Below, one piece after another: positions 1 through 64,000 of a DNA stretch of 64,000 nt. The translations under genes and the position numbers were made by a program. Below the pieces are notes generated by a model, which worked only from the letters and a program-made list of their open reading frames with translations, was not told the origin of the DNA and did no database searches. The stretch is from Kitasatospora albolonga (lineage in GTDB: Bacteria > Actinomycetota > Actinomycetes > Streptomycetales > Streptomycetaceae), in the NCBI GenBank assembly GCA_002082585.1, contig CP020563.1, positions 1-64,000 of the forward strand, written 5' to 3'. How positions within the stretch are numbered: position 1 is the stretch's first letter; each line of letters begins with the position of its first letter.

Positions 1-128
1 GTCTCCTCCCGTCGGCTGAATCCCCCGTGGCCAGGGCCTTTTAGGATCTTTTCCGGGGGCCGGTTCCCTCGGCAGGGAAAATCATTCAGTGCGTGGGGGC
101 GTTCCGCGCGTGTGGAGAACGGACCTAC

Positions 129-3100
129 ATGCCTGTGAACGACGACATGACGCTGCTGGATGTCCTGCTGGGCGCGGTCCGTGAGGCTCCCGGGCAGGTC
201 GTCGTCCATGTGCGCGGCGACGGCAGCGAACTGACCGTCACTCTGCGCGAACTCCTCGACGACGCGCTGCGCGTGGCCGGCGGCCTCCGTGGGGCCGGGG
301 TCGCGCCGGGGACCTGTGTGCCGCTGCTGGCCGACCGCAGCGAGGACTTCCAGCCGATGTTCTGGGGTGCGCTCGCCGCGGGGCTCGTGCCCGTGCCGCT
401 GGCCCCCGACGCCCGGCGTGTCCTGCCGGTCTGGGAGCACCTGGGGCGGCCGCCGCTCGTCGTGGACGCGGCCTCCTCGCCGGTGGTGGCTGAACTCCCC
501 GGTGGCGTAACTTCTCTGACGGTTGATGTGCTGCGGGAGGGTCCCGTGCTGCGGGAGCCCGTCCGGGCCGGGGCGGACCAGGTCGCGTTCGTGCAGTTCT
601 CCTCCGGGAGCACCGGTGCGCCCAAGGGGGTGGAGGTCACCCATCGTGCGGTGCTCGCCAACCTGGAGCAGATACGGGGCGCCTCGGCCCTGGGCCCGGA
701 CGACGTCGTGGTCAGCTGGATGCCGTACTTCCACGACATGGGACTCATCGGTACCCACCTCGCCCCCCTGGCCGCCCGGGCCAAGCAGATCAAGATCGGG
801 CCGCTGGCCTTCGCGAAACGGCCCCAGGTGTGGTTCGAGGCCGCCGCCCGGCACCGGGGCACCGTGCTCTCCGCCGCCAACTTCGCCCTGGCCCTGGCCG
901 TACGGCGGGTCCCCGACGAAACCCTCGCGCGGCTGGACCTCTCCGCCGTGCGGCTGATGCTCGTGGGCGCCGAGCCCATCGCTCCTGCGGTATGGCGGGA
1001 CTTCGCCCGCAAGACGCGCCCGGCCAGGCTCGCCGCCTCGGCCGCCCAGCCGGTCTACGGGCTGGCCGAAGCCACCCTCGCCGTGACCTTCCCGCCCCCC
1101 GGAGAAACCGCCCGGCCCCTCGCCCTGGACCGCGCCTCACTCAGCCGGGGAGCAGCGGTCGACGCCGTAACAGGCTGCGGGAGCGAAGGGGTTGTCGAGC
1201 TGATGGACGTCGGGCCGCCCGTGGCGGGCTGCGCCGTACGGATCACCGACGAGGAGGGGAGGGACCTCGGTGAACGAAGAGTCGGGCACATCATGGTCAG
1301 CGGGCCCCAGCTCGCCCGTGGCTACCACGGCCTCCCCCACGTGAGTGCCGGCGTGTTCGCCGACGGGTGGCTGCGGACCGGCGACCTCGGGTTCCTGCGC
1401 AACGGACGGCTGTGCGTCACCGGGCGGCACAAGGACGTCCTGTTCCTCAACGGGCGCACCTTCCACGCCCCGGACATGGAAGCGGTCGCCGCGGCCACCC
1501 CCGGGCTGCCTCCGGGCGCCCCTGCGGTGATCGGCTCGACCGACCCCGTGACCGGTGCGGAACGCGTCGTGGTGTTCGTCCCCTGGGCCCGCCCCCCTCA
1601 GGAGGCCCAGGAGGTGCTCGACCAGGTCGCCTCCCGGGTACGCGAAGCTCTCCTCCACGACGATGTACGGGTGCTGGCCCTGCCCCCGGCCGCGTTCCCC
1701 CGTACCACGAGCGGGAAGCTCCAGCGGCAGCGTCTGCGGGAGCGGTTCGAGGCCGGGGAGCAGGAAGAGCTGAGGGGCGGGGAGAAGCCGGGCGGCCGGG
1801 AAGGGCCGGGGAGCGGGGAGAAGCCGAGGGGCGGAGAGAAGTCGGAGGGTGGAGAGGAACCGGGGGGCCGGGAAGCGCCCGGGGGCGGAGCGGAGCCGGA
1901 AGGCCGGGAAGCGCCGGGCGGCCGGGAGAAGCCGGAAGGCGGGGAACCGGCCGGGGCTGGGGGTGTGGGCGGGCGGTCCGGGCGCGTCGGCGCTCCCCGT
2001 ACGCGGTCGGAGACCGAACAGGCCGTACGGGAGGTGTGGGCGCGTGTGCTGGGTCTTCCCGCGCCGTCCATCGGGCGCGACCAGCCGTTCGGGAGCCTCG
2101 GCGGGACGTCTCTGCGGGCCATGGAGGTTCTCGCCGGGCTGGAGGACGCCTTCGGTGTGACTCTGCCTCCGGCGGTGATCCGCGACCACGGGACCGTCGC
2201 CGCGCTCGCCGGTCATCTTCTGACCGCTGTCCCGGATCGTTCGCCGTCCGCCCTGGACGCCCCGGAGAGCGAGCGGCGGGCGAGCCGGAACAGCGGTCAG
2301 GGCAACCCCGTCGCAGCTGTCATCTCGATGGCGTGCCGGTTCCCCGGCGCCGATACCCCCGAGGCGTTCTGGGACCTGCTCAGCAGCGGACACGACGCCG
2401 TCACCCCCGTACCGGAAGAGCGGTGGAACGAGCAGGGGGCGGCGGAGGGGAAGCGCTGGGCGGGCCTGCTCGACGGGGTGGACCGGTTCGATGCCGAATA
2501 CTTCGGCATCGGCGAGGAGGAGGCCCGCGCGCTGGACCCGCAGGCGCGGCTCTTCCTGGAACTCGCGCACGAGGCCCTGGAGCGGGCCGGATACGCCGGG
2601 CCCCGACGGCGCGGGCGCAGGATCGGTGTCTTCGCCGCCGTCGGGGACAGCGGCTACCGGAGCGTCCTGGACCGCGCCCGCGCCGAGGGGGTTCCTGTGC
2701 ACGGTGCTCTCACCGGGAACCTGCCCAGCCTCATCGCCGCCCGGGTCTCCCAGAGCCTCGACCTCGACGGGCCGGCCCTCGCCGTGGACACCGCCTGCTC
2801 GTCGGGGCTGGTGGCCCTGCACCTGGCACGGCGCAGCCTCCTGGACGGCGAGTGCGACCTCGCCGTCGTCGGCGGTGTCAACCTCCACCTCACCTCCACC
2901 GGCCACCGGCTGCTGGAGGAGGCGCAGGCTCTCTCCCCCACCGGCCGCAGCCGCGCCTTCAGCGCCCGTGCCGACGGTTTCGTACCCGGCGAGGGCGGCG
3001 CCGCCCTCGTCCTGACCCGGCTGGACACCGCCCGCACCACCGGCGACCCGGTACTCGCGGTGGTCCGGGGCACGGCCGTCAACAACGACGGCCGGTCGAT

Positions 3101-3764
3101 GAGCCTCATGGCACCCAACCCGCTGCGGCAGCGCGAGGTCATCACCCGGGCGTACGAGGAAGCCGGTACCGACCCCGCCGCGGTCTCCTACGTGGAGGCC
3201 CACGGCACGGGTACGGCCGTGGGTGACCCGATCGAGCTGCGGTCGCTCGCCCACGCCTTTCCCGTACGGGCTGATGGCGAGCCCCGGCTGCTCGGTTCGG
3301 TGAAGACGAACATCGGCCATCTCCTCAACGCGGCCGCCCTGCCCTCCCTGGTGAAGGTCGTCCTCGCCCTGGGCCACCGCAGGCTCCCCGCATCGCTCCA
3401 CCACGCACCGCCCGCGCCGGGGCTCGCACCCGCCGGGTTCTCCGTGGTGACCGAGGCCCGGGAGTGGACCGGTGCCGGGCCGCTCGTGGCGGGCGTCAAC
3501 GCCTTCGGGTTCGGCGGCACCAACGCACACGCCGTCCTCGAACAGGCCCGCCCCCCGCCCCCGCACCCCGTCCGCCGGCCACGGCACCGGGCCCCATCTG
3601 CTGACCCTGTCGGCCCGCAGCGCCGCCGGACTCCGGGAGGCGGCAGCACAGCTGGCCGCCCGCCTGGACGAGCACCCGGAGCTCGACGAAGGGGACGTCT
3701 GCCTGAGCGCGAGCACATCCCGCGACGAGGGCCCCCACCGCCTCGCCGTCGTCGCGGACGGTGA
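129..3764 (+). CDS. Hybrid synthase, N-terminal part: FAAL-ACP-KS
   Basis: Loading and first condensing part of a large PKS/NRPS. Residues about 10-550 are a fatty-acyl-AMP ligase, with [11 protein letters not shown] near residue 158 and [10 protein letters not shown] near 310. Such ligases activate a free fatty acid and pass it to an ACP. A Gly/Glu/Lys repeat linker (about 545-620) leads to an ACP with the phosphopantetheine serine in GGTSLRAM (about 660). A ketosynthase follows, with the active Cys in DTACSSG (residue 890) and the His residues in EAHGTGT and KTNIGH. The ATG at 129 was chosen because GGAG lies 11 nt upstream; a GTG at 93 is also in frame. Recognisable protein ends at [16 protein letters not shown] near 3545. 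The last 70 codons are out of frame, and the synthase continues in another frame downstream. The domain calls are seen; the lipid substrate is unknown. Confidence 0.88.
1766..1965 (+). repeat. Degenerate tandem repeat in FAAL-ACP linker
   Basis: Purine-rich degenerate units of roughly 21-24 nt (core ggcggggagaagccg / ggccgggaagc) encode alternating GGEKP and GREAP pieces. The run sits exactly between the ligase and the ACP, so it is an expanded flexible linker, not a separate element. Confidence 0.7.
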
Positions 3765-4880
3765 TCTGCGGGACCGGCTCGGCATGCCTGCCGCACGCAT
3801 CGAGGGCCTTGCCCCCAACCGGGCACGCCTGGTCTTCCTGTTTCCCGGGCAGGGCGCCCGGTCCCGGGCCGGGACCGGGCCCTGTACCGTACGGCGCCGG
3901 TGTTCCGCGACACCCTGGACGAGGCGTCCGCGCTTGCCGGGCCGTGAACGGGCGGCCCCTTGTGGACTGGGCCCTGGACCCCGGGACGGACCCCGCCGGC
4001 CGGACCATGACGGAGGTGGCGCAGCCTCTGCTCGTCGCTTCCGGGGTCGCCCTCGCCCGGCAGCTGCGGACTGGGGCGTGGAGCCCGACGCCGTCGCCGG
4101 GCACAGCGTCGGGGAGATCACCGCCGCCTGTACCGCCGGGATACTGACCCTGAAGGACGCCGTACGGTTCGCGGCCGAACGCGGCCGCCTGATGGGACGC
4201 TCACCGGGCCCGGCGCCATGCTCGCCGTCCGCGCCGCAGAGAAGCCCGCCGCCGACGCGGTCGCCGACACGGTGGCCGGGGCCGGCGGTGACCTCACCGT
4301 GGCCGCGTACAACGGCCCCGGGCTCCAGGTCCTCTCCGGCACCGTCCCCGCCGTCGAACGCGCCGCCCGCGACCTCAGCGCCCGGGTGTCCCCGTACGCC
4401 GCCTGCACGTCTCGCGCGCCTTCCACTCACCGCTCATGCAGCCGGTCGCCGGCCGGCTCGCCGACGCCGCCCGCGCACTCACCCTCCACCCCCGGCCATC
4501 GCGCTGATGAGCACCGTCACCGCACAGTGGCAGCCCGTCCTCAGCCCCGAGTACCTGCGCGGCCACGCCCTGCGGCCCGTGCTGTTCGGGGCCGCCGTGG
4601 AGCGCATGGCCGGGGAGGGATTCGACACGTTCGTGGAGATCGGGCACGGGCGACCCTGTCGGGCGCGGCCCACGCGGCAGCAGCGGCTGCGACCGCGGAT
4701 ACGGATGCGACGGCTTCGGCTGCGGATGCGGCTTCGGCGGCTTCGACTGCGGCTGCGGCTGCGGCTTCGACTGCTGCTGGGCTGGGGTACGGCGTGCGGG
4801 AGGCCCGGACGCCAGTGGCGGCGGGAACACCGGAACCGAAGGCAGCCCCAGCGGCGGCGGCAGTGGTCCGTGCGGGCGGG
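3550..4880 (+). pseudogene. Acyltransferase (AT) domain of the synthase, frame-broken
   Basis: Continuation of the synthase. Read across successive frames it gives the KS-AT linker ([12 protein letters not shown]), [28 protein letters not shown], the nucleophile motif GHSVGE, then RAFHSPLM and FVEIGHG. The serine in GHSVGE and the HAFH-like RAFH box are the marks of a malonyl-CoA-specific AT. Breaks lie near 3555, 3860, 3940, 4069, 4210, 4392, 4490 and 4650. At most of them adding one G or C to a short G/C run restores the frame (for example cgg-actgg at 4069). Amino-acid conservation between breaks is good. The piece ends in an Ala/Thr/Asp-rich low-complexity linker (about 4680-4870). Either a decayed gene or sequence error; the uniform direction of the shifts favours error. 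Confidence 0.75.
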
Positions 4881-4882
4881 TA

Positions 4883-6375
4883 ATGGTGATACCCGCCCTG
4901 CCGGGAGACTCCGGCGACCGGCCGCTGCGGCACGACGGGCGCGGCGCGCTCCTGGAGACCGCCGGGCGGCTGTGGGCGCGCGGTGTACCGCTGGACCGCA
5001 CCTCGCTCGACACCGGCCACCAGCGGGTTCCGGTGCCTCCCTACCCCTTCCAGCGGCGGCGGTACTGGGCCGCCGACCCGCCGGTGAACCCGCTGCTCCA
5101 CCAGGTGCTGTGGGAGGACGCCCCCCTGCCCGAAACCCTGCCGGACGCGGCGCTTTCCGTGCTGCTGACCGGGTCTGACGCCCCGTCGGCCGACCGGCTC
5201 GCCGGGAGCTCTCCGCCGCGGGCCTGCGCCTGCACGCCCCGGGCGACGGGCCGCCGGACGCCGTGGTCCTGGTGGCCGGCCCGCGCCCGCCCAGGACGAC
5301 GCCGACACGCTCGGGGCGGCGCAGAATGCCGCACTGGCCGCCTTCGACGAGGCTCTCGCCCTGCTCGATGCGACCCAGGCCGGCCGGCTGGTCGTGCTCA
5401 CGGAAGACGTCCACACCACGGGCGCCGCCCCCGAACGGCCGCGGCCGGCCCACGCCATGCTGAACGGGCTGCTGCTGGCCCTGCCTCAGGAGACCCCGGG
5501 CTGCTCGGCCACCGCCCTCGACCTCTGCTCACTGGACACCCCCGCCCAGCGGCTCGACGCCGTACTCGCCGAACTCCGGGCACACACCGCCCCCGGGCAG
5601 GCCACCACCGTCGCCCGGCGTGCGGGCCGCAGACTCGTCCGTGGCACCGTCCCCCTGGCACCGGGCACCGCGGCACCGCCCCCGCTGCCGCCCGACGGGA
5701 CCTTCCTCATCACCGGAGGCGGCGGCGGAATCGGCGGCGCGCTCGCCCGGGACCTGGCCGCACGCGGCCGCCCCACCCTCGTACTCGCCGGGCGCTCACC
5801 CGGCCCCCCGCCGGACTCCTCGAGGAACTCCGCACGCTCGGCGCAACCGCCCACTACCACACGGCCGACATCACCTCCGAGCAGGACACCGACACACTCC
5901 TCTCCCAGCTGCCGCGCCTGGACGCCCTGTTCCACGCGGCCGGAGTGGTACGCCCCGGCACCCTGCGCAACCGGAACACGGACGAGACCGCCCAGGCCCT
6001 GGCCGCCAAGACCCGGGGCACCGTGCTGCTCTCCCTCGGGCTGCGACGGCACGGCCTCCACCCCGCGGTCTGCGTGGCGTTCTCCTCGGTCTGCGCCCTG
6101 CTCCCCGGCCTGGCGGGCGCCCTGGGCGACTACGCCGGAGCCAACGCCTTCCTCGACGCGTTCGCCGCGTCGCAGCGGCGGGCGGGCAGGCCGTGGCAGT
6201 CCGTGAACCTCGCCGCGATCGCCGGGACGGGCATGGCCACCGGTCTCGGCACACGGACGGCGCCGGGCCCCGCCCCCGTACAACGGGCCGGAAGCCTGCC
6301 GGTCGCCACCGCACCCGCCCTGGCGGCACTCCGTACGGCCTGCGGGCCGATACCGCACAGGTACTGCTCGCCGAT
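4883..6375 (+). pseudogene. Ketoreductase (KR) domain and preceding linker, frame-broken
   Basis: Begins with the typical post-AT stretch ending [11 protein letters not shown] and continues into a ketoreductase. The NADPH-binding loop is TFLITGGGGGIGGALA (about 5700) and the core has HAAGVVRPGTL, AFSSVCALLPG and GDYAGANAFLDAFA. The catalytic Ser and Tyr are therefore present, so the domain would be able to reduce a beta-keto thioester if the frame were whole. The LDD signature of B-type ketoreductases is absent (VVRPGTL in its place), so alcohol stereochemistry cannot be read with confidence. Breaks lie near 5203, 5288, 5805 and 6340, each restored by one added G or C. No dehydratase or enoylreductase is present, so the module should leave a beta-hydroxy group. 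Confidence 0.75.
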
Positions 6376-6539
6376 CTGACACCCCCGGCCCCCCACCCGC
6401 CCTCACCCCCGCACACGCCCTCACCCCCGCACACGCCGTCTGCCCCGCACAGGCCGTCGTCCTTGAACGAGCCGTCGTCCGCGCCGTTGAGCAGCCCGGC
6501 GCCCGCCACGGAGCGGATACCCGGCAGCGGCACCCGTAC

Positions 6540-6800
6540 GGAAACGGGTACCGGCACCGCCGCCCTGCTGCGCCGGCTCCTGGCCGGTGCGCTGCGGCTG
6601 CCGCCCGCCCAGATCCCCGACGACGAGCCGTTCCTCACCCTGGACTCGACTCACTCGCCGCCGTCGACCTCGTACGGCAGCTCGAACGCGAACTGGGCAC
6701 CGCGCTGCCCGCCACACTCTTCTTCGAGTACCGGACCGTCCGCGAACTCGCCGCACACCTCGACACCCCCACCGACCCCCCACCAACACCCCCGGTGCCC
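6540..6800 (+). pseudogene. Second acyl carrier protein domain, frame-broken
   Basis: Helical carrier domain reading LLRRLLAGALRLPPAQIPDDEPFLTL, then LDSLAAVDLVRQLERELG after a frame change at about 6640. Adding one base before ggactcgactca rebuilds the expected LGLDSL motif that carries the phosphopantetheine serine. It ends VRELAAHL and runs directly into a condensation domain, marking the PKS-to-NRPS handover. A Pro/Ser/His-rich repeat linker (about 6380-6480, ccgcacacgccctcaccc units) separates it from the KR. Confidence 0.7.
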
Positions 6801-8236
6801 CCAGTAGCCCTGGCGGCCCCCTCCCCCGTCGCGGACGGCGTACCGTTCCCGCTCACCCCCGTCCAACTGGCCCTCCACACCAGCAGCCGGCTCCACCCCG
6901 GCCTCCCGGCCCACGGCTACGTCCGCCAGACCGTCCAGGGCCCCCTGGACACCGGACTCCTCGAACACGCACTCACCGCGCTCGCCGACCGGCACACCAT
7001 GCTCCGCCTCCGCATCCACAACAGCAGCAACGACAACAGCACAGCAGGCCCTCAGCAGCACATCGCACCGCCCACAGCACTGTCCGCCTGGTACGAGGCA
7101 CGGGAGTGCCACGGCCGGATCGAGGACCTCGAAACCGCCCTGCGCAACCGGCCCTTCGACCTGGCCGCCGAACCCCCCGTACGCGCACTCCTCGCCCGGG
7201 AAAGCCCGGACCTGGCCCATCTCGTGCTGGTGATCCACCACGCCGCCGGGGACGGCTACAGCCTCAACGTCCTCGCCCAGGAGCTCTGGGCCCTCTACAC
7301 CGCTCTCACCCACGGGCAGCCCCTCCAAAAGGAAGAGGGCGGGGGCAAAAAGGAGGGAGGGGGCGCGCCGCCACTGCCCGCCCTCGCCGCCGACTTCGCC
7401 CGGTACGCGGCCGCGGCCGCCCAGGAGCGCTCCTCCACGACGGGCTCCACCGCCCTCGCCGCCGACCTGCGGTACTGGTCACACCGGCTGACCGGCCGGA
7501 CGGAACACTGCAACTGCCCTACGACAGCGACCCCGCCACCCTCCCCGCGGCTCCCCTGACCGCCCACCAGAGCGCCCTCACCCCGGCACTCACCACCCTG
7601 CTGGAAGAACGCGCCGCCGCCCACGGAGTCAGCCTGTTCCACCTCCTGCTCGCCACCCAGATACGCTGCCTGGCCCGCTGGAGCGGACAGCGCGGGATCA
7701 CCGTCAACGTCGCCCGCGCCCGGCGCGAGGGACGGCTACCGGGCCTGGACCGGCTCGTCGGGCCACTGGCCGACACCCTCCCCCTCCTCTGCGAGACCGA
7801 CCCGGACGAACCGGTATGGGCCCTGGCCGAACGGGTCGGGCGGATCTGGCTGGAGAACGAGCAGCACGCAACACCCACCAGCCTCGACCTGGCCCGGCTG
7901 CTGCCCCCGGGCCGACCGGGCACAGGGCTGCGGACAGCGAGCCCGGCCGGTTTCAGCTTCGCCCGCTTCCCCGCCACCCTCGACGAACACTGCCCGGTGA
8001 CCGTACGGCCGACCGCAGCCGGAACCGGAACCCCCACAACCCGCCTCAGCCTGCTGTGCTGGCAGGACGGCACAACCCTGCGCCTCTCCTGGAACTACCC
8101 CGCCCGCCTCTTCGACCCGGCAACAGTGGCCCGCCTGGACCGCGACTTCCACAACGAACTGAGCACCCTCACCCCAGGAACCACCCCTGCCCCTGCCCAG
8201 GGAACCACCATCGTGGAACGGCTCCTCGCCCGGTTC
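6801..8236 (+). pseudogene. First NRPS condensation (C) domain, frame-broken once
   Basis: The condensation domain starts PFPLTPVQLALHTSS and carries the catalytic HHxxxDG motif as HHAAGDGYS near 7238. After one frame change near 7495 it continues as GTLQLPYDSDP, GVSLFHLLLAT, DRLVGPLADTLPLL and LSWNYPARLFDP. It would join the beta-hydroxy-acyl chain on the upstream ACP to the amino acid on the downstream PCP, giving an N-acylated amino acid. Apart from the single break the domain is complete and well conserved. This argues that the gene was under selection until very recently, or that the break is an error. Confidence 0.75.
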
Positions 8237-8239
8237 CGT

Positions 8240-9945
8240 GCCACCCCGACGCGGTCGCCGTCGACACCGGCACCAGCACCAGCACGGGGACGGGGACGGG
8301 GACGGGCATCGGACAGGCACCGGCACGGGAACGGGAACCGGAACGGGAACCGGAACGGGAACCGAAACGGAACCGGAACGGGAACCGGAACGGGAACCGA
8401 AACGGGAACCGGAACGGGAACCGGAACGGGAACCGGAACGGGAACCGGAACGGGAACCGGAACGGGAACCGGAACGGGGACAGGCACTTTGACGTACGGG
8501 GAACTCGACCGCGCCTCCCGCACACTGGCGGCCCGGCTCCTGGCCACCGGCGTCACCCCGGGAAGCCTCGTCGGACTCCTCACCGAACCCGGCCCCGACA
8601 CCGTCGTCTCGGTCGTCGCCGTCCTGCGCACAGGCGCGGCTGGGTACCGCTCGACCCCAGCCACCCGCCCGCACGCCTCACCGACCAGCTCACCCGCTCA
8701 GGCACCCGCACCGTCCTCTGCCACGCGGCCACCCGGGCGACGGGCGAAACCCTCGGCGACATCACCCTGATCTCCGCCGACACACCCGAGCCCGCCCCGC
8801 AGCAGACGGACGGCCCCGAAAAAGCCACCGCCCCGGACCGCCCCGCCGACCCGGACTCACTCGCCTACGTCATCTTCACCTCCGGGTCCACCGGCCGCCC
8901 CAAAGCCGTCCCGATCACCTACCGCTCGATGGAGAACTACCTCAACTGGGCCATCAGCACCTTCGGTTACAACGAGCACGACCGCCTCGCCCAGACCGCA
9001 TCCCTCTGCTTCGACGCCTCCGTACGCCAGCTCCTCGCCCCCTGCTCACCGGCGCGACCGTGGTCACCGTGGACCGGGACCTCCTGCGCGACCCGAACTC
9101 CTCCTGACACACGTCGAACGCACCCGGATCACCGTGTGGAGCTCCGTACCCACCCTCTGGGAACAGCTCCTCACCGCCTCCGAGGAACGGGTCCGCTCCG
9201 GCGCACCCCGCCCGACCTGTCGGCGCTGAGATGGCTCCACGTCGGCGGCGAGACCCTCTCACCCGCCCACGTACGCCGCTGGTTCGACCTCTTCGGCAGC
9301 AGCCAGCACATCGCCAACCTCTACGGCCCCACCGAAGCGACCATCAACACGACCTGCCACATCATCCGCACCCGCCCCGGCGACCACGTACGGCACCTGC
9401 CCATCGGCCGCCCCGTCTCCGGTACGGAGGTCGAGGTCGTCGGCCCCGACGGGGAGACCCGGCGGCCCGGCGAACCCGGCGAGCTCCTCATCACCGGGAC
9501 CGGGCTGACCCCCGGCTACCTCGGCGAACCGGCCCTGACCGAAGCCGCGTTCACAACCCGGCGGGGCAAACGCTGGTACCGCAGCGGCGACCGGGTACGG
9601 ATGTCCGAGGACGGCACCCTGGACTTCCTCGGACGCCTGGACGACCAGGTGAAAGTCCGGGGCAACCGGGTCGAGCCCGGCGAGATCGAAGCGGTGCTCC
9701 AGACCCACCCCGACATCACCCAGGCCGTCGTCCTCCTCCACGGCAAACGCCTCACCGCCTTCGTCACCCCCCGGCCCGGAACCCCCGGCCCGGACCCCAT
9801 GGCACTCCGCCTCCACCTCGCCCAGGCACTGCCGCCGTACATGCTCCCCTCCCGCATCACCACCCTGGACAAAATGCCCCTCACCGCACAGGCAAGATCG
9901 ACCGCCGCCAACTGCCCTCGCTCCACACGGACACGCCACCGGAAA
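8240..9945 (+). pseudogene. NRPS adenylation (A) domain, frame-broken
   Basis: Amino-acid-activating domain. Motifs in order: LTYGELDRASRTLAARL (A1-A2, about 8490), YVIFTSGSTGRPKAVP (A3), CFDASVRQLLAP (A4), NLYGPTEATIN (A5), GELLITGTGLTPGYLG (A6), WYRSGDRVR (A7), FLGRLDDQVKVRGNRVEPGEIE (A8) and KIDRRQLP (A10). Breaks lie near 8247, within the 8282-8484 repeat, and near 8640, 9045, 9094, 9195 and 9890. Aligned by eye to GrsA, the specificity residues read roughly D-A-R-S-H-G-L-I-N-K. Position 239 being Arg is unusual, and I do not recognise a substrate. The repeat splits the N-terminal strand region (AVAVDTG ... GTLTYGEL), an odd place for a long insertion. Confidence 0.75.
8282..8484 (+). repeat. 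12-bp tandem repeat (ggaaccggaacg) inside the A domain
   Basis: About 200 bp of near-perfect units of 6/12 bp (ggaaccggaacg and variants ggaaccgaaacg, ggggac). Read in the three frames it encodes Gly-Thr, Asn-Arg-Asn-Gly or Glu-Pro-Glu-Arg repeats with no stop. It lies between two conserved strands at the N-terminus of the adenylation domain, where family members usually have a short loop, and the frame changes somewhere inside it. Confidence 0.85.
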
Positions 9946-10060
9946 ACAGACACAAACACGAACACGAAACGGCGCACGAAACGGCGCACGAAACGGTGCA
10001 CGAAGCAGCGCACGAAGCAGCGCAGGAACAGCAGACGGCGGGGAAAGAGGAAGCGGCGGC
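9945..10060 (+). repeat. 15-bp repeat in A-PCP linker
   Basis: Repeats of the type gcgcacgaaacg / gcgcacgaagca encode HETAHETAHETVHEAAHEAAQ in the coding frame, between the end of the adenylation domain and the carrier domain. Confidence 0.65.
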
Positions 10061-10084
10061 AAAGCCCGGCAACACCCCCCGCAC

Positions 10085-10310
10085 ACCGCCCGTGACACCG
10101 ACCGAAATCCGGCTGGCCCGCATCTGGTCCGCACTGCTCCAGACCGACGACATATGCCGCGAGGACGACTTCTTCACCCTGGGCGGCGACTCCCTGCTCG
10201 TCCTCGAAGTATTCGCCCAACTGGAAAAGCAGCAGGGCGGGGTGCTCCCCCGGCCCACCGTCATCTACCACAACCGCACCCTCACCTCCCTCGCCGCCAC
10301 CCTGGACACC
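10085..10310 (+). pseudogene. NRPS peptidyl carrier protein (PCP) domain
   Basis: Carrier domain read in a single frame: TPTEIRLARIWSALLQTDDI, DDFFTLGGDSLLVLEVFAQLE and PRPTVIYHNRTLTSLAATL. The phosphopantetheine attachment serine is in GGDSLLV (about 10182). It belongs to the upstream adenylation domain and hands the chain to the second condensation domain. The domain itself is intact; it is listed as pseudogene only because the frame is broken on both sides. Confidence 0.8.
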
Positions 10311-10454
10311 ACCACAGCAGCAGACACCACCACCGCAGGCGCAGGCGCAGCGCAGCCCCGGTACGGAAAACAGACAGAGAGCCCCCGGCACAGAAACCCG
10401 GCACGACCCCGGCAGCAACGGACGACCAAGCCCGGACCAGGGCGGGGCCGGGCC

Positions 10455-11780
10455 GGGGCGGGCCCACGCCCTTCCCGCTCACACCCACCCAGCAGGGCTT
10501 CCTGCTGGCCGAGGCCATCGCACCGGGCACAACATCGTCCTGGATCACCCGGCTGCGCCTGCACGGCCCCCTCGACACCACCCGCTTCCAGAGCACCGTC
10601 GACACCCTCGTGGCCCGGCACCCCATGCTGCGCACCGTCTTCCCCGCCGGAACACGACCGGCCATCCAGCAGGAACTCCCGCCCTCCCTGCGCCTGCCCG
10701 TCGACTTCGAGACCCTCACCGACCCCCACGACGTGGAAACCCGGGTCGCCGCCGAACGCACACGCCGCTTCGAACCCTGGCCTGGCCACTGCTGCGCCTG
10801 CGCGTACTCACCCTCACCCCCGACGAACACGTCCTCCTGGTCCACGCCCACCACATCATCGGCGACGGATACAGCGCGGCACTCCTGATCCGCGAACTGA
10901 CAACCACGTACGACGCCCTGTCCCGGGGCGAGGACCCTGCCCTGCCCCACTGCGCGGCACCTTCCGCGACCACGCCACCCACCTCCCCGCACGAAACGGC
11001 TCGGCCACCTCAACAGGCCCCGAAACAGGCACTGTTACAGCGCAGCAGCCGGGCAGCGAGGACCGGTGGACACGGCTGAACGCGCCCTACCACCTGCCCG
11101 TACTGGGCAAGGAAGCCAAAAACAGCAGCCGGAAGACAACGGGCCCCCACACCCCCTTCCACACACACGGGTTCACGATCGGCACCGGCCAGGTGACAAA
11201 GCTCCGCGACCTCGCCTCCCGCAACAGCACCTCCCTCCACACCCCCGTACTCACCGCGTACTACCGGCACTCGCCACAACGACCGGGCAGAGCGACCTGA
11301 TACTCGGCCTCGCCGTCAGCGGCCGGAACCCCTCCCTGCCCGACGCACACCGGGTATTCGGCCCCTACGCCACCGCCGTACCCCTGCGCCCGGCCGGCCC
11401 GGAGTCCGGGCGGCCCCCACCGCGGGCTTCGAGAACGACCTGCGGCACATCGCCGCCGAGGCCACCGCAGCACAGATCCACGACGGCCCCGTGCCGGCCC
11501 TGCCCCACGGACTGCCCCTGACCTCACAGTTCTTCTTCACCTACCTCGACTTCACCGCCCTGGAACCACAGAGCGGACAGACACTGACCATCACCCAGGA
11601 CAACAGCGACAGCGAGTACACACCGCCTCCGGTCGGCACGGACGTATTCCTGGCCGCCGCCCTGGACTCCGGACGACTGCGGCTCACCTTCCGCGCATCG
11701 GCCACAGCACTCACCCCGCAAGACCTCGCCACCCTCGCAGACGCGGTACGCGACGACCTGAACCACGCCGCAGACACACC
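10455..11780 (+). pseudogene. Second condensation-type domain, frame-broken
   Basis: Starts FPLTPTQQGFLLAEA and has the catalytic motif HHxxxDG as HAHHIIGDGYS (about 10850), followed by LHTPVLTAYYRALA, LILGLAVSGRNPS and TSQFFFTYLDF near 11520. Breaks lie near 10430, 10785, 10950, 11265 and 11412. It is not followed by an A or PCP domain. It may therefore release the chain onto a free nucleophile, or act on an amino acid delivered by another protein; this is inference. Its tail runs into a Pro/Thr/Gly-rich linker with repeats at about 11860-12010 (ggggcagggaccggggcagg type). Confidence 0.7.
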
Positions 11781-12030
11781 CCCACCAGCCACACCCACCC
11801 AGACCGCCGCACCAGCCCTGAAACAGCCCCCGGCCACCCCCACCCCGACCACCCCCGCCGGACAGGGACCGGCCGGACAAGTCCCCACCGGACAGGTCAC
11901 GGAACAGCGGAGCACCGGGAACCGGACCGCACCGCGACCAGGACCAGGGCCAAGGCCGAGCCCGAGGCCGGGACCGGGGCAGGGACCGGGGCAGGGGCAG
12001 GGGCAGGGCATAGCCCGGCAGGAACAGCCC

Positions 12031-13127
12031 ATGGACGCAGCCCTCATCGGCTACCTGCCCTCCCCCGCCCACCTCGCCCACCTCGCACAGCTCCCCGAAA
12101 CGGCACTCCCCCGCGAAGAACTGCGGACCCTGCTCTTCCCCGACGGACACCCACGGCTCCTGGAAACCCTCAGCACACCACTGGGGCGTTCCGGCTTCGT
12201 ATGCATACCGCTCTTCGCCGACGAACTCGCCCCCGGCGAAACCCTCCTACGACACACCGTCCACGGCGTGGACCTCGCCTCGTCCCTCGGCGCCCGGACC
12301 GTCTCCCTCGCCGGCATGATCCCCTCACACACCAACTACGGATTCGACGTCCTACGCGCCACCACCACCGCAGCCGTCACCACCGGCCACGCCACAACCG
12401 TCGTCTCCGTCGTCAAAACCGTCCACGCCGCACTCGACGCCACCGGACAACAACTCGGCGACCTCACCGTCGCCTTCGTAGGACTCGGCTCAATCGGCTC
12501 CTCCTCCCTGGAACTACTGCTCAGCCAGGCCCCCACCCCACCCGCCCGGCTCCTGCTCTGCGACCTGCCCGGCAGCCGGCCACGCCTCAACCAACTCGCC
12601 GAACACCTCCGCCAACACGGCCTCGCCAACACCATCGACATACTCGAATCAGACCGGGAACTCCCCGATACCGTCTACAAAGCCCGGCTGATCGTCACAG
12701 CAGTCAGCGGCGACGCCACACTCCTCGACATCGACCGCCTCCACCCCGGCACAACCGTCATCGACGACTCCTTCCCCACTGCTTCGACACCACACGCGCC
12801 ATCACCCGGATGACCCGCACCAAAGACGTCCTCATCGCCGGCGGCGGACTACTGCACATCGGCCCCGTCCAACGCCACCTCGCCCAAGGACTCCCACCCG
12901 CCGCCATCACGGGCTACCTCACACAACCCCAACTCCCCAACACCATCGCCTCCTGCAGACTCGAATCACTCCTCCACGCCTCCACAACAGACCTACCACT
13001 CGTCCACGGCACCGTCACCACACCCACCGCCCAGACCTACTGGCACACAACCCAAACCACCAAAACACACGCCGCACCACTCCACCTACACACCCACACC
13101 ATCAACCCCAACACAAACCAACACACA
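12031..13127 (+). pseudogene. NAD(P)-binding reductase domain or protein, acyl-ACP-reductase-like, 3' truncated
   Basis: Starts MDAALIGYLPSPAHLAHL. The overall plan resembles aldehyde-forming acyl-ACP reductases (AAR): LIGYLPS at the N-terminus, VSLAGMIPSHTNYGFD, a Rossmann loop VAFVGLGSIGSSSLELLL, ARLIVTAVSGDATLLDID, TTVIDDSFP and VLIAGGGLLHIGPV. If so it would release a chain as an aldehyde; this is inference from motif order only. The ATG at 12031 has AGGAA 6 nt upstream but is also in frame with the NRPS upstream, so it may be a fused domain or a reinitiating gene. One break at about 12775 (one C short in ttcccc-act) is followed by CFDTTRAITRMTRTKDV. The 3' end dissolves into A/C-rich codons and stops at the transposase remnant near 13128. 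Confidence 0.5.
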
Positions 13128-13333
13128 ACCCCGGGTGGGCACCAGGGTGCCGTCCACGATGAGCACGATGTCCTTGGCGAACCGCTGGCGGGGCTGGAGA
13201 GCGAGCATCGGTCCGAGGCGATCGATGATCCGGCCCACCGCCGACTTCGACACCCCTGACAACAGCACCGTCGTACCGCCGGACGTCCACAGCCCCGCAG
13301 ACAGGCGACGTACGACGATGTCACCGTCCGGGC
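13128..13333 (-). mobile_element. Transposase remnant (DDE-type, HTH part)
   Basis: On the minus strand a fragment reads DIVVRRLSAGLW, TTVLLSGVSKSAVGRIIDRL, GPMLALQPRQRFAKDIVLIV and DGTLVPTR. This is the helix-turn-helix and the start of the DDE domain of a transposase family common in Streptomyces, where IVDGTLVPTRDH normally continues. Homology is cut off exactly where the synthase sequence begins, at about 13128-13132, and it lacks an N-terminal start. No inverted terminal repeats were recognised. It marks a deletion or recombination junction, or a contig join at a repeated IS. Confidence 0.7.
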
Positions 13334-13394
13334 AGCCGCCAATCACAAAGTGCGGCAACCTGGGCGCAGGACATCCCGCGATGGAGGAGTATCT

Positions 13395-13823
13395 GTGGCT
13401 CTCACCCACGACGAGCGTGAACAGTTCCTGGCCGAACCCCATGTCGCCGCGCTGGCCGTGGACTCGGCGGAGGAGGGGCGCGCCCCGCTCACCGTGCCGA
13501 TCTGGTACCAGTACGCGCCCGGAGGCGACCTCTGGATCATGACCGGGCGCGACTCCCGCAAGGGGAGGCTGATCGCCGGAGCGGAGCGGTTCACCCTGAT
13601 GGTCGACCGTGTCGAACCGACCGTCCGTTACGTGTCCGTGGAGGGCCCTGTCGTCTCGACGCTCCCCGCCACCCGTGAGCAGTTGGTGGAGATCTCGGCC
13701 CGCTATCTGCCCGCGGAGAAGGTCGACGCCTATGTCGACTTCGCCTGGAAGGAACACGGCGAGCAGGTGGTCATCCACATGCGGCCCCAGCGCTGGCTGA
13801 GTTCGGACCTCGGCGGATTCTGA
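13395..13823 (+). CDS. Pyridoxamine 5'-phosphate oxidase-fold (PNPOx-like) protein
   Basis: 142-residue split-barrel flavin/F420-type protein: LTHDEREQFLAEPHVAALAV, then GRAPLTVPIWYQY, GDLWIMTGRDSRKGRLI and RYVSVEGPV. These are the strand and cofactor-phosphate segments of small Streptomyces PNPOx-like proteins, usually FMN- or F420-dependent oxidoreductases of unknown substrate. GTG at 13395 was chosen because GGAGGAG lies 6 nt upstream; more upstream starts would run into the transposase remnant. It is followed by a strong terminator and is monocistronic. Confidence 0.8.
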   Translation: MALTHDEREQFLAEPHVAALAVDSAEEGRAPLTVPIWYQYAPGGDLWIMTGRDSRKGRLIAGAERFTLMVDRVEPTVRYVSVEGPVVSTLPATREQLVEISARYLPAEKVDAYVDFAWKEHGEQVVIHMRPQRWLSSDLGGF

Positions 13824-13852
13824 GCCGTCGGCGGGGCCGGTGAACAGAGAAC

Positions 13853-13880
13853 AGGGCCCGCCCCCTCGGGGGCGGGCCCT
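13853..13880. terminator. Bidirectional intrinsic terminator
   Basis: Perfect inverted repeat agggcccgcccc / ggggcgggccct (12-bp stem, short ctcg loop) between the convergent genes ending at 13823 and 13903. There is no U tract, as is usual for Streptomyces terminators. Confidence 0.8.
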
Positions 13881-13902
13881 GCGCACAGCTGGAGCCGGTG
13901 GA

Positions 13903-14157
13903 TCAGTGGCCGTGCAGGTACTCGGCGTAGAGGTAGCCGCGCTCGGCCGCGAAGTCGTGGCGGCTCTCCTCGGCGTAGGTGATCCCGTACGGGCCACCGA
14001 GGTTGGTGTACTCGGCGTGGCCGCGGTGGGCTTCGATCGCCTGGTAGCCCGCGCCGGCCTTTCCGGCCTCCCAGCCGCCGTCGGCGACGGCGGGCGTGGC
14101 CGCCACGAGACCGGCGGTGGCGGCGGCCGCGAGGGTGATGGCGATACGACGAAGCAT
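13903..14157 (-). CDS. Small secreted protein of unknown function
   Basis: 84 residues. A Sec signal peptide (MLRRIAITLAAAATAGLVAA, cleavage after TPAVA) leaves a mature peptide of about 58 residues rich in Gly, Ala, Tyr and Glu: ADGGWEAGKAGAGYQAIEAH near its N-terminus and ERGYLYAEYLHGH at the end. AAGGAG lies 6 nt before the ATG. No Cys and no recognised domain. It is divergent from the HelR-like gene and shares with it a 310-bp regulatory region. I do not recognise a function. Confidence 0.75.
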   Translation of the reverse strand: MLRRIAITLAAAATAGLVAATPAVADGGWEAGKAGAGYQAIEAHRGHAEYTNLGGPYGITYAEESRHDFAAERGYLYAEYLHGH

Positions 14158-14340
14158 GGGTGCTCCTTCTCAGCAACTGCGTAACGGATCGTGCGGAGCC
14201 CCAACCGTTACGCACGAGGCGCGCGACGGCAGGGCGGACACGCACATGCCAGAGGCAATACACCTGGACGGGCGCACACCCCGTCCTCCGGCACCGCGCG
14301 GTCCCCTTCCCGCACTGTGCGACGCCCCCCTTCCACCCAC

Positions 14341-14380
14341 AGAAAATGCCCGGCACACAATTGTGTGCCGGGCATTTTCT
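14341..14380. promoter_or_regulatory. Perfect 40-bp palindrome between divergent genes
   Basis: Left half agaaaatgcccggcacacaa is the exact reverse complement of the right half ttgtgtgccgggcattttct, with no spacer. The outer A/T tracts make it look like a bidirectional terminator. Its right half overlaps the predicted -35 of the HelR-like gene promoter, which suits an operator. The rest of 14158-14467 shows only the promoter and a short GGCCCC-GCAC-GGGGGCC hairpin at about 14417-14432. Confidence 0.75.
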
Positions 14381-14390
14381 CGCGTATATT
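14361..14390 (+). promoter_or_regulatory. Candidate vegetative promoter of the HelR-like gene
   Basis: TTGTGT (14361-14366), an 18-nt spacer and TATATT (14385-14390), pointing at the gene starting at 14468. The -10 matches TATAAT at five of six positions; the -35 is weak and lies inside the palindrome. Confidence 0.45.
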
Positions 14391-14467
14391 GGATTCTTCA
14401 TGTGCTCATGAAGAAAGGCCCCGCACGGGGGCCTCATAAAAAGAACCATATCCGGCAGGGAGCCGTT

Positions 14468-16702
14468 TTGTCAAACCGGGAAGCCGTCGAATTGCAGAAA
14501 GAGCAGGAATTCGTCGACCGTGTCCACGCGCGGGTCGACGAGCTCCGCGGAGTGGCGGCCCAGGACGTCGAGGAGGCGCTGACGCCGGTCGGGACCGGGT
14601 TGCAGGCCCGGCTGGAGCGCGATGTGCTGGTCGCGGAACGCTCGGGGCTGCTCGCCGCGCTGAACGCGGTGCACGGGTCGCTGTGTTTCGGGCGCATCGA
14701 CCTTTCCGGCGGCGCCGCGCACCATATCGGCCGTATCGGTATCCGCGAGGACGACACCGAGCGCACGCCTCTTCTGATCGACTGGCGTGCGCCGGTCGCC
14801 CGGCCCTTCTATCTCGCCACCGGGCATGTGCCGATGGGGCTGCGGCGGCGTCGGCACATCAGCACCGAGGGGCGTACGGTCACCGAGCTGCACGACGAGA
14901 TCCTGGATCTGGGGGACGAGGACCGGACCGGTTTCGAGGACCCGAACGGGGACGCCGTCCTGCTGGCCGCGCTGAACTCGGCCCGCACCGGCCGGATGGG
15001 CGACATCGTGCGGACCATCCAGGCGGAGCAGGACCGCATCATCCGCGCCCCGCACCGCGGGGTCCTCGTCGTCGAGGGCGGGCCCGGCACGGGAAAGACG
15101 GCGGTCGCGCTGCACCGGGCCGCCTTTCTGCTGTACGAGCACCGCGAGGTGCTGGCCAAGCGCGCGGTGCTGATCGTGGGGCCCAACCCGGCCTTTCTCC
15201 GCTACATCGCGGAGGTGCTGCCCGCGCTCGGGGAGACCGGGGTCCTGCTCGCCACCCAGGCCGAACTCTTCCCGGGTGTCCACGCCGCCGGCACCGACAC
15301 ACCCCGCGCGGCGGCCGTGAAGGGCGGGGCGCACATGGCGGATGCGCTCGCCCTCGCCGTCCGCGATCGGCAGCAACTGCCGGAGCCCGGGGCCCCGTTG
15401 GTCATCCCGCACGACGACGGGGAGCTGGTCGTCGACTGGGAGATCGCCTACGAGGCCCGGCAGGCGGCCCGGGACACCCTGCTGCCGCACAACCTCGCCC
15501 GCCCGCACTTCGCGTTCCGGATCATCGACGCGCTGACCGCGCAGCTCACCGAGCGCATCGGCGCCGACCCGTACGGCGGGCCCAACTTCCTCGGTCCGGA
15601 CGACATCGCGCAGCTCGGCAAGGCCGTCGCGATGAGCGGGGAGGTGCACGAGGCCATCGAGTCGCTGTGGCCCGTGCTCACCCCGCAGGAGTTCCTCGCC
15701 GGGTATTTGGCCGAGCCCGTGTACGTACCGGAGGCGGACGCGGACGCGCTGCGGCGGGCGCCCGGTGACGGGGCGTGGACCCCGGCCGACGTACCGCTGC
15801 TCGACGAGGCGGCCGAGCTGCTCGGGGTCGACGACAGTGCCGAGCGGGTCGCGGCGGAGGCCGAGCGCCAGGAGCGGATCGCCTACGCGCAGGGGCTGTT
15901 GGAGCTGTCGCGGGGTTCGGAGACGTACGAGTTCGAGGACGAGGAGTCGGAGGTGCTCGCCGCCCACGACATCATCGACGCCGAGCGCATGGCGGAGCGG
16001 CACGAGGAGATCGACCACCGCAGCGCCGCCGAGCGGGCCGCCGCCGACCGGACCTGGGCGTTCGGCCACATCATCGTGGACGAGGCGCAGGAGCTGTCGC
16101 CCATGGCGTGGCGGCTGCTGATGCGCCGGTCGCCGACCCGTTCGCTGACCCTGGTCGGCGATCCGGCCCAGACGTCCGAGGAGGCGGGTGTGGGTTCGTG
16201 GGAGAAGATCCTCCAGCCGTACGTCGGTGACCGCTTCGAGCATGTGACGCTCGGGGTCAACTACCGTACGCCCGCCGAGATCATGGAGCTGGCCGCCCGT
16301 GTCGTACGGGAGCGGAACCCCTCGTTCGTGGCGCCCGGTTCGGTGCGGTCCACCGGTGAGGAACCGTGGACGCGGGACGCCGGTGGGGATCTGGCGGGCG
16401 CGGTGGCGGAGGCCGTCGCGGAGCTGACCCCGCGGGAGGGGCGGCTCGCGGTGATCGCGCCGCGTGAGCTGCACGAGGAGGTCGCCGGGGCGCTGGAGGG
16501 GGTGGTGGCGGGGGCCGAGCCCGATCTCACCCGGTCGGTGGTGCTGCTCGATCCGCGGCAGGCCAAGGGGCTGGAGTTCGACCATGTGCTGGTCGTGGAG
16601 CCCGGCCGGTACGGGACGAGCGATCTGTACGTGGCGCTGACCCGGGCCACGCAGCGGCTGGGGATCGTCCACCGGGAGGGGCTGCCCCCGGCGCTGCGCT
16701 GA
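14468..16702 (+). CDS. helR: HelD/HelR-type RNA polymerase recycling ATPase (UvrD-like)
   Basis: 744-residue superfamily-1 helicase-like ATPase. An N-terminal coiled coil (SNREAVELQKEQEFVDRVHA) is followed by the 1A domain with Walker A GGPGTGKTAVALHRAA (about residue 203) and VLIVGPNPAFLRYI. Later come FGHIIVDEAQELSPMAW (Walker B), LTLVGDPAQTS, LGVNYRTPAEIMELAARVV, RQAKGLEFDHVLVVEP and LYVALTRATQRL. This is the actinobacterial class II HelD layout; such proteins pull stalled or rifampicin-bound RNA polymerase off DNA, and the Streptomyces member HelR gives rifamycin tolerance. TTG at 14468 was chosen for the AGGGA 7 nt upstream; an in-frame ATG at 14408 is possible. No rifamycin-associated element (GGGGCTTGC-type 19-mer) was found upstream. 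The palindrome at 14341 may regulate it instead. Confidence 0.82.
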   Translation: MSNREAVELQKEQEFVDRVHARVDELRGVAAQDVEEALTPVGTGLQARLERDVLVAERSGLLAALNAVHGSLCFGRIDLSGGAAHHIGRIGIREDDTERTPLLIDWRAPVARPFYLATGHVPMGLRRRRHISTEGRTVTELHDEILDLGDEDRTGFEDPNGDAVLLAALNSARTGRMGDIVRTIQAEQDRIIRAPHRGVLVVEGGPGTGKTAVALHRAAFLLYEHREVLAKRAVLIVGPNPAFLRYIAEVLPALGETGVLLATQAELFPGVHAAGTDTPRAAAVKGGAHMADALALAVRDRQQLPEPGAPLVIPHDDGELVVDWEIAYEARQAARDTLLPHNLARPHFAFRIIDALTAQLTERIGADPYGGPNFLGPDDIAQLGKAVAMSGEVHEAIESLWPVLTPQEFLAGYLAEPVYVPEADADALRRAPGDGAWTPADVPLLDEAAELLGVDDSAERVAAEAERQERIAYAQGLLELSRGSETYEFEDEESEVLAAHDIIDAERMAERHEEIDHRSAAERAAADRTWAFGHIIVDEAQELSPMAWRLLMRRSPTRSLTLVGDPAQTSEEAGVGSWEKILQPYVGDRFEHVTLGVNYRTPAEIMELAARVVRERNPSFVAPGSVRSTGEEPWTRDAGGDLAGAVAEAVAELTPREGRLAVIAPRELHEEVAGALEGVVAGAEPDLTRSVVLLDPRQAKGLEFDHVLVVEPGRYGTSDLYVALTRATQRLGIVHREGLPPALR

Positions 16703-16727
16703 ACCGGCCGTCTCTCCCCCTTCCGCC

Positions 16728-16754
16728 ACGCCCCCCGGTCCGTCCGGGGGCGTT
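16728..16754 (+). terminator. Terminator after the HelR-like gene
   Basis: Stem acgcccccgg-like arm paired with ccgggggcgt around a short tccg loop, 26 nt after the stop codon at 16702. Confidence 0.65.
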
Positions 16755-16819
16755 CGCCGTTCTGCGTCCCGGCGCCGAGTGCGTCTGCGTCCCGGCACGG
16801 AGTGCGCATGGCCTCGTGC

Positions 16820-16863
16820 TTGATAATGCTCGAAACTCGCGCCTAATATGCAGCTTCGAGCAT
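16820..16863 (+). promoter_or_regulatory. Promoter with inverted-repeat operator upstream of the SIS gene
   Basis: -35 TTGATA (16820-16825), 18-nt spacer, -10 TAATAT (16844-16849). A 9-bp inverted repeat atgctcgaa (16826-16834) / ttcgagcat (16855-16863) brackets the -10. The 9-mer gctcgaaac in its left arm recurs at 25634-25642 in front of the lyase gene, which suggests a common regulator. Confidence 0.6.
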
Positions 16864-16889
16864 CGCGCGCGTGGGATGGGGAGATTCGG

Positions 16890-17774
16890 ATGACGCATGT
16901 GGCACGGGAGCTGGCCAGCCAGCCCGACTGCTGGCAGCGGGCGGCGGACCTGGCGGCCGGGGCGGCGGGGCAGCTTCCGGCGGCCGGGGAGCGCATCGCC
17001 GTCGTCGGCTGCGGCACCTCGTACTTCATGGCCCAGGCGTACGCCGCCCTCCGCGAGGGCAGCGGTCAGGGCGAGACCGACGCCTTCGCCGCGTCGGAGT
17101 TCCCCGTCGGCCGCCGCTACGACCGGATCGTGGCGCTGAGCCGCTCCGGCACCACGACCGAGGTGCTCGAACTGCTCACGCGGGCCCGGGGCACCACACG
17201 GCGGACCGTGGTCATCGGGGACCCCGACACCCCCATGGCGGCGCTGGCCGACGACGCGGTGGTCCTCGGCTTCGCCGATGAGAAGTCCGTCGTGCAGACC
17301 CGGTTCGCGACCTCGGCCCTGACCCTGCTCCGCTCCCACCTGGGCCTGCACACCGACGCGGTCGTGGAGGACGCGCAGGTCGCACTCGCCGAGCCGCTCC
17401 CGGCCGGGCTGGTGGAGTGCGGCCAGTTCACCTTCCTCGGGCGGGGCTGGAGCGTGGGGCTGGCCAACGAGGCGGCGCTGAAGATGCGGGAGGCGGCGCT
17501 CGCCTGGAGCGAGGCGTATCCGGCGATGGAGTACCGGCACGGCCCGATCAGCATCTCCACCCACTCCACCGCCACCTGGATGCTCGGTGACGCCCCCTCC
17601 GGCCTCTCCGACGAGGTCCACGCGACCGGGGCCCGCTGGGTGGCTGGCGGCCTCGACCCGCTGGCGGAGCTGGTCCGGGTGCAGCGGCTGGCCCTGGCCA
17701 TCGCGGGCGCGCGCGGCCTCGACCCGGACCGGCCGCGCCATCTGACGCGCTCGGTCATCCTCGGCACTCCCTGA
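16890..17774 (+). CDS. Double-SIS sugar-phosphate isomerase/deaminase (AgaS/GlmS-C like)
   Basis: 294 residues with two SIS folds. The first has IAVVGCGTSYFMAQAYAAL and ALSRSGTTTEVLELL (phosphosugar-binding Ser/Thr loop). The second has FTFLGRGWSVGLANEAALKMREAA and AYPAMEYRHGPIS. This layout belongs to AgaS-type ketose-aldose isomerases and amino-sugar-6-phosphate deaminases. Followed by a class II aldolase and near a PL8 lyase, it most likely processes the amino sugar (GalNAc or GlcNAc) freed from a glycosaminoglycan. The ATG at 16890 has GGGGAG upstream; an in-frame ATG at 16848 lies inside the operator and is unlikely. First gene of a two-gene + strand unit. Confidence 0.8.
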   Translation: MTHVARELASQPDCWQRAADLAAGAAGQLPAAGERIAVVGCGTSYFMAQAYAALREGSGQGETDAFAASEFPVGRRYDRIVALSRSGTTTEVLELLTRARGTTRRTVVIGDPDTPMAALADDAVVLGFADEKSVVQTRFATSALTLLRSHLGLHTDAVVEDAQVALAEPLPAGLVECGQFTFLGRGWSVGLANEAALKMREAALAWSEAYPAMEYRHGPISISTHSTATWMLGDAPSGLSDEVHATGARWVAGGLDPLAELVRVQRLALAIAGARGLDPDRPRHLTRSVILGTP

Positions 17775-17863
17775 CGCATCATCAGGGACTGCCTGCTGAA
17801 AGGCCCTTGACCACCGCCCGACGGCATACCTCCCGTCCGGCGGCCTCTCACCCCGGAGTTGCC

Positions 17864-18733
17864 ATGCCCATCGCCGCCACCGGCGAGCTGATCGCCGAAG
17901 CCGCAGCCCGGCGCGGTGCGGTCGCCGCGTTCAACGTCATCACCCTGGAACACGCGGAAGCGATCGTCGAGGGAGCGGAGGCGGCACGGGCGCCGGTGAT
18001 CCTCCAGATCAGCGAGAACGCGGTCAAGTACCACGGCGGTCGGCTGCGGCCCCTGGCCCGGGCCGCCCGGGAGACGGCCCGGGCCGCCGCCGTCCCCGTC
18101 GGCCTCCACCTCGACCACGTCCACTCCCCCGAGCTGCTGCACCAGGCGGCGGAGTGCGGGTTCGGCTCGGCGATGTTCGACGCCGCCCGGCTGCCGTACG
18201 CCGAGAACCTGGTAGCCACCCGCGCCGCCGTCGTATGGGCGCACGGGAACGGGCTCTGGCTGGAGGCCGAGCTCGGTCAGGTGGGCGGCAAGAACGGGGA
18301 GGCCCCGCTGGACGCCCATGCGCCCGGGGCCCGTACGGACCCGGAGGAGGCGCTCGCCTTCGTCGCCGCCACCGGGGTGGACGCGCTGGCCGTGGCGGTG
18401 GGCACCTCGCACGCCATGACCTCGCGGGACGCCCGGATCGACCACGGGCTGCTGGCCCGGCTCCGTACGGCCGTGCCGGTGCCGCTGGTGCTGCACGGTT
18501 CGTCCGGCGCGTCCGACGAGGAGCTGGCACGGGCCGTGGCCGGGGGGATCACCAAGGTCAACATCGGCACCGCGCTGAACATCGCGATGACCGGTGCGAT
18601 ACGGGAGCGCCTCGCGCAGGACGAGCGGGGTGTCGATCCCCGCGCGTATCTCGCCCAGGGCCGGGAGGCGATGGCCCGGACGGTGAGCCGGCTGATGGCG
18701 GTCCTGTCCGGGCCCTCCGCGAAAGCGGCGTAA
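17864..18733 (+). CDS. Class II ketose-bisphosphate aldolase (tagatose/fructose type)
   Basis: 289-residue zinc-dependent TIM-barrel aldolase: AFNVITLEHAEAIVEGAEAA, GLHLDHVHSPELL (zinc His and catalytic Asp), GQVGGKNGEAP, AVAVGTSHAM, VPLVLHGSSGASDEELARAV and GITKVNIGTALNIA. Members cleave fructose- or tagatose-1,6-bisphosphate into triose phosphates. Its place next to the SIS gene fits a galactosamine/tagatose-phosphate branch (Aga-type), but a 6-phosphofructokinase-like kinase is not in the window. CCGGAG precedes the ATG at 17864; the in-frame upstream GTG-type starts lack conservation. Converges with the gene ending at 18755, with only 21 bp between. Confidence 0.85.
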   Translation: MPIAATGELIAEAAARRGAVAAFNVITLEHAEAIVEGAEAARAPVILQISENAVKYHGGRLRPLARAARETARAAAVPVGLHLDHVHSPELLHQAAECGFGSAMFDAARLPYAENLVATRAAVVWAHGNGLWLEAELGQVGGKNGEAPLDAHAPGARTDPEEALAFVAATGVDALAVAVGTSHAMTSRDARIDHGLLARLRTAVPVPLVLHGSSGASDEELARAVAGGITKVNIGTALNIAMTGAIRERLAQDERGVDPRAYLAQGREAMARTVSRLMAVLSGPSAKAA

Positions 18734-18754
18734 GGCATAAGAAAGGCACCGCGC

Positions 18755-19636
18755 CTACACGTGCCGCACCGTACTCAGGGCCGCCCGCGGCCGCGTCTGT
18801 ACGGCGGTGCCGTCGAGGGTCCAGTGGGAGTCGGGGGTCCGGTCGAGCGCGGCGTACACCTGGGCGGCGACGTCCTCGTGGCGCACCGGGCGTACGGGGC
18901 GGGCGCCCGGTGTGATGTCCGGGCCCGAACAGGCCAGCCACGCCGTGCGTTCGGCCTCGCTCGCCCCGCCGTGGCCGCCCTCGTCCCGGTGCCCGTGGTC
19001 GGTGACGACGAGGACGGTCCAGAGCTCCCCGTCGTACGCCGGGCGGGCGCGCAGGGCAGCCAGGAGACGGCCGAGGCGGCGGTCGGCCGTAGCGATGGCC
19101 TGCTCGTACGCGGTGCCGCAGCCGAGGTGGTGGGCGGTCTCGTCGGGGGCGCCGAGGTAGACGAAGGAGGCTTCGGGGTCCTCGCCGGTCAGTACGGCGA
19201 CGGCGTCGCGCACGGTCGCCTCGTCCGCGTCCTCCCACGCCTGCGGGGTGTCGGCGGCCGGGGCGTGGTGGGTGAGGCGGGTGGGGCGGCGGAACATCGG
19301 ACCGCCGTCGGCCACGGTGACCAGGGGTTCCCAGGCCGCCGCGACATAGGTGCGGCGGCCGTCCTGGCGGGCCAGGCGGGTGGTGAAGTCCGGGAAGACG
19401 CCGAGGCGGTGGCCGCTGAAGTCGTTGGACCACACGGCGTGTTTGGTGACGCGTACGCCGGTGGCGATCGTGGCCCAGCACGGGCCGGACATGGTGGGGG
19501 TGGTCTCGTCGATCGTGACGGGGGCCAGGAATCCGGCGTCGGCGACCGTGTCGAGGTGCGGGGTGGGGACACGGCCGAGCGTGTCGAGGCGTACGCCGTC
19601 GATGCCGACGACGAGCACACGGCGGGCACGGGACAT
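18755..19636 (-). CDS. Alkaline-phosphatase-superfamily phosphodiesterase/phosphatase
   Basis: 293 residues of the type I phosphodiesterase/nucleotide pyrophosphatase branch: VLVVGIDGVRLDTL (metal Asp), ETTPTMSGPCWATIATG (nucleophile Thr region), TPHLDTVADAG, GAPDETAHHLG and VVTDHGHRDEGGHGG (metal Asp-His). No signal peptide, so probably cytoplasmic. It ends the minus-strand operon that holds the sugar transporter, so the likely substrate is a phosphorylated or sulfated sugar intermediate; the Cys/Ser formylglycine motif of sulfatases is absent. ATG at 19636 was chosen because GGAAGG lies upstream; a longer start would overlap the upstream gene. Confidence 0.75.
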   Translation of the reverse strand: MSRARRVLVVGIDGVRLDTLGRVPTPHLDTVADAGFLAPVTIDETTPTMSGPCWATIATGVRVTKHAVWSNDFSGHRLGVFPDFTTRLARQDGRRTYVAAAWEPLVTVADGGPMFRRPTRLTHHAPAADTPQAWEDADEATVRDAVAVLTGEDPEASFVYLGAPDETAHHLGCGTAYEQAIATADRRLGRLLAALRARPAYDGELWTVLVVTDHGHRDEGGHGGASEAERTAWLACSGPDITPGARPVRPVRHEDVAAQVYAALDRTPDSHWTLDGTAVQTRPRAALSTVRHV

Positions 19637-19683
19637 GGCGGGCCTTCCGGGGAGCTGTGCGGAGGTACGGATACGGGTACGGG

Positions 19684-20718
19684 TCACGCCTGCTGGTGGA
19701 GGGTACGGGGGTCCACCGCGTGGGCGAACGGCAGCCCCTGCGCGTACCGTTCGAGCTCGTCGACCGCCGCGTCGGCCAGGCGGTGGAGCTCGCCGCCCTG
19801 GGAGCCGGCGATGTGCGGGGTGAGCAGGACGTTGGGCAGTTCGTACAACGGCGAGTCGGTGGGCAGCACTTCGGGGTCCGTGTGGTCGAGTACGGCGTCG
19901 ATGCGGCCGGTGACCAGTTCCTTGACCAGTGCGTCGGTCTCGACCAGTGAGCCGCGTGCCGTGTTGATGAGCGTCGCGCCGTCCCGCATGAGGGCGAGCC
20001 GCCCGGCGTCGAACAGGTGGCGGGTCTGCGGGAGTTCGGGGGCGTGGATCGTGACGACGTCGCTCTGCCGGGCGAGGGTGTCCAGGTCGGTGCGCTCGGC
20101 GCCGAGGGCCTGTGCGCTCTCCTCGTCCAGGTACGGGTCGTGCACCAGGAGGCGCAGGTCGAAGGGGCGCAGCAGCTCCGCGACCCTGCGGCCGATGCGG
20201 GAGGCACCCACGATCCCCACCGTGCGGCGGTAGTTGCCGATGGCCGGGAAGGCGGTGAGCAGGTTGACCCGGCTGCGGGACTCCCGGTAGAGGCGGGCGC
20301 TCTCCAGGACGTTCTTGTTGGCGAAGAGGATCGCCGCGACCGTGTACTCCGCGACCGGGAGGGCGTTGGCGGTGGCGGCCGTGGAGACGGTGATGCCCCG
20401 GTCCCAGACGTCCTGGGTGATGTGGTGCTTCACGGAGCCCGCCGCGTGCACGACGGTCCGCAGGCGGGGCATGGCCTCCAGGGCGCAGGCGTCCAGGGGC
20501 GGGCAGCCCCAGCCGGTAAAGAGGGCCTCGGCCTCGCTCAGTGCGGCGCGCTGGGCCGGGTCGTCGGCGCCGAAGTCGGTGACGAGCAGGGCGGGTTGCA
20601 CCTCCGCGACCCGGGCGAGGCGGTCCAGGGCCGCCGGGCGGAGGATCGCGTCGCGGGTCTCCCCGCTCATCGCCAGGACGGTACGGGGGCGACGGGACGC
20701 GTGGGCGGGGCGGTTCAC
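19684..20718 (-). CDS. D-2-hydroxyacid dehydrogenase family protein
   Basis: 344-residue NAD(P)-dependent dehydrogenase. The substrate lid has VVHAAGSVKHHI, the Rossmann fold has VGIVGASRIGRRVAELL, and the catalytic Arg, Glu and His lie in INTARGSLVETDAL, HTDPEVLPTDSPLY and LLTPHIAGSQGG. Probable role is reduction of a keto acid from uronic acid breakdown, by context only. GTG at 20718 overlaps the stop of the upstream permease (GTGA), showing translational coupling in the operon SBP-permease-permease-dehydrogenase-phosphatase. Confidence 0.8.
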   Translation of the reverse strand: MNRPAHASRRPRTVLAMSGETRDAILRPAALDRLARVAEVQPALLVTDFGADDPAQRAALSEAEALFTGWGCPPLDACALEAMPRLRTVVHAAGSVKHHITQDVWDRGITVSTAATANALPVAEYTVAAILFANKNVLESARLYRESRSRVNLLTAFPAIGNYRRTVGIVGASRIGRRVAELLRPFDLRLLVHDPYLDEESAQALGAERTDLDTLARQSDVVTIHAPELPQTRHLFDAGRLALMRDGATLINTARGSLVETDALVKELVTGRIDAVLDHTDPEVLPTDSPLYELPNVLLTPHIAGSQGGELHRLADAAVDELERYAQGLPFAHAVDPRTLHQQA

Positions 20719-21644
20719 TTGACGGCTCCTGCGGTGAGGCCCGAGCGCCAGAAGCGCTGGAGGCAGAGGAAGGCGACGATCAGCGGGACGACGGCGACCA
20801 GCGAGCCGATGATGACCAGGGGGTACAGCTCGGGCTGCTGGTAGACGTTCTGGTTCCACATGAACAGGCCGAGGTTGACGGGGTAGAGGCGCTCGTCGTT
20901 GAGCATCATCAACGCACCGTAGAAGTTGTTCCAGTTGGCGGTGAACGAGAACAGGAAGATGGTCACGAAGCCGGGTGCGAGCATCGGCAGGGCGACCTTG
21001 GTGAAGGTCTGGAGCTCCCCAGCCCCGTCGACCCGGGCGGCTTCCAGGACCTCGCCCGGCACGTACCCCTCGGAGAAGACCCGGGCCAGATAGACGCCGA
21101 ACGGGTTGACGAGGCTGGGGATCAGGACGGCCCAGTAGGTGTCGACGAGGCCGAGCCGTGAGGCCATCAGGTACAGCGGCAGCTGGACGACGGTGGAGGG
21201 GATGAGGACGCCGACGAGGACGACGCCGAACAGCTTCTCCTTGCCCCGGAAGGCGTACTTGTCGAAGGCGTAGCCGCAGGCGACGGAGACCAGGGTGGAG
21301 AGGACGGCCGCGACGAGCGTGTAGAGGAGGCTGTTGAGCAGCCAGCGGCCGTACAGCCCGTCGTTGTACGCGAAGAGGGCGTCGAGGTTGGACAGGAGGT
21401 GGAAGTCGCCGAGGCTGAAGGGGTTGGTCGCGAAGAGGTCGCGGTAGTTCTTGGTGGCGGCGATGAGCAGCCAGGTCAGCGGCATGAGGGTGTAGACGGC
21501 GACGACGGCGAGTACGCCGTTGACCATGACCCGTGAGGTGAGGCCCCGGGTGCGCCGGGCGGGCGGGGGCGAGGGGCGGCGTCCGGTGCCGGGGCGTGGC
21601 GTGGGGGCCGGTGGTGCGTCGGGGGTGGCTGTCTGGGTGCTCAT
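20715..21644 (-). CDS. Sugar ABC transporter permease (MalG-like)
   Basis: 309-residue CUT1-family inner permease with six predicted membrane segments (for example VMVNGVLAVVAVYTLMPLTW near the N-terminus). The EAA loop reads EVLEAARVDGAGELQTFTKV, the ATPase contact. The first 35 residues are Pro/Arg/Ala-rich and cytoplasmic. ATGA overlap with the gene before it and GTGA overlap with the gene after it show tight coupling. No ATPase gene is present here; Streptomyces CUT1 systems usually share the MsiK ATPase encoded elsewhere. Confidence 0.88.
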   Translation of the reverse strand: MSTQTATPDAPPAPTPRPGTGRRPSPPPARRTRGLTSRVMVNGVLAVVAVYTLMPLTWLLIAATKNYRDLFATNPFSLGDFHLLSNLDALFAYNDGLYGRWLLNSLLYTLVAAVLSTLVSVACGYAFDKYAFRGKEKLFGVVLVGVLIPSTVVQLPLYLMASRLGLVDTYWAVLIPSLVNPFGVYLARVFSEGYVPGEVLEAARVDGAGELQTFTKVALPMLAPGFVTIFLFSFTANWNNFYGALMMLNDERLYPVNLGLFMWNQNVYQQPELYPLVIIGSLVAVVPLIVAFLCLQRFWRSGLTAGAVK

Positions 21645-22621
21645 GATGCCTTCCACCGGTTGCCGAGCTTGGTGACGACGAAGGACAGCAGGCCGGCGAC
21701 GAGGGCGAGCAGCAGGGAGCTCGCGGCGGCCAGGCCGTAGTCGTGGCCCTTGAAGGCCGCGGTGTAGATGAACATGGTCGGCGACCAGTCCTCGCCCATG
21801 GTGTTGGCGCGGAGCTGGACGAGTTTGGGGGCGTCGAAGAGCTGGATGGCGCCGACGCAGGTGAAGAGGAGGGTGAGGACGACCGTGGGCCGGATCATGG
21901 GGACCTTGATCTGGAACGCGGTGCGCAGGGCGCCGGAGCCGTCGACGGTCGCGGCCTCCAGGACCTCGCGCGGGACCGCCTGGAGCCCCGCGTAGAAGAT
22001 GATCATGTTGTAGCCGGTCCACTGCCAGGCGGAGATGTTGACGACGGAGTAGATCGCCTCGTCCTGGCCGAAGAAGTTCCAGTTCGCGCCGAGTGTGTCG
22101 AGCACTTCGGTGATCGGGCTGAGCCCCGGGGTGTAGAGGTAGAGCCAGATGAGCGAGGCGATCAGCCCCGGCACCGCGTGCGGCAGGAAGTAGGCGATCT
22201 GGAAGAAGCGGCGGGCCCGGGCCATGGTCGAGTCGACGAGCAGGGCGAGGATGAGCGCGCCGCCGACCATGGCGGGGATGTAGAGCACGCAGTAGAGGGC
22301 GATGTTTCCGAACGAGCGGAGGAACGCCTCGTCGCCGAGGGCTTCGGCGAAGTTGCCGAACCCGGCGAAGACCCGCTCGGTGCCGCCGAATCCGAGGCCG
22401 GAAGACTCCTCGCGGAAGAGGCTCATCCAGGCCGCGTAGAGCATCGGCAGGACGGTGACGGCGGTGAAGAGGGCGAAGAACGGCACCATGAACAGGGCCA
22501 CGGCCCGGCGCTGTCCGCGCCGGGCGCCCGGGCCCCCGGGGGTGCGGGGGCCTTCCGCTCCGGCGGGGCCGTCGGCCGGGGGTGGAGGGGTCTTGGCCGG
22601 CCGGGTGAGGGGGGCTGCCAC
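21641..22621 (-). CDS. Sugar ABC transporter permease (MalF-like)
   Basis: 326-residue partner permease: VALFMVPFFALFTAVTVLPM (first membrane segment), FAGFGNFAEAL, and the EAA loop EVLEAATVDGSGALRTAFQI. GTG at 22621 was preferred because AAGGAG lies 6 nt upstream; an in-frame ATG at 22762 would add a Pro/Ala-rich stretch inside a repeat-rich region. It starts about 275 bp after the binding-protein gene, a gap filled by GC-rich repeats. Confidence 0.87.
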   Translation of the reverse strand: MAAPLTRPAKTPPPPADGPAGAEGPRTPGGPGARRGQRRAVALFMVPFFALFTAVTVLPMLYAAWMSLFREESSGLGFGGTERVFAGFGNFAEALGDEAFLRSFGNIALYCVLYIPAMVGGALILALLVDSTMARARRFFQIAYFLPHAVPGLIASLIWLYLYTPGLSPITEVLDTLGANWNFFGQDEAIYSVVNISAWQWTGYNMIIFYAGLQAVPREVLEAATVDGSGALRTAFQIKVPMIRPTVVLTLLFTCVGAIQLFDAPKLVQLRANTMGEDWSPTMFIYTAAFKGHDYGLAAASSLLLALVAGLLSFVVTKLGNRWKAS

Positions 22622-22689
22622 CTGGTGCTCCTTCGGCAGGTTGGACGGGAGGGGAGAGGCGGGCGCCCGGGGTGGGGCGGTGAGGGGGC

Positions 22690-22897
22690 GGGCGGTGAGG
22701 GGGCGGGCGTCTGCGGGCCCCTGTCGCGCGCCCGCCGCCGGGTGAGTGCCGGGCAGGCGCACGGACGGATGCCGGGTGCCGGGCGGGTAGGCGCAGGACG
22801 GATGCCAGGCGGCGGGCGGGTAGGCGCCGGGCAGGCGAGCGCCGTACGGGCGCCGGGTCTTGGGCGCCGGGCGGGCGTCCGGCAGGCGGGCGCCGGG
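22690..22897 (-). repeat. GC-rich degenerate repeats within the transporter operon
   Basis: Between the binding protein and the first permease, units such as gccgggcgggtaggcgc and ggacggatgcc recur several times with small changes. Their arms can pair into GC-rich stems. In this position they could stabilise the binding-protein mRNA 3' end or lower permease expression. Confidence 0.5.
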
Positions 22898-24205
22898 CTA
22901 CTGGGCGAGCTTCAGGCCGCGGTCGGTTACCGCCTTCTCGCCCCTCGCCTGTCCGGCGCTCAGCATCTTGGTGTGGTCTCCCCCGGCCGCCATCTGCGCC
23001 GAGGTGACCTGCTGCTGGACCGGGCCCCAGGTCCAGCCGGGCACGATGGTGGCGGCGGCCTCGCCTGCGAGCTGGTAGACGTCCTGGCCGCCGAAGTAGG
23101 AGCCGTCGAACTCCTTGGCCGCGGCGGAGCGCATGCCCTCGTTGGCGGGCAGGGCGCTGCTGGGGGTCTTGAGGGAGCTGAGGCGGGCGGTCATGGCCTC
23201 GGGGTCGGTGGTGACCCACTTGATGAACCGGGCCGCCGCTTCGGTGTGCTTGCTGCCCTTGGGGACGATGTAGGAGGTGCCGCCGTACATGCCGGTGCTC
23301 GGTGTGCCGTCCCAGGTGGGTAGCGGGGCTATGCCCCACTTGCCCTTGCTGTCGGGGTAGCTGACGGGGAAGTTCCCCGCGCTCCAGGCGGCGCCGATGA
23401 TGGTGGCGACCTTGCCGGTGGCGCGTTCCTTGGTCTCGCCCTCGCCCCAGAGCGGGGTCTCGGAGGCGAGGCCGTCCTTGAGGAGGCCGTCCCAGTAGGC
23501 GGCGACCTTCCGGGAGTCGGGGTCGTCGATGTTCACCTTCCAGGCGTCGCCCTCGGTGCCGTACCACTGGGCGCCGGCCTGCCAGGCGAGGCCGGACAGG
23601 AGGGCGGGGTCGCCGCCGCCGAAGTTGGTGATGGTGAGGTCCGGGTCGCCCTGCTGGATCTTCTCGGCGGCCTTGCGGTACTCGGCCCAGGTGGTGGGCA
23701 CCTCGACGCCGTACTTCTTGAAGAGGTCCTTGCGGTAGTAGAGCTGGATGGGGGTCACGTCGAAGGGGACCGCCCAGGTGGAGCCGCCGAGGTTGACGAG
23801 GGACTGCACCGCCTCGGGGAACTCCTTCTTCACCAGGTCGCCGGAGCTCGCGGTGAGGTTCTCGAGGTTGCCCTCGCTGGCGTACTCGGGGAGGGCGGAG
23901 TAGTCCATGGTGGCGATGTCGGGGGCGTTGCCGCCCTTGACCGCGTTCGAGAGCTTGGTGACGCCCTCGGGGCCCGCCGGGACGAGCGAGAACTTCACCT
24001 TGATGCCGGACTGCGTCTCGTTGAACGCCTCGGCCGTCTCCTTGGCGCCCGCGGTGGCCGACCAGAACGTGAGCGTGACGGGCTTGCCGTCGCCGGGGCC
24101 CGACGCGTCCGGGCCCGAGCCGCCGCCGCAGGCGGTGGCGAGCAGGGCCAGTGAGGCGGCGGACGCGGCGAGGGCGAGGCGGGTGGTGCGGTTCGTACAG
24201 GGCAT
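22898..24205 (-). CDS. Sugar ABC transporter substrate-binding lipoprotein
   Basis: 435-residue CUT1-family (SBP_bac_1) binding protein. Lipoprotein signal peptide with lipobox LLATAC-GG (Cys about residue 26), followed by VTLTFWSATAGAKETAEAFN, APDIATMDYSAL and WAVPFDVTPIQLYYRKDLF. It would present an oligosaccharide to the two permeases. With the PL8 lyase in the locus, the natural ligand is probably an unsaturated glycosaminoglycan disaccharide; this is inference. First gene of the minus-strand operon. Confidence 0.9.
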   Translation of the reverse strand: MPCTNRTTRLALAASAASLALLATACGGGSGPDASGPGDGKPVTLTFWSATAGAKETAEAFNETQSGIKVKFSLVPAGPEGVTKLSNAVKGGNAPDIATMDYSALPEYASEGNLENLTASSGDLVKKEFPEAVQSLVNLGGSTWAVPFDVTPIQLYYRKDLFKKYGVEVPTTWAEYRKAAEKIQQGDPDLTITNFGGGDPALLSGLAWQAGAQWYGTEGDAWKVNIDDPDSRKVAAYWDGLLKDGLASETPLWGEGETKERATGKVATIIGAAWSAGNFPVSYPDSKGKWGIAPLPTWDGTPSTGMYGGTSYIVPKGSKHTEAAARFIKWVTTDPEAMTARLSSLKTPSSALPANEGMRSAAAKEFDGSYFGGQDVYQLAGEAAATIVPGWTWGPVQQQVTSAQMAAGGDHTKMLSAGQARGEKAVTDRGLKLAQ

Positions 24206-24273
24206 GGCCGGCTCCTACGGGACCTCGGGCTGCGGGAGATGAGGCGAACGGCACACATCATTTTGCGCAGAAC

Positions 24274-24317
24274 CGATCACCGTCAAGAGCAAATGACCAA
24301 TTCAATCGAATCGATCA
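24274..24317. promoter_or_regulatory. Operator-like CGATCA boxes upstream of the transporter operon
   Basis: Two CGATCA hexamers in the same orientation at 24274-24279 and 24312-24317, in an AT-richer 220-bp gap before the binding-protein gene (24206-24425). Three more copies occur at 25623, 25721 and 25730 in front of the lyase. The hexamer should be rare in such GC-rich DNA. Confidence 0.45.
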
Positions 24318-24425
24318 TCGCGCGATGGCCGGGAGGGCCGGGGTCTCGGTGCGTCGGAGCGCGCGAAAACCCTTGTCCGCAGGGCCTGTTGGCCTTGAAG
24401 CAGCGTCCCCGAGGGGCGCATCGCG

Positions 24426-25529
24426 TCAGGGGCGGGCAGCGGCGGCTCCGCATGAGACCCTCACCCTCAGCGTGGGCAGGATGTCGAGGTGGCGGCGGGC
24501 GGCGGACCCCTCGCCGGGCGCGCCCAGCCGGGAGAGCAGGAGCTTCGCCGCCGCCGCGCCGACCGCGTGCTTGTCCGGTGCCACGGCGGTGAGCGGCAGA
24601 TCGGCCAGGCCCGCCACCTCGTCGTCGTACGCGATCACCGCGAGGTCCTCCGGCACCCGGACGCCCCGGGCCTGGAGGCGCGGGATGAGCACGATGGCGT
24701 CCGCGTCGCTGTGCACGATCGCGGCGGTGACGTCGCCGCTCGCCACGCCCTCGCACAGGTACTCCAGCGTCCGCTCGAAACGGTCGGTCTCGGAGCGCGA
24801 CGGGGCGTCCTGAAGGGGCGACGGGGCGACGGGGCTCAGCCCCAGGGCCTCGACGGCCGCCGTGTAACCGGCCCTGAGCCGGGGGGCGGTGGGGCTCTCC
24901 TGGACGGCGAGGGCGATGGACCGGTGGCCGAGCCCGGCGAGGTGCGCCACCGCCTCGGCGGCCCCGTGCGCATGGTCGGAGCGGACCCGGTCCAGGCCCG
25001 CCACCGGGTGGCCGAGGGGGCCCCAGCGCTCCACCAGGACGACCGGGGTCTCCTGTTCGGCCACCCACAGCCCCTCCCCCGGCTCCGGCCGGCCGCGCTC
25101 CCAGCTCGGCGTCAGGAGAAGGCCGTCGGCGCCGGTGGAGAGCAGGCGGCGGGCCTGGGCGGCGTCCTCGTCGGGGAGGTAGTGGGAGAGCCCGATGGTC
25201 AGCCGGGCACCGGCGGCCTCCACCGTCTCCCGGGCGCCGCGCACGACGTCCGCGTAGTAGTACTCGGTGGTCGGGACGACCATGCCCACCACCAGGCCCT
25301 CGGCGGAGGGCGCGGCGGGGGCGGGGGCGGGGCCGGGCGAACCGGAGGGCCAGACCACGGCCCCGTGCATCCGCTGCACCAGCCCCTGGGCGGCGAGCGC
25401 CTCGACGTCCCGGCGCAGGGTGACCGCGGACATGCCGAGCTCCTCGGCGAGTTCGGCGACGCGGAGGCTGCCCCGTTCGCGGACGAGCTGGAGCACCCGC
25501 TCGTGGCGCTGGTCGACGTGGAGTCGCAT
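24426..25529 (-). CDS. Transcriptional regulator: DeoR-type HTH fused to LacI-type ligand domain
   Basis: 367 residues. Residues 1-60 are a DeoR winged helix (RHERVLQLVRERGSLRVAEL, ELGMSAVTLRRDVEALAAQG). Residues 85-360 are a periplasmic-binding-protein-like sensor of the LacI/GalR sort: VVGMVVPTTEYYYADVVRGA, GLGHRSIALAV, VIAYDDEVAGLADLPLTAV. DeoR proteins normally carry a DeoRC isomerase-like sensor, so this is a chimeric architecture, known in some Streptomyces sugar regulators. It sits between the transporter and the lyase and is the obvious controller of the locus. ATG at 25529 has AGGGGGA upstream. Confidence 0.82.
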   Translation of the reverse strand: MRLHVDQRHERVLQLVRERGSLRVAELAEELGMSAVTLRRDVEALAAQGLVQRMHGAVVWPSGSPGPAPAPAAPSAEGLVVGMVVPTTEYYYADVVRGARETVEAAGARLTIGLSHYLPDEDAAQARRLLSTGADGLLLTPSWERGRPEPGEGLWVAEQETPVVLVERWGPLGHPVAGLDRVRSDHAHGAAEAVAHLAGLGHRSIALAVQESPTAPRLRAGYTAAVEALGLSPVAPSPLQDAPSRSETDRFERTLEYLCEGVASGDVTAAIVHSDADAIVLIPRLQARGVRVPEDLAVIAYDDEVAGLADLPLTAVAPDKHAVGAAAAKLLLSRLGAPGEGSAARRHLDILPTLRVRVSCGAAAARP

Positions 25530-25622
25530 GGTTCCCCCTGGTCTCGGAGACGGCTGTGGCCGTGGGGCCGGAGGCGGGGACAGGGGCCCGTGACACCTCC
25601 GTACGGCACCCCTCAACCATAT

Positions 25623-25735
25623 CGATCACATCCGCTCGAAACGATCCCACCGGCGGTTCTGCCTGCGCGGCGAAGGTACGGGCCGGGTCGGCCGGGTTGG
25701 CGCCTACACCCCCACTGAAGCGATCAACACGATCA
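25623..25735 (+). promoter_or_regulatory. Lyase/regulator intergenic region with CGATCA and GCTCGAAAC boxes
   Basis: The 359-bp gap 25530-25888 between the divergent regulator and lyase genes holds CGATCA at 25623-25628, 25721-25726 and 25730-25735. It also holds gctcgaaac at 25634-25642, the same 9-mer as in the SIS promoter (16828-16836). No clear -10/-35 pair was found. Confidence 0.45.
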
Positions 25736-25888
25736 ATTCGGCCAAAGTTATTGAGCGGATTACCGGACGGCTGTTAGAAAGTGCCTGCCCGCTCAGAACA
25801 GTCGGTCCAGGGATCTGGTCAGCGCCCGGCGCATCACCCCCGGCGCACCGGTTCCGCCGGAAACGAGACACCCGACCCGGAGCTCCCC

Positions 25889-28306
25889 ATGACATCTGCC
25901 TGGTCCCGCCGTACGTTCCTCGCCACCTCCGCCGTGCTGACCGCCGCCGCGGGCGGCAGCGCGCTCGTCCTGGCCGCACCCCGCGCCGCCGGGGCCGCCG
26001 CCTCCGCTGATCCGTACGCCGCGCTGCGCACCACCTGGAGCGCCCTGATCCTCGGGGAAGGGTTCAGTCCGACCGCCGAACCCTTCAAGGGGCGGCTGGC
26101 CGCGCTGGGTACCCAGGCCCGGGGATGGCGGGACACCATGGCCCCGGCGGACGGGTCGCTGTGGCCGGACGCCGTGTACAAGGACCCCGACCCGGACACC
26201 GACCCCGAGTCGTACGGTTTCTCCGCGAGGATGGCCGAGAGCTTCATCCGCCTCAACACGATGGCGCAGGCTTACCGGCAGCAGGGCACCGGACTGACGG
26301 GCGACTCCGTGCTGCGCACCGCGATCGTCACCGGCCTCGAACACCTCAACTCCCAGGTCTACAAGGCCGGTCAGGCGCGGTACGGGAACTGGTACAGCTG
26401 GCAGATCGGCGCACCCCAGGCCCTGCTGGACGTCTGCGTGCTGATGTACGACGCCCTCACCCCGGCGCAGCTCGGGCGGTACTGCGCCGCCGTCGACCAC
26501 TTCGTACCGGACTCCGCCGTGGCCTCGTACACCGGTACGAGCACGGGGGCGAACCGGGTCGACCTGTGCCGGGTGCTCGCCCTGCGCGGGGTCGTCGGCG
26601 GTACGGCCGCCAAGATCGCGCTGGCCCGGGACGCCCTCTCCCCCGTCTTCCCGCTGGTCACCAAGGGCGACGGCCTCTACGCCGACGGCTCGTTCATCCA
26701 GCACACCACCGTCCCCTACACCGGCAGCTACGGATCGGTGATGCTCGGCGGGCTCGGACTGCTGTTCGCGCTGCTCAAGGGGACGGCGTGGGAGGTGACC
26801 GACCCGAAGCGGCAGGTGGTGTTCGACGCGGTGGAGAACGCCTGGGCGCCCTTCCTCTACAACGGGCTCGTGATGGATTCCGTCGCGGGCCGCGCGATCA
26901 GCCGGGGCGAGGTCGACGACCACCGGCGCGGCCATCCGATCCTCGCCTCGATCGTGCTGCTCGGGCGGGGCGCGTCGGCCGCCGAGAACGCCCGGTGGCG
27001 CTCGCTCGTCAAGGGCTGGGCCCAGCGCGACTACTACAGCCCGCCGCTGGGCAACCCCTCGCTCAGCCTCACCGGCCTGGCCCGCCTCAAGTCCGTCCTG
27101 GACGACACCTCGGCCGCCCCGCTCCCCGAGCCGGAGGGCCACCGCCTCTTTCCCGACATGGCGCGCGCCACCCACCGCCGCCCCGGCTGGGCCGCCGCCC
27201 TCTCCATGGCCGACAAGCGGATCACGTACTACGAGACCGGCAACGGCGAGAACCTGCGCGGCTGGCACACCGGGTCGGGGATGCTCTACTGGTGGGGCGA
27301 CACCTTCGCCAACGGCCAGTACAGCGATGCCTTCTGGCCCACCGTCGACCCCTACCGGCTTCCCGGGACCACCGCGTCGCGCAAGGTGCTGGCGAACGGG
27401 GCGGGCGGCGACTGGGGCGCGGCGATGCCCGATGTGAACTGGGTGGGCGGGGTCACCGACAAGAAGCGGGCGGCGGTGGGGCAGTACCTGAAGGGGCTGT
27501 CCAGCACGCTGCTGGCGAAGAAGTCGTGGTTCTTCCTGGACGACACCGTGGTCTGCCTGGGCGCGGGCATCCGCTGCCAGGACGGTACGGCGGTGGAGAC
27601 CACGGTGGACAACCGGAACCTGGGCCCGGTCGGCAACGCCCCCTTCACCGTCGACGGCTCGGTGAAACCCGTCACCCGCCCGTGGTCGGCGACCCTGACC
27701 GGCGCCTCCTGGGCCCATCTCGGCGGGCACGGCGGTTACGTCTTCCCGGGCGGGGCGACCGTGAGGGCGCTGCGTGAGAACCGGTCCGGGCGGTGGCGCG
27801 ACATCAACACCGGCGGCTCCACGGAGACGCTGACCCGCGCCTATCTCACGCTCTGGGTCGACCACGGCCAGAACCCGGCGGACGCCTCGTACGCCTATCA
27901 GCTGCTGCCCGGCGCCTCCGAGCAGCGGACCTCCGCCCGCGCCGCCGACACCGGCTGGCTGCGGGTGCTCGCCAACACCGATGACCAGCAAGGCGTGTCG
28001 GTGCCCTCGCTGGGGCTGACCGCCGTCAACTTCTGGTTCGGCGGGACCGTGGGGCCCCTGGTGGCGGACGCCCCCTGCTCCGTGATGGTCACCGAGCACA
28101 CCGACGGCACGGCCACCGTCTGCGTCAGCGACCCCATGCGGGCCCGGACGAGCCTGACCGTCACCTGGAACAGGGCCGTCGCCTCCGTCGTCTCGAAGCC
28201 GTCGACCGTGACGTCCGCGACCACGGGAGCGTCGCTGCGCCTGGTGTTCGGCGATCTCTCCGGTACGCGCGGGGCGACGCAGACCGTCAGGGTGCGGCTG
28301 TCCTGA
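25889..28306 (+). CDS. Secreted polysaccharide lyase family 8 (hyaluronate/chondroitin lyase type)
   Basis: 805 residues. A Tat signal (SRRTFLATSAVLTAAAGGSA, cleaved near AAGA) is followed by the PL8 alpha/alpha-toroid (WSWQIGAPQALLD-like core WYSWQIGAPQALLD, about residues 130-400). The Asn-His-Tyr catalytic set is visible in TGANRVDLCRV and DGSFIQHTTVPYTGSYG. The beta-sandwich domains follow (ANGQYSDAFWPTVDPYRLPG onward). PL8 enzymes cleave hyaluronan, chondroitin or xanthan by beta-elimination; the Q-H-T-x-V-P-Y-T-G-x-Y-G stretch is that of hyaluronate/chondroitin AC lyases. ATG at 25889 has GGAG upstream. It is divergent from the regulator and heads the degradative side of the locus. Confidence 0.9.
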   Translation: MTSAWSRRTFLATSAVLTAAAGGSALVLAAPRAAGAAASADPYAALRTTWSALILGEGFSPTAEPFKGRLAALGTQARGWRDTMAPADGSLWPDAVYKDPDPDTDPESYGFSARMAESFIRLNTMAQAYRQQGTGLTGDSVLRTAIVTGLEHLNSQVYKAGQARYGNWYSWQIGAPQALLDVCVLMYDALTPAQLGRYCAAVDHFVPDSAVASYTGTSTGANRVDLCRVLALRGVVGGTAAKIALARDALSPVFPLVTKGDGLYADGSFIQHTTVPYTGSYGSVMLGGLGLLFALLKGTAWEVTDPKRQVVFDAVENAWAPFLYNGLVMDSVAGRAISRGEVDDHRRGHPILASIVLLGRGASAAENARWRSLVKGWAQRDYYSPPLGNPSLSLTGLARLKSVLDDTSAAPLPEPEGHRLFPDMARATHRRPGWAAALSMADKRITYYETGNGENLRGWHTGSGMLYWWGDTFANGQYSDAFWPTVDPYRLPGTTASRKVLANGAGGDWGAAMPDVNWVGGVTDKKRAAVGQYLKGLSSTLLAKKSWFFLDDTVVCLGAGIRCQDGTAVETTVDNRNLGPVGNAPFTVDGSVKPVTRPWSATLTGASWAHLGGHGGYVFPGGATVRALRENRSGRWRDINTGGSTETLTRAYLTLWVDHGQNPADASYAYQLLPGASEQRTSARAADTGWLRVLANTDDQQGVSVPSLGLTAVNFWFGGTVGPLVADAPCSVMVTEHTDGTATVCVSDPMRARTSLTVTWNRAVASVVSKPSTVTSATTGASLRLVFGDLSGTRGATQTVRVRLS

Positions 28307-28489
28307 CGGCGGGCGTCCCGGCCGAGGCCCGACCGAGGCCCGGACGCGGCCGGCTCGGCCGCGATCCGGTCACGGGTCACCGGCCCGTCGGAGTGTCGCA
28401 GCGGATTCCGTACGTCCATGCCTCACCGGCCCCAGGGGGTGTCCGACGCTCCTGATCATGCCGCGCACCGGGCTCGTAGACTCACGCGC

Positions 28490-29245
28490 ATGACCCGACA
28501 GGAGATAGCCCCGGCCCTCGTTCCCGCGTTCGCGCCCCACGGCACGCTGCGCGCCTCCATCAATCTCGGCAATCCGATCCTGGCCGGCCGGGACCCGGCG
28601 GGCGGCGAGCCGTTCGGGGTGTCGGTCGACCTCGCCCACGCGTTCGGGCGGCGGCTCGGGGTGCCGGTCGAGCTCGTGGTGTTCGAGAAGGCGGCCGCCG
28701 CGGTGGAAGCGGTGCGGGCGGAGAAGGCGGACCTCGGGTTCTTCGCCGTCGACCCGGCGCGGAGCGAGGGGCTGCTGTTCACCGCTCCGTACGTGCTGAT
28801 CGAGGGCAGCTACCTGGTGCCCGAATCGTCCGCGCTCACCGGGAACGAGGAGGTCGACCGCGAGGGGACCCGTATCTCGGTCGGTTCGGGCAGCGCCTAC
28901 GACCTGTTCCTGACCCGCGCCATCGAGCACGCCGGGATCGTACGGCTGCGGGGCGCCTCCGCCGCGCTCGCCGCCGTGCGGAGCGGCGAGGTGGAAGTGG
29001 CCGCCGGGATCAGGCAGTTGCTGGAGGCCGAGGCCCGGCGCGCGCCCGGGGTACGGATGCTGCCGGGGCGTTTCATGGTGATCCAGCAGGCCATGGGCAT
29101 CCCGGACGCCCGGGGTACGGCGGCCCAGGAGGTGCTGGCGGCCTTCGTGGAGGAGATGAAGGAGAGCTGCTTCGTCGCCGAGGCGCTGGAACGCCACGGT
29201 GTGGAGGGCGCCTTGGTGGCACCGGCCGTGGGGCTTCCCTCCTGA
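28490..29245 (+). CDS. Extracellular-solute-binding-protein-fold protein lacking a signal peptide
   Basis: 251 residues of the SBP_bac_3 fold: GTLRASINLGNPILAG, FGVSVDLAHAFGRRLGVPVEL, VFEKAAAAVEAVRAEKADLG and AVRSGEVEVAAGIRQLLE. Such proteins normally bind polar amino acids outside the cell. This one starts MTRQEIAPAL with no signal peptide or lipobox and has no permease or ATPase beside it. It may be a cytoplasmic ligand-binding or cyclohexadienyl-dehydratase-like protein. Probably monocistronic. Confidence 0.75.
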   Translation: MTRQEIAPALVPAFAPHGTLRASINLGNPILAGRDPAGGEPFGVSVDLAHAFGRRLGVPVELVVFEKAAAAVEAVRAEKADLGFFAVDPARSEGLLFTAPYVLIEGSYLVPESSALTGNEEVDREGTRISVGSGSAYDLFLTRAIEHAGIVRLRGASAALAAVRSGEVEVAAGIRQLLEAEARRAPGVRMLPGRFMVIQQAMGIPDARGTAAQEVLAAFVEEMKESCFVAEALERHGVEGALVAPAVGLPS

Positions 29246-29284
29246 CGTTCAGCCGCCCTGTTTCCCCCTCCCGGCCCCCGCCCC

Positions 29285-29452
29285 TCACCTTCCGTCCTGC
29301 CCCTCCAGCTCCTCGCCGAGCAGGCGCCGGGCCTTCTCGCGCAGCCGCTGCCGGTGTTCGGGGTCGGTCGCGCGGTCGGCGGCGCGGCCCAGCTCCTCGG
29401 CGCGTTCGCGGGTGCGGCGGGCTCGTTCCAGGGGGGTGTCGGGCAGGTTCAT
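29285..29452 (-). CDS. Small charged helical protein of unknown function
   Basis: 55 residues starting MNLPDTPLERARRTRERAEE, rich in Arg/Glu/Ala with heptad-like spacing and probably one long helix pair. GGAGG lies 7 nt before the ATG at 29452. A longer in-frame start at 29557 exists but has no ribosome site. Function unknown. Confidence 0.6.
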   Translation of the reverse strand: MNLPDTPLERARRTRERAEELGRAADRATDPEHRQRLREKARRLLGEELEGQDGR

Positions 29453-29599
29453 GGGGATGTCCTCCGTCGTGGTTCCTCCGTCGGCAACAGGCGTTGCGTG
29501 CGCGACCGGAGCCCCAGCGTCACCGGAGTCCGGCCGGAGCGCATCTCGTGCGGTCACGTACGGTGACTTCCCCGGTGGAGGCCGTCGCCTCGCCGCCGC

Positions 29600-30607
29600 T
29601 CAGTCCAGCGGGCCGCGCAGAGCTGTGGAGTTGCCGCGCCAGGCAGTGAGCAGCCGGGCGGCGAGGCGGTCCTCCAGGAACCCGGTGGCCTCGATGCCGA
29701 AGGCGATGTCGGGCTCCAGGTGCGGTTCGTCGGCGAGCAGTCCGCCGATGACGTCACGGCGGACGACCTGTTCGTGCACGGCGTCGGCTTCCACGTGCTC
29801 GTCGTAGAACCGCTGGGCGGCCGGTCCCGCGCCGACCCGCTTCAGCGCGGCGGCGAGGCGGCGCGAGCCGGGTGACGAGGTGACCTCGACGGCGGCGAAG
29901 TGGCCGACGAGAGCGCCCCTGAGGGAACGGTGCAGCCCGAACAGGGACATCAGGTTGACGGTGGCGAGCGCATCGGCGGGCGCGGCGTCGAGGTAGTGCC
30001 CGTACGCCGTCTCCAGGGACAGGTCCGTCATCAGGTCGGCGTACAGGCGGGCGTGGATGTCGGCCTCCCGCCCGGCGCCGAACTCGTCGAACTCGACGGC
30101 CACCATCGCGGCCTTGGCACGCCCGTACAGCCGGGGGATCACCCAGGCGTGCGGATCGGCCTCCTTGAGGTGGTAGAGCGAGCGCAGGGCGGCGTACTCG
30201 CGCAGCTGCCACAGCTCGCCGTCGTCGTGCAGGAAGTGGCTGACGCCATGGCCGTCGTCGCCGACGGGCTCGACCAGCAGACCGGCCAGGGCGGTGTCCA
30301 CCACGCCGTCGGTTCGGGCGCCCGCGCGGAGCGCGGCGAGGAAGGGTTCTTCCAGGGCGCGGCGCAGCCCCAGCAGGGCTGGGTTCCACTCGTGCTCCTC
30401 GTCCACGCCCGCGAAGCCCTGGTAGTGGAGCTCGTACAGGACGTAGAGGGCGAGCTGGAGGTCGTCGCCGAAGGGGTCCGCGTCACCGACCGCGTGGGCC
30501 CGGTGGTCCGGGGCTCCGCGCAGGGCGTCGATGGCCTCGCCGGACAGCGGGCCGCGCGGGGCGGGCAGCGGGGGGCTCCGCCGCCTCGGTTCACGGTGGC
30601 CGGGCAT
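29600..30607 (-). CDS. Iron-containing redox enzyme, haem-oxygenase-like diiron fold (HDO)
   Basis: 335 residues, all-helical. Metal-ligand patterns of haem-oxygenase-like diiron oxidases are visible in EFDEFGAGREADIHARLYAD and FYDEHVEADAVHEQVVRRD. The family includes N-oxygenases and desaturase/lyase types; the substrate here is unknown. ATG overlaps the stop of the CDGSH gene by one base (TGATG), so the two are translated together. The CDGSH protein may deliver electrons or iron-sulfur clusters to it; this is inference from the operon. Confidence 0.82.
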   Translation of the reverse strand: MPGHREPRRRSPPLPAPRGPLSGEAIDALRGAPDHRAHAVGDADPFGDDLQLALYVLYELHYQGFAGVDEEHEWNPALLGLRRALEEPFLAALRAGARTDGVVDTALAGLLVEPVGDDGHGVSHFLHDDGELWQLREYAALRSLYHLKEADPHAWVIPRLYGRAKAAMVAVEFDEFGAGREADIHARLYADLMTDLSLETAYGHYLDAAPADALATVNLMSLFGLHRSLRGALVGHFAAVEVTSSPGSRRLAAALKRVGAGPAAQRFYDEHVEADAVHEQVVRRDVIGGLLADEPHLEPDIAFGIEATGFLEDRLAARLLTAWRGNSTALRGPLD

Positions 30608-30912
30608 CAGGCGGCTCCTCCCTCGCTCCGGTCGGCCTGATCGGTCTCATCGGCCTTGCCGGTCAGGTCGGTCTCGTCCGCCGCGGGGTCCCGTTCCCGC
30701 TTCACGCGGCGGCGGTGGCTGGTGTCGCACCACGGGTACGTGCGGGTCCTGCGGCAGGTGCAGATGGCCGCGGTGAACCGGCGCGAGGTGTAGAGGGTGC
30801 CGTCGTCACCGACCACCTCGACCGGCCCCGCCACCAGGAGCGGCCCCTCGGCCCCGAGGGTGAGGCGGGTGGGGCGGGTCGCGCGGTCGGGCCGGTCAGG
30901 GCTGCTGGGCAC
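30607..30912 (-). CDS. CDGSH iron-sulfur domain protein
   Basis: 101 residues. The 3Cys-1His cluster motif is clear: CTCRRTRTYPWCDTSH (about residues 51-66), which binds a [2Fe-2S] cluster. The N-terminal half has strands EGPLLVAGPVEVVGDDGTLY typical of bacterial mitoNEET-like proteins. The C-terminal tail is acidic and Asp/Thr-rich. It overlaps the upstream methyltransferase gene by 17 nt and the downstream diiron oxidase gene by one base, so all three form one operon. Confidence 0.88.
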   Translation of the reverse strand: MPSSPDRPDRATRPTRLTLGAEGPLLVAGPVEVVGDDGTLYTSRRFTAAICTCRRTRTYPWCDTSHRRRVKRERDPAADETDLTGKADETDQADRSEGGAA

Positions 30913-31585
30913 GGATGATCACCAGCTTCTCCTCGTCGGTACGGTCGTCCAGGAGGCCCCGGCCGCGCAGCCAGGAGAGCCGGGAGAGCAGGACGGGCCC
31001 GAACGGCACGTTCGCCGTGTCGCTCACCTCGGCCCGCAGCCCGCCCCGGGACAGCCGCCGCAGGGTCGCCTCCGTACCGGTGAGGTCGGAGTGGACCATG
31101 AGCAGGGCGCCTCCCCTGCGCAGGAGGTACGGGGCCGCGTCGCAGATGCGGTCGACCACCGCCCGCCCGTCGTGGCCCGCGTCCCAGGCCCGGGCGTTCC
31201 CGCGCCGGGGTGGCGGGCCCAGCGGCGAGGGGACGTAGGGCGGGTTGCTGAGCACCAGGTCGTACGTCCGTCCCGGTACCGGGTCCGTCAGGTCGCCGCG
31301 GTGCACGGTGACCCGCTGCCGGGCGAGGAGCGCGTTCACGCGGGCGGTGAGCACGGCCCGCCGGGCGACGTCGACGGCGGTCACGCGCGCACCCCGGCGG
31401 GCGGCGGCCACCGCGAGGAGGCCGCTGCCGGTGCCGAGGTCGATCACGTCGGAGCCGGGGCGGACGGTCTCGCGGGCCAGGGCCCTCAGCAGCAGGTGCG
31501 TGTCGTGCTGCGGCGCGTAGACACCGGGCAGGGTGCGGACACCCGGCCCCCGGGGCGTGGTCAGCGTGGGGACGGCGGCGGACAT
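30896..31585 (-). CDS. HemK2/MTQ2-family protein methyltransferase
   Basis: 229 residues. SAM-binding VIDLGTGSGLLAVAAARRGA and the NPPY motif (LVLSNPPYVPSP) of N5-glutamine/adenine methyltransferases are present. The class methylates glutamine in proteins such as release factors, but the target here is unknown. ATG at 31585 was chosen for GGAGG 6 nt upstream; in-frame starts at 31627 and 31717 would run toward the inverted repeat. First gene of the methyltransferase-CDGSH-diiron oxidase operon. Confidence 0.85.
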   Translation of the reverse strand: MSAAVPTLTTPRGPGVRTLPGVYAPQHDTHLLLRALARETVRPGSDVIDLGTGSGLLAVAAARRGARVTAVDVARRAVLTARVNALLARQRVTVHRGDLTDPVPGRTYDLVLSNPPYVPSPLGPPPRRGNARAWDAGHDGRAVVDRICDAAPYLLRRGGALLMVHSDLTGTEATLRRLSRGGLRAEVSDTANVPFGPVLLSRLSWLRGRGLLDDRTDEEKLVIIRAQQP

Positions 31586-31700
31586 GGGGACCTCCTGCAC
31601 GCGTCGGACGCGTGAATCGTGGGGCATGCCACCCGTCAAGGCTCCGCTCGTTCCGTCCGGGGCGCCATTTGTGGGTTCACGCGGAGTGACCGCATGCGGC

Positions 31701-31751
31701 CGGGGCCGTACGTACATCCGCGCCGGATGTACGGATGTACGTACGGCCCCG
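31701..31751. terminator. Long perfect hairpin, probable terminator
   Basis: 20-nt arm cggggccgtacgtacatccg (31701-31720) pairs perfectly with 31732-31751 across an 11-nt loop. It lies 26 nt after the stop of the small membrane protein gene and before the methyltransferase promoter, so it likely insulates the two minus-strand units. Confidence 0.7.
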
Positions 31752-31777
31752 GCCCGCGGGGGTGCCGGTGACGTACG

Positions 31778-31957
31778 TCAGCGCCTGCGCGACGCGCCCG
31801 TACGCAGTCCGGAACCGATCCCTGCCACATGCAGGGCGAGCAGCGTCAGGCCGATGAGCATGACGTTCGTCGAGGCGAACACATCGTTCGTCGAGATGTC
31901 CGCCGCGTTGATCAGGAAGGCGATGAAGAAGAGAACTGCAGCGGCTATACCGAGCAT
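31778..31957 (-). CDS. Small membrane protein of unknown function
   Basis: 59 residues: MLGIAAAVLFFIAFLINAAD, a short loop, then VMLIGLTLLALHVAGIGSGL and a basic tail ending ASRRR. Two transmembrane helices with a short loop. GGAAGGA lies upstream of the ATG. Similar tiny membrane proteins are widespread in Streptomyces without known role. Confidence 0.7.
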   Translation of the reverse strand: MLGIAAAVLFFIAFLINAADISTNDVFASTNVMLIGLTLLALHVAGIGSGLRTGASRRR

Positions 31958-32262
31958 GGGGAGTCTTTCCTTCCTAGGTGTGTGGTGAGAGCCGTGTGCC
32001 CATGAATCGCGGAGTTAGACCGCTGGACCGGTCCGTACCTTTCCCCGCCTCCCCGCCTCCCCGCCGCCACCGCTGTCGTAGGCCGAACGGGCGGGGTGAC
32101 ACTCCCCGGGGCGCCTCTCCAGGTGTTTCTGCGCCGGGAGCACGCGGCTGCCGTGATCATCTCGGAGCACCGCTCCCCCTTCTGCCGCCTCGCATCCGAA
32201 CGGGGTACGAGTCCGGAAGGAGTGACGAACCGTTCGCATCTCCCTGACCGGAAGGACGTGAG
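31958..32262 (+). promoter_or_regulatory. Upstream region of the carotenoid operon
   Basis: A 305-bp gap without a gene. It holds an inverted pair cgaacgg (32197-32203) / ccgttcg (32230-32236) close to the crtE start and pyrimidine-rich stretches. No convincing sigma-70 promoter is seen. In other Streptomyces the crt operon is read by a light-induced ECF sigma factor, which would fit, but I cannot assign its boxes. Confidence 0.3.
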
Positions 32263-33570
32263 ATGGGCCGTACCGAGGCCGCGGAGCACTCCTTCGCAGC
32301 CTGCCCGCTCCCGGTGGGCCCCGGCCCCTCCGGCACCGGGCCCGGCGCCGGGGCCCGTGCCGTCGACGCGGACGTGGTCGGCGCCGTCCTGCGTACCGCA
32401 CGGGCGGTCCTGGCGGAGCGGGTCGCCCAGGCGGCGGAGATCGACGCCTCGTTCTCCGGGGATCTGGCGGGGCGGGTCGCCGGTTTCACGCTGGAGGGGG
32501 GCAAGCGGATGCGTCCCCGGCTGCTGTGGTGGGGGATGCGGGCCTGCGGTGCGGCGGACTCGGTGTCGACCGCCGCCGCGCTGCGGCTGGGGGTCGCGCT
32601 GGAGCTCATCCAGACCTGTGCGCTGATCCACGACGACGTGATGGACCGGTCGCGGCTGCGCCGGGGGCGGCCCGCCGTGCACATCGGGCTCGCCGGGCGG
32701 GCGGGCCTGTCGCCGGACTCGGAGCGGGGGGCCGCGTTCGGTACGTCGGCCGCCGTGCTGGCCGGGGATCTCGCGCTGGTCTGGGCCGACGACACCGTGG
32801 CGGAGACCGCGCTGCCCGCCGCCGTACGGCGGCGGGTCGGGGCGCTCTGGCGGGCGATGCGGACCGAGATGGTCGCCGGGCAGTATCTGGACCTGCACGG
32901 CCAGGCCACCGGGGGCTCGTCGGCGGTGCGGGCGATACGGACCGCCTGCCTCAAGAGCGCCCTGTACTCCGTGGAACGGCCCCTGGCGATCGGGGCGGCC
33001 CTGGCCGGTGCCGACGAGCGCACCACGGCCGCGCTGTGCTCGGCCGGGCGGTCCGCGGGCATCGCCTTCCAGCTCCGGGACGATCTGCTGGGGGTCTTCG
33101 GCGACCCGGCGCGGACCGGGAAGCCGTCCGGGGACGACATCCGCGAGGGCAAGCCGACCTATCTCCTCGCCGTGGCCCGTACGCGGGCCGAGGCCGCGGG
33201 CGACGAAGGGGCGCTGGCCGTCCTCGGCCGTGCCGTCGGGAACCCGGACCTCACGGAGGGTGATCTCGCGGCCGTACGCGGTGTCTTCGAGGCAACCGGG
33301 GCACACGCCCATGTGGAACGGGAGGCGGAGCGCCTGCGTGACGACGCCGTACGCCGTCTGGGTGAGGCCGTCGACGTGGAGGCGCACGGCGGGCGGCAGT
33401 TGCTCGGACTGCTGCGCACGGTCTCCGGGGACCGGTCCGGCCGTGCCGCCGACGCCGGAACCTCGGACGCCGATACGGGTACGGATACGACGCACGGAAC
33501 GCGCGGGCACGACAGCCGGACGGCGGATGCCCGGGTACTGACCGCGACCGAAGGAGGAAGCACCAGGTGA
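32263..33570 (+). CDS. crtE: Geranylgeranyl diphosphate synthase (polyprenyl synthetase)
   Basis: 435 residues. First Asp-rich motif LIHDDVMDRSRLRRGRPA, second Asp-rich motif FQLRDDLLGVFGD, and lysine site GGKRMRPRLLWWG are those of short-chain trans-prenyltransferases. It supplies GGPP for phytoene. An N-terminal 40 residues and a C-terminal Asp/Thr/Arg-rich tail (from about residue 390) extend beyond the core. The stop overlaps the GTG of crtI by four bases (GTGA). First gene of crtE-I-B-V. Confidence 0.92.
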   Translation: MGRTEAAEHSFAACPLPVGPGPSGTGPGAGARAVDADVVGAVLRTARAVLAERVAQAAEIDASFSGDLAGRVAGFTLEGGKRMRPRLLWWGMRACGAADSVSTAAALRLGVALELIQTCALIHDDVMDRSRLRRGRPAVHIGLAGRAGLSPDSERGAAFGTSAAVLAGDLALVWADDTVAETALPAAVRRRVGALWRAMRTEMVAGQYLDLHGQATGGSSAVRAIRTACLKSALYSVERPLAIGAALAGADERTTAALCSAGRSAGIAFQLRDDLLGVFGDPARTGKPSGDDIREGKPTYLLAVARTRAEAAGDEGALAVLGRAVGNPDLTEGDLAAVRGVFEATGAHAHVEREAERLRDDAVRRLGEAVDVEAHGGRQLLGLLRTVSGDRSGRAADAGTSDADTGTDTTHGTRGHDSRTADARVLTATEGGSTR

Positions 33571-35093
33571 TCACGGTCAAGGGGCACGTCGACCATGTGG
33601 TGGTGGTCGGCGCCGGTCTGGCGGGGCTGGCCGCGACGCTCCACCTCCTCGGCGCGGGCCGCCGGGTCACCGTGGTCGAGCGTGACCCCGGGCCGGGCGG
33701 CCGGGCCGGGCTGCTGGAGTCGGGCGGCTTCCGCATCGACACCGGGCCGACCGTGCTGACCATGCCGGACCTGGTGGACGAGGCGTTCGCGGCGGTCGGG
33801 GACCGGCTGGCCGACCGGCTGGAGCTGATCCGGCTGGACCCCGCCTACCGGGCCCGGTTCGCGGACGGCTCCCAGCTCGACGTGCACACCGACGGGGCCG
33901 CGATGGAGGCGGCGGTCGAGCGGTTCGCGGGGGCCCGGCAGGCGGTCGGCTACCGGCGGCTGCGGCGCTGGCTGGAGCGCCTGTACCGGGTGCAGATGCG
34001 CCGTTTCATCGACGCCAACTTCGACTCGCCGCTCCAGCTCGCCCACCCCGACCTCGTCCGGCTCGCCGCCCTCGGCGGTTTCGGCCGGCTCGACGCGCGG
34101 ATCGGGCGCTTCGTCTCGGACGAGCGGTTGCGCCGGGTCTTCTCCTTCCAGGCGCTGTACGCGGGCGTCCCGCCGGCCCGGGCGCTCGCCGCGTACGCCG
34201 TCATCGCCTACATGGACACGATCGCCGGGGTGTACTTCCCCAAGGGCGGAATGCACGCGCTGCCCCGGGCTCTGGCGGACTCGGCGGCCGAGGCGGGCGC
34301 CGCCTTCCGCTACGGGCAGAGCGTGACCCGGCTGGAGCGTTCGGGCGACCGGGTCACCGCCGTCGTCACGGACCAGGAGCGCATCCCCTGCGACGCGGTG
34401 GTGCTCACCCCCGACCTCCCCGTCGCCTACCGGCTGCTGGGCCGCGGCCCCCACCGGCCGCTCCGCCTCCGCCACTCCCCCTCCGCGGTGATCCTGCACG
34501 CGGGCACGGACCGTACGTGGCCGGATCTGGCGCACCACACCATCTCGTTCGGCGCGGCCTGGAAGGGCACCTTCCGTGAACTCACCCGCACCGGGACGCT
34601 GATGTCCGACCCGTCCCTCCTCATCACCCGGCCCACCGCGACCGACCCCGCCCTCGCCCCGCCCGGCAAGCACCTCCACTATGTGCTGGCGCCCTGCCCC
34701 AACACCGAAGTCGGGCCGGGCGTAAGGGAATGGAGGGAGCTGGGCCCCCGCTACCGGGACGAGCTGCTGGCCGAGCTGGAGCGCCGCGAGATGCCCGGCC
34801 TCGGTGCGGCGATCGAGGAAGAAGGGCTGGTCACCCCGGTCGACTGGACCGCCCAGGGGCATGCGGCGGGCACCCCGTTCTCCGTGGCCCACACCTTCCC
34901 CCAGACCGGTCCGTTCCGGCCGCGCAACCTGGTGCGGGGCACGGTCAACGCCGTCCTCGCCGGATGCGGCACCACGCCCGGTGTCGGCGTGCCGACCGTC
35001 CTGATCTCCGGGAAGCTGGCGGCTCAGCGGATCACCGGCCCCCGCCCCGTTGCCCGACCGTCCGGAGAGGCGCCTTCGTATGACCGTCCGTGA
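33567..35093 (+). CDS. crtI: Phytoene desaturase
   Basis: 508 residues. FAD-binding N-terminus [34 protein letters not shown], then [13 protein letters not shown] and [14 protein letters not shown]. The C-terminal carotene-desaturase signature reads [23 protein letters not shown]. It converts phytoene to lycopene in steps at the membrane. GTG start overlaps crtE; the 3' end overlaps crtB by 14 nt. Confidence 0.93.
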
Positions 35094-36108
35094 ACTCGAC
35101 GCCGCAGGCATCCACGATCCCGCCCTCCGTGCGGCGTACGCCCGTTGCCGCACGCTCAACGCGCGCCACGGCAAGACGTACTTCCTGGCGACGCGGCTGC
35201 TTCCCGTGGACCGGCGCCCGGCCGTCCACGCGCTGTACGGCTTCGCCCGCTGGGCCGACGACATCGTGGACGATCTCGACAGCACGGCCACCGCCGGGGA
35301 GCGCGCCCGCGCGCTGCTCGCGCTGGAGGCCCAGCTGGAGGAGGGGCTGCGGCGGGACCGGGCCACCGAGCCGGTGATCCGGGCGCTCTCCGACACCGTA
35401 CGGCGGTACGGCATCGACCACCGGCACTTCACCGACTTCCTGGCCTCCATGCGGAGCGATCTGACGGTCGGCGGCTATGCCTCGTACGAGGAGCTCGGCC
35501 GGTACATGCACGGCTCGGCGGCGGTGATCGGGCTCCAGATGCTGCCGGTGCTCGGGACGGCGGGGCCGCGTGAGGAGGCCGCTCCGCACGCGGCGGCGCT
35601 CGGTGTCGCCTTCCAGCTGACCAACTTCCTGCGGGACGTGGGCGAGGACCTGGACCGGGGCCGGCTCTATCTGCCGGCCGAGCTGCTGGCGGCGTACGGG
35701 GTGGACCGGGAGCGCTTCGAGTGGAGCCGGAGGACGGGGGCGCGGGACGGGCGGATCACCGATGTCCTGCGGGCCGCCGCGTCCCACAACCGGGCCGTGT
35801 ACCGGGACGCGCTGCCCGGGATCGCGATGCTCGCCCCGGTGTCGCGGCCGTGCATCCGTACGGCGTTCGTGCTGTACAGCGGCATCCTGGACGCGATCGA
35901 GGCCGACGGGTACGCGGTCCTGCACCGCCGGGCGGTCGTCCCGCGCAGACGGCGGGCGGTGGTGGCGCTGGACGGGCTGGTGCGGGCGGTCGCCGTACGC
36001 GGGGTGAGGCGGCGCCGGGGCGCGGCCGGGGCGGGGGCGTACGTCACCGGGCCGGTCCGGAGACGTACGGCCGACGCCGCTGTCCCCGTCCGGGAGGAGG
36101 CGGTATGA
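35080..36108 (+). CDS. crtB: Phytoene synthase
   Basis: 342 residues of the squalene/phytoene synthase family: [20 protein letters not shown], Asp-rich [14 protein letters not shown], and the second motif [20 protein letters not shown]. Joins two GGPP into phytoene. ATG at 35080 with GGAGAGG upstream lies inside the crtI end. The C-terminal tail after residue 300 is Arg/Ala-rich and not conserved. Stop overlaps the next ATG. Confidence 0.93.
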
Positions 36109-37127
36109 GCCCGGCGGCAGGACGGCCCGGCCGGGTTCCGCTGCGGCTGCGGCGCGCGCCCGTCCCGTGGGAGCGGCAGGCGCCCACCTGGCGGGAGGCT
36201 AAGCCGGGGCTCATCGCGGAGGCCCTCAAGCGGGCGCAGGCGCGGCCGTCGGGCAACTGGTACGTCATCGGCGCCTCGCGCGGCCTTCCTCCCGGGCGGA
36301 CCCTGGGGGTGACGGTCGGCTCGACCGAGGTGGTCGCCTGGCGGGACGCGGAGGGGAGGCTCCGGGCCGGTCCGGGGGTCTGCCCGCACCTCGGGGCGCC
36401 GCTGCGCGAAAGTCCGGTCCGCTGCGGCACGTTGGTCTGCCACTGGCACGGACTGGCCCTGGACGGCGGGCCGTTCGCCGGGTGGGAGCCCTTTCCGGCC
36501 TTCGACGACGGGGTTCTGCTCTGGGTGCGGCTCGACACGGTGGGCGGCGAGGCTCCTTCGGAGCGGCCGTACGTTCCGGTCCGGCCCCGGGTCCGGGACG
36601 CCGTGGAGGCGGTGTACGAGGGGGTGGGGCGCTGCGAGCCGGAGGACGTGGTGGCCAACCGGCTCGACCCGTGGCACGGGGCGTGGTTTCACCCGTACTC
36701 GTTCGTGGATCTGACGGTCACCGGAACGCCCGCGGACGGCAGGGAGGCCGACCCGGTCGATGACGACGGGTTCATGGTCGACGTGTCCTTCAAGGTGGCC
36801 GGGCGGCTGGTGGTGCCGGTGCGGGCGCGGTTCACGGCGCCCGAGCCCCGTACGGTCGTCATGCACATCGTCGAGGGCGAGGGCGCGGGGTCGGTGGTGG
36901 AGACGCATGCCACTCCCCTGGCCCCGGACGGGCACGGCAGGCCGCGCACCGCGGTGACGGAGGCGGTGGTCGCGGCGTCGGACCGGCGCGGTTTCGCGGT
37001 GGCCCGGGCGGCGGCCCCGCTGCTGCGGCCCCTGATGCGTGCCTCGGCGGGGCGGTTGTGGCGGGACGATCTGGCGTACGCGGAGAGGCGCTGGGAGCTG
37101 CGCGCCGGCGGGCGGTTCCCGGGGTGA
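36105..37127 (+). CDS. crtV: Rieske [2Fe-2S] protein of the carotenoid cluster (DUF5914 type)
   Basis: 340 residues. The Rieske cluster ligands are clear as CPHLGAPL and CHWHGLAL (about residues 92-118). A C-terminal half follows ([33 protein letters not shown]) that resembles the oxygenase lid of Rieske non-haem enzymes. Its place after crtB matches crtV of Streptomyces crtEIBV operons, the basis for the symbol. The biochemical role is not settled; an oxygenase or electron-transfer role in end-group modification is plausible. The ATG at 36105 overlaps the crtB stop (ATGA), with GGGAGGAGG upstream. Confidence 0.8.
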
Positions 37128-37230
37128 GGGGCGGAGGCCGGGCGGCCCCACGGGGGCGTTCCGGCCACCTCCGGCGACCGCCTCGGCCGGGACGCGCCCC
37201 TTCCCGGCCTCCTCCGGCGGCTCTCCTCGG

Positions 37231-38787
37231 TCAGTCGGCTCCCAGTGCGGCGAGTCGGCGCAGGGCGGCCGAGCGTCCCGTGCGCGGGACGGTCCAGAGC
37301 GTCTGCCCGCGTACGCCCCACCGCTCCAGCAGGGCGTTCGCCGCGAGGAATCCGCTGGTGGCCGCGCGTTCCATCAGCGCCACCGGCAGTCCGGTGCGGA
37401 CCATGTCCCCGGCCACGGTGACGGCGGGGTCGGGGCTGCGGACGCCCGGCCGGTCCGCGTAGCCACCCACGGGGAACAGCGGGCAGTCCGCCCGCCATTC
37501 GTGGCGCTCGTCGAGGATGCGGGCGCTCCGCGTCTCCGGGTAGACACGGTGCAGTTGCCGGAGCGCCTCGGCCTGGACGGCTCCCCGGTCCGCGTCGGGT
37601 GCGACGGCGTACGCGTGCAGTTCGACGACCGAGCCCCGGGAGCGGCGGGCCCAGCGGGCGGCCTCGCCCTCCCAGCGGTCCAGGACGCTCACGTTGTCCA
37701 GCGGGCCGTAGCCGCTGGTGCCCAGGAAGCCCGGCCGGTCGTACGCCACCGGCCGGTCGAGCCAGAGCCGTGAGACCAGGAACGGCGGTGCGGTGCGCAG
37801 CCGTTCGATCCCGGCCCGCCAGTCGGCGTCGCCCAACTCCGGTGACGCGCCGACGACTCGGCACAGGCCGCCGCTGTCCAGGGCGAGGACGAGGGCGTCG
37901 TACCGCGTGGTGCGGTCGTCGGTGGTGAGGTCGAGGCCGCCGTCCGGCAGGGGCCGCACCTGCCGGACGGGGGTCTGGGTCCGTACGTGGACGCCGTGGC
38001 CTTCCAGGTAGTGGCGGAGGGGGTCCCAGAGGGCGGTGGGGAACGGCTCGTCGGGGACGTCGAAGAGCAGGCCCTCGCTGGAGCCGAGGAAGTAGATGTG
38101 GAACATCAGCACGAGTTCGGCGGCGGACAGTTCGCGGGGGTCGGCGAAGAAGCTGCGGGAGAACACCTCGAACGCCAGGTGGTGGGCGGCTTCGGGGAAG
38201 CGGATGCGGGTGAGGAAGTCGTGGGCGCTGATGGAGTCGAGCCGGTCGTAGACCTCGGGCACCCGGACGTCCAGCAGCGGCAGGGCGGCTCGCGGGTTCA
38301 TCCGGGCCAGGTCGCGCGGGCCGAAGGTGGGGCTGAGCGCGACGAACCCCATCGCGCTGAGCGGCGGGGTGCGCGGTACGCGGGCGAAGCTGTCGTGGAG
38401 GCCGGAGCTGTGCCGCAGCGGGTAGTCGGGCAGCCGGGTGAGCGAGTCCAGTCCCGGGTCGACGCGGCGGAGGAGGCCGCGGAGGTTGTAGTACTGCCGG
38501 AAGAAAGCGTGGAAGCCCCGGCTCATGGTGACGGTGGTGCCGTCGGCGAGGTCGGTGGGCCAGCCCGACAGCCGTCCGCCCAGGCCCTGTTCGCGCTCGT
38601 GGAGAGTGACGCGTACACCGCGCTCGGCCAGCAGGGTGGCCGCCGCGATCCCGGCGATACCACCGCCGACGACCGCCACCGCAGGGGCCTGCCCCGTGAA
38701 GCGGGGGCGGCCGTCCGGGGCCGGCACCACGGCCGCCCGCCGGTCGCGGCCGTGGCGGTGGCCCCTTCCCGTGTCCCGCAGGAACAT
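37231..38787 (-). CDS. crtU: FAD-dependent carotene desaturase/methyltransferase (isorenieratene synthase type)
   Basis: 518 residues. VAVVGGGIAGIAAATLLAER and HEREQGLGGRLSGWP (FAD site), SRGFHAFFRQYYNLRGLLRR, SSEGLLFDVPDEPFPTALWD and TVAGDMVRTGLPVALMERAA. The FHAFFRQYYNLR stretch is typical of CrtU, which desaturates and shifts a methyl group on beta-rings to give aromatic phi-ends, making isorenieratene from beta-carotene. The ATG overlaps the crtT stop by one base (TGATG). Last gene of crtY-T-U. Confidence 0.88.
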   Translation of the reverse strand: MFLRDTGRGHRHGRDRRAAVVPAPDGRPRFTGQAPAVAVVGGGIAGIAAATLLAERGVRVTLHEREQGLGGRLSGWPTDLADGTTVTMSRGFHAFFRQYYNLRGLLRRVDPGLDSLTRLPDYPLRHSSGLHDSFARVPRTPPLSAMGFVALSPTFGPRDLARMNPRAALPLLDVRVPEVYDRLDSISAHDFLTRIRFPEAAHHLAFEVFSRSFFADPRELSAAELVLMFHIYFLGSSEGLLFDVPDEPFPTALWDPLRHYLEGHGVHVRTQTPVRQVRPLPDGGLDLTTDDRTTRYDALVLALDSGGLCRVVGASPELGDADWRAGIERLRTAPPFLVSRLWLDRPVAYDRPGFLGTSGYGPLDNVSVLDRWEGEAARWARRSRGSVVELHAYAVAPDADRGAVQAEALRQLHRVYPETRSARILDERHEWRADCPLFPVGGYADRPGVRSPDPAVTVAGDMVRTGLPVALMERAATSGFLAANALLERWGVRGQTLWTVPRTGRSAALRRLAALGAD

Positions 38788-39503
38788 CACGCCCCCTCCC
38801 CCGCGCGGCCTACGAAGGTGTGGGTGATACCGGTCTGCCAGCCGGGCAGCGGGAGGATGCGTACGCCGGAGAACCCGGCCCGCCGCAGCCGGTCGGCGAA
38901 GGCCGGGGCCGTGTCGAACTCGACGACGCTGCGCCGGAGATGGCGGTACAGCCCGGTGTCCCCGGCGAGCCGTCCGGCGGGCTGGATGATCGTGGCGCAG
39001 ACCGTGTTCCACACGGCGCGGTGGACGGCGGACCCGCCGAGTGTGTACTCGTGCACGGCGAGCCGGCCGCCCGGGGCGAGCAGTCCGCGTACGAGGTCGA
39101 GCGCCTTGTCGGGGTCGGCGAGGTTGCGGAAGAGGTATCCGGCGAACACCGCGTCGAAGGAACGGGGTTGGAGCCGCCCGGCCAGCTCCTCGACCGGGGC
39201 GTGCACGAAGTCGACGCCTTCCGGCCAGGTCTTCTCCGCCGCCCGGTCCAGCATCCCGGCGGACGCGTCGACGCCGGTGATCCGGGCGTACGGGGCGGCG
39301 GCGAGGAGCGCGGCCGTGGAGGCCCCCGTACCGCATCCCAGGTCGAGCACGCGCAGCCCGCGCCCGCCGTCCGGCAGGCCCAACCGGCGGGCGGATCGGC
39401 GCAGATGGGCGTGGTAGCCGGGGCTGGCCGCGACGAGGCGGTCATAGGCGGCGGAGCCGTGGTCGAAGGCCGCGGACAGTGCGTCGCCGCGCAACAGGGT
39501 CAT
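38787..39503 (-). CDS. crtT: SAM-dependent methyltransferase of the carotenoid cluster
   Basis: 238 residues of the UbiE/MenG type: LRVLDLGCGTGASTAALLAA, ITGVDASAGMLDRA, FDAVFAGYLFRNLADPDKAL and LLAPGGRLAVHEYT. Its place between crtY and crtU is that of crtT in Streptomyces crtYTU operons. Its substrate in carotenoid synthesis is not established. The ATG overlaps the crtY stop (ATGA). Confidence 0.85.
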   Translation of the reverse strand: MTLLRGDALSAAFDHGSAAYDRLVAASPGYHAHLRRSARRLGLPDGGRGLRVLDLGCGTGASTAALLAAAPYARITGVDASAGMLDRAAEKTWPEGVDFVHAPVEELAGRLQPRSFDAVFAGYLFRNLADPDKALDLVRGLLAPGGRLAVHEYTLGGSAVHRAVWNTVCATIIQPAGRLAGDTGLYRHLRRSVVEFDTAPAFADRLRRAGFSGVRILPLPGWQTGITHTFVGRAGEGA

Positions 39504-40783
39504 GGGGTGCTCTCTTCGTGGCCGGTCGGGGGTGAGGGCGGGGGTGAGGGCGGGGGTGGTTCGCCTCCCGCCTTGAAGGACCGTGGCCTGATGGGGCGCG
39601 GGCTGAAGGGTCGTGCCTTGAAGGAGAGTTCGGCGACGGTCCGCAGCATCGGAACGACCGGTGTCCGCAGACCGATCAGCAGGTCCTCATGGATACGTGA
39701 GCCGCCGTCCAGGAAGCGGAGGAGGCGTTCGCCGGGGACACCGCGGAAGAGGCGGGTGAAGAAGTCGGCGCCGTCGACCCGGCCGCTGTCCAGGGCCCGC
39801 AGCATGACCGCGTCCATGGCGCGCGGCCGTGCCCCGTACGGCACGGGCATCCGCAGCTCGCGTCCGGCGCGGAGCTGGTCGGCGATGGCCCGGCTCTGCC
39901 GCTGCACGGCCGCGAAGGTGTAGCCGGTGGAGGGGCGGGTAGCGCCCCCGGCGGTGCCGATGCGGAACACCGACTGCCCGGCGCGGGACGGGAAATGACC
40001 GTCCGTCATGGGGATGACACCGCGCTCCTGATCCGTGATCCGGAACTCCCCCAGTTCCAGGACCTCTTGGGTGTAGTGGCGCAGGGCGCGCAGATAACCC
40101 TCGGTGTCCAGGGGGGCGGGCGAGAACTCGGTGTACTCGACCAGGGCGGTGTACGGGTCCAGGGGCAGGACATAGCCGAAGGAGAGCCCCCGCGCGGGCT
40201 GCGGCGTACGGAAGTCCATCAGGTCGGCGGTCGTCGGGTCGAAGGCCGGGCGTTCGGTGCGGACGAACCAGCCCATGAAGTGCTGGAGCAGGGTGGTGCG
40301 GGCGGGCGGCAGGCGGTGGGGCGGGCGCGAGTCGAAGATCCGGCGGGCGCGCAGGAGGATGCGCTCGCCCCGCGCGTCCCGGGCGAGGACTTCGCCGCCG
40401 CCGTCCGGTGTGTCGCGTACGGCGGTGACCGTCGCCTCGGTCCGGCGGAACGTCGGCATGCCGGACAGCCGCCGGTCGGCCAGGGCCTCGAAGGCGTCGG
40501 ACCGCAGCATCTTGTAGCGGAAGGGAGAGGGCCGGGTCACCGTGGCCGCCCCGTCGGCCGCCCGTACCCGCAGCTGCGACCAGGAAGCGGCGAGTACGGA
40601 GTCGTAGTCGCCGCCCGGCGGTTCCCAGAAGCACCAGGTGCGCGGCGGTGCCCTCAAGGGCCCGGGCGGGGCGTCGACGAGGACGACCGACAGCGGTACG
40701 GCGCCGCCCGGCGCGCACAGCCGGTACGCCAGGCTCAGCCCGGCCGCTCCGGCGCCCACGATGACGACGTCGGGGTCAGGCAC
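39500..40783 (-). CDS. crtY: Lycopene beta-cyclase
   Basis: 427 residues. DVVIVGAGAAGLSLAYRL (NAD/FAD site), PPRTWCFWEPPGGDYD, GYVLPLDPYTALVEYTEFSP and GTAGGATRPSTGYTFAAVQR are the CrtY/CrtL signatures. It closes both ends of lycopene to beta-rings. GTG start at 40783 with GAGGGAAG upstream. First gene of the crtYTU operon, which converges on crtEIBV. Confidence 0.92.
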   Translation of the reverse strand: MPDPDVVIVGAGAAGLSLAYRLCAPGGAVPLSVVLVDAPPGPLRAPPRTWCFWEPPGGDYDSVLAASWSQLRVRAADGAATVTRPSPFRYKMLRSDAFEALADRRLSGMPTFRRTEATVTAVRDTPDGGGEVLARDARGERILLRARRIFDSRPPHRLPPARTTLLQHFMGWFVRTERPAFDPTTADLMDFRTPQPARGLSFGYVLPLDPYTALVEYTEFSPAPLDTEGYLRALRHYTQEVLELGEFRITDQERGVIPMTDGHFPSRAGQSVFRIGTAGGATRPSTGYTFAAVQRQSRAIADQLRAGRELRMPVPYGARPRAMDAVMLRALDSGRVDGADFFTRLFRGVPGERLLRFLDGGSRIHEDLLIGLRTPVVPMLRTVAELSFKARPFSPRPIRPRSFKAGGEPPPPSPPPSPPTGHEESTP

Positions 40784-40981
40784 GGCTTCCCTCTCGGTCG
40801 GTTGCCTTGCGGGGCGGTTTGCCTTTCGGTCGGCCGGGGGGGGGGACGGACCGGCCCCTTCCCCGGCTGCGCGGGCACGGGTCCTTCCGGTTGCGCGGGT
40901 ACCGCATCCTTCCGCACGAAGGGGCCGGACGGATGCGTACGACGCGCCCGTGTGCCACGGGAACCCGGTACCGGACGCGCC

Positions 40982-41416
40982 CTAGGTGGCGGTGTGGTCC
41001 GGGTGGCCCGGGGTGCGGCGGGCCTCCTTCATCTCGGCCTCGTACAGGTGGTCGCGGCCCTCGGCGAGTTCGCCCCGGATCTCCTGCTCGACCGTCCGGA
41101 ACACGTCGTAGTACGTGGAGTTGTACTCCTCGACGATCTGGAAGGTCCAGTGACCGGGGATGACGTTGCGGCCGAGGATCTCCCGCTCGACCCGGTCGGC
41201 CTGGTCCCCGTGCCCGGCCTCGCGGAGCAGCCGTACCGCGTCGTCGAGGGCGAGGTCGGCGCTGCCGGTGAGCTGGTGGAACGTGTAGAGGGCGCCGCGA
41301 GCCCGTTCGGTGGTCTCCAGCGCCTTCGAGAGGGCGCCTAGCGCTTCGACGGTGGTGTCGGTGACGCCTTCGGGGCGCTGGTGCCGGGGGTCGGGCGGCC
41401 GGGTGGGGGTGTTCAT
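40982..41416 (-). CDS. Conserved helical protein of unknown function
   Basis: 144 residues starting MNTPTRPPDPRHQRPEG; AGGAGACC precedes the ATG. The body is helical: TTVEALGALSKALETTERAR, GALYTFHQLTGSADLALDDA, GHGDQADRVEREILGR, EIRGELAEGRDHLYEAEMKE. No metal-ligand pattern, signal peptide or membrane segment. Similar proteins are seen in many actinobacteria without assigned function. Not clearly tied to the crt genes. Confidence 0.7.
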   Translation of the reverse strand: MNTPTRPPDPRHQRPEGVTDTTVEALGALSKALETTERARGALYTFHQLTGSADLALDDAVRLLREAGHGDQADRVEREILGRNVIPGHWTFQIVEEYNSTYYDVFRTVEQEIRGELAEGRDHLYEAEMKEARRTPGHPDHTAT

Positions 41417-41604
41417 GGGTCTCCTGATCGGCAGCGGTTCGGCGTAGGCGTCCGGGTGGACGGGCGGGTGGGCGGGGCGGCGCTTCACTTCCCACCTTCC
41501 TCGTCAGGGGCTCACCACACCTTCTGTGGGCTCCACCCGGACCAAGGGGTATCCACCTTCGCCATCACTCCTCAACATTCCTTATCTTTCTATTCAAGGG
41601 TTTT

Positions 41605-41616
41605 TTGAGGTAAAAT
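41605..41616 (+). promoter_or_regulatory. -10-like TAAAAT next to the HTH gene start
   Basis: The stretch 41560-41620 is far more AT-rich than its surroundings. TAAAAT (41611-41616) lies 9 nt before the ATG at 41625, so transcription would begin at or just before the start codon, a near-leaderless mRNA. TTGAGG directly precedes it but is too close to be a -35. Confidence 0.4.
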
Positions 41617-41624
41617 ACAGCAGC

Positions 41625-42113
41625 ATGGAGAGCGCGGAACGTGAGCTGTACTCGATCGGCGAGGTGGCCGAACGGCTGGGTCTGCATGTGCGGACCGTCC
41701 GGAACTATGTGCGCGACGGACGGCTCAAGGCTGTCCGGATCGGCAAGCAGTACCGGATCAGCCGGGCGGATTTCGAGGCCCTGACCAGTCGGCCACCGGG
41801 TGACACGCCTTCCGGCGATATCGGCGGACGGGGGCGGGCGGAGGTGTCGAGCATCGTGCAGATCGACGGGGTCGGCCCCGACGCCGCGCACCGGCTGAGC
41901 ACCTTCGTCACCGCGAGCGCGCAGTCTCCCCGGGACACTCGGGAACCCCTGCGTGTCCAGACGGTCTACGACAAGGAGCGGGCCCGAATGAAGATCGTGG
42001 TTCTCGGCAGCGCCGCGGACACCGCCGAGCTGCTGCATCTGGTCGACGGTGTGCTCGGCCCGGACAACGACATGTTCACCACCGACGGCGGACAGGAGGC
42101 ACACCGTGCCTGA
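41625..42113 (+). CDS. Helix-turn-helix (MerR/excisionase-type) DNA-binding protein
   Basis: 162 residues. N-terminal excisionase-like HTH: LYSIGEVAERLGLHVRTVRN, YVRDGRLKAVRIGKQYRISR (residues about 8-50). The C-terminal part (VSSIVQIDGVGPDAAHRLST, MKIVVLGSAADTAELLHLVD) looks like a small alpha/beta sensor domain. It overlaps the DUF4180 gene by 8 nt, so the two likely act together. No phage or integrase genes nearby, so a stand-alone regulator is more likely than a true excisionase. Confidence 0.75.
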   Translation: MESAERELYSIGEVAERLGLHVRTVRNYVRDGRLKAVRIGKQYRISRADFEALTSRPPGDTPSGDIGGRGRAEVSSIVQIDGVGPDAAHRLSTFVTASAQSPRDTREPLRVQTVYDKERARMKIVVLGSAADTAELLHLVDGVLGPDNDMFTTDGGQEAHRA

Positions 42114-42471
42114 CCTTCTTGTGGAGCACCACGGAGTCCCGGTGCTGGCCTGCGGCCCCGAGGGTCCCTCGATCGCCAGTGAGCAGGACGCGCTCGACCA
42201 TCTGATCGGGCCGGCCTTCCAGGGTGCGGAGGTGGTCGCGGTTCCGGCGGGGCGGCTGGACGACCGTTTCTTCGATCTGAGTACCGGGCTCGCCGGAGCG
42301 ATCCTCCAGAAGTTCTCCGCCTACCGGCTCCGGCTGGTCGTCGTCGGGGACATCACGCACCATCTGTCGGCGAGCGCCGCCCTGCCCGACCTGGTCCGTG
42401 AGGCCAACCGGGGCCGGGACGTCTGGTTCGTGGCCGATCTGGACGCCCTGGCCGCCCGCCTGGCCGAGTAG
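42106..42471 (+). CDS. DUF4180 protein
   Basis: 121 residues: GVPVLACGPEGPSIASEQDA, DHLIGPAFQGAEVVAVPAGR, FFDLSTGLAGAILQKFSAYR, LRLVVVGDITHHLSASAALP and ANRGRDVWFVADLDALAARL. This is the DUF4180 layout, which recalls STAS-like folds. GTG at 42106 with CAGGAGG upstream lies inside the end of the HTH gene. Function unknown; probably a partner or effector of that regulator. Confidence 0.8.
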   Translation: MPDLLVEHHGVPVLACGPEGPSIASEQDALDHLIGPAFQGAEVVAVPAGRLDDRFFDLSTGLAGAILQKFSAYRLRLVVVGDITHHLSASAALPDLVREANRGRDVWFVADLDALAARLAE

Positions 42472-42561
42472 GGGCCGACGGCGGGTCAAGCGCAAGGGAC
42501 TGGCGGCCGGGCTGACGGGGAGTCCGATGGGGGCGGTGACAGCCCGGCATCGCCGTACCGG

Positions 42562-43356
42562 TCAGGCCGGGTCGCGGCCGAACGTCGCGGCCGACCAGAG
42601 GTAGCCGAGCACCATGAGCCCCAGGCACCAGCCGACGGCCAGCCATCCGTCGTGGCCGATCCCGCTGCCGAGCAGCAGACCCCGCAGGGTTTCGATGGCG
42701 GGTGTGAACGGCTGGTACTCGGCGATCGGACGGAACCAGCCCGGCATGGAGTCGACGGGGGTGAAGGCGCTGGAGAGGAGCGGCAGCAGGATCAGCGGTG
42801 TGGCGTTGTTGCTGGCGGCCTCGGCGTTCGGGCTGATCAGGCCCATGCCGACCGCGATCCAGGTGAGGGCCGCGGCGAAGAGCGCCAGCAGCCCGAACGC
42901 CGCGAGCCACTCCAGGGCGGTCGCGTCCACGGACCGGAAGCCGATGGCCACGGCGACGGCGCCCACGACGGCCACGCTCATGACCGACCGCAGCACGCTG
43001 CCGACGACATGTCCCACGAGCACCGAGGGACGGTGGATCGCCAGCGTGCGGAAGCGGGCGACGATGCCCTCGGTCATGTCGTTGGAGACGGAGACGGCGG
43101 TTCCGACGACGGTGCTGCCGATGGCCATGAGCAGCACGCCCGGGACGATGTACGCGATGTACGCGGAGCGGTCCGGGCTGCCCCCGCCGCCGATTCCCGC
43201 GCTCATCGCGTCGCCGAAGATGTAGACGAAGAGCAGCAGCAACACGATCGGGGTGAACAGCAGGTTCAGGGTGAGGGAGGGGTAGCGCCGCGCGTGCAGG
43301 AGGTTGCGGCGGAGCATCGTGGACGAGTCGCGTACCGCGAGGGAGAGGGAACTCAT
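42562..43356 (-). CDS. ABC-2 type exporter permease (DrrB-like)
   Basis: 264 residues with six predicted membrane segments, for example LTLNLLFTPIVLLLLFVYIF and AAFGLLALFAAALTWIAVGM. The ABC-2 signature region PLLSSAFTPVDSMPGWFRPI is followed by AEYQPFTPAIETLRG. Forms the membrane part of a DrrAB-like drug or lipid exporter with the ATPase encoded just upstream (ATGA overlap). Confidence 0.87.
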   Translation of the reverse strand: MSSLSLAVRDSSTMLRRNLLHARRYPSLTLNLLFTPIVLLLLFVYIFGDAMSAGIGGGGSPDRSAYIAYIVPGVLLMAIGSTVVGTAVSVSNDMTEGIVARFRTLAIHRPSVLVGHVVGSVLRSVMSVAVVGAVAVAIGFRSVDATALEWLAAFGLLALFAAALTWIAVGMGLISPNAEAASNNATPLILLPLLSSAFTPVDSMPGWFRPIAEYQPFTPAIETLRGLLLGSGIGHDGWLAVGWCLGLMVLGYLWSAATFGRDPA

Positions 43357-44336
43357 CGGGCTGCCTCCTCGGGCCGGCCGGTCAGGGCGAGGAACACCTC
43401 GTCGAGGTCGGGGGTGTGTACGGTCAGCTCGTCCGCCTCGATTCCGGCCGAGTCCAGCCGGTCGAGGACGGAGCGCAGCTCGCGCTGGCTGCCGCCGCTG
43501 GGGACCGTCAGCACGAGCGCCTCGTCGTCCCGGGTGGCGTCGCGCAGCGCGTCGGCGGCGTCCCGGTAGGCGGCCGGGCCGGAGAAACGCAGCCGTACGT
43601 GTCCTCCGGGGACCAGCCGCTTCAGCCCCTCGGCGGTGCCTTCGCCGACGATCCTGCCGTTGTTCAGCACCGCGATACGGTCGGCGAGCCGGTCGGCCTC
43701 CTCCAGGTACTGGGTGGTGAGGAGGACGGTGACACCGTCCGTGACGAGTTCGCGGATGATCTGCCACATGGCGCGGCGGGAGCGCGGGTCGAGTCCGGTG
43801 GTCGGCTCGTCGAGGAAGATGATCCGCGGGCCGCCGACGAGGGTCATGGCGATGTCGAGGCGGCGGACCATGCCGCCGGAGTAGCTCTGGGCCGGTTTCC
43901 TCGCGGCGGCGGTGAGGTCGAACCGCTCCAGCAGCTCGGCGGTGACCCGCCGTCCCTCGCGTCTGGGCAGGTGGTGCAGGTCCGCCATCAGGAGCATGTT
44001 CTCCTCGCCGGTGATCAGCCCGTCGACGGCGGAGAACTGCCCGGTGACGCCGATCGCGGCACGCACCCCGGCGGGCGATGTCGCGAGGTCGTGGCCCGCG
44101 ACCCGGGCCCGACCGCCGTCGGCGGTGATGAGCGTTGACAGGATCTTCACAGTGGTGGTCTTTCCGGCGCCGTTCGGCCCGAGCAGCGCGAAGACCGAGC
44201 CGGACGGAATGCGCAGGTCGACACCGTCGAGAACGGTGGTGCCGCCGTACGACTTGCGCAGACCGACGGCGGAGACGGCGGTCGGTGACGATGTGACGCC
44301 ATCTCCGCTGGATGTGGGCATGACAGATACAGGCAT
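43353..44336 (-). CDS. ABC exporter ATP-binding protein (DrrA-like)
   Basis: 327 residues: Walker A LLGPNGAGKTTTVKIL, Q-loop GVTGQFSAVDGLITGEENML, signature YSGGMVRRLDIAMTL, Walker B RIIFLDEPTTGLDPRSRRAM, and the C-terminal DrrA-type domain ending PDLDEVFLALTGRPEE. The GQFSAVD motif is typical of daunorubicin-resistance-like ATPases. ATG at 44336 has GAGAGGA upstream; 44321 is an alternative. Together with the DUF4097 and ribbon-helix-helix genes it may form a four-gene minus-strand unit. Confidence 0.87.
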   Translation of the reverse strand: MPVSVMPTSSGDGVTSSPTAVSAVGLRKSYGGTTVLDGVDLRIPSGSVFALLGPNGAGKTTTVKILSTLITADGGRARVAGHDLATSPAGVRAAIGVTGQFSAVDGLITGEENMLLMADLHHLPRREGRRVTAELLERFDLTAAARKPAQSYSGGMVRRLDIAMTLVGGPRIIFLDEPTTGLDPRSRRAMWQIIRELVTDGVTVLLTTQYLEEADRLADRIAVLNNGRIVGEGTAEGLKRLVPGGHVRLRFSGPAAYRDAADALRDATRDDEALVLTVPSGGSQRELRSVLDRLDSAGIEADELTVHTPDLDEVFLALTGRPEEAAR

Positions 44337-44465
44337 GGGGTCCTCTCATGCGGAAGAAGCTGAAGAAGCTCCGGATCGCCGTCCCGGCTCGCTGTCCGGG
44401 GCCGCTGGGCGCAGTCGCCGGGGCCGCCGGGGCCGGTCCCTGGAGTCAGCCCCCCTCCCGGGGAT

Positions 44466-45308
44466 TCAGACCTGGGCGCGGCGGATGTCGATGTTGCCGA
44501 ACCGGGCGCGGGCGCGGACCTTGACGGTGTCCTCGCTCAGTTCCGGGGCCTCGGAGGCGGTGAGCGTGTTGCGCACCTGGCCGGAGTCCGAGCTGACGTC
44601 GAGCCAGGCGGCCGTACCCTCGCGGACGCCGACCTCGATCGCACCGTAGGAGGTCTCCAACTGGACGTCTCCCCGGGCCACTTCCGCGATCCGCAGGGCA
44701 CCGTGGGCGGTGGTGGCGGCGACGGAGCCCTCGGCGCGCGTGATGATGATGTCGCCGCTGGCGCCCCTGACCCGCAGGTCGCCGGTCGCGGTGCCGACGG
44801 TCGTGGTGCCGTGCGAGTTCTTGAGGACGGCGGGCCCGTCGACCGTATCGACGCGCAGGCTGCCGGAGCTGGTGGTGATCTCGGCCATGCCCTCGACCCG
44901 GCCCACGGTGATCGAGCCGTGCGACGCGGTCAGCTTCAGCGGTCCGGTCGCATCGAGCCGGACATCGCCGGACGAGGTCTTCACACGGACCTCACCGAGC
45001 CGCCCCTCACCGAGCACCTGGACCCAGGCGCCGGTGACCTCGACGCGCGAGCCCGTGGGCAGTTCGACCGCCACGTCGACGGTGCCGGTGCGGCTCAGCA
45101 GACCGGGCTTGGGCGTCCTGACGGTGAGGACGCCGTTCGCGTACGTGACCTGGGTCTGGTCCGCCGCCCGCAGGTCCTGGTCGCGCTTCGGGTCGCGGGG
45201 GCGCACCTCGACGCCGGTCTCGGGGCGGTCACCCGCGCTGAAGCGGAGGGAACCGGCTCCCACGTACGCGGCGACCGAGATCGGTCCGGGTGTGTCGAAA
45301 GAAGGCAT
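44466..45308 (-). CDS. DUF4097 beta-helix-like protein
   Basis: 280 residues of repeating short strands: TSSGDVRLDATGPLKLTASH, GSITVGRVEGMAEITTSSGS, GTTTVGTATGDLRVRGASGD. These make a right-handed beta-helix or adhesin-like solenoid (DUF4097/DUF4098). No signal peptide is visible, so it is probably cytoplasmic. Such genes commonly sit next to a HicB-like regulator and ABC exporter in Streptomyces. Function unknown. Confidence 0.82.
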   Translation of the reverse strand: MPSFDTPGPISVAAYVGAGSLRFSAGDRPETGVEVRPRDPKRDQDLRAADQTQVTYANGVLTVRTPKPGLLSRTGTVDVAVELPTGSRVEVTGAWVQVLGEGRLGEVRVKTSSGDVRLDATGPLKLTASHGSITVGRVEGMAEITTSSGSLRVDTVDGPAVLKNSHGTTTVGTATGDLRVRGASGDIIITRAEGSVAATTAHGALRIAEVARGDVQLETSYGAIEVGVREGTAAWLDVSSDSGQVRNTLTASEAPELSEDTVKVRARARFGNIDIRRAQV

Positions 45309-45396
45309 GGCTGTCCCGTCCTCTTGGGTCTTCGGGGCGTCCCCGCTGGTGGGACGTGGTGGAGGTGGTGGATTACGGTCCGGGGGCAGGGTGCGG

Positions 45397-45909
45397 TCAG
45401 CGCACCCAGCCGGTGAAGCTCTGCCCGATGGTCCGGGTCCTCTCCGTCGTACGCGGCCGGGTGGAGCCGTCGGCCGCCGCCGAGACCGCCCGCACCAGCC
45501 AGGCGTTGACCGACAAGCCCTCGCGGTTCGCGGCCTCCTCGGCGCGGGCCTTGAGGTGGGCCGGGAGACGCAGGTTGACGCGGGCGGTGCCGCCCTCGTC
45601 ACCGTCGGCCGGGGCCTTCAGCGGCTCGACGGGGGCGGTCGGTTCCTCGGGCGCGCCGCTGTCGGCGGGCGGCGGTGTCACCACGAAGTCGGGGTCGAGC
45701 CCGCGCAGCCGTACGTCGACCGTGCCGGGGGCGAGTTCGCGGGTGACCTCGTCCATCGCGGCGGAGAGCACATGGAGCATGGTCAGCCGGGTCGCCGACT
45801 CCAGAGGGGCCGTGAGCCTCTCCGCCAGCTCACGCGCTTCGTCGCCACCGGCTTCGGCGGCGATCAGGAGTTCACGGCGGAGGGCTTCGACATAGGGGGT
45901 GAGATCCAT
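45397..45909 (-). CDS. Ribbon-helix-helix (HicB/Arc-like) regulator
   Basis: 170 residues. The C-terminal ribbon-helix-helix ARVNLRLPAHLKARAEEAAN, REGLSVNAWLVRAVSAA (about residues 113-150) is like the DNA-binding part of HicB antitoxins. The N-terminal 100 residues (DLTPYVEALRRELLIAAEAG, LESATRLTMLHVLSAAMDEV) are helical and probably oligomerise. No HicA toxin is present, so a toxin-antitoxin role is unlikely. The start codon is followed upstream by two TGGCGCCA boxes 11 bp apart, which suits autoregulation by cooperative binding. Probably first gene of the DUF4097/DrrAB unit. Confidence 0.78.
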   Translation of the reverse strand: MDLTPYVEALRRELLIAAEAGGDEARELAERLTAPLESATRLTMLHVLSAAMDEVTRELAPGTVDVRLRGLDPDFVVTPPPADSGAPEEPTAPVEPLKAPADGDEGGTARVNLRLPAHLKARAEEAANREGLSVNAWLVRAVSAAADGSTRPRTTERTRTIGQSFTGWVR

Positions 45910-45919
45910 GACACCATTA

Positions 45920-45938
45920 TGGCGCCACATTGGCGCCA
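45920..45938. promoter_or_regulatory. Tandem TGGCGCCA operator pair, regulator side
   Basis: Perfect palindromic boxes TGGCGCCA at 45920-45927 and 45931-45938, centres 11 bp apart, starting 11 nt upstream of the regulator ATG at 45909. Confidence 0.65.
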
Positions 45939-46077
45939 CCGGCAAGCCTTTGAGACACCCCGCCCGGATCTCACCCTTGAACACCCCACCCGAGCTGGGG
46001 AAACGCAGGAAGATCGAGGCAACGCATCGCGACGCCGAACTCCCAGGAGAGGCCAATGCGCCCCGAAGAGCACCAGA

Positions 46078-46147
46078 TGGCGCCACCATGAAGCATGTGT
46101 GGCACCACTTGGGGCCACACACTGCCGCATGGCACCACATGGCGCCC
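46078..46147. promoter_or_regulatory. Helically phased operator array, DoxX side
   Basis: Five boxes of the form TGG(C/G)(G/A)CC(A/C): TGGCGCCA 46078-46085, TGGCACCA 46100-46107, TGGGGCCA 46110-46117, TGGCACCA 46130-46137, TGGCGCCC 46140-46147. Spacings are 22, 10, 20 and 10 bp, all near whole helical turns. They fill the region before the DoxX gene at 46223. Confidence 0.65.
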
Positions 46148-46222
46148 CCGGAAGGCCGCGCCCGGCACCGGCCACTCGCACGGGCGCGTGTGTCCCCCGG
46201 TACGGCGGGGCAGTCGACGGTC

Positions 46223-46738
46223 ATGACTGTTCTGCGCAGAGTCGCCCGGCCCATGCTGGCCTCGATGTTCATCAGCGGCGGATACGGCGCGGTGCGCGAC
46301 CCCGCGCGCCTGGCGCCCGTCGCGGAGCCCGTGACCGATCGCGTCACCGAGATGCTCGCGCCCTGGAGCTCCCTGCTGCCGGAGGACCCCGAGCGCCTCG
46401 TACGCCTCAACGGAGTCGTGCAGCTCGGCGCCGGTCTCCTGCTCGCGCTGGGGCGGGCGCCACGGCTGGCGTCGGCCGCGCTCGCCGTGACCCTGGTGCC
46501 GACGACGCTGGCGGCCCACCGGTACTGGACGATCGAGGACCCCGAGAAGCGCGCGGCCCAGCGGGTTCAGTTCCTCAAGAACACGTCCCTGCTCGGCGGA
46601 CTCCTCATCGCCGCCGCCGACACCCACGGCAAGCCCTCGCTCGCCTACCGCACCCGCAGCACCGCGAGCCACGCCTCCGCCGCCGTCGCCCACCAGGCGC
46701 ACGCCGCCGCCGGAACGGCCCGTAAGCACCTTCCCTGA
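46223..46738 (+). CDS. DoxX-family membrane protein
   Basis: 171 residues: VLRRVARPMLASMFISGGYG, RLVRLNGVVQLGAGLLLALG, RLASAALAVTLVPTTLAAHR, VQFLKNTSLLGGLLIAAADT. Four membrane segments in the DoxX pattern, with a basic Ala/His-rich tail. DoxX proteins are quinone-linked or redox-related membrane proteins with varied roles. ATG at 46223 chosen on conservation; its ribosome site is weak. Divergent from the ribbon-helix-helix gene and likely controlled by it. Confidence 0.82.
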   Translation: MTVLRRVARPMLASMFISGGYGAVRDPARLAPVAEPVTDRVTEMLAPWSSLLPEDPERLVRLNGVVQLGAGLLLALGRAPRLASAALAVTLVPTTLAAHRYWTIEDPEKRAAQRVQFLKNTSLLGGLLIAAADTHGKPSLAYRTRSTASHASAAVAHQAHAAAGTARKHLP

Positions 46739-46764
46739 CCCTCCCCCGCCCCCTCCCATGCCCG

Positions 46765-46808
46765 TTTGCCTAAAATCATTAGGCAAATGTATATTCTTTT
46801 AGGCAAAC
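46765..46808 (+). promoter_or_regulatory. Promoter and three-half-site operator of the TetR gene
   Basis: tttgcctaa (46765-46773) and ttaggcaaa (46779-46787) form an inverted repeat, and a third half-site tttaggcaaac follows at 46798-46808. -35 TTGCCT (46766-46771), 18-nt spacer and -10 TATATT (46790-46795) are interwoven, so binding would block RNA polymerase. Points to autoregulation of the TetR gene. Confidence 0.7.
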
Positions 46809-46832
46809 GGGTGTGGGCATACGGAGGGTGAC

Positions 46833-47414
46833 ATGGCAAAGGCAGGGCCGGCCGCGGAGCGCGTGGTGCGGGCGGGGGCGGAGCTGGCGGACGAGATCGG
46901 CTTCGAGTACGTGACCCCCTCCGAGCTCGCCCGGCGGCTGGGCGTCAGGACCGCGAGCCTGTATTCGCACGTCAAGAACGCCCACGACCTCAAGACGAAG
47001 ATCGCGCTGCTCGCCCTGGAGGAGCTCGCCGACCGCGCGTCCACCGCGCTCGCGGGACGGGCCGGCCGGGACGCGCTGACCGCCTTCGCGGACGCCTACC
47101 GCGACTACGCCTACGAGCACCCGGGCCGCTTCACCGCAGCCCGCTTCCGGCTCGACCCGGAAGCCGCCGCCGCGAGCGCCGGTGTCCGGCACGCCCGGAT
47201 GATGCGGGCGATCCTGCGCGGCTACGACCTGGCCGAGCCCCAGCAGACGCACGCGGTACGGCTGCTGGGCAGCGTCTTCAACGGCTACGTCGGCCTGGAG
47301 GCCGCCGGCGGCTTCAGCCACAGCGCCCCCTCCTCCCAGGAGAGCTGGACCGAGATCCTCAACGCGCTCGACGCCCTGCTGCGCAACTGGCCGGCCCCTG
47401 CCGTCCCCGGCTGA
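46833..47414 (+). CDS. TetR-family regulator (WHG-type C-terminal domain)
   Basis: 193 residues. HTH in AADEIGFEYVTPSELARRLG-like stretch: GFEYVTPSELARRLGVRTAS, LYSHVKNAHDLKTKIALLAL. The C-terminal ligand domain (YAYEHPGRFTAARFRLDPEA, HAVRLLGSVFNGYVGLEAAG) is that of TetR_C_33/WHG proteins. GGAGGG precedes the ATG. The SGNH hydrolase 95 bp downstream is on the same strand and may be co-regulated. Confidence 0.85.
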   Translation: MAKAGPAAERVVRAGAELADEIGFEYVTPSELARRLGVRTASLYSHVKNAHDLKTKIALLALEELADRASTALAGRAGRDALTAFADAYRDYAYEHPGRFTAARFRLDPEAAAASAGVRHARMMRAILRGYDLAEPQQTHAVRLLGSVFNGYVGLEAAGGFSHSAPSSQESWTEILNALDALLRNWPAPAVPG

Positions 47415-47509
47415 CCCGGGCCTCCCCCACCCCTCGCGGCCGAAGAGATCGCGCCCCCGGGATATCGCGACCCACGAGATACAGAACCCCGACCGGAGAG
47501 ACGCAGGAC

Positions 47510-48712
47510 ATGGACACCCGGCACGACATGAACACCCGGCACGGCTGGACCACGACCCCCATCACCCCCGCCCTCCTGCGTGGCGCGCTGGAGCTGGAGC
47601 TCACCGAACGAGGCGCGCTCCCCCACCGGCTGCCCGCGCACGCCCGGGCGCAGATACCCGACGGCCAGCTGGCCATGGCACAGTCGCAGCCCTCCGGGGT
47701 CCGGCTGGTCCTCCGTACCCGGGCCACCGCCGTCGAGCTGGACGTGGTGGCCACCAAGCGGGTCTACGTCGGGGCGCCGCCGCGCCCCGACGGGGTGTAC
47801 GAGCTCCTCGTGGACGGCCGTCCCGCGGGCCGGGCCCGCGCCGCCGACGGCGACACGCTCACCATCGACATGGCCGCGGGAACCGCGGAGGCCCGGCCCG
47901 GGCCCGTGGAGACCCTCCGGTTCACCGGCCTGCCGGAGGGCGAGAAGGACGTCGAGATCTGGCTGCCGCACGACGAGGCCACCCGGCTGGTCTCGCTGCG
48001 CACCGACGCGCCCGTCCACCCCGCTCGGCCCACCGGCCGCCCGGTCTGGCTGCACCACGGCAGTTCCATCAGCCAGGGTTCCAACGCCACGGCCCCCACC
48101 GGCACCTGGCCCGCCCTGGCCGCCGCGCTCGGCGGAGCGGAACTGATCAACCTGGGGTTCGGCGGCGGCGCCCTGCTCGACCCCTTCACCGCGCGCGCCC
48201 TGCGCGACACCCCCGCCGACCTGATCAGCGTCAAGATCGGCATCAACCTCGTCAACTCCGATCTGATGCGGCTGCGCGCGTTCGGTCCGGCCGTCCACGG
48301 CTTCCTGGACACCATCCGCGAGGGGCACCCCACCGCTCCGCTGCTGGTCGTCTCGCCGGTCCTCTGCCCCATCCACGAGAACACCCCGGGCCCCAGCGCC
48401 CCGGACCACAGCGCGCTGAGCGAAGGGCGCCTGCGGTTCACGGCCACCGGGGACCCCGCAGAGACCGCCGCCGGGAAGCTGACCCTCACCGTCATCCGGG
48501 ACGAACTGGCCCGGATCGTCGAGCAGCGCGCCACCACCGACCCGCATCTCCACCACCTGGACGGCCTCGCCCTCTACAACGAGGCCGACCACGCCGAGCT
48601 GCCGCTGCCCGACGCCCTCCACCCCGACCCCGCGACCCACCGGCGCATCGCCGAACACTTCGCCCGTCTCGCCTTCGGCCCCGGGGGGCCTTTCGGTACG
48701 AAGACCCCCTGA
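47510..48712 (+). CDS. SGNH/GDSL-type esterase with N-terminal sandwich domain
   Basis: 400 residues. Residues 1-165 are a jelly-roll-like domain (TRATAVELDVVATKRVYVGA, IEIWLPHDEATRLVSLRTD-like). The rest is an SGNH hydrolase: block I HHGSSISQGSNAT with the nucleophile Ser, block II ELINLGFGGGALLD, block III IGINLVN, and block V LPDALHPDPATHRRIAEHF with the Asp-His pair. Two-domain plans like this occur in CE2-like carbohydrate esterases, but no secretion signal is present. Substrate unknown. Confidence 0.82.
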   Translation: MDTRHDMNTRHGWTTTPITPALLRGALELELTERGALPHRLPAHARAQIPDGQLAMAQSQPSGVRLVLRTRATAVELDVVATKRVYVGAPPRPDGVYELLVDGRPAGRARAADGDTLTIDMAAGTAEARPGPVETLRFTGLPEGEKDVEIWLPHDEATRLVSLRTDAPVHPARPTGRPVWLHHGSSISQGSNATAPTGTWPALAAALGGAELINLGFGGGALLDPFTARALRDTPADLISVKIGINLVNSDLMRLRAFGPAVHGFLDTIREGHPTAPLLVVSPVLCPIHENTPGPSAPDHSALSEGRLRFTATGDPAETAAGKLTLTVIRDELARIVEQRATTDPHLHHLDGLALYNEADHAELPLPDALHPDPATHRRIAEHFARLAFGPGGPFGTKTP

Positions 48713-48812
48713 GCCGGTTCCACGGGCCGGACCCACTGACCGGTACGGCCCCGGGCCCCGGCCCGCCCCGGACGAAGCCGGTGGCGGGCAGCCCGTTCCG
48801 TACCCTGGGGGC

Positions 48813-49742
48813 ATGCGTATGCGCCCCACGCTCAGCTGGACCCCTCCCGAGGACCTGGCGCCCGCCACCACCGACCTCGAACCGGTCGCCGAGGCGCTGG
48901 GCAGCGGCGGTGTGCTGGTGCTCAGCGGGGCGGGCCTCTCCACGGAGTCGGGTATTCCGGACTACCGGGGAGAGGGCGGCAGCCTGAGTCGGCACACCCC
49001 GATGACGTACCAGGAATTCACCGCGAGCGCCGGGGCGCGGCGGCGGTACTGGGCGCGCAGCCATCTGGGCTGGCGCACCTTCGGCCGGGCCCGCCCCAAT
49101 GCCGGGCACCGGGCCGTGGCCGCGTTCGGGCGGCACGGCCTGCTGTCGGGGGTGATCACCCAGAACGTGGACGGCCTGCACCAGGCGGCGGGGAGCACGG
49201 ACGTCGTGGAGCTCCACGGGGGCCTGGACCGGGTCGTCTGCCTTTCCTGCGGGGCCGTCGGCCCGCGCCGCGAACTCGCCCGCCGACTCGAGGAGGCCAA
49301 CGAGGGGTTCGCGCCCGTGGCCGCCGCGATCAATCCGGACGGTGACGCCGACCTCACCGACGAACAGGTCGGGGACTTCCATGTCGTGCCCTGCGCCGTC
49401 TGCGGGGGCATCCTCAAGCCGGACGTGGTGTTCTTCGGGGAGGCCGTGCCCCCGCAGGGGGTCGAGCACTGCCGTCGGCTGGTCCGCGAGGCGGCTTCGC
49501 TGCTGGTCCTCGGCTCCTCCCTGACGGTGATGTCCGGCCTCCGCTTCGTGCGGCAGGCGGAGCGGGCCGGACAGCCGGTGCTGATCGTCAACCGGGACCC
49601 GACCCGGGGTGACCGGCACGCCGTCACCCGTATCGCGCTCCCGCTGGGGGCGGCCCTCACCTCCGTGGCCGACCGGCTGGGCGTCCCCGTCGCGGTGCCG
49701 GAGCCGGACCCGCCACCGGGTCCGGCTCCGGTCACGCCGTAG
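48813..49742 (+). CDS. NAD-dependent protein deacetylase (sirtuin, Sir2 family)
   Basis: 309 residues: VLVLSGAGLSTESGIPDYRG, GVITQNVDGLHQAAGSTDVV, catalytic His in ELHGGLDRVVCLSCG, zinc Cys pairs CLSCG and CAVCGG, GILKPDVVFFGEAVP, LVLGSSLTVMSGLRF and PVLIVNRDPTRGD. Removes acyl groups from lysines using NAD. Converges with the FtsX gene, with 15 bp between stops. Confidence 0.93.
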   Translation: MRMRPTLSWTPPEDLAPATTDLEPVAEALGSGGVLVLSGAGLSTESGIPDYRGEGGSLSRHTPMTYQEFTASAGARRRYWARSHLGWRTFGRARPNAGHRAVAAFGRHGLLSGVITQNVDGLHQAAGSTDVVELHGGLDRVVCLSCGAVGPRRELARRLEEANEGFAPVAAAINPDGDADLTDEQVGDFHVVPCAVCGGILKPDVVFFGEAVPPQGVEHCRRLVREAASLLVLGSSLTVMSGLRFVRQAERAGQPVLIVNRDPTRGDRHAVTRIALPLGAALTSVADRLGVPVAVPEPDPPPGPAPVTP

Positions 49743-49757
49743 GGGGCCCGGCTCGCG

Positions 49758-52262
49758 TCAGGTTTCGGTGCGGTTGAGGGTGTTGCCGATACGGCGGGGT
49801 GCGGCGAGTGCCCCGTAGACGGCGGCGAGGACGAGGGTCAGGGCGAGGACGGTGGAGACGGCTGTCCAGTCCATGACGACGGGGATGTCCACGGGCCAGT
49901 TCCGTGCGGCGGTCAGCCCCCATCCGGCCGCGATGCCGAGGAGCGCCGCGAGGGTGGCGATGGTGAGCGACTGCCAGACGACGATGCGGCGCAGGGTGCC
50001 CGGGGACAGGCCGATGCGGTGCAGGCGTACCAGGTCGGGGCGGAGTTCGGTGGCGGATGAGGTGATGGTGATGCCGAGGACGGTCACGACGGCGGCGAGT
50101 GCGAGGCCGAGCATGAGGTACCACACGGAGGACGGGGTGGTCTCGGGTCCGGTCTCGATACGGACGTCCGACATGACGACGTCGACCGGTTCGAGGGCCT
50201 TGACCAGCCGCTCCTCCGTGTCGGGGGCGAGGCCGGCGGGAGAGGCGATGACCGAGTAGTCCACGGTCGTCGCGCCGAGCGCGCGGGCGGCCCTGCTGGT
50301 GATGTAGGCGGAGGCGCGGGTACGGGTGGTGGCGTCGACGGGGTCGGAGAGGACGGCGCCCCTGATCTCGCGGCGGATCTCGGGCTTCTCGCCGTTGAGG
50401 GAGGCCGGTCGGGAGAGGGTGACGCGGTCGCCCTTGATGTACTCGGGCGCCACGACCAGGATGCGGCCGTCCTCGAGAGCCTTGCGCTCCCGGGGGGACC
50501 AGGTCCGGCCCGTCAGGACCGCGAACGTCTTGCCGTCGTCGACGATCCCGAGCGTCTGCGTCCAGTCCTCGTTCCCGTTTGCCGCCCAGGCGACACTCCA
50601 GGGCGGGGTGAGGGCGGGGGTGACGGAGGCTGCCAGGAGTTCTTCGTCGACCGGGTAGGAGCCCCGGACGATCGGGGTCCCTTCGGGGAAGGCCGTGGCG
50701 AGGCGCTTCTCGACCGCGCCGGGGTCGCTGCCGCCGTGCAGCAGGGCCTCCACCTGGTCGAGGTGGCGGCTGCCGACGTAGGTGGCGCGTCCCTGGGCGG
50801 TGACGCTGGACAGGGTGCCGAGGATGCCGATGGTCAGGGCGAGCGCGACGGCCCCGATCACGATCGCCGAGACGGGCCGGCGCGGGTCGCGGGCGAAGGC
50901 GCGCAGGGCGATCCGTGCGCTGAGCGTACGGTCGGCCGACCGGGCCAGGGCCCGCAGCGCGTCCCCGACGCGGGTGAGCGCAGCGGCGGCCAGGAACACG
51001 ATGGCCGAGACCGCCGCTGCGGCGGAGATCTCCTCGTCGTCCTGGAAGGTCACCGCGACGGCGATGCCGAGTGCGGCGAGTCCGCACAGCGCCGGAGCCC
51101 ACAGGCGGGCCCGCTTTCCGCCACGGGGGGTGGTGCGGGCCCGTTCCCGGGCGGGGAGCCCTGCCGGATACCGCGAGGTCAGTACGGCGGCCAGGGCCGC
51201 CACGGCCACCGACAGCAGGATGGTGAGGAGCCCTCCGGCAAGGAGCGGGTCGTAGGGGGCGACGTCCTTGTCGGTGACATGGGGCAGCACCGGGCGTACG
51301 GCAAGGGCGAGAAGGCTCCCGGCGGCCCACCCGGCGGGAACGGCGATCACACTGGCCGATACGGCCCCGGCGACGGCGGCGCGGCGCAGGTCGCGGTCCG
51401 GTACGCCGAGACCGGCGAGGATCGCGAACTCGGTCCGGGTACGCCGCATCCGCAGGGCGAACGCCCCGGCGGCCATGACCCCGAGCACGACGATCCCGGG
51501 AGCGAGAAGCAGCGCGGGCTCACGTTCGATCATCGTCCGGGAAGCGACGAAGCCCGCTCTGGTCTCGAGCCGCATCTCCTGCTCGCCGATGGCGCTCTGC
51601 GCGGTGTCCATCTGCCCGGCGTCACCTGCGAGAAGCAGGCCGTAATCCGAGAAGACGACGTTGGTGCTGTCCTCTCCGGTCCTGGGCCAGGCCCTCAGCT
51701 GGCCGGGGGCGGCGAGGTAGTCGTAGGAGGCGTGTGCCTGCGGGCTCTCGACCAGGCCGACGATCCGCGCGGGCGCGTCGCGCTTCCAGCGGTAGGGCAG
51801 GCTGTCGCCCAGGCTCAGCCCGTGGTCGTCGGCGAGGGCCCGGCTCACCGCGATCTCCCCGGATTCCGAAGGGAATTGGCCCTCCAGCAGCCGGTACCGG
51901 CCGTCCGCCAGGGGCGAGGACCAGTCGGTATCGGCGTAGTACACGGCAACCGTGCGGTCCTTCACCCACACGGGGAATTCACTGTTGCTGTCGATCTCGA
52001 GCACGGTGATACCCGGTACACGCTGCCGCAGCTCCTTCGCGAGCCCGGCTGTCACCTCGGGGTCCGCGTGGCTGACGAATCCGTCGGCGCGGCCCATGGT
52101 GCTGGTGGCCCGCTGCTCCGCGGAAGGGGCGACCGAGGCGAACACCCCGGCGGCCAGCGTGGCGAGCAGCACGGGCAGCGCCAGCAGCACGAGGAGCCCG
52201 ATGCGCCTGCCGCCGCGCCCGACGACGGTACGTCTGCCGACCAGGTGCACGTACGTTCTCAT
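49758..52262 (-). CDS. FtsX-type ABC transporter permease
   Basis: 834 residues: an N-terminal membrane segment (RRIGLLVLLALPVLLATLAA), a large extracytoplasmic domain, two groups of FtsX membrane helices (for example LLAPGIVVLGVMAAGAFALR and LGLALAAVVTVLGITITSSA) and a C-terminal MacB/FtsX half. Such permeases work as mechanotransmitters or lipoprotein/antibiotic exporters with a MacB-like ATPase. Its ATG overlaps the ATPase stop (ATGA). Confidence 0.87.
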   Translation of the reverse strand: MRTYVHLVGRRTVVGRGGRRIGLLVLLALPVLLATLAAGVFASVAPSAEQRATSTMGRADGFVSHADPEVTAGLAKELRQRVPGITVLEIDSNSEFPVWVKDRTVAVYYADTDWSSPLADGRYRLLEGQFPSESGEIAVSRALADDHGLSLGDSLPYRWKRDAPARIVGLVESPQAHASYDYLAAPGQLRAWPRTGEDSTNVVFSDYGLLLAGDAGQMDTAQSAIGEQEMRLETRAGFVASRTMIEREPALLLAPGIVVLGVMAAGAFALRMRRTRTEFAILAGLGVPDRDLRRAAVAGAVSASVIAVPAGWAAGSLLALAVRPVLPHVTDKDVAPYDPLLAGGLLTILLSVAVAALAAVLTSRYPAGLPARERARTTPRGGKRARLWAPALCGLAALGIAVAVTFQDDEEISAAAAVSAIVFLAAAALTRVGDALRALARSADRTLSARIALRAFARDPRRPVSAIVIGAVALALTIGILGTLSSVTAQGRATYVGSRHLDQVEALLHGGSDPGAVEKRLATAFPEGTPIVRGSYPVDEELLAASVTPALTPPWSVAWAANGNEDWTQTLGIVDDGKTFAVLTGRTWSPRERKALEDGRILVVAPEYIKGDRVTLSRPASLNGEKPEIRREIRGAVLSDPVDATTRTRASAYITSRAARALGATTVDYSVIASPAGLAPDTEERLVKALEPVDVVMSDVRIETGPETTPSSVWYLMLGLALAAVVTVLGITITSSATELRPDLVRLHRIGLSPGTLRRIVVWQSLTIATLAALLGIAAGWGLTAARNWPVDIPVVMDWTAVSTVLALTLVLAAVYGALAAPRRIGNTLNRTET

Positions 52263-52981
52263 GCCGTGCCCGCCTCGGCGGAAACGCTGGAATCGGCGGT
52301 GCCGAAGGAGACCAGCGTGCCGTCGTGCAGGACGGCGATCCGGTCCGCGTGGGCGAGGTTGGCCGGGTTGTGCGTACTGAGCACGACGGTGACGCCCTCG
52401 TCACGGAGCTGGGCCAGTACGTCCATGATCTCCGCGCCCGTCCTGGAGTCCAGGGACCCCGTGGGCTCGTCGGCGAGGACGAGCGTGCGCTCCCCCACGA
52501 TGGCGCGGGCGATGGCGGCGCGCTGCTGCTGGCCGCCGGAAACCTCGGCGGGAAACCGCTCCTCCAGCCCCGCCAGACCGACCCGGCCCATCGCTGCGCG
52601 TGCCGCCGCCGTCGCGTCGCCGCGCGCGGTGCCCAGGGCTTCCAGCGGGAGGCGCACGTTCTCGATGAGCGTCAGGTCGGCCAGGAGGCTGAAGTCCTGG
52701 TGGACGAAGCCGATCTCCCGCAGCCGCAGCGCGGACAGCTCGGCCGAGGTGCAGGCGTGGAGCTCGCTCCCCAGGACGTCGAGCGTGCCCGAGCCGACGC
52801 GTTCCAGCCCGGCGATCAGGTGGAGCAGTGTGCTCTTGCCGGAGCCGCTGGGGCCGGTCAGCGCGGTCAGCGTACCGGCGGGAACGGACAGCGATATGTC
52901 CCGCAGCGCGGTCACGGTCTGGCGGCCCATGGGGAACGTCTTGCCTACCTGGGTGGCGGTGATCGCCGCGTTCTTGCCCAC
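52259..52981 (-). CDS. ABC transporter ATP-binding protein (MacB/LolD-like)
   Basis: 240 residues: TALTGPSGSGKSTLLHLIAG (Walker A), IGFVHQDFSLLADLTLIENV (Q-loop), VSGGQQQRAAIARAIVGERT (signature), LVLADEPTGSLDSRTGAEIM (Walker B). This is the ATPase partner of the FtsX permease. GTG at 52981 was chosen because conservation begins there; GAGGA lies 11 nt upstream. An open frame extends to 53251 but without conserved protein. Confidence 0.87.
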   Translation of the reverse strand: MGKNAAITATQVGKTFPMGRQTVTALRDISLSVPAGTLTALTGPSGSGKSTLLHLIAGLERVGSGTLDVLGSELHACTSAELSALRLREIGFVHQDFSLLADLTLIENVRLPLEALGTARGDATAAARAAMGRVGLAGLEERFPAEVSGGQQQRAAIARAIVGERTLVLADEPTGSLDSRTGAEIMDVLAQLRDEGVTVVLSTHNPANLAHADRIAVLHDGTLVSFGTADSSVSAEAGTA

Positions 52982-53326
52982 GTGAGTGGTTGTCCTCTCC
53001 GACGCGTACGCGAACGGGGCGGCCTGCGAGCGGCAGGAGATCGGCCGGTGCGCGCGTCCCCTGCTCAGGGCCCGTGAAGGGCCGTCGGCAGTGAGGCCGA
53101 GGCGCGTTCGGCAACCGCCCCCGATGGGTTGCCGTAACCGGAGCAAACTTACTCGACCCGGTTGACAGCCCCGGGGGCGGAAGTTGATCTGGCCCGTCCC
53201 GGCAACGTAGTTGGCCGAAAAGCGCCGCAGGACATGGGAGGGGGTGAGCATCGTCCGTCACCGGGGGACGCGGTGGCCTGCCCCCTCGTGGCGGAGGCGC
53301 CGGAGGCGGCACGTACGGTACGGCGG
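52982..53326. other. 345-bp divergent intergenic region
   Basis: No gene seen. TTGACA (53162-53167) with TGATCT 17 nt later could form a weak promoter toward the ThpR gene. No clear promoter for the ABC operon, repeat or operator was found. Confidence 0.4.
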
Positions 53327-53962
53327 GTGAACAAATCGTCCGAAGCCGTCTCCGAGGCCGCCGCCCACGAAGGAATGCCGGCCCCGACCATCCGCGTGTT
53401 CCTGGCGCTCGCTCCGCCCGATGACGCCAAGGAGGAGCTCGCGCGGGCGTTGCGCCCGGCCTACGCGGCGTATCCGCGCCTGCGGTGGAACCGCATCGAG
53501 GACTGGCACATCACCCTGGCGTTCCTCGGTGAGCTCCCGGTCACCACCGTCCCGCCGCTGGTCCCGCCGCTCGCCGCGCTCGCGGAGCGGCGGCGGCCCC
53601 TGCCGCTGGCGCTGCACGGCGGCGGGCACTTCGACGAGCGCGTTCTCTGGAGCGGGATCGAGGGGGACCTCGAAGGGCTGCACCGGCTCGCCGCCGACGT
53701 ACGGGGCGTGGTCAGGGAATACGGTGTCCCGTTCGTGGAGCGGCCGTTGCGGCCCCATCTGACGCTGGCCCGCGCCCGCCGGGGTGACCACTCCGCCGTG
53801 GCGGAGGCCGCCGCCGGGCTCGACACGTTCGCCGGTCGCGGCTGGGATGCCGGACGTCTCCACCTGGTGGGCAGCAACGCCGGTCGCGGCCCGGGGCCGA
53901 TCCGCTACCGCGACATCGAAGCCTGGGACTTCGGTGGCGGGAGCCGTGCGCAAGGGAGCTGA
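53327..53962 (+). CDS. thpR: RNA 2',3'-cyclic phosphodiesterase (ThpR/LigT)
   Basis: 211 residues. The two His-x-Thr-x motifs of the 2H phosphoesterase fold are present: DWHITLAFLGEL and RPHLTLARARR. RVFLALAPPDDAKEELARAL is the family N-terminus. GTG at 53327 is used here; an ATG at 53375 (MPAPTIRVF) is closer to family starts but its GAAGGA is adjacent to the codon, so the true start is uncertain. The enzyme opens 2',3'-cyclic phosphate ends of RNA. Confidence 0.83.
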   Translation: MNKSSEAVSEAAAHEGMPAPTIRVFLALAPPDDAKEELARALRPAYAAYPRLRWNRIEDWHITLAFLGELPVTTVPPLVPPLAALAERRRPLPLALHGGGHFDERVLWSGIEGDLEGLHRLAADVRGVVREYGVPFVERPLRPHLTLARARRGDHSAVAEAAAGLDTFAGRGWDAGRLHLVGSNAGRGPGPIRYRDIEAWDFGGGSRAQGS

Positions 53963-54236
53963 GAACGCCCCGCCCGGGTGTCCCGCCGAGGCGGACCCGC
54001 CCGGGCTGCCTCTCCTCGGAGCGCCCCGCCGGAGCGTCCGCCTCTCCTTGAGCGCTCCAGCGCGCCCTGCCTGAAAGTGAGTTGGGCCGCCGCGCGGCGA
54101 GGGGCGTGTCGGGGAGCCGGACACTCTCCCTGCCGGTATATCTATGCGAGCACTCGCAAAAGGGATCAACTTCCCTCGGTGCGAACCGTCCCGCCGACGG
54201 CCCGTTCACCGCCGGGCCGCACGCAAGGAGAGAGAC

Positions 54237-55088
54237 ATGCGCCACGGAAGCGCGCTGCGCGAGCAGATCCGGACGCCCGGGACCACCCCGCTCATCGGCA
54301 TCTACGACATGTACTCGGCATCGGTCGCCGCCCAGCACTACGACGGGTTCTTCGTCTCCGGCTTCGGCTTCGCCGCCTCCCACTACGGGCTGCCGGACAT
54401 CGGCTTCATCGCCTGGCCGGACATGGTCGCCTTCACCGAACGGCTCCGGCTCGCCTTCCCCTCCCACCATCTGCTGGTGGACATCGACGACGGATACGTG
54501 GACCCGGAGGTGGCGTGCCACGTGGTGCAGCGGCTGGAGCGGGCCGGGGCGTCCGGCGTCATCCTGGAGGACCAGAAGCGCCCGCGCCGCTGCGGCCACG
54601 CGGACGGCAAGAGCGTCCTGCCGCTGGAGGAGTACCTGGAGAAGCTCAACCTGGTCCTGGAGAGCCGGCGTGACCTCGTGGTCGTGGCCCGTACCGACGC
54701 CACCGAGGACGAGGACATCCTGCGCCGCGCCCAGGCGCTCGCGGAGACCGATGCCGATGTGGTGCTGGTCGACGGGGTGCGGGACGTCGAGTGGATTCGC
54801 CGTATCCGGAAGGTCATCGACGACAAGCCCCTGCTCTTCAACCAGATCGCGGGCGGCAGGTCACCGAGGCTCTCGCTCTCCGAACTGACCGATCTGGAAT
54901 GCCAGGTCGCCATCTACAGCACCCCCTGCCTGTTCGCCGCGCACACCGCCATCGACCACGCGCTCGGCGAGCTGAAGCGGGCCGACGGGCGGCTCCCGGA
55001 GTTCTCCCCCGGCACGTCGGTCGGCGTACGGGCCTCGACCGCCCTGCTGGAGAAGAACATCAGTCGGCACCACCCCTCGCACCGATAA
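54237..55088 (+). CDS. Isocitrate lyase/PEP mutase-family enzyme
   Basis: 283 residues: FFVSGFGFAASHYGLPDIGF, LLVDIDDGYVDPEVACHVVQ (Mg-binding Asp), GASGVILEDQKRPRRCGHAD, VVVARTDATEDEDILRRAQA. The RRCGH segment has the catalytic Cys of lyases (isocitrate, methylisocitrate, dimethylmalate type) instead of the Asn-Ser of true PEP mutases, so a C-C lyase is more likely than phosphonate synthesis. AAGGAG precedes the ATG at 54237. Monocistronic; exact substrate unknown. Confidence 0.8.
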   Translation: MRHGSALREQIRTPGTTPLIGIYDMYSASVAAQHYDGFFVSGFGFAASHYGLPDIGFIAWPDMVAFTERLRLAFPSHHLLVDIDDGYVDPEVACHVVQRLERAGASGVILEDQKRPRRCGHADGKSVLPLEEYLEKLNLVLESRRDLVVVARTDATEDEDILRRAQALAETDADVVLVDGVRDVEWIRRIRKVIDDKPLLFNQIAGGRSPRLSLSELTDLECQVAIYSTPCLFAAHTAIDHALGELKRADGRLPEFSPGTSVGVRASTALLEKNISRHHPSHR

Positions 55089-55114
55089 CCGATAGGCGTC
55101 GTTCACGGGCACGG

Positions 55115-55603
55115 TCAATGAGCGTCCACGGCCTCCCCCAGGGCGGCCGTGAGGCGGCCCAGGACCTTCTGCAGACCCAGCACCTCCGCCACCGACAGAC
55201 CGGTCGCCGCGAGCACGCCCCGGGGGACGGACAGCGCGCGTTCACGGAGCCGGGCGCCCTCGTCGGTCAGCTCGATCAGGACCGAGCGCTCGTCCTCGCG
55301 GCTGCGCTCGCGGCGTACCAGCCCCGCCGCCTCCAGGCGCTTCAGCAGCGGCGAGAGGGTCCCGGAGTCCAGGTGGAGACGCGCCCCGATGGCCTTGACG
55401 GGCTGGGGCCCGTCCTCCCACAGCACCAGCATGACCAGGTACTGGGGGTAGGTGAGGCCGAGGTCCTTCAGCGCCTGGCGGTAGAAGCCGCCGAACGCGC
55501 GCGACGCGGCGTGCAGCGAGAAGCAGACCTGGTGGTCGAGGCGCAGCAGCTCCTCGTCGGGGACGGCGGCGAGGTCGGACGGGGTGCCCGGGGTGGCGGT
55601 CAT
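55115..55603 (-). CDS. ohrR: Organic peroxide sensor, MarR family (OhrR)
   Basis: 162 residues. The peroxide-sensing Cys is residue 27 in LDHQVCFSLHAASRAFGGFY, the OhrR hallmark. Winged helix: LTYPQYLVMLVLWEDGPQPV, LDSGTLSPLLKRLEAAGLVR, REDERSVLIELTDEG. Reduced OhrR represses ohr; oxidation by organic peroxides releases it. Divergent from ohr across a perfect palindromic operator. Confidence 0.92.
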   Translation of the reverse strand: MTATPGTPSDLAAVPDEELLRLDHQVCFSLHAASRAFGGFYRQALKDLGLTYPQYLVMLVLWEDGPQPVKAIGARLHLDSGTLSPLLKRLEAAGLVRRERSREDERSVLIELTDEGARLRERALSVPRGVLAATGLSVAEVLGLQKVLGRLTAALGEAVDAH

Positions 55604-55624
55604 GGAGCCAGCGTACCGTCGGCC

Positions 55625-55656
55625 ACATCATTAAGTTGTGCACAACTTAATGATGT
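55625..55656. promoter_or_regulatory. OhrR operator, perfect 32-bp palindrome
   Basis: Half-site acatcattaagttgtg followed directly by its reverse complement (55641-55656). The AT-rich box sits between the divergent ohrR and ohr starts, just as OhrR operators do. Confidence 0.85.
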
Positions 55657-55717
55657 GCAATCTTTATGGCGTGGCCGCGACCACCCCGGTCGCGGCCCCG
55701 ACGAGAAGGGGCACCCC

Positions 55718-56128
<411 letters not shown>

Positions 56129-56156
56129 TCCGCTCCTCGGGCGGTCGGGCGGGTCT

Positions 56157-57722
56157 TCAGGCCGTCAGGCGGGCCAGCACCGCCGCGACCGCCCGGCGCA
56201 CGGCCTCGCGCGCGTCGTCCGTCGGGTCGAGCGTCTCGAAGCCGTGGCGGCCCTCCGGTACGTCGACCACCTCGACGTCCGCCCCGCAGCGGGCGGCCTC
56301 GGTCAGGAACTCCTCCACGGTGACGGCGATCCCGGCGATCTCGCGCCCCGCCCGGACCAGCACCACCGGGAGCTTCCCCACGCGGGCGACCGCCTCCACC
56401 GGGCGGAACCGGGCGCCGGACAGCCCCCAGCCCGGCAGCGGCGCCAGGATCGGGTAGTTGGCGGCCAGGCAGCGCAGCCACGCCGGGGGCGCGGCCAGCC
56501 AGTCGGCGGTGAGGGGGCCGCCGCCCGAGAAGAACCACAGGGCGACCCGGTCGCCGTCCACCCGGGGATCGGCCCGTACGCGTTCCACGGCGGCGGCCAC
56601 GTCCTCGGCGGCCCGCCCGTAGTCGCTCACGGCGTGCAGGCGGTGGTCGAGCGTCACGGCCGCCGCCCCGAGCCCGGCGACGTAACGGGCGTACCCCGTC
56701 AGGGTCGGCCAGTCCCGGGGCGTCGGCCGTACTCCGGCGGGTACGGGGCCGCCGTGGACGAACACCACGGCCGGGTGCGGTCCCGGCCCGTCGGGCAGGT
56801 ACAGGTCGGTGTTCCCGGTCCGTTCGCGGGGCCGTTCGGGTACGTCGAGGAGGAACGGCCGCAGATGCGGGGGCGTCCGGGCGGCGTCGGCGGAGCTCAG
56901 CCGGTGGCCCCCGCCGCCCGCCGCCGCCAGCAGGACCCCGGCCAGCTCGGCGGGGCAGGACAGCATCGGCCAGTGGCCCGTGGGCAGTTCGAAGAAGGTC
57001 ACCCCGCGTCCGGCCAGGGCCACGAGGGCGGGGTCGCCCGCGTCCACCCCGAGCTGGACCAGCTCGATGCCCGGCCCGTTGCCGGTGCACAGCACCCCGG
57101 TCGCGGGCACCTGCGCCGCGGCCCCGGTGAGCCGCAGCGGCTGGAGCAGGGTGCCCAGCGGCTGCGGGGCCGCGCGGGCGGTGAGCCCGTCGAGCGCCTC
57201 ATCGGAGAGTCCGGCGGTGCTCCCCCAGAGCGGCCACGCGTCCCGGTCCGGGGGCGGCAGCTCACCGGCCCGTTCTTCCCCGGCGCTGGCGGACAGCCGG
57301 TCGCACTCTCCCTCGCCCCCGCCTCCGTCCCCGCCTCCCGACAGCCGCTCGCGCAGGCGCTCGTCGGGTACGGCGGCCAGGGCAGGCACCCCGTCCTGCG
57401 GCATCCCCGCGTCCAGGTGGATGATCCGGGCGATCGCTCCCGCCCGCCGGTCGGCCGCGCCCAGCACCGGGTGGATGCCGTAGTCGTGGCCGACGAGCAC
57501 GATCTCCCGGCCGGGCCCCGCCCCCACCCGGTCGATCACCGCGAGCACGTCCGCGATGTGCGTCTCCAGGTCGACGGCGGCCACGTCTCCGGCGGGGCGT
57601 CCGCCGAGTCCGGTGAGCGCCGCCGTGTGTACCTCGGCGCCCTTCCCGGCCAGCCGGGCGGCGGTGTCCCGCCACACGTGCGGCCCGGTGAACGCCCCCG
57701 CCACCAGGATGAATACGGTCAT
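56157..57722 (-). CDS. Tandem alpha/beta-hydrolase fusion
   Basis: 521 residues holding two hydrolase folds. The first (1 to about 280, starting TVFILVAGAFTGPHVWRDTA) resembles small salicylate-esterase-like hydrolases but has Asp80 at the nucleophile position (VGHDYG) where Ser is usual. The second (about 300-521) has the oxyanion HGGP and WFFSGGGPLTADW in the nucleophile elbow, then EGRHGFETLDP with the catalytic His. A Gly/Glu-rich insert splits the first domain. Asp nucleophiles occur in dehalogenase/epoxide-hydrolase branches. Each half alone equals a normal gene, so this is a real fusion or two adjacent paralogues that merged. Substrate unknown. Confidence 0.78.
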   Translation of the reverse strand: MTVFILVAGAFTGPHVWRDTAARLAGKGAEVHTAALTGLGGRPAGDVAAVDLETHIADVLAVIDRVGAGPGREIVLVGHDYGIHPVLGAADRRAGAIARIIHLDAGMPQDGVPALAAVPDERLRERLSGGGDGGGGEGECDRLSASAGEERAGELPPPDRDAWPLWGSTAGLSDEALDGLTARAAPQPLGTLLQPLRLTGAAAQVPATGVLCTGNGPGIELVQLGVDAGDPALVALAGRGVTFFELPTGHWPMLSCPAELAGVLLAAAGGGGHRLSSADAARTPPHLRPFLLDVPERPRERTGNTDLYLPDGPGPHPAVVFVHGGPVPAGVRPTPRDWPTLTGYARYVAGLGAAAVTLDHRLHAVSDYGRAAEDVAAAVERVRADPRVDGDRVALWFFSGGGPLTADWLAAPPAWLRCLAANYPILAPLPGWGLSGARFRPVEAVARVGKLPVVLVRAGREIAGIAVTVEEFLTEAARCGADVEVVDVPEGRHGFETLDPTDDAREAVRRAVAAVLARLTA

Positions 57723-57816
57723 GGTTCCTCCTCGTCACCGCTGCCTTCCGCGCACCGGCCCGATCTCCCGGCAGCGCTCGCCGGTACCGTAGGAACTCCT
57801 CTTGGGGGAGGTTCAC

Positions 57817-58770
57817 GTGTTTTCGTCGTACGACGGTCTGTGCACCATCGGCGAACTGGCCGAGCGGGCGGGTGTCAGTGTGAAGACCGTCCGTTTCTAC
57901 TCGGACGGGGGGCTGCTGCCGGAGGCGTCCCGCAGTGCGGGCGGGCACCGCAGGTATGCCCCGGAGGCTGTGGAGCGGCTGAGCCTGATCCGTTCGCTGC
58001 GCGGTCTGGGCCTGCCGGTCGCCGAGGTGCGCCGCGTCCTCGACAAGCAGGACGAGGGGGATGCGGGGGACGCGCTGGAGGACGCCGTCGCCGGGCGGCT
58101 GCGCGTGCTCGGGTCCGAACTCAGGGCCCTGCGCTGGCGGGAGGCCGCGCTCCAGCTGGTGCGGGACTGCCCGCCGGCCGAACGCCCGGACCGGCTGCGC
58201 CTGGTCGGGGCGGTCGGCGCTCCGCCGAGCACCGCCGCACTGGTCCGGTTCTGGCGCGCCTGGCTCCCGGCCCGGATGCCCGCCCGGTCCGTACGCGCGT
58301 TCCTGGAAGCGGCCGTACCGGAGCCGCCCGAGGCCCCGGGGCCGGGGCAGGTGCTCGCCTTCGCGCGGCTGCACGCCTTCGTGAGCGGCCCGTGCGCCGG
58401 GAGCGGTCCCTGTCGGCCGAGGGCCCACCGAGGTGCGGGGGCGCGGGAGTCGGCGGTGCTGTACGCGGGTCTGGCCACGGCGTACGACCTGGCGGCCGGG
58501 GAGCTGCGCCGGGGCCGGGAGCCCCGTCCCGGCGAGGCCCTGGACGGGTTCGTGGACGCGTACGCGCGTACGTACGGCACCCGCGACACGCCCGGGTTCC
58601 GCCGTGGGCTGGCCGGTCAGCTGGCCGCCGACCCGCGGATCGACCGGTACTGGGAGCTGACGGCCGAGGTGCTCGGCGCGCCCGGCCGCCCTCCGGAGCC
58701 GACGCCCGGATCGGCGCACGACTGGCTCCTGGCGGCGCTGGACGCGCAGTTGGGGACGGCATCCGGCTGA
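57817..58770 (+). CDS. MerR-family regulator
   Basis: 317 residues. N-terminal MerR HTH: LCTIGELAERAGVSVKTVRF, YSDGGLLPEASRSAGGHRRY, VERLSLIRSLRGLGLPVAEV. The C-terminal 200 residues are helical (DRYWELTAEVLGAPG near the end), longer than the typical metal-sensing domain and without paired Cys, so a small-organic-ligand sensor is likely. GTG at 57817 has GGGGGAGG upstream. Divergent from the hydrolase fusion with 94 bp between, a probable target. Confidence 0.85.
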   Translation: MFSSYDGLCTIGELAERAGVSVKTVRFYSDGGLLPEASRSAGGHRRYAPEAVERLSLIRSLRGLGLPVAEVRRVLDKQDEGDAGDALEDAVAGRLRVLGSELRALRWREAALQLVRDCPPAERPDRLRLVGAVGAPPSTAALVRFWRAWLPARMPARSVRAFLEAAVPEPPEAPGPGQVLAFARLHAFVSGPCAGSGPCRPRAHRGAGARESAVLYAGLATAYDLAAGELRRGREPRPGEALDGFVDAYARTYGTRDTPGFRRGLAGQLAADPRIDRYWELTAEVLGAPGRPPEPTPGSAHDWLLAALDAQLGTASG

Positions 58771-58780
58771 GGATCGAGGC

Positions 58781-58814
58781 GCGGGGCCCGGGACGTGTGC
58801 GTCCCGGGCCCCGC
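58781..58814. terminator. Bidirectional terminator
   Basis: Perfect 14-bp stem gcggggcccgggac / gtcccgggccccgc with a 6-nt loop, between the convergent MerR and DUF4430 genes. Confidence 0.88.
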
Positions 58815-58828
58815 GGCCGACGGTCCGG

Positions 58829-59317
58829 CTAGAAGGCGGTCCAGGTGAAGGCGACCTTGTCCCCGGCCTTCAGCTTGAACTGGCAGCCGCCGACCGGGAT
58901 CGACGTGCCGTTGACGGCGATGTTCCAGTAGGCGACGCCACCGCCGCTGACGTTCTTTATGGTGTCGACCGAGAAGTCGTCGAACGAGGCGTACCAGGTG
59001 CCGTCCCAGGTGAAGTGTCTCTTCTTGGCAGCGTCGTCCAGGGCCGCGGTGGGCGTGGGAACGGCGCTCGGGTTCGCCCCTCCGTTGGTGCCGTCGCAGC
59101 GGTGCGTGCCACCGGTGGCGGTGGTCACGTCATGCCCCTTGGTCCTGATCTTTCCCTTGAAGAGGCGCCCGTCCGGCCCCTTCACGGTCAGCGTGACCTT
59201 CACCGGGGCGTTCGTGTGGGCCTTGGCCTGCGGCTGGGCCACGGCGGGGGCGGAGGCGAGAGCGAGGCCGAGGGCGGCCGTGACGACGAGGGTGCGGCGG
59301 GCGGATGTCAGGTGCAC
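58829..59317 (-). CDS. Secreted DUF4430 (transcobalamin-like) protein under a cobalamin riboswitch
   Basis: 162 residues. Sec signal peptide (HLTSARRTLVVTAALGLALA, cleaved after SAPAVA). The mature part KVTLTVKGPDGRLFKGKIRT, FSVDTIKNVSGGGVAYWNIA, VNGTSIPVGGCQFKLKAGDK carries the beta-rich fold of DUF4430, which in animals forms the C-terminal domain of transcobalamin/intrinsic factor. GTG at 59317 has GGAAAGG upstream. The B12 riboswitch in front argues for a role in cobalamin or corrinoid capture at the cell surface. Confidence 0.83.
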   Translation of the reverse strand: MHLTSARRTLVVTAALGLALASAPAVAQPQAKAHTNAPVKVTLTVKGPDGRLFKGKIRTKGHDVTTATGGTHRCDGTNGGANPSAVPTPTAALDDAAKKRHFTWDGTWYASFDDFSVDTIKNVSGGGVAYWNIAVNGTSIPVGGCQFKLKAGDKVAFTWTAF

Positions 59318-59454
59318 GAGCGTGCCTTTCCGGTGCGGGACGGCCTGCCGTGCCGCCGCACCGGAGCCGTCGGCCCGCGGCGCGTCCGGCCGCGTGACTC
59401 GCGGCGTACGCGCAGCGGTTCGCGGCTGCGGGCTTCGCACTGCAGACCATGACA

Positions 59455-59580
59455 GGGGAAGCGGTACACGTCACGCGCCGGGCTGTCCGACTCGCGGCCC
59501 GGGGGCCGCACACGGTTGCAGGTCAGCGCCGGATTCCCACCGGCTTCCCCCAGTCGCGCACGCATTCAGTTGTCGCTCCG
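59455..59580 (-). promoter_or_regulatory. Cobalamin (adenosylcobalamin) riboswitch
   Basis: On the minus strand the conserved core is clear: gggggaagccggtgggaatc, cggcgctgacctgcaaccgtg and later gagtcggacagcccggcgcg. These match the B12-box/P3-P6 consensus (GGGAA-n-GGTG-n-A-TCC, C-G-CC, C-ACTGT/AACCGT, AGTC-G-A-CC-GCC). It ends about 140 nt before the GTG of the DUF4430 gene. The remaining part of the 379-bp gap 59318-59696 has no other gene. Confidence 0.85.
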
Positions 59581-59696
59581 GATCACCGGAGCCCTCGCAT
59601 CGTAGGGCCGGGCGGCGGTGCGCTGCCGGGAAACGGCCCAACACGTGGGTGCCCACGAGCCGGTCGTACGGGAAGGGCGCCCCGGTACGCGGTGGT

Positions 59697-60359
59697 TCAG
59701 CGGCCGGCGGCCGGGCCGAAGCGCTCGGGGGCGAGCGCCGCCAGGAGGGAGGTGACCACGAGGTCCGTCGAGGCAGCCATGTCCACGGAGTCCGGGGAGA
59801 GCAGCCACTGGACCTGGAGGCCGTCCATGACCGCGATGATGGCGTTGGCCGCGTCCCGGGTGGTGCCCGCCCGGTCGGCGGGGAGGTCGCACGCCTCGTG
59901 CAGGGCGTCGGCGACGAAGGTCCGCAGGCCGTCGTAGCGGTCGCGGAAGTACTCCTGGGCGGGGTGGTCGTCGGTGACGGACTCCGCCGAGAGCACCGCG
60001 TAGAGCCGGACGATGCCTTCGCGTTCGGCGTTGCGCAGGGCGGTGTTCACCAAGTGGCGGAGGAATTCCAGCCCTTGGGGGCGGTCGGGGCCGAGCTGTT
60101 CGATGTCGGCCCGGTCGCGGAGTTCGAGGACGCTGGTCAGGAGCAGTGCTTTGGAGCGGAAGTAGTGCAGGACGCCCGCCTGGGTGAGGCCGACGCGGTC
60201 CGCGATCTCCGCCAGCGAGGCGTTGTTGTAGCCGCGGGCGGCGAAGGTGTCCATGGCGATGGCCAGGATGTCCTGCTGCCGCTGCTGGGCTTCGGGGCTG
60301 CGCGGCGTACGGGGCCGCGCGGGGCGGCGTGCCGGTCCGCCCACTGACTGGTTGCTCAC
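59697..60359 (-). CDS. TetR-family regulator
   Basis: 220 residues. HTH: QQRQQDILAIAMDTFAARGY, NNASLAEIADRVGLTQAGVL, HYFRSKALLLTSVLELRDRA. The C-terminal ligand domain (DDHPAQEYFRDRYDGLRTFV, NAIIAVMDGLQVQWLLSPDS) is of the TetR_C_6/BetI-like sort. GTG start. Divergent from the GH30 gene with an inverted repeat between, so it is probably the local repressor of that gene. Confidence 0.85.
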   Translation of the reverse strand: MSNQSVGGPARRPARPRTPRSPEAQQRQQDILAIAMDTFAARGYNNASLAEIADRVGLTQAGVLHYFRSKALLLTSVLELRDRADIEQLGPDRPQGLEFLRHLVNTALRNAEREGIVRLYAVLSAESVTDDHPAQEYFRDRYDGLRTFVADALHEACDLPADRAGTTRDAANAIIAVMDGLQVQWLLSPDSVDMAASTDLVVTSLLAALAPERFGPAAGR

Positions 60360-60412
60360 CGGATCAGCTTAAGCCCGCCCCGGACGGCTCTTCGGGAGCC
60401 GTCCGCCTACTA

Positions 60413-60431
60413 CTTACTAACCACTTAGTGG
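60413..60431. promoter_or_regulatory. Candidate TetR operator before the GH30 gene
   Basis: Sequence cttactaaccacttagtgg contains actaa-CCAC-ttagt and an overlapping CCACTTAGTGG palindrome, in an AT-richer patch between the divergent TetR and GH30 genes. Confidence 0.6.
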
Positions 60432-60512
60432 GTGTGGTTTCATGCCGTTGCCCCTCCGCTTCACGTCGTTGCCCCCTCATGCGTACGCGTACCGACCGAA
60501 GGAGAGCCGCAC

Positions 60513-62411
60513 ATGTCCCACCCCCGTCCCCCACATCCGAGAGCGCGCGCGGTGTGCGCCGCGCTCGCGCTGGCCGTCGCCGGGCTCGGCGTCAACGCCA
60601 CCGTCACCACCGCCCGGGCAGCCGACCCGGTCGCGCAGGTCTGGGTCACCACCGCCGACGGCGGCAAGAAGCTCGCCGCCGAAGGGAACGTTCCGTTCGA
60701 CGGCACCCCGCAGGGCGTCGACATCCGTATCGACGCGGGCAGCAAGGGCCAGAGGTTCACCGGTGCGGGCGCCTCCGTGACCGGCGCCTCCGCCCATCTC
60801 ATCCAGGGCCTCCCCCAGGCGCAGCGCACCACGCTGCTGCGGTCGCTCTTCTCCGCGGAGGGGGACGGAATCGGGCTCAACTACCTGCGCCAGCCGCTGG
60901 GCAGCACCGACTTCGACGCCAACTCCAACGCGTACACCTATGAGGACACCCGGGGTTCCTTCTCCATCGACCGGGACCGGGCGCAGATCATCCCGGTCCT
61001 GAAGCAGGCCACCGCGATCAACCCGGCCATCCGGTTCATGGGCTCCCCCTGGTCTCCCCCGGCCTGGATGAAGACGAACAACTCCCTCAACGGCGGCAGC
61101 CTGCGGACCGAGCACCACCAGGCGTACGCCGACTATCTGGTGAAGGCGATCAGGGCGTACGGGCAGGAGGGCATCGCGCTCACGGACCTCACCGCCCAGA
61201 ACGAGCCGGAGTTCGCGACGAGTTACCCGTCCATGAGCATGACCTCGGCCCAGCAGGCGGACTTCCTCCGGGTGCTGGACCGCACGCTCACCGCCGCGAA
61301 CCTGCCGACCAACATCCTGGCGTACGACCACAACTGGGACCATCCGGACTACCCGCTGGACGTCTTCGCCAGGACGGGAGGCATCCAGCGGATCATCGGT
61401 GCCGCCTTCCACTGCTACGGCGGGGCCCCGGCGACGCAGCAGCAGATCGTGAACGCCGGGAAGCGGGTCTTCTTCACCGAGTGCTCCGGCACCGACAGCG
61501 TGAACCCCGCCGCGACCTTCGGCGACACCCTGAGGTGGCACGCCGAGAACCTCGTCGTACAGAACATGCGCAACGGCGGCGAGACGGTCATCAACTGGAA
61601 TCTGGCCCTGGACCGGAACGGCGGACCCCACCAGGGCCACTGCGCCGACCGGTGCAACGGGATTGTGGAGATCGCCGACGGCCAGGTCACCCGGAACGCC
61701 GAGTTCTACGTCCTGGGCCATGTCACCAAGTTCATCAGGCCCGGCGCGACCCGTATCGGCTCCACCAGCCAGGGAGCGGGGGGTGTGCAGAACGTCGCCT
61801 TCCAGAACACCGACGGGACGCGTGCCGCCGTCGTCGTCAACACCGCCTCCGGTGACCGCCGGTTCTCGTTGACCGACCACGGGAAGTCCCTGGCGTACAC
61901 GCTGCCCGCCGGTGCCGTCGCCACCTTCACCTGGGCCGGGGACGGCGGTACGACGGAGCCCCCGCCCGGCTCCATCGACCCGGCCGCCTGGTACCGGGTG
62001 CAGAACGCGGGCAGCGGCGCCTGCCTCGACGCCGCCGACTGGGGTACGGGGGACGGCACCGCGCTCCAGCAGTGGGCCTGCGGGACCGGGGCCAACCAGA
62101 GCTGGCAGTTCCGGCCGACGGGCGGTGGCCACTACCAGGTGGTGAACCGGCACAACGCGAAGGTCTGGGACGTGGACGGCGGCGCCGGGGCCACCGCCGA
62201 CGGCACCCGGGTCCACCTGTGGTCCTCCGTCGGCTCCGCCAACCAGCAGTGGCGCCCCGAGCCCCTGGGCACCACCGGCCGGTACCGCTTCGTCGCCCGC
62301 CACAGCGGCAAGTGCCTCACCGTCAACAGCTCCTCCACGGCCGACGGCGCGAGGCTCTCGCAGCAGCCGTGCGGCGGCTCCCCGGCCCAGGCGTTCGCCC
62401 TGACCGGCTGA
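60513..62411 (+). CDS. Secreted GH30 glycoside hydrolase with C-terminal ricin-type CBM13
   Basis: 632 residues. Signal peptide ending about AARA/ADPV. GH30 catalytic barrel (residues 60-370): GQRFTGAGASVTGASAHLIQ, IRFMGSPWSPPAWMKTNNSL, acid/base Glu in LTAQNEPEF, nucleophile Glu in RVFFTECSGT. A beta-sandwich follows, then a ricin-B-like CBM13 (ACLDAADWGTGDGTALQQWA, KCLTVNSSSTADGARLSQQP). GH30 members include glucosylceramidase-like beta-1,6-glucanases and xylanases; here it resembles the glucanase/glucosidase branch. GAAGGAG precedes the ATG at 60513. Confidence 0.92.
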   Translation: MSHPRPPHPRARAVCAALALAVAGLGVNATVTTARAADPVAQVWVTTADGGKKLAAEGNVPFDGTPQGVDIRIDAGSKGQRFTGAGASVTGASAHLIQGLPQAQRTTLLRSLFSAEGDGIGLNYLRQPLGSTDFDANSNAYTYEDTRGSFSIDRDRAQIIPVLKQATAINPAIRFMGSPWSPPAWMKTNNSLNGGSLRTEHHQAYADYLVKAIRAYGQEGIALTDLTAQNEPEFATSYPSMSMTSAQQADFLRVLDRTLTAANLPTNILAYDHNWDHPDYPLDVFARTGGIQRIIGAAFHCYGGAPATQQQIVNAGKRVFFTECSGTDSVNPAATFGDTLRWHAENLVVQNMRNGGETVINWNLALDRNGGPHQGHCADRCNGIVEIADGQVTRNAEFYVLGHVTKFIRPGATRIGSTSQGAGGVQNVAFQNTDGTRAAVVVNTASGDRRFSLTDHGKSLAYTLPAGAVATFTWAGDGGTTEPPPGSIDPAAWYRVQNAGSGACLDAADWGTGDGTALQQWACGTGANQSWQFRPTGGGHYQVVNRHNAKVWDVDGGAGATADGTRVHLWSSVGSANQQWRPEPLGTTGRYRFVARHSGKCLTVNSSSTADGARLSQQPCGGSPAQAFALTG

Positions 62412-62482
62412 CGCGGCGGAACCGGAGGCGCCCGGCCCCTCCGTCATGCGGGGCCCGGAGAAGGCGCGGCTCCGGTCCCCGC

Positions 62483-64000
62483 TCACGGCCCCCGGCCGCC
62501 CGGGGAGTCCCAACCGCCCCGGGACTCCGGACCGTCCTGGGAGTCCCGGGAGTCAGGACCGTACGGCGGCGGTGACAGCGAGGACTCGACCAGGGCGAGC
62601 TGCTGGGCGAGGCTCGTCAGCCACACCTCCAGGTCGACGGAGAGCACCGTCGGCGGCTCGGCCCCCGGTGCGGTCCGGCGCCCGGGGACCGGCCGCTCCC
62701 CGGTCATCCGCGAGGCGATCCGATCGGCTTCAGCCACCAGCTCCGCCGCCCCGGCCGCCACCCGCGCCGCGTCCTCGTCCGACGCGCCGGGCGCCGGGCG
62801 CAGCCCGAAGCGCCGCAGCCAGTGGGCACCGAGGAGCATGTGGTTCGACACGATGAGCGTCGCGTGCCAGTCGGTACGGGCGTCCTCCGGGACGTCCGAG
62901 GACTCGCTGCGGTACTGGGCGTACGCCGCCTCGGCGAGGCGCAGCCGGTGGGCGGCAGGCAGGGTGTGCGGCGAGGCCCGCGAACCGCCCGGCCGCTCCA
63001 GCAGCGCCCGGGCCGTCGGCTCCACCAGCGCGGCGCACGAGCGCAGCAGCTCCGCCATGGCCCGGCGCACCTCCCGCCGCGCCCCGGCCGGCCAGGCCAG
63101 CAGCCCGCACAGCAGCCCGATCACGCTGCCGGTGACGACATCGATCATCCGCGCCTCGGAGAGCCGCCAGGTGACGGGCTCGATCTGGGCGAACGCGGTG
63201 GCGACGACCAGCGTGAACAGCCCCTGGGCGTACGCGACGCCGAGCAGCGGCCCCAGGGCGAACGCCGCCAGCATCACCGGGGCGAGCAGAGCGGCGTACG
63301 CGTCGGTGTGCGGGCCCAGCCAGATCAGGAGCGCCCCCGCCACGAGCGCCCCGGCCGCGTTCCCCGCCACCGCCAGGCGGACCGTCCGCCAGGTCGCGCC
63401 CGCCGTCGTCCGGCCGAGGGTCAGGACGGCCAGCAGCACCCAGAAGCCGTGGGCCAGGTCGAGGGAACCGGCCACCGCGCGGGCGGCGGCGAGTCCGAGC
63501 GCGGTCCGTACGGCGTTCTGGAACAGCACCGACCGGAACGTCACGTTGCCTGCGACGCGCCGGGCCCACAGCCTGGGCGTGGACAGCTCCGCGTACCAGA
63601 ACAGCTCGCGCGGGACGGCCGGAGCGGTGGGCCTGCCGTGCGCGGCGATGTCGGTGGTGACCTCCACCATCCGCGCCGATTCGGCCAGCGCCAGCACCCG
63701 CGACCGCCGCCGCTCCACGGCGACCGGGGGCCGTTCGCCGGGCGGTCCGGACGCCCCGCGTACGCGCTCCGCCTGGAAGTCCCGCATCGCCGCCTCCAGG
63801 GCCCCGGCCGGGGGCGGGCCGCCGCCGGTGCGCAGGAGGCGGGCGCAGTCGGTGCACAGCCCGGCGACGCGCTCCAGGAGGGCGGCGGAGGCGGGGTCGG
63901 CGGCCGGTGGGGCCTCGGCGAGCGTGGCGAGCTGGTTCAGGAGTCTGCGGACCGTACGGCCCGCCTGTTCCAGCGCACGGTCCGTGCGCCCCGCGCCCGC
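62483..64000 (-). CDS. FUSC-family (fusaric acid/aromatic efflux-like) membrane protein, 5' end beyond the window
   Basis: At least 505 codons with the start missing. The frame stays open from 63787 to the right edge, so the internal ATG at 63787 is not the start. The membrane half has TALGLAAARAVAGSLDLAHG, FWVLLAVLTLGRTTAGATWR, LLAPVMLAAFALGPLLGVAY, typical FUSC helices, followed by a cytoplasmic helical domain (EAAYAQYRSESSDVPEDARTD-like). Such proteins are thought to export aromatic acids. The visible N-terminal part (LLNQLATLAEAPPAADPAS, LLERVAGLCTDCARLL) is helical. Converges with the GH30 gene. Confidence 0.83.
   Translation of the reverse strand, partial: AGAGRTDRALEQAGRTVRRLLNQLATLAEAPPAADPASAALLERVAGLCTDCARLLRTGGGPPPAGALEAAMRDFQAERVRGASGPPGERPPVAVERRRSRVLALAESARMVEVTTDIAAHGRPTAPAVPRELFWYAELSTPRLWARRVAGNVTFRSVLFQNAVRTALGLAAARAVAGSLDLAHGFWVLLAVLTLGRTTAGATWRTVRLAVAGNAAGALVAGALLIWLGPHTDAYAALLAPVMLAAFALGPLLGVAYAQGLFTLVVATAFAQIEPVTWRLSEARMIDVVTGSVIGLLCGLLAWPAGARREVRRAMAELLRSCAALVEPTARALLERPGGSRASPHTLPAAHRLRLAEAAYAQYRSESSDVPEDARTDWHATLIVSNHMLLGAHWLRRFGLRPAPGASDEDAARVAAGAAELVAEADRIASRMTGERPVPGRRTAPGAEPPTVLSVDLEVWLTSLAQQLALVESSLSPPPYGPDSRDSQDGPESRGGWDSPGGRGP

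Follow-up and report, generated by a model that had tools for sequence, protein, structure and literature searches.

The window, a stretch of 64,000 bases, is the left end of the 8.03-Mb single-contig chromosome of a Streptomyces. Its outermost part carries a synthase gene (Table 1). Pfam detected KS, AT, carrier, condensation and adenylation domains in clean pieces of both copies of this gene and in a homologous protein, so that the synthase is a PKS-NRPS hybrid. The reference homologue is the synthase of Streptomyces anulatus NRRL B-2873 (4202 aa, contig NZ_JOEZ01000034.1). It is homologous over 4193 of its 4202 residues and has the identical domain set, but differs in being one whole frame with its own C-terminus and without the base skew described below. 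The synthase frame was unbroken in all nine relatives examined, with 4089-4509 codons. Since the gene lies inside the terminal inverted repeat (TIR), it is present twice in the assembly. When comparing the two TIR copies, BLAST gave 11,358 identities in 11,412 columns with 3 mismatches and 46 gap openings, and MAFFT gave 44 gap events and 9 mismatches, one of which lies more than 10 bases away from any gap. The inner TIR boundary found in these alignments falls within a PNPOx_N-family gene, which is complete in the window.

Table 1. Features of the left chromosome end (coordinates in the window).
Feature	Coordinates	Strand	Remarks
PKS-NRPS hybrid synthase	93..13259	+	single frame only to about 3.55 kb in the window copy; homology from 147 to 13112
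Open frame, clean 5' part (AMP-binding, carrier, KS)	93..3764	+	first frame event not before 3565
TIR, left copy	2150..13525	+	pairs, in reverse complement, with the final 11,397 bases of the contig (total length 8,027,788 bases)
Stretch where the right copy is faulty and the window copy is not	2169..3691	+	right copy: 10 losses (15 bases), 3 gains
Error zone of the window copy	3550..12774	+	31 losses (33 bases) in G/C runs; 0 gains
G-poor, C- and A-rich coding strand	5400..13112	+	seen in the clean right copy too
12-base tandem array within the synthase, G- and A-rich	8284..8478	+	compensating frame pair nearby in both copies at the default penalty
Foreign sequence, about 125 bases	13132..13256	-	the synthase frame enters it in both copies
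PNPOx_N-family gene	13350..13823	+	Pfam PF01243, 33.7 bits (cut-off 28.1)

An earlier note on this DNA had claimed about 28 frame changes in the synthase, nearly all in the same direction, and had proposed counting insertions against deletions in an alignment to a homologue. We aligned the S. anulatus homologue in a frameshift-aware manner to positions 1-13400 of the window and detected 28 frame events, comprising 26 one-base losses and two events of the other sense, which confirms the claimed number. The count depends on the frameshift penalty, with 30, 26 and 25 events at penalties of 12, 25 and 35, respectively. Across the 4089 aligned codons, no in-frame stop was found in the window copy. 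The second TIR copy allows a finer count. The window copy is shorter than the right copy at 34 places (36 bases); for three of these, at 3250-3691, the homologue indicates that the right copy has additional bases. The remaining 31 length differences belong to the window copy, and all are losses (29 of one base and two of two bases), with no gain. The breakpoints that had been listed agree as well: 27 of the 28 (one given as a range) lie at most 20 bases from one of the sites of shortening in the window copy, and the last misses by 101 bases. With randomly placed points, about 3.5 of 27 fell near such sites, with a maximum of 12 in 2000 draws. The list had merged close neighbours, and its two exceptions in direction probably correspond to the two-base loss near 3550 and to two losses inside the 12-base tandem array.

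The affected places are short runs of G or C. Of the G/C runs of length two, one in 1193 was affected; the corresponding numbers are 10 of 380 for length three, 15 of 114 for length four, 5 of 47 for length five and 3 of 12 for length six. None of the 2297 A/T runs was affected between the TIR copies. Only four mismatches fall inside the error zone of the window copy, and three of these adjoin gaps. The window copy thus shows losses in excess of gains, placement in homopolymer runs and few substitutions, as expected of long-read homopolymer omission. The reading as homopolymer under-calling, which had been proposed from the window alone, is supported by the second copy in the same assembly.

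The distribution of frame switches was analysed with a codon-usage frame model, which we applied to the window and to seven control stretches of 20 kb. In the window, 13 frame switches occur without a nearby stop, and all 13 lie within 3547-11402; to this extent the rest of the window is free of breaks, as had been claimed. A further 21 switches have a nearby stop; seven of them are in the error zone, and the other 14 are located past 17.7 kb, in a region where one expects ordinary junctions between genes. No stop-free frame switch was found in unique DNA, either in the window from 13.5 to 64 kb or in the seven controls (140 kb elsewhere), and the errors are in this sense restricted to repeats. 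The model also marks one unexplained pair of frame switches about 27 kb from the right contig end.

Over the stretch in which the window copy shifts repeatedly, the right TIR copy contains a single open frame (3168 codons). Inward of 3.7 kb it has only one compensating frame pair, the first member of which is common to the window copy. As the right copy reads cleanly where the window copy breaks, we conclude that the breaks are of technical rather than biological origin; this comparison treats the right copy as an independent reading and assumes that both copies are identical in the cell. The right copy has a fault of its own, which is the mirror image of that in the window and lies in the outermost 1.5 kb at the right contig tip. 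The 44 raw gap events sort perfectly by position, with the first 10 on one side and the following 34 on the other. Once the homologue is used to assign the events, there is a small overlap between the sides, with a loss on the left at 3550 and a gain on the right at 3691, and the clean and faulty stretches of the two chromosome ends are nearly complementary.

The gene had also been taken to be intact. The second copy supports an unbroken frame; at the 3' end, however, the translations of both copies have about 48 foreign codons in place of the last synthase residues. The foreign stretch is 89-91% identical to at least 15 places in at least 14 other Streptomyces genomes, and is putatively transposase-like on the minus strand. 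In both copies, the C-terminal residues are truly replaced by a foreign remnant.

Other long repeats of the genome share the errors. Isolated single-base losses, eight in total, were found in two of the five fully readable rRNA operons (L046 and L047). Six of the eight are in G/C runs of 4-6, which make up 4.7% of positions, and four of these six fall inside 16S or 23S genes. The remaining two lie outside the rRNA genes, at A/T positions, and depart from the G/C pattern. Two other readable operons contain no isolated losses. The fifth (L043) differs from the rest by 66 mismatches, 42 inserted columns and 6 missing ones; most of these occur in clusters, as is usual for ordinary divergence, and they were left out of the error count. 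A sixth operon (near 793-800 kb) had seemed a worse copy from its fragmentary scores, but the fetched stretch holds 5000 N, and it was excluded from the operon count.

Since the errors track repeats (both chromosome ends and two of five rRNA operons) and not unique DNA, we suggest that repeat copies were missed in polishing. We are highly confident that the frame changes are assembly errors and not mutations, that the omissions were left in one TIR copy and that both copies are very probably single-framed in the cell. A continuous frame can be read directly over 3168 codons of the right copy and over the 5' part of the left one, and very probably extends through the whole gene. We infer the sequencing platform, the read depth and the polishing history. 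The type of error suggests that a long-read consensus omitted single bases from short G/C runs. Later correction would have been effective in unique DNA, whereas in each repeat stretch only one copy would have been corrected, as reads fitting both copies may have been assigned to the copy that already matched best. The left end would have been favoured across the outermost 3.5 kb, where the right end is rough; inward of this point the right end would have been favoured, and the left copy would have retained its omissions at 3.55-12.8 kb.

Homopolymer under-calling could also result if reads were locally sparse near the contig end, independent of the repeat. In line with a shallow end, the final 1.5 kb of the contig on the right is rough. 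A purely local depth effect is nonetheless less likely, as the left end is clean over its outermost 3.5 kb, with the fault starting inward, and as two rRNA operons deep inside the chromosome show like losses; the nearly complementary stretches of the two ends also speak against it. We thus consider this explanation very unlikely. Far less credible still is true decay, in which the left copy would be a pseudogene with accumulated frameshifts and the right copy whole. The ends of Streptomyces chromosomes evolve fast, and both copies of the gene have a genuinely altered 3' end; each of these would suit decay. However, the combination of stops, substitutions and gains besides losses that is expected of a pseudogene was not found in the window copy, where only G/C runs are affected. 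Furthermore, a mirrored fault lies in the outer stretch of the right copy, and the same signature appears in rRNA genes. Programmed or tolerated frameshifting, with a ribosome passing many shifts, finds its only support in the many shifts in one direction and is practically ruled out by the single frame in the right copy and in all nine relatives examined.

Errors left in one repeat copy have practical consequences. A gene caller would give a shattered pseudogene at one chromosome end and an almost complete gene at the opposite end, and the cluster would be misjudged in genome mining. For linear chromosomes, comparing one end with the other offers an easy internal control for errors of this type; in this assembly, the rRNA operons reveal the same fault in other repeats.

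The coding strand of the synthase is depleted of G over about 7.5 kb, increasingly so toward the 3' end. Of ten synthases in the comparison, only this one is affected. At sites where nine relatives agree, G>A changes increase from 6.0% to 7.4% to 16.6% from 5' to 3', whereas C>T stays at 0.5-0.8%. GC and TA skew both exceed 0.15 in 12 of 18 one-kb windows and both exceed 0.25 in 4 of 18, which agrees with the skew of GRINS. The second hallmark of GRINS, high identity to another region of the same PKS, was not found: no 500 bases match another part of the gene at 80% identity (the TIR partner copy not counted); there are two off-diagonal self matches, the longest with 132 bases at 77%, at the tandem array. 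The loss of G from the coding strand is thus lineage-specific and resembles GRINS without internal repeats. As the only long repeat partner identified for the gene is the opposite chromosome end, exchange between the ends might drive or maintain the skew, an idea that we put forward tentatively; in this reading the clean copy, rather than the frame shifts, would be the unusual feature. Should the skew of the clean copy be confirmed in related strains, it would be informative about the origin of GRINS-like skew without intragenic repeats.

Similar errors have been described in other assemblies. According to PMC4487206 and a review (PMC4849082), PacBio assemblies of Streptomyces omit G or C where at least three stand in a row, with frameshifts in synthase genes, and substitutions are rare; in the PacBio assembly of S. 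leeuwenhoekii (PMC4487206), correction made 2934 insertions compared to 42 base changes. Our case shares the omissions in G/C runs, the synthase frameshifts and the scarcity of substitutions. It differs in that the errors of S. leeuwenhoekii were genome-wide before correction, whereas here they occur in repeats only, as far as examined, and are about ten times denser (31 losses in about 9.2 kb compared to 2934 inserted bases in 7.9 Mb), which suggests that the raw consensus was poorer than usual. For residual errors after short-read polishing, the Polypolish paper (PMC8812927) describes that an error in one repeat copy remains uncovered as reads align to the error-free copy. The residual error in a single repeat copy is the same here, but the favoured copy switches side once along the 11-kb TIR. 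Like GRINS, the synthase, an actinobacterial PKS-NRPS hybrid, is strongly skewed in both GC and TA; it differs from them in that the skew spans about 7.5 kb without an internal repeat and grows toward the 3' end.

We compared both copies of the PKS-NRPS hybrid synthase to the homologue of S. anulatus NRRL B-2873, which is a single frame of 4202 codons, and counted frame events with a frameshift-aware alignment script. The window copy differs from the homologue by 28 frame events, of which 26 are one-base losses and two go in the other sense, in agreement with an earlier note that described nearly all breaks as having one direction. The breaks listed there are largely recovered, as 27 of the 28 lie at most 20 bases from, or within the range given for, the places that we found, and the remaining one is 101 bases off. 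The count changes to 30, 26 and 25 when the frameshift penalty is set to 12, 25 and 35, respectively. The alignment contains no in-frame stops and 3025 identities over 4089 aligned codons.

The window comprises bases 1-64000 of a single contig of 8,027,788 bases. A 4001-base piece of the synthase region has a second copy of 4017 bases on the opposite strand at the far end of this contig. In an alignment of the right end to the window, its final 11,397 bases, reverse-complemented, correspond to window 2150-13525 and form a terminal inverted repeat (TIR) with it. The two TIR copies differ by 3 mismatches and 46 gap openings with BLAST and by 9 mismatches and 44 gap events with MAFFT; one of the nine mismatches is more than 10 bases from any gap. 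The left end extends outward beyond the right end by 2149 bases. The inner boundary (window 13525) is located inside a gene of the PNPOx_N family, and since this gene is whole at the left end, the left end may have been the donor that was copied onto the right end when the TIR formed.

The right copy shows 10 frame events relative to the homologue. Eight lie in its outer part, at positions equivalent to 2168-3691 of the window; three of these are gains and five go in the losing sense, including one of two bases. The other two, near 8190 and near 8361, compensate each other, and the window copy likewise has a pair, at 8190 and 8255. The right copy's pair disappears at penalties of 25 and 35, and a penalty of 12 adds one event just where the homology ends. 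A 12-base tandem array lies within the synthase at window 8284-8478, where the frame of the homologue is uncertain in both copies. Judging from where the frame events lie, the right copy has its faults at the tip and reads cleanly further in, whereas the window copy reads cleanly in its outer part and is faulty between 3550 and 12774. When the 44 gap events are ordered along the sequence, 10 in which the right copy is shorter are followed by 34 in which the window copy is shorter, and this sorting is perfect. Judged by the homologue, three of the 34 (3250, 3435 and 3691) are gains in the right copy. Once they are reassigned, there is a slight overlap between the sides: the left side has its first loss at 3550, further out than 3691, where the right side has its last gain.

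The earlier note suggested counting insertions against deletions, and the net tally for the window copy is 31 losses (33 bases) and no gains. Over the stretch that holds the 34 raw events, G/C runs are affected in 1 of 1193 cases at a length of two bases, in 10 of 380 at three, in 15 of 114 at four, in 5 of 47 at five and in 3 of 12 at six; the 2297 A/T runs, in which single bases are counted as well, are all untouched. This supports the proposed under-calling of homopolymers. Passages in PMC4487206 and the review PMC4849082 describe PacBio assemblies of Streptomyces in which C or G is dropped from runs of three or more; for S. leeuwenhoekii, 2934 bases were inserted compared to 42 base changes (PMC4487206). 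The error in the window copy is of this type, although we infer the platform here, and its density is about 10 times higher than the one given for S. leeuwenhoekii.

A frame model based on codon usage was used to split frame switches into those with and without a stop nearby. All 13 stop-free switches in the window fall between 3547 and 11402, which matches the claim that the rest of the window has no breaks; of 21 further switches that do have a stop nearby, seven fall in the zone and the other 14 past 17.7 kb. As controls, we ran the model on seven 20-kb stretches, whose open frames include ones of 3595, 4610 and 5417 codons, and obtained 14 switches with a stop and none without. Since stop-free switches are absent from the controls and confined to 3547-11402 in the window, the error is tied to repeated DNA in the stretches examined. 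At the right end, the terminal 60 kb contain four stop-free switches. Two belong to the rough tip, and the other two form a pair outside the TIR, 253 bases apart and some 27.2-27.5 kb inward of the contig end.

As a second test of the link to repeats, we aligned the five fully readable rRNA operons. Two of them (see table) carry eight isolated single-base losses in total. Six of these (one in the 16S, three in the 23S and two in leader or spacer) fall in G/C runs with a length of four to six bases, a class that makes up 4.7% of positions. The remaining two affect A/T positions and lie outside the rRNA genes. Operons L044 and L045 have no losses in this alignment, and the differences in L043 are mostly clustered. 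The losses in G/C runs are probably also assembly errors.

rRNA operons with isolated single-base losses
Locus	Location	Feature
L046	G000:C1 near 3.29 Mb	rRNA operon with isolated single-base losses
L047	G000:C1 near 6.30 Mb	rRNA operon with isolated single-base losses

The Polypolish paper (PMC8812927) explains how such a link can arise, as an error in one repeat copy is left uncovered when the reads go to the error-free copy. The sides swap only once, which suggests that correction may have run inward from the outermost 2149 bases of the left end, which have no assembled partner, and stopped on meeting the clean part of the right copy. We infer the polishing method as well as the platform.

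The clean 5' frame of the window copy encodes AMP-binding, carrier and KS domains, and the right copy encodes AT, KR, carrier, condensation and AMP-binding domains as well as one further carrier and one further condensation stretch (Pfam); S. anulatus has the same set in a single protein. The first of the AMP-binding domains is similar to fatty acyl-AMP ligases, with scores under the curated cut-offs. The relatives of the window are Streptomyces, with S. anulatus NRRL B-2873 as the source of the one named homologue of the synthase. All nine relatives examined (L012, L034-L041) have a continuous frame of 4089 to 4509 codons; they were picked by best DNA similarity among 295 genus genomes, with S. 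anulatus added.

The earlier note considered the gene probably intact, and the right copy, with one frame of 3168 codons, supports this, but the 3' end does not. In both copies, homology ends at S. anulatus residue 4193 of 4202 and the frame continues for about 48 codons (window 13112-13259). About 125 bases of this tail are 89-91% identical to at least 15 places in at least 14 other Streptomyces genomes, and its minus strand presumably is a transposase-like frame. The last residues are truly changed in both copies, with foreign codons in their place. Six of the nine relatives have a small gene, 172-180 codons long, whose start is less than 200 bases from the synthase end (no Pfam match in the two of six scanned); here, the next good frame is the PNPOx_N-family gene.

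Lastly, the coding strand of the synthase is depleted in G, and enriched in C and A, between about 5.4 kb and 13.1 kb (window 5400-13112), as it is in the clean right copy, and none of the nine relatives has this skew. T, H, Q and N account for 23.2% of residues in the last third, compared to 10.1-11.5% in the relatives, and A, R, E and D for 26.5%, compared to 34.2-37.5%. At sites where the relatives agree, three successive parts contain 22, 51 and 106 G>A, 15, 49 and 56 G>C, and 3, 4 and 4 C>T substitutions. When three of the relatives take the focal position as controls, none has an excess of this order (highest G>A in any part, 23). Nine long frames elsewhere in the genome have a GC skew of -0.08 to +0.08, and two of them an AT skew of 0.14 and 0.17. 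The G loss is strong, lineage-specific and increases from 5' to 3'. A skewed 1.2-kb piece has matches at 1e-30 or below in 68 of 392 genus genomes, its own included; as the best match outside its own genome is only 76% identical, no close skewed relative was found in this sample. Following the skew and repeat definitions in PMC10394414 and PMC9899208, the synthase differs from GRINS in that its skew occurs without internal repeats, and it resembles them in that it reaches part of their skew thresholds.
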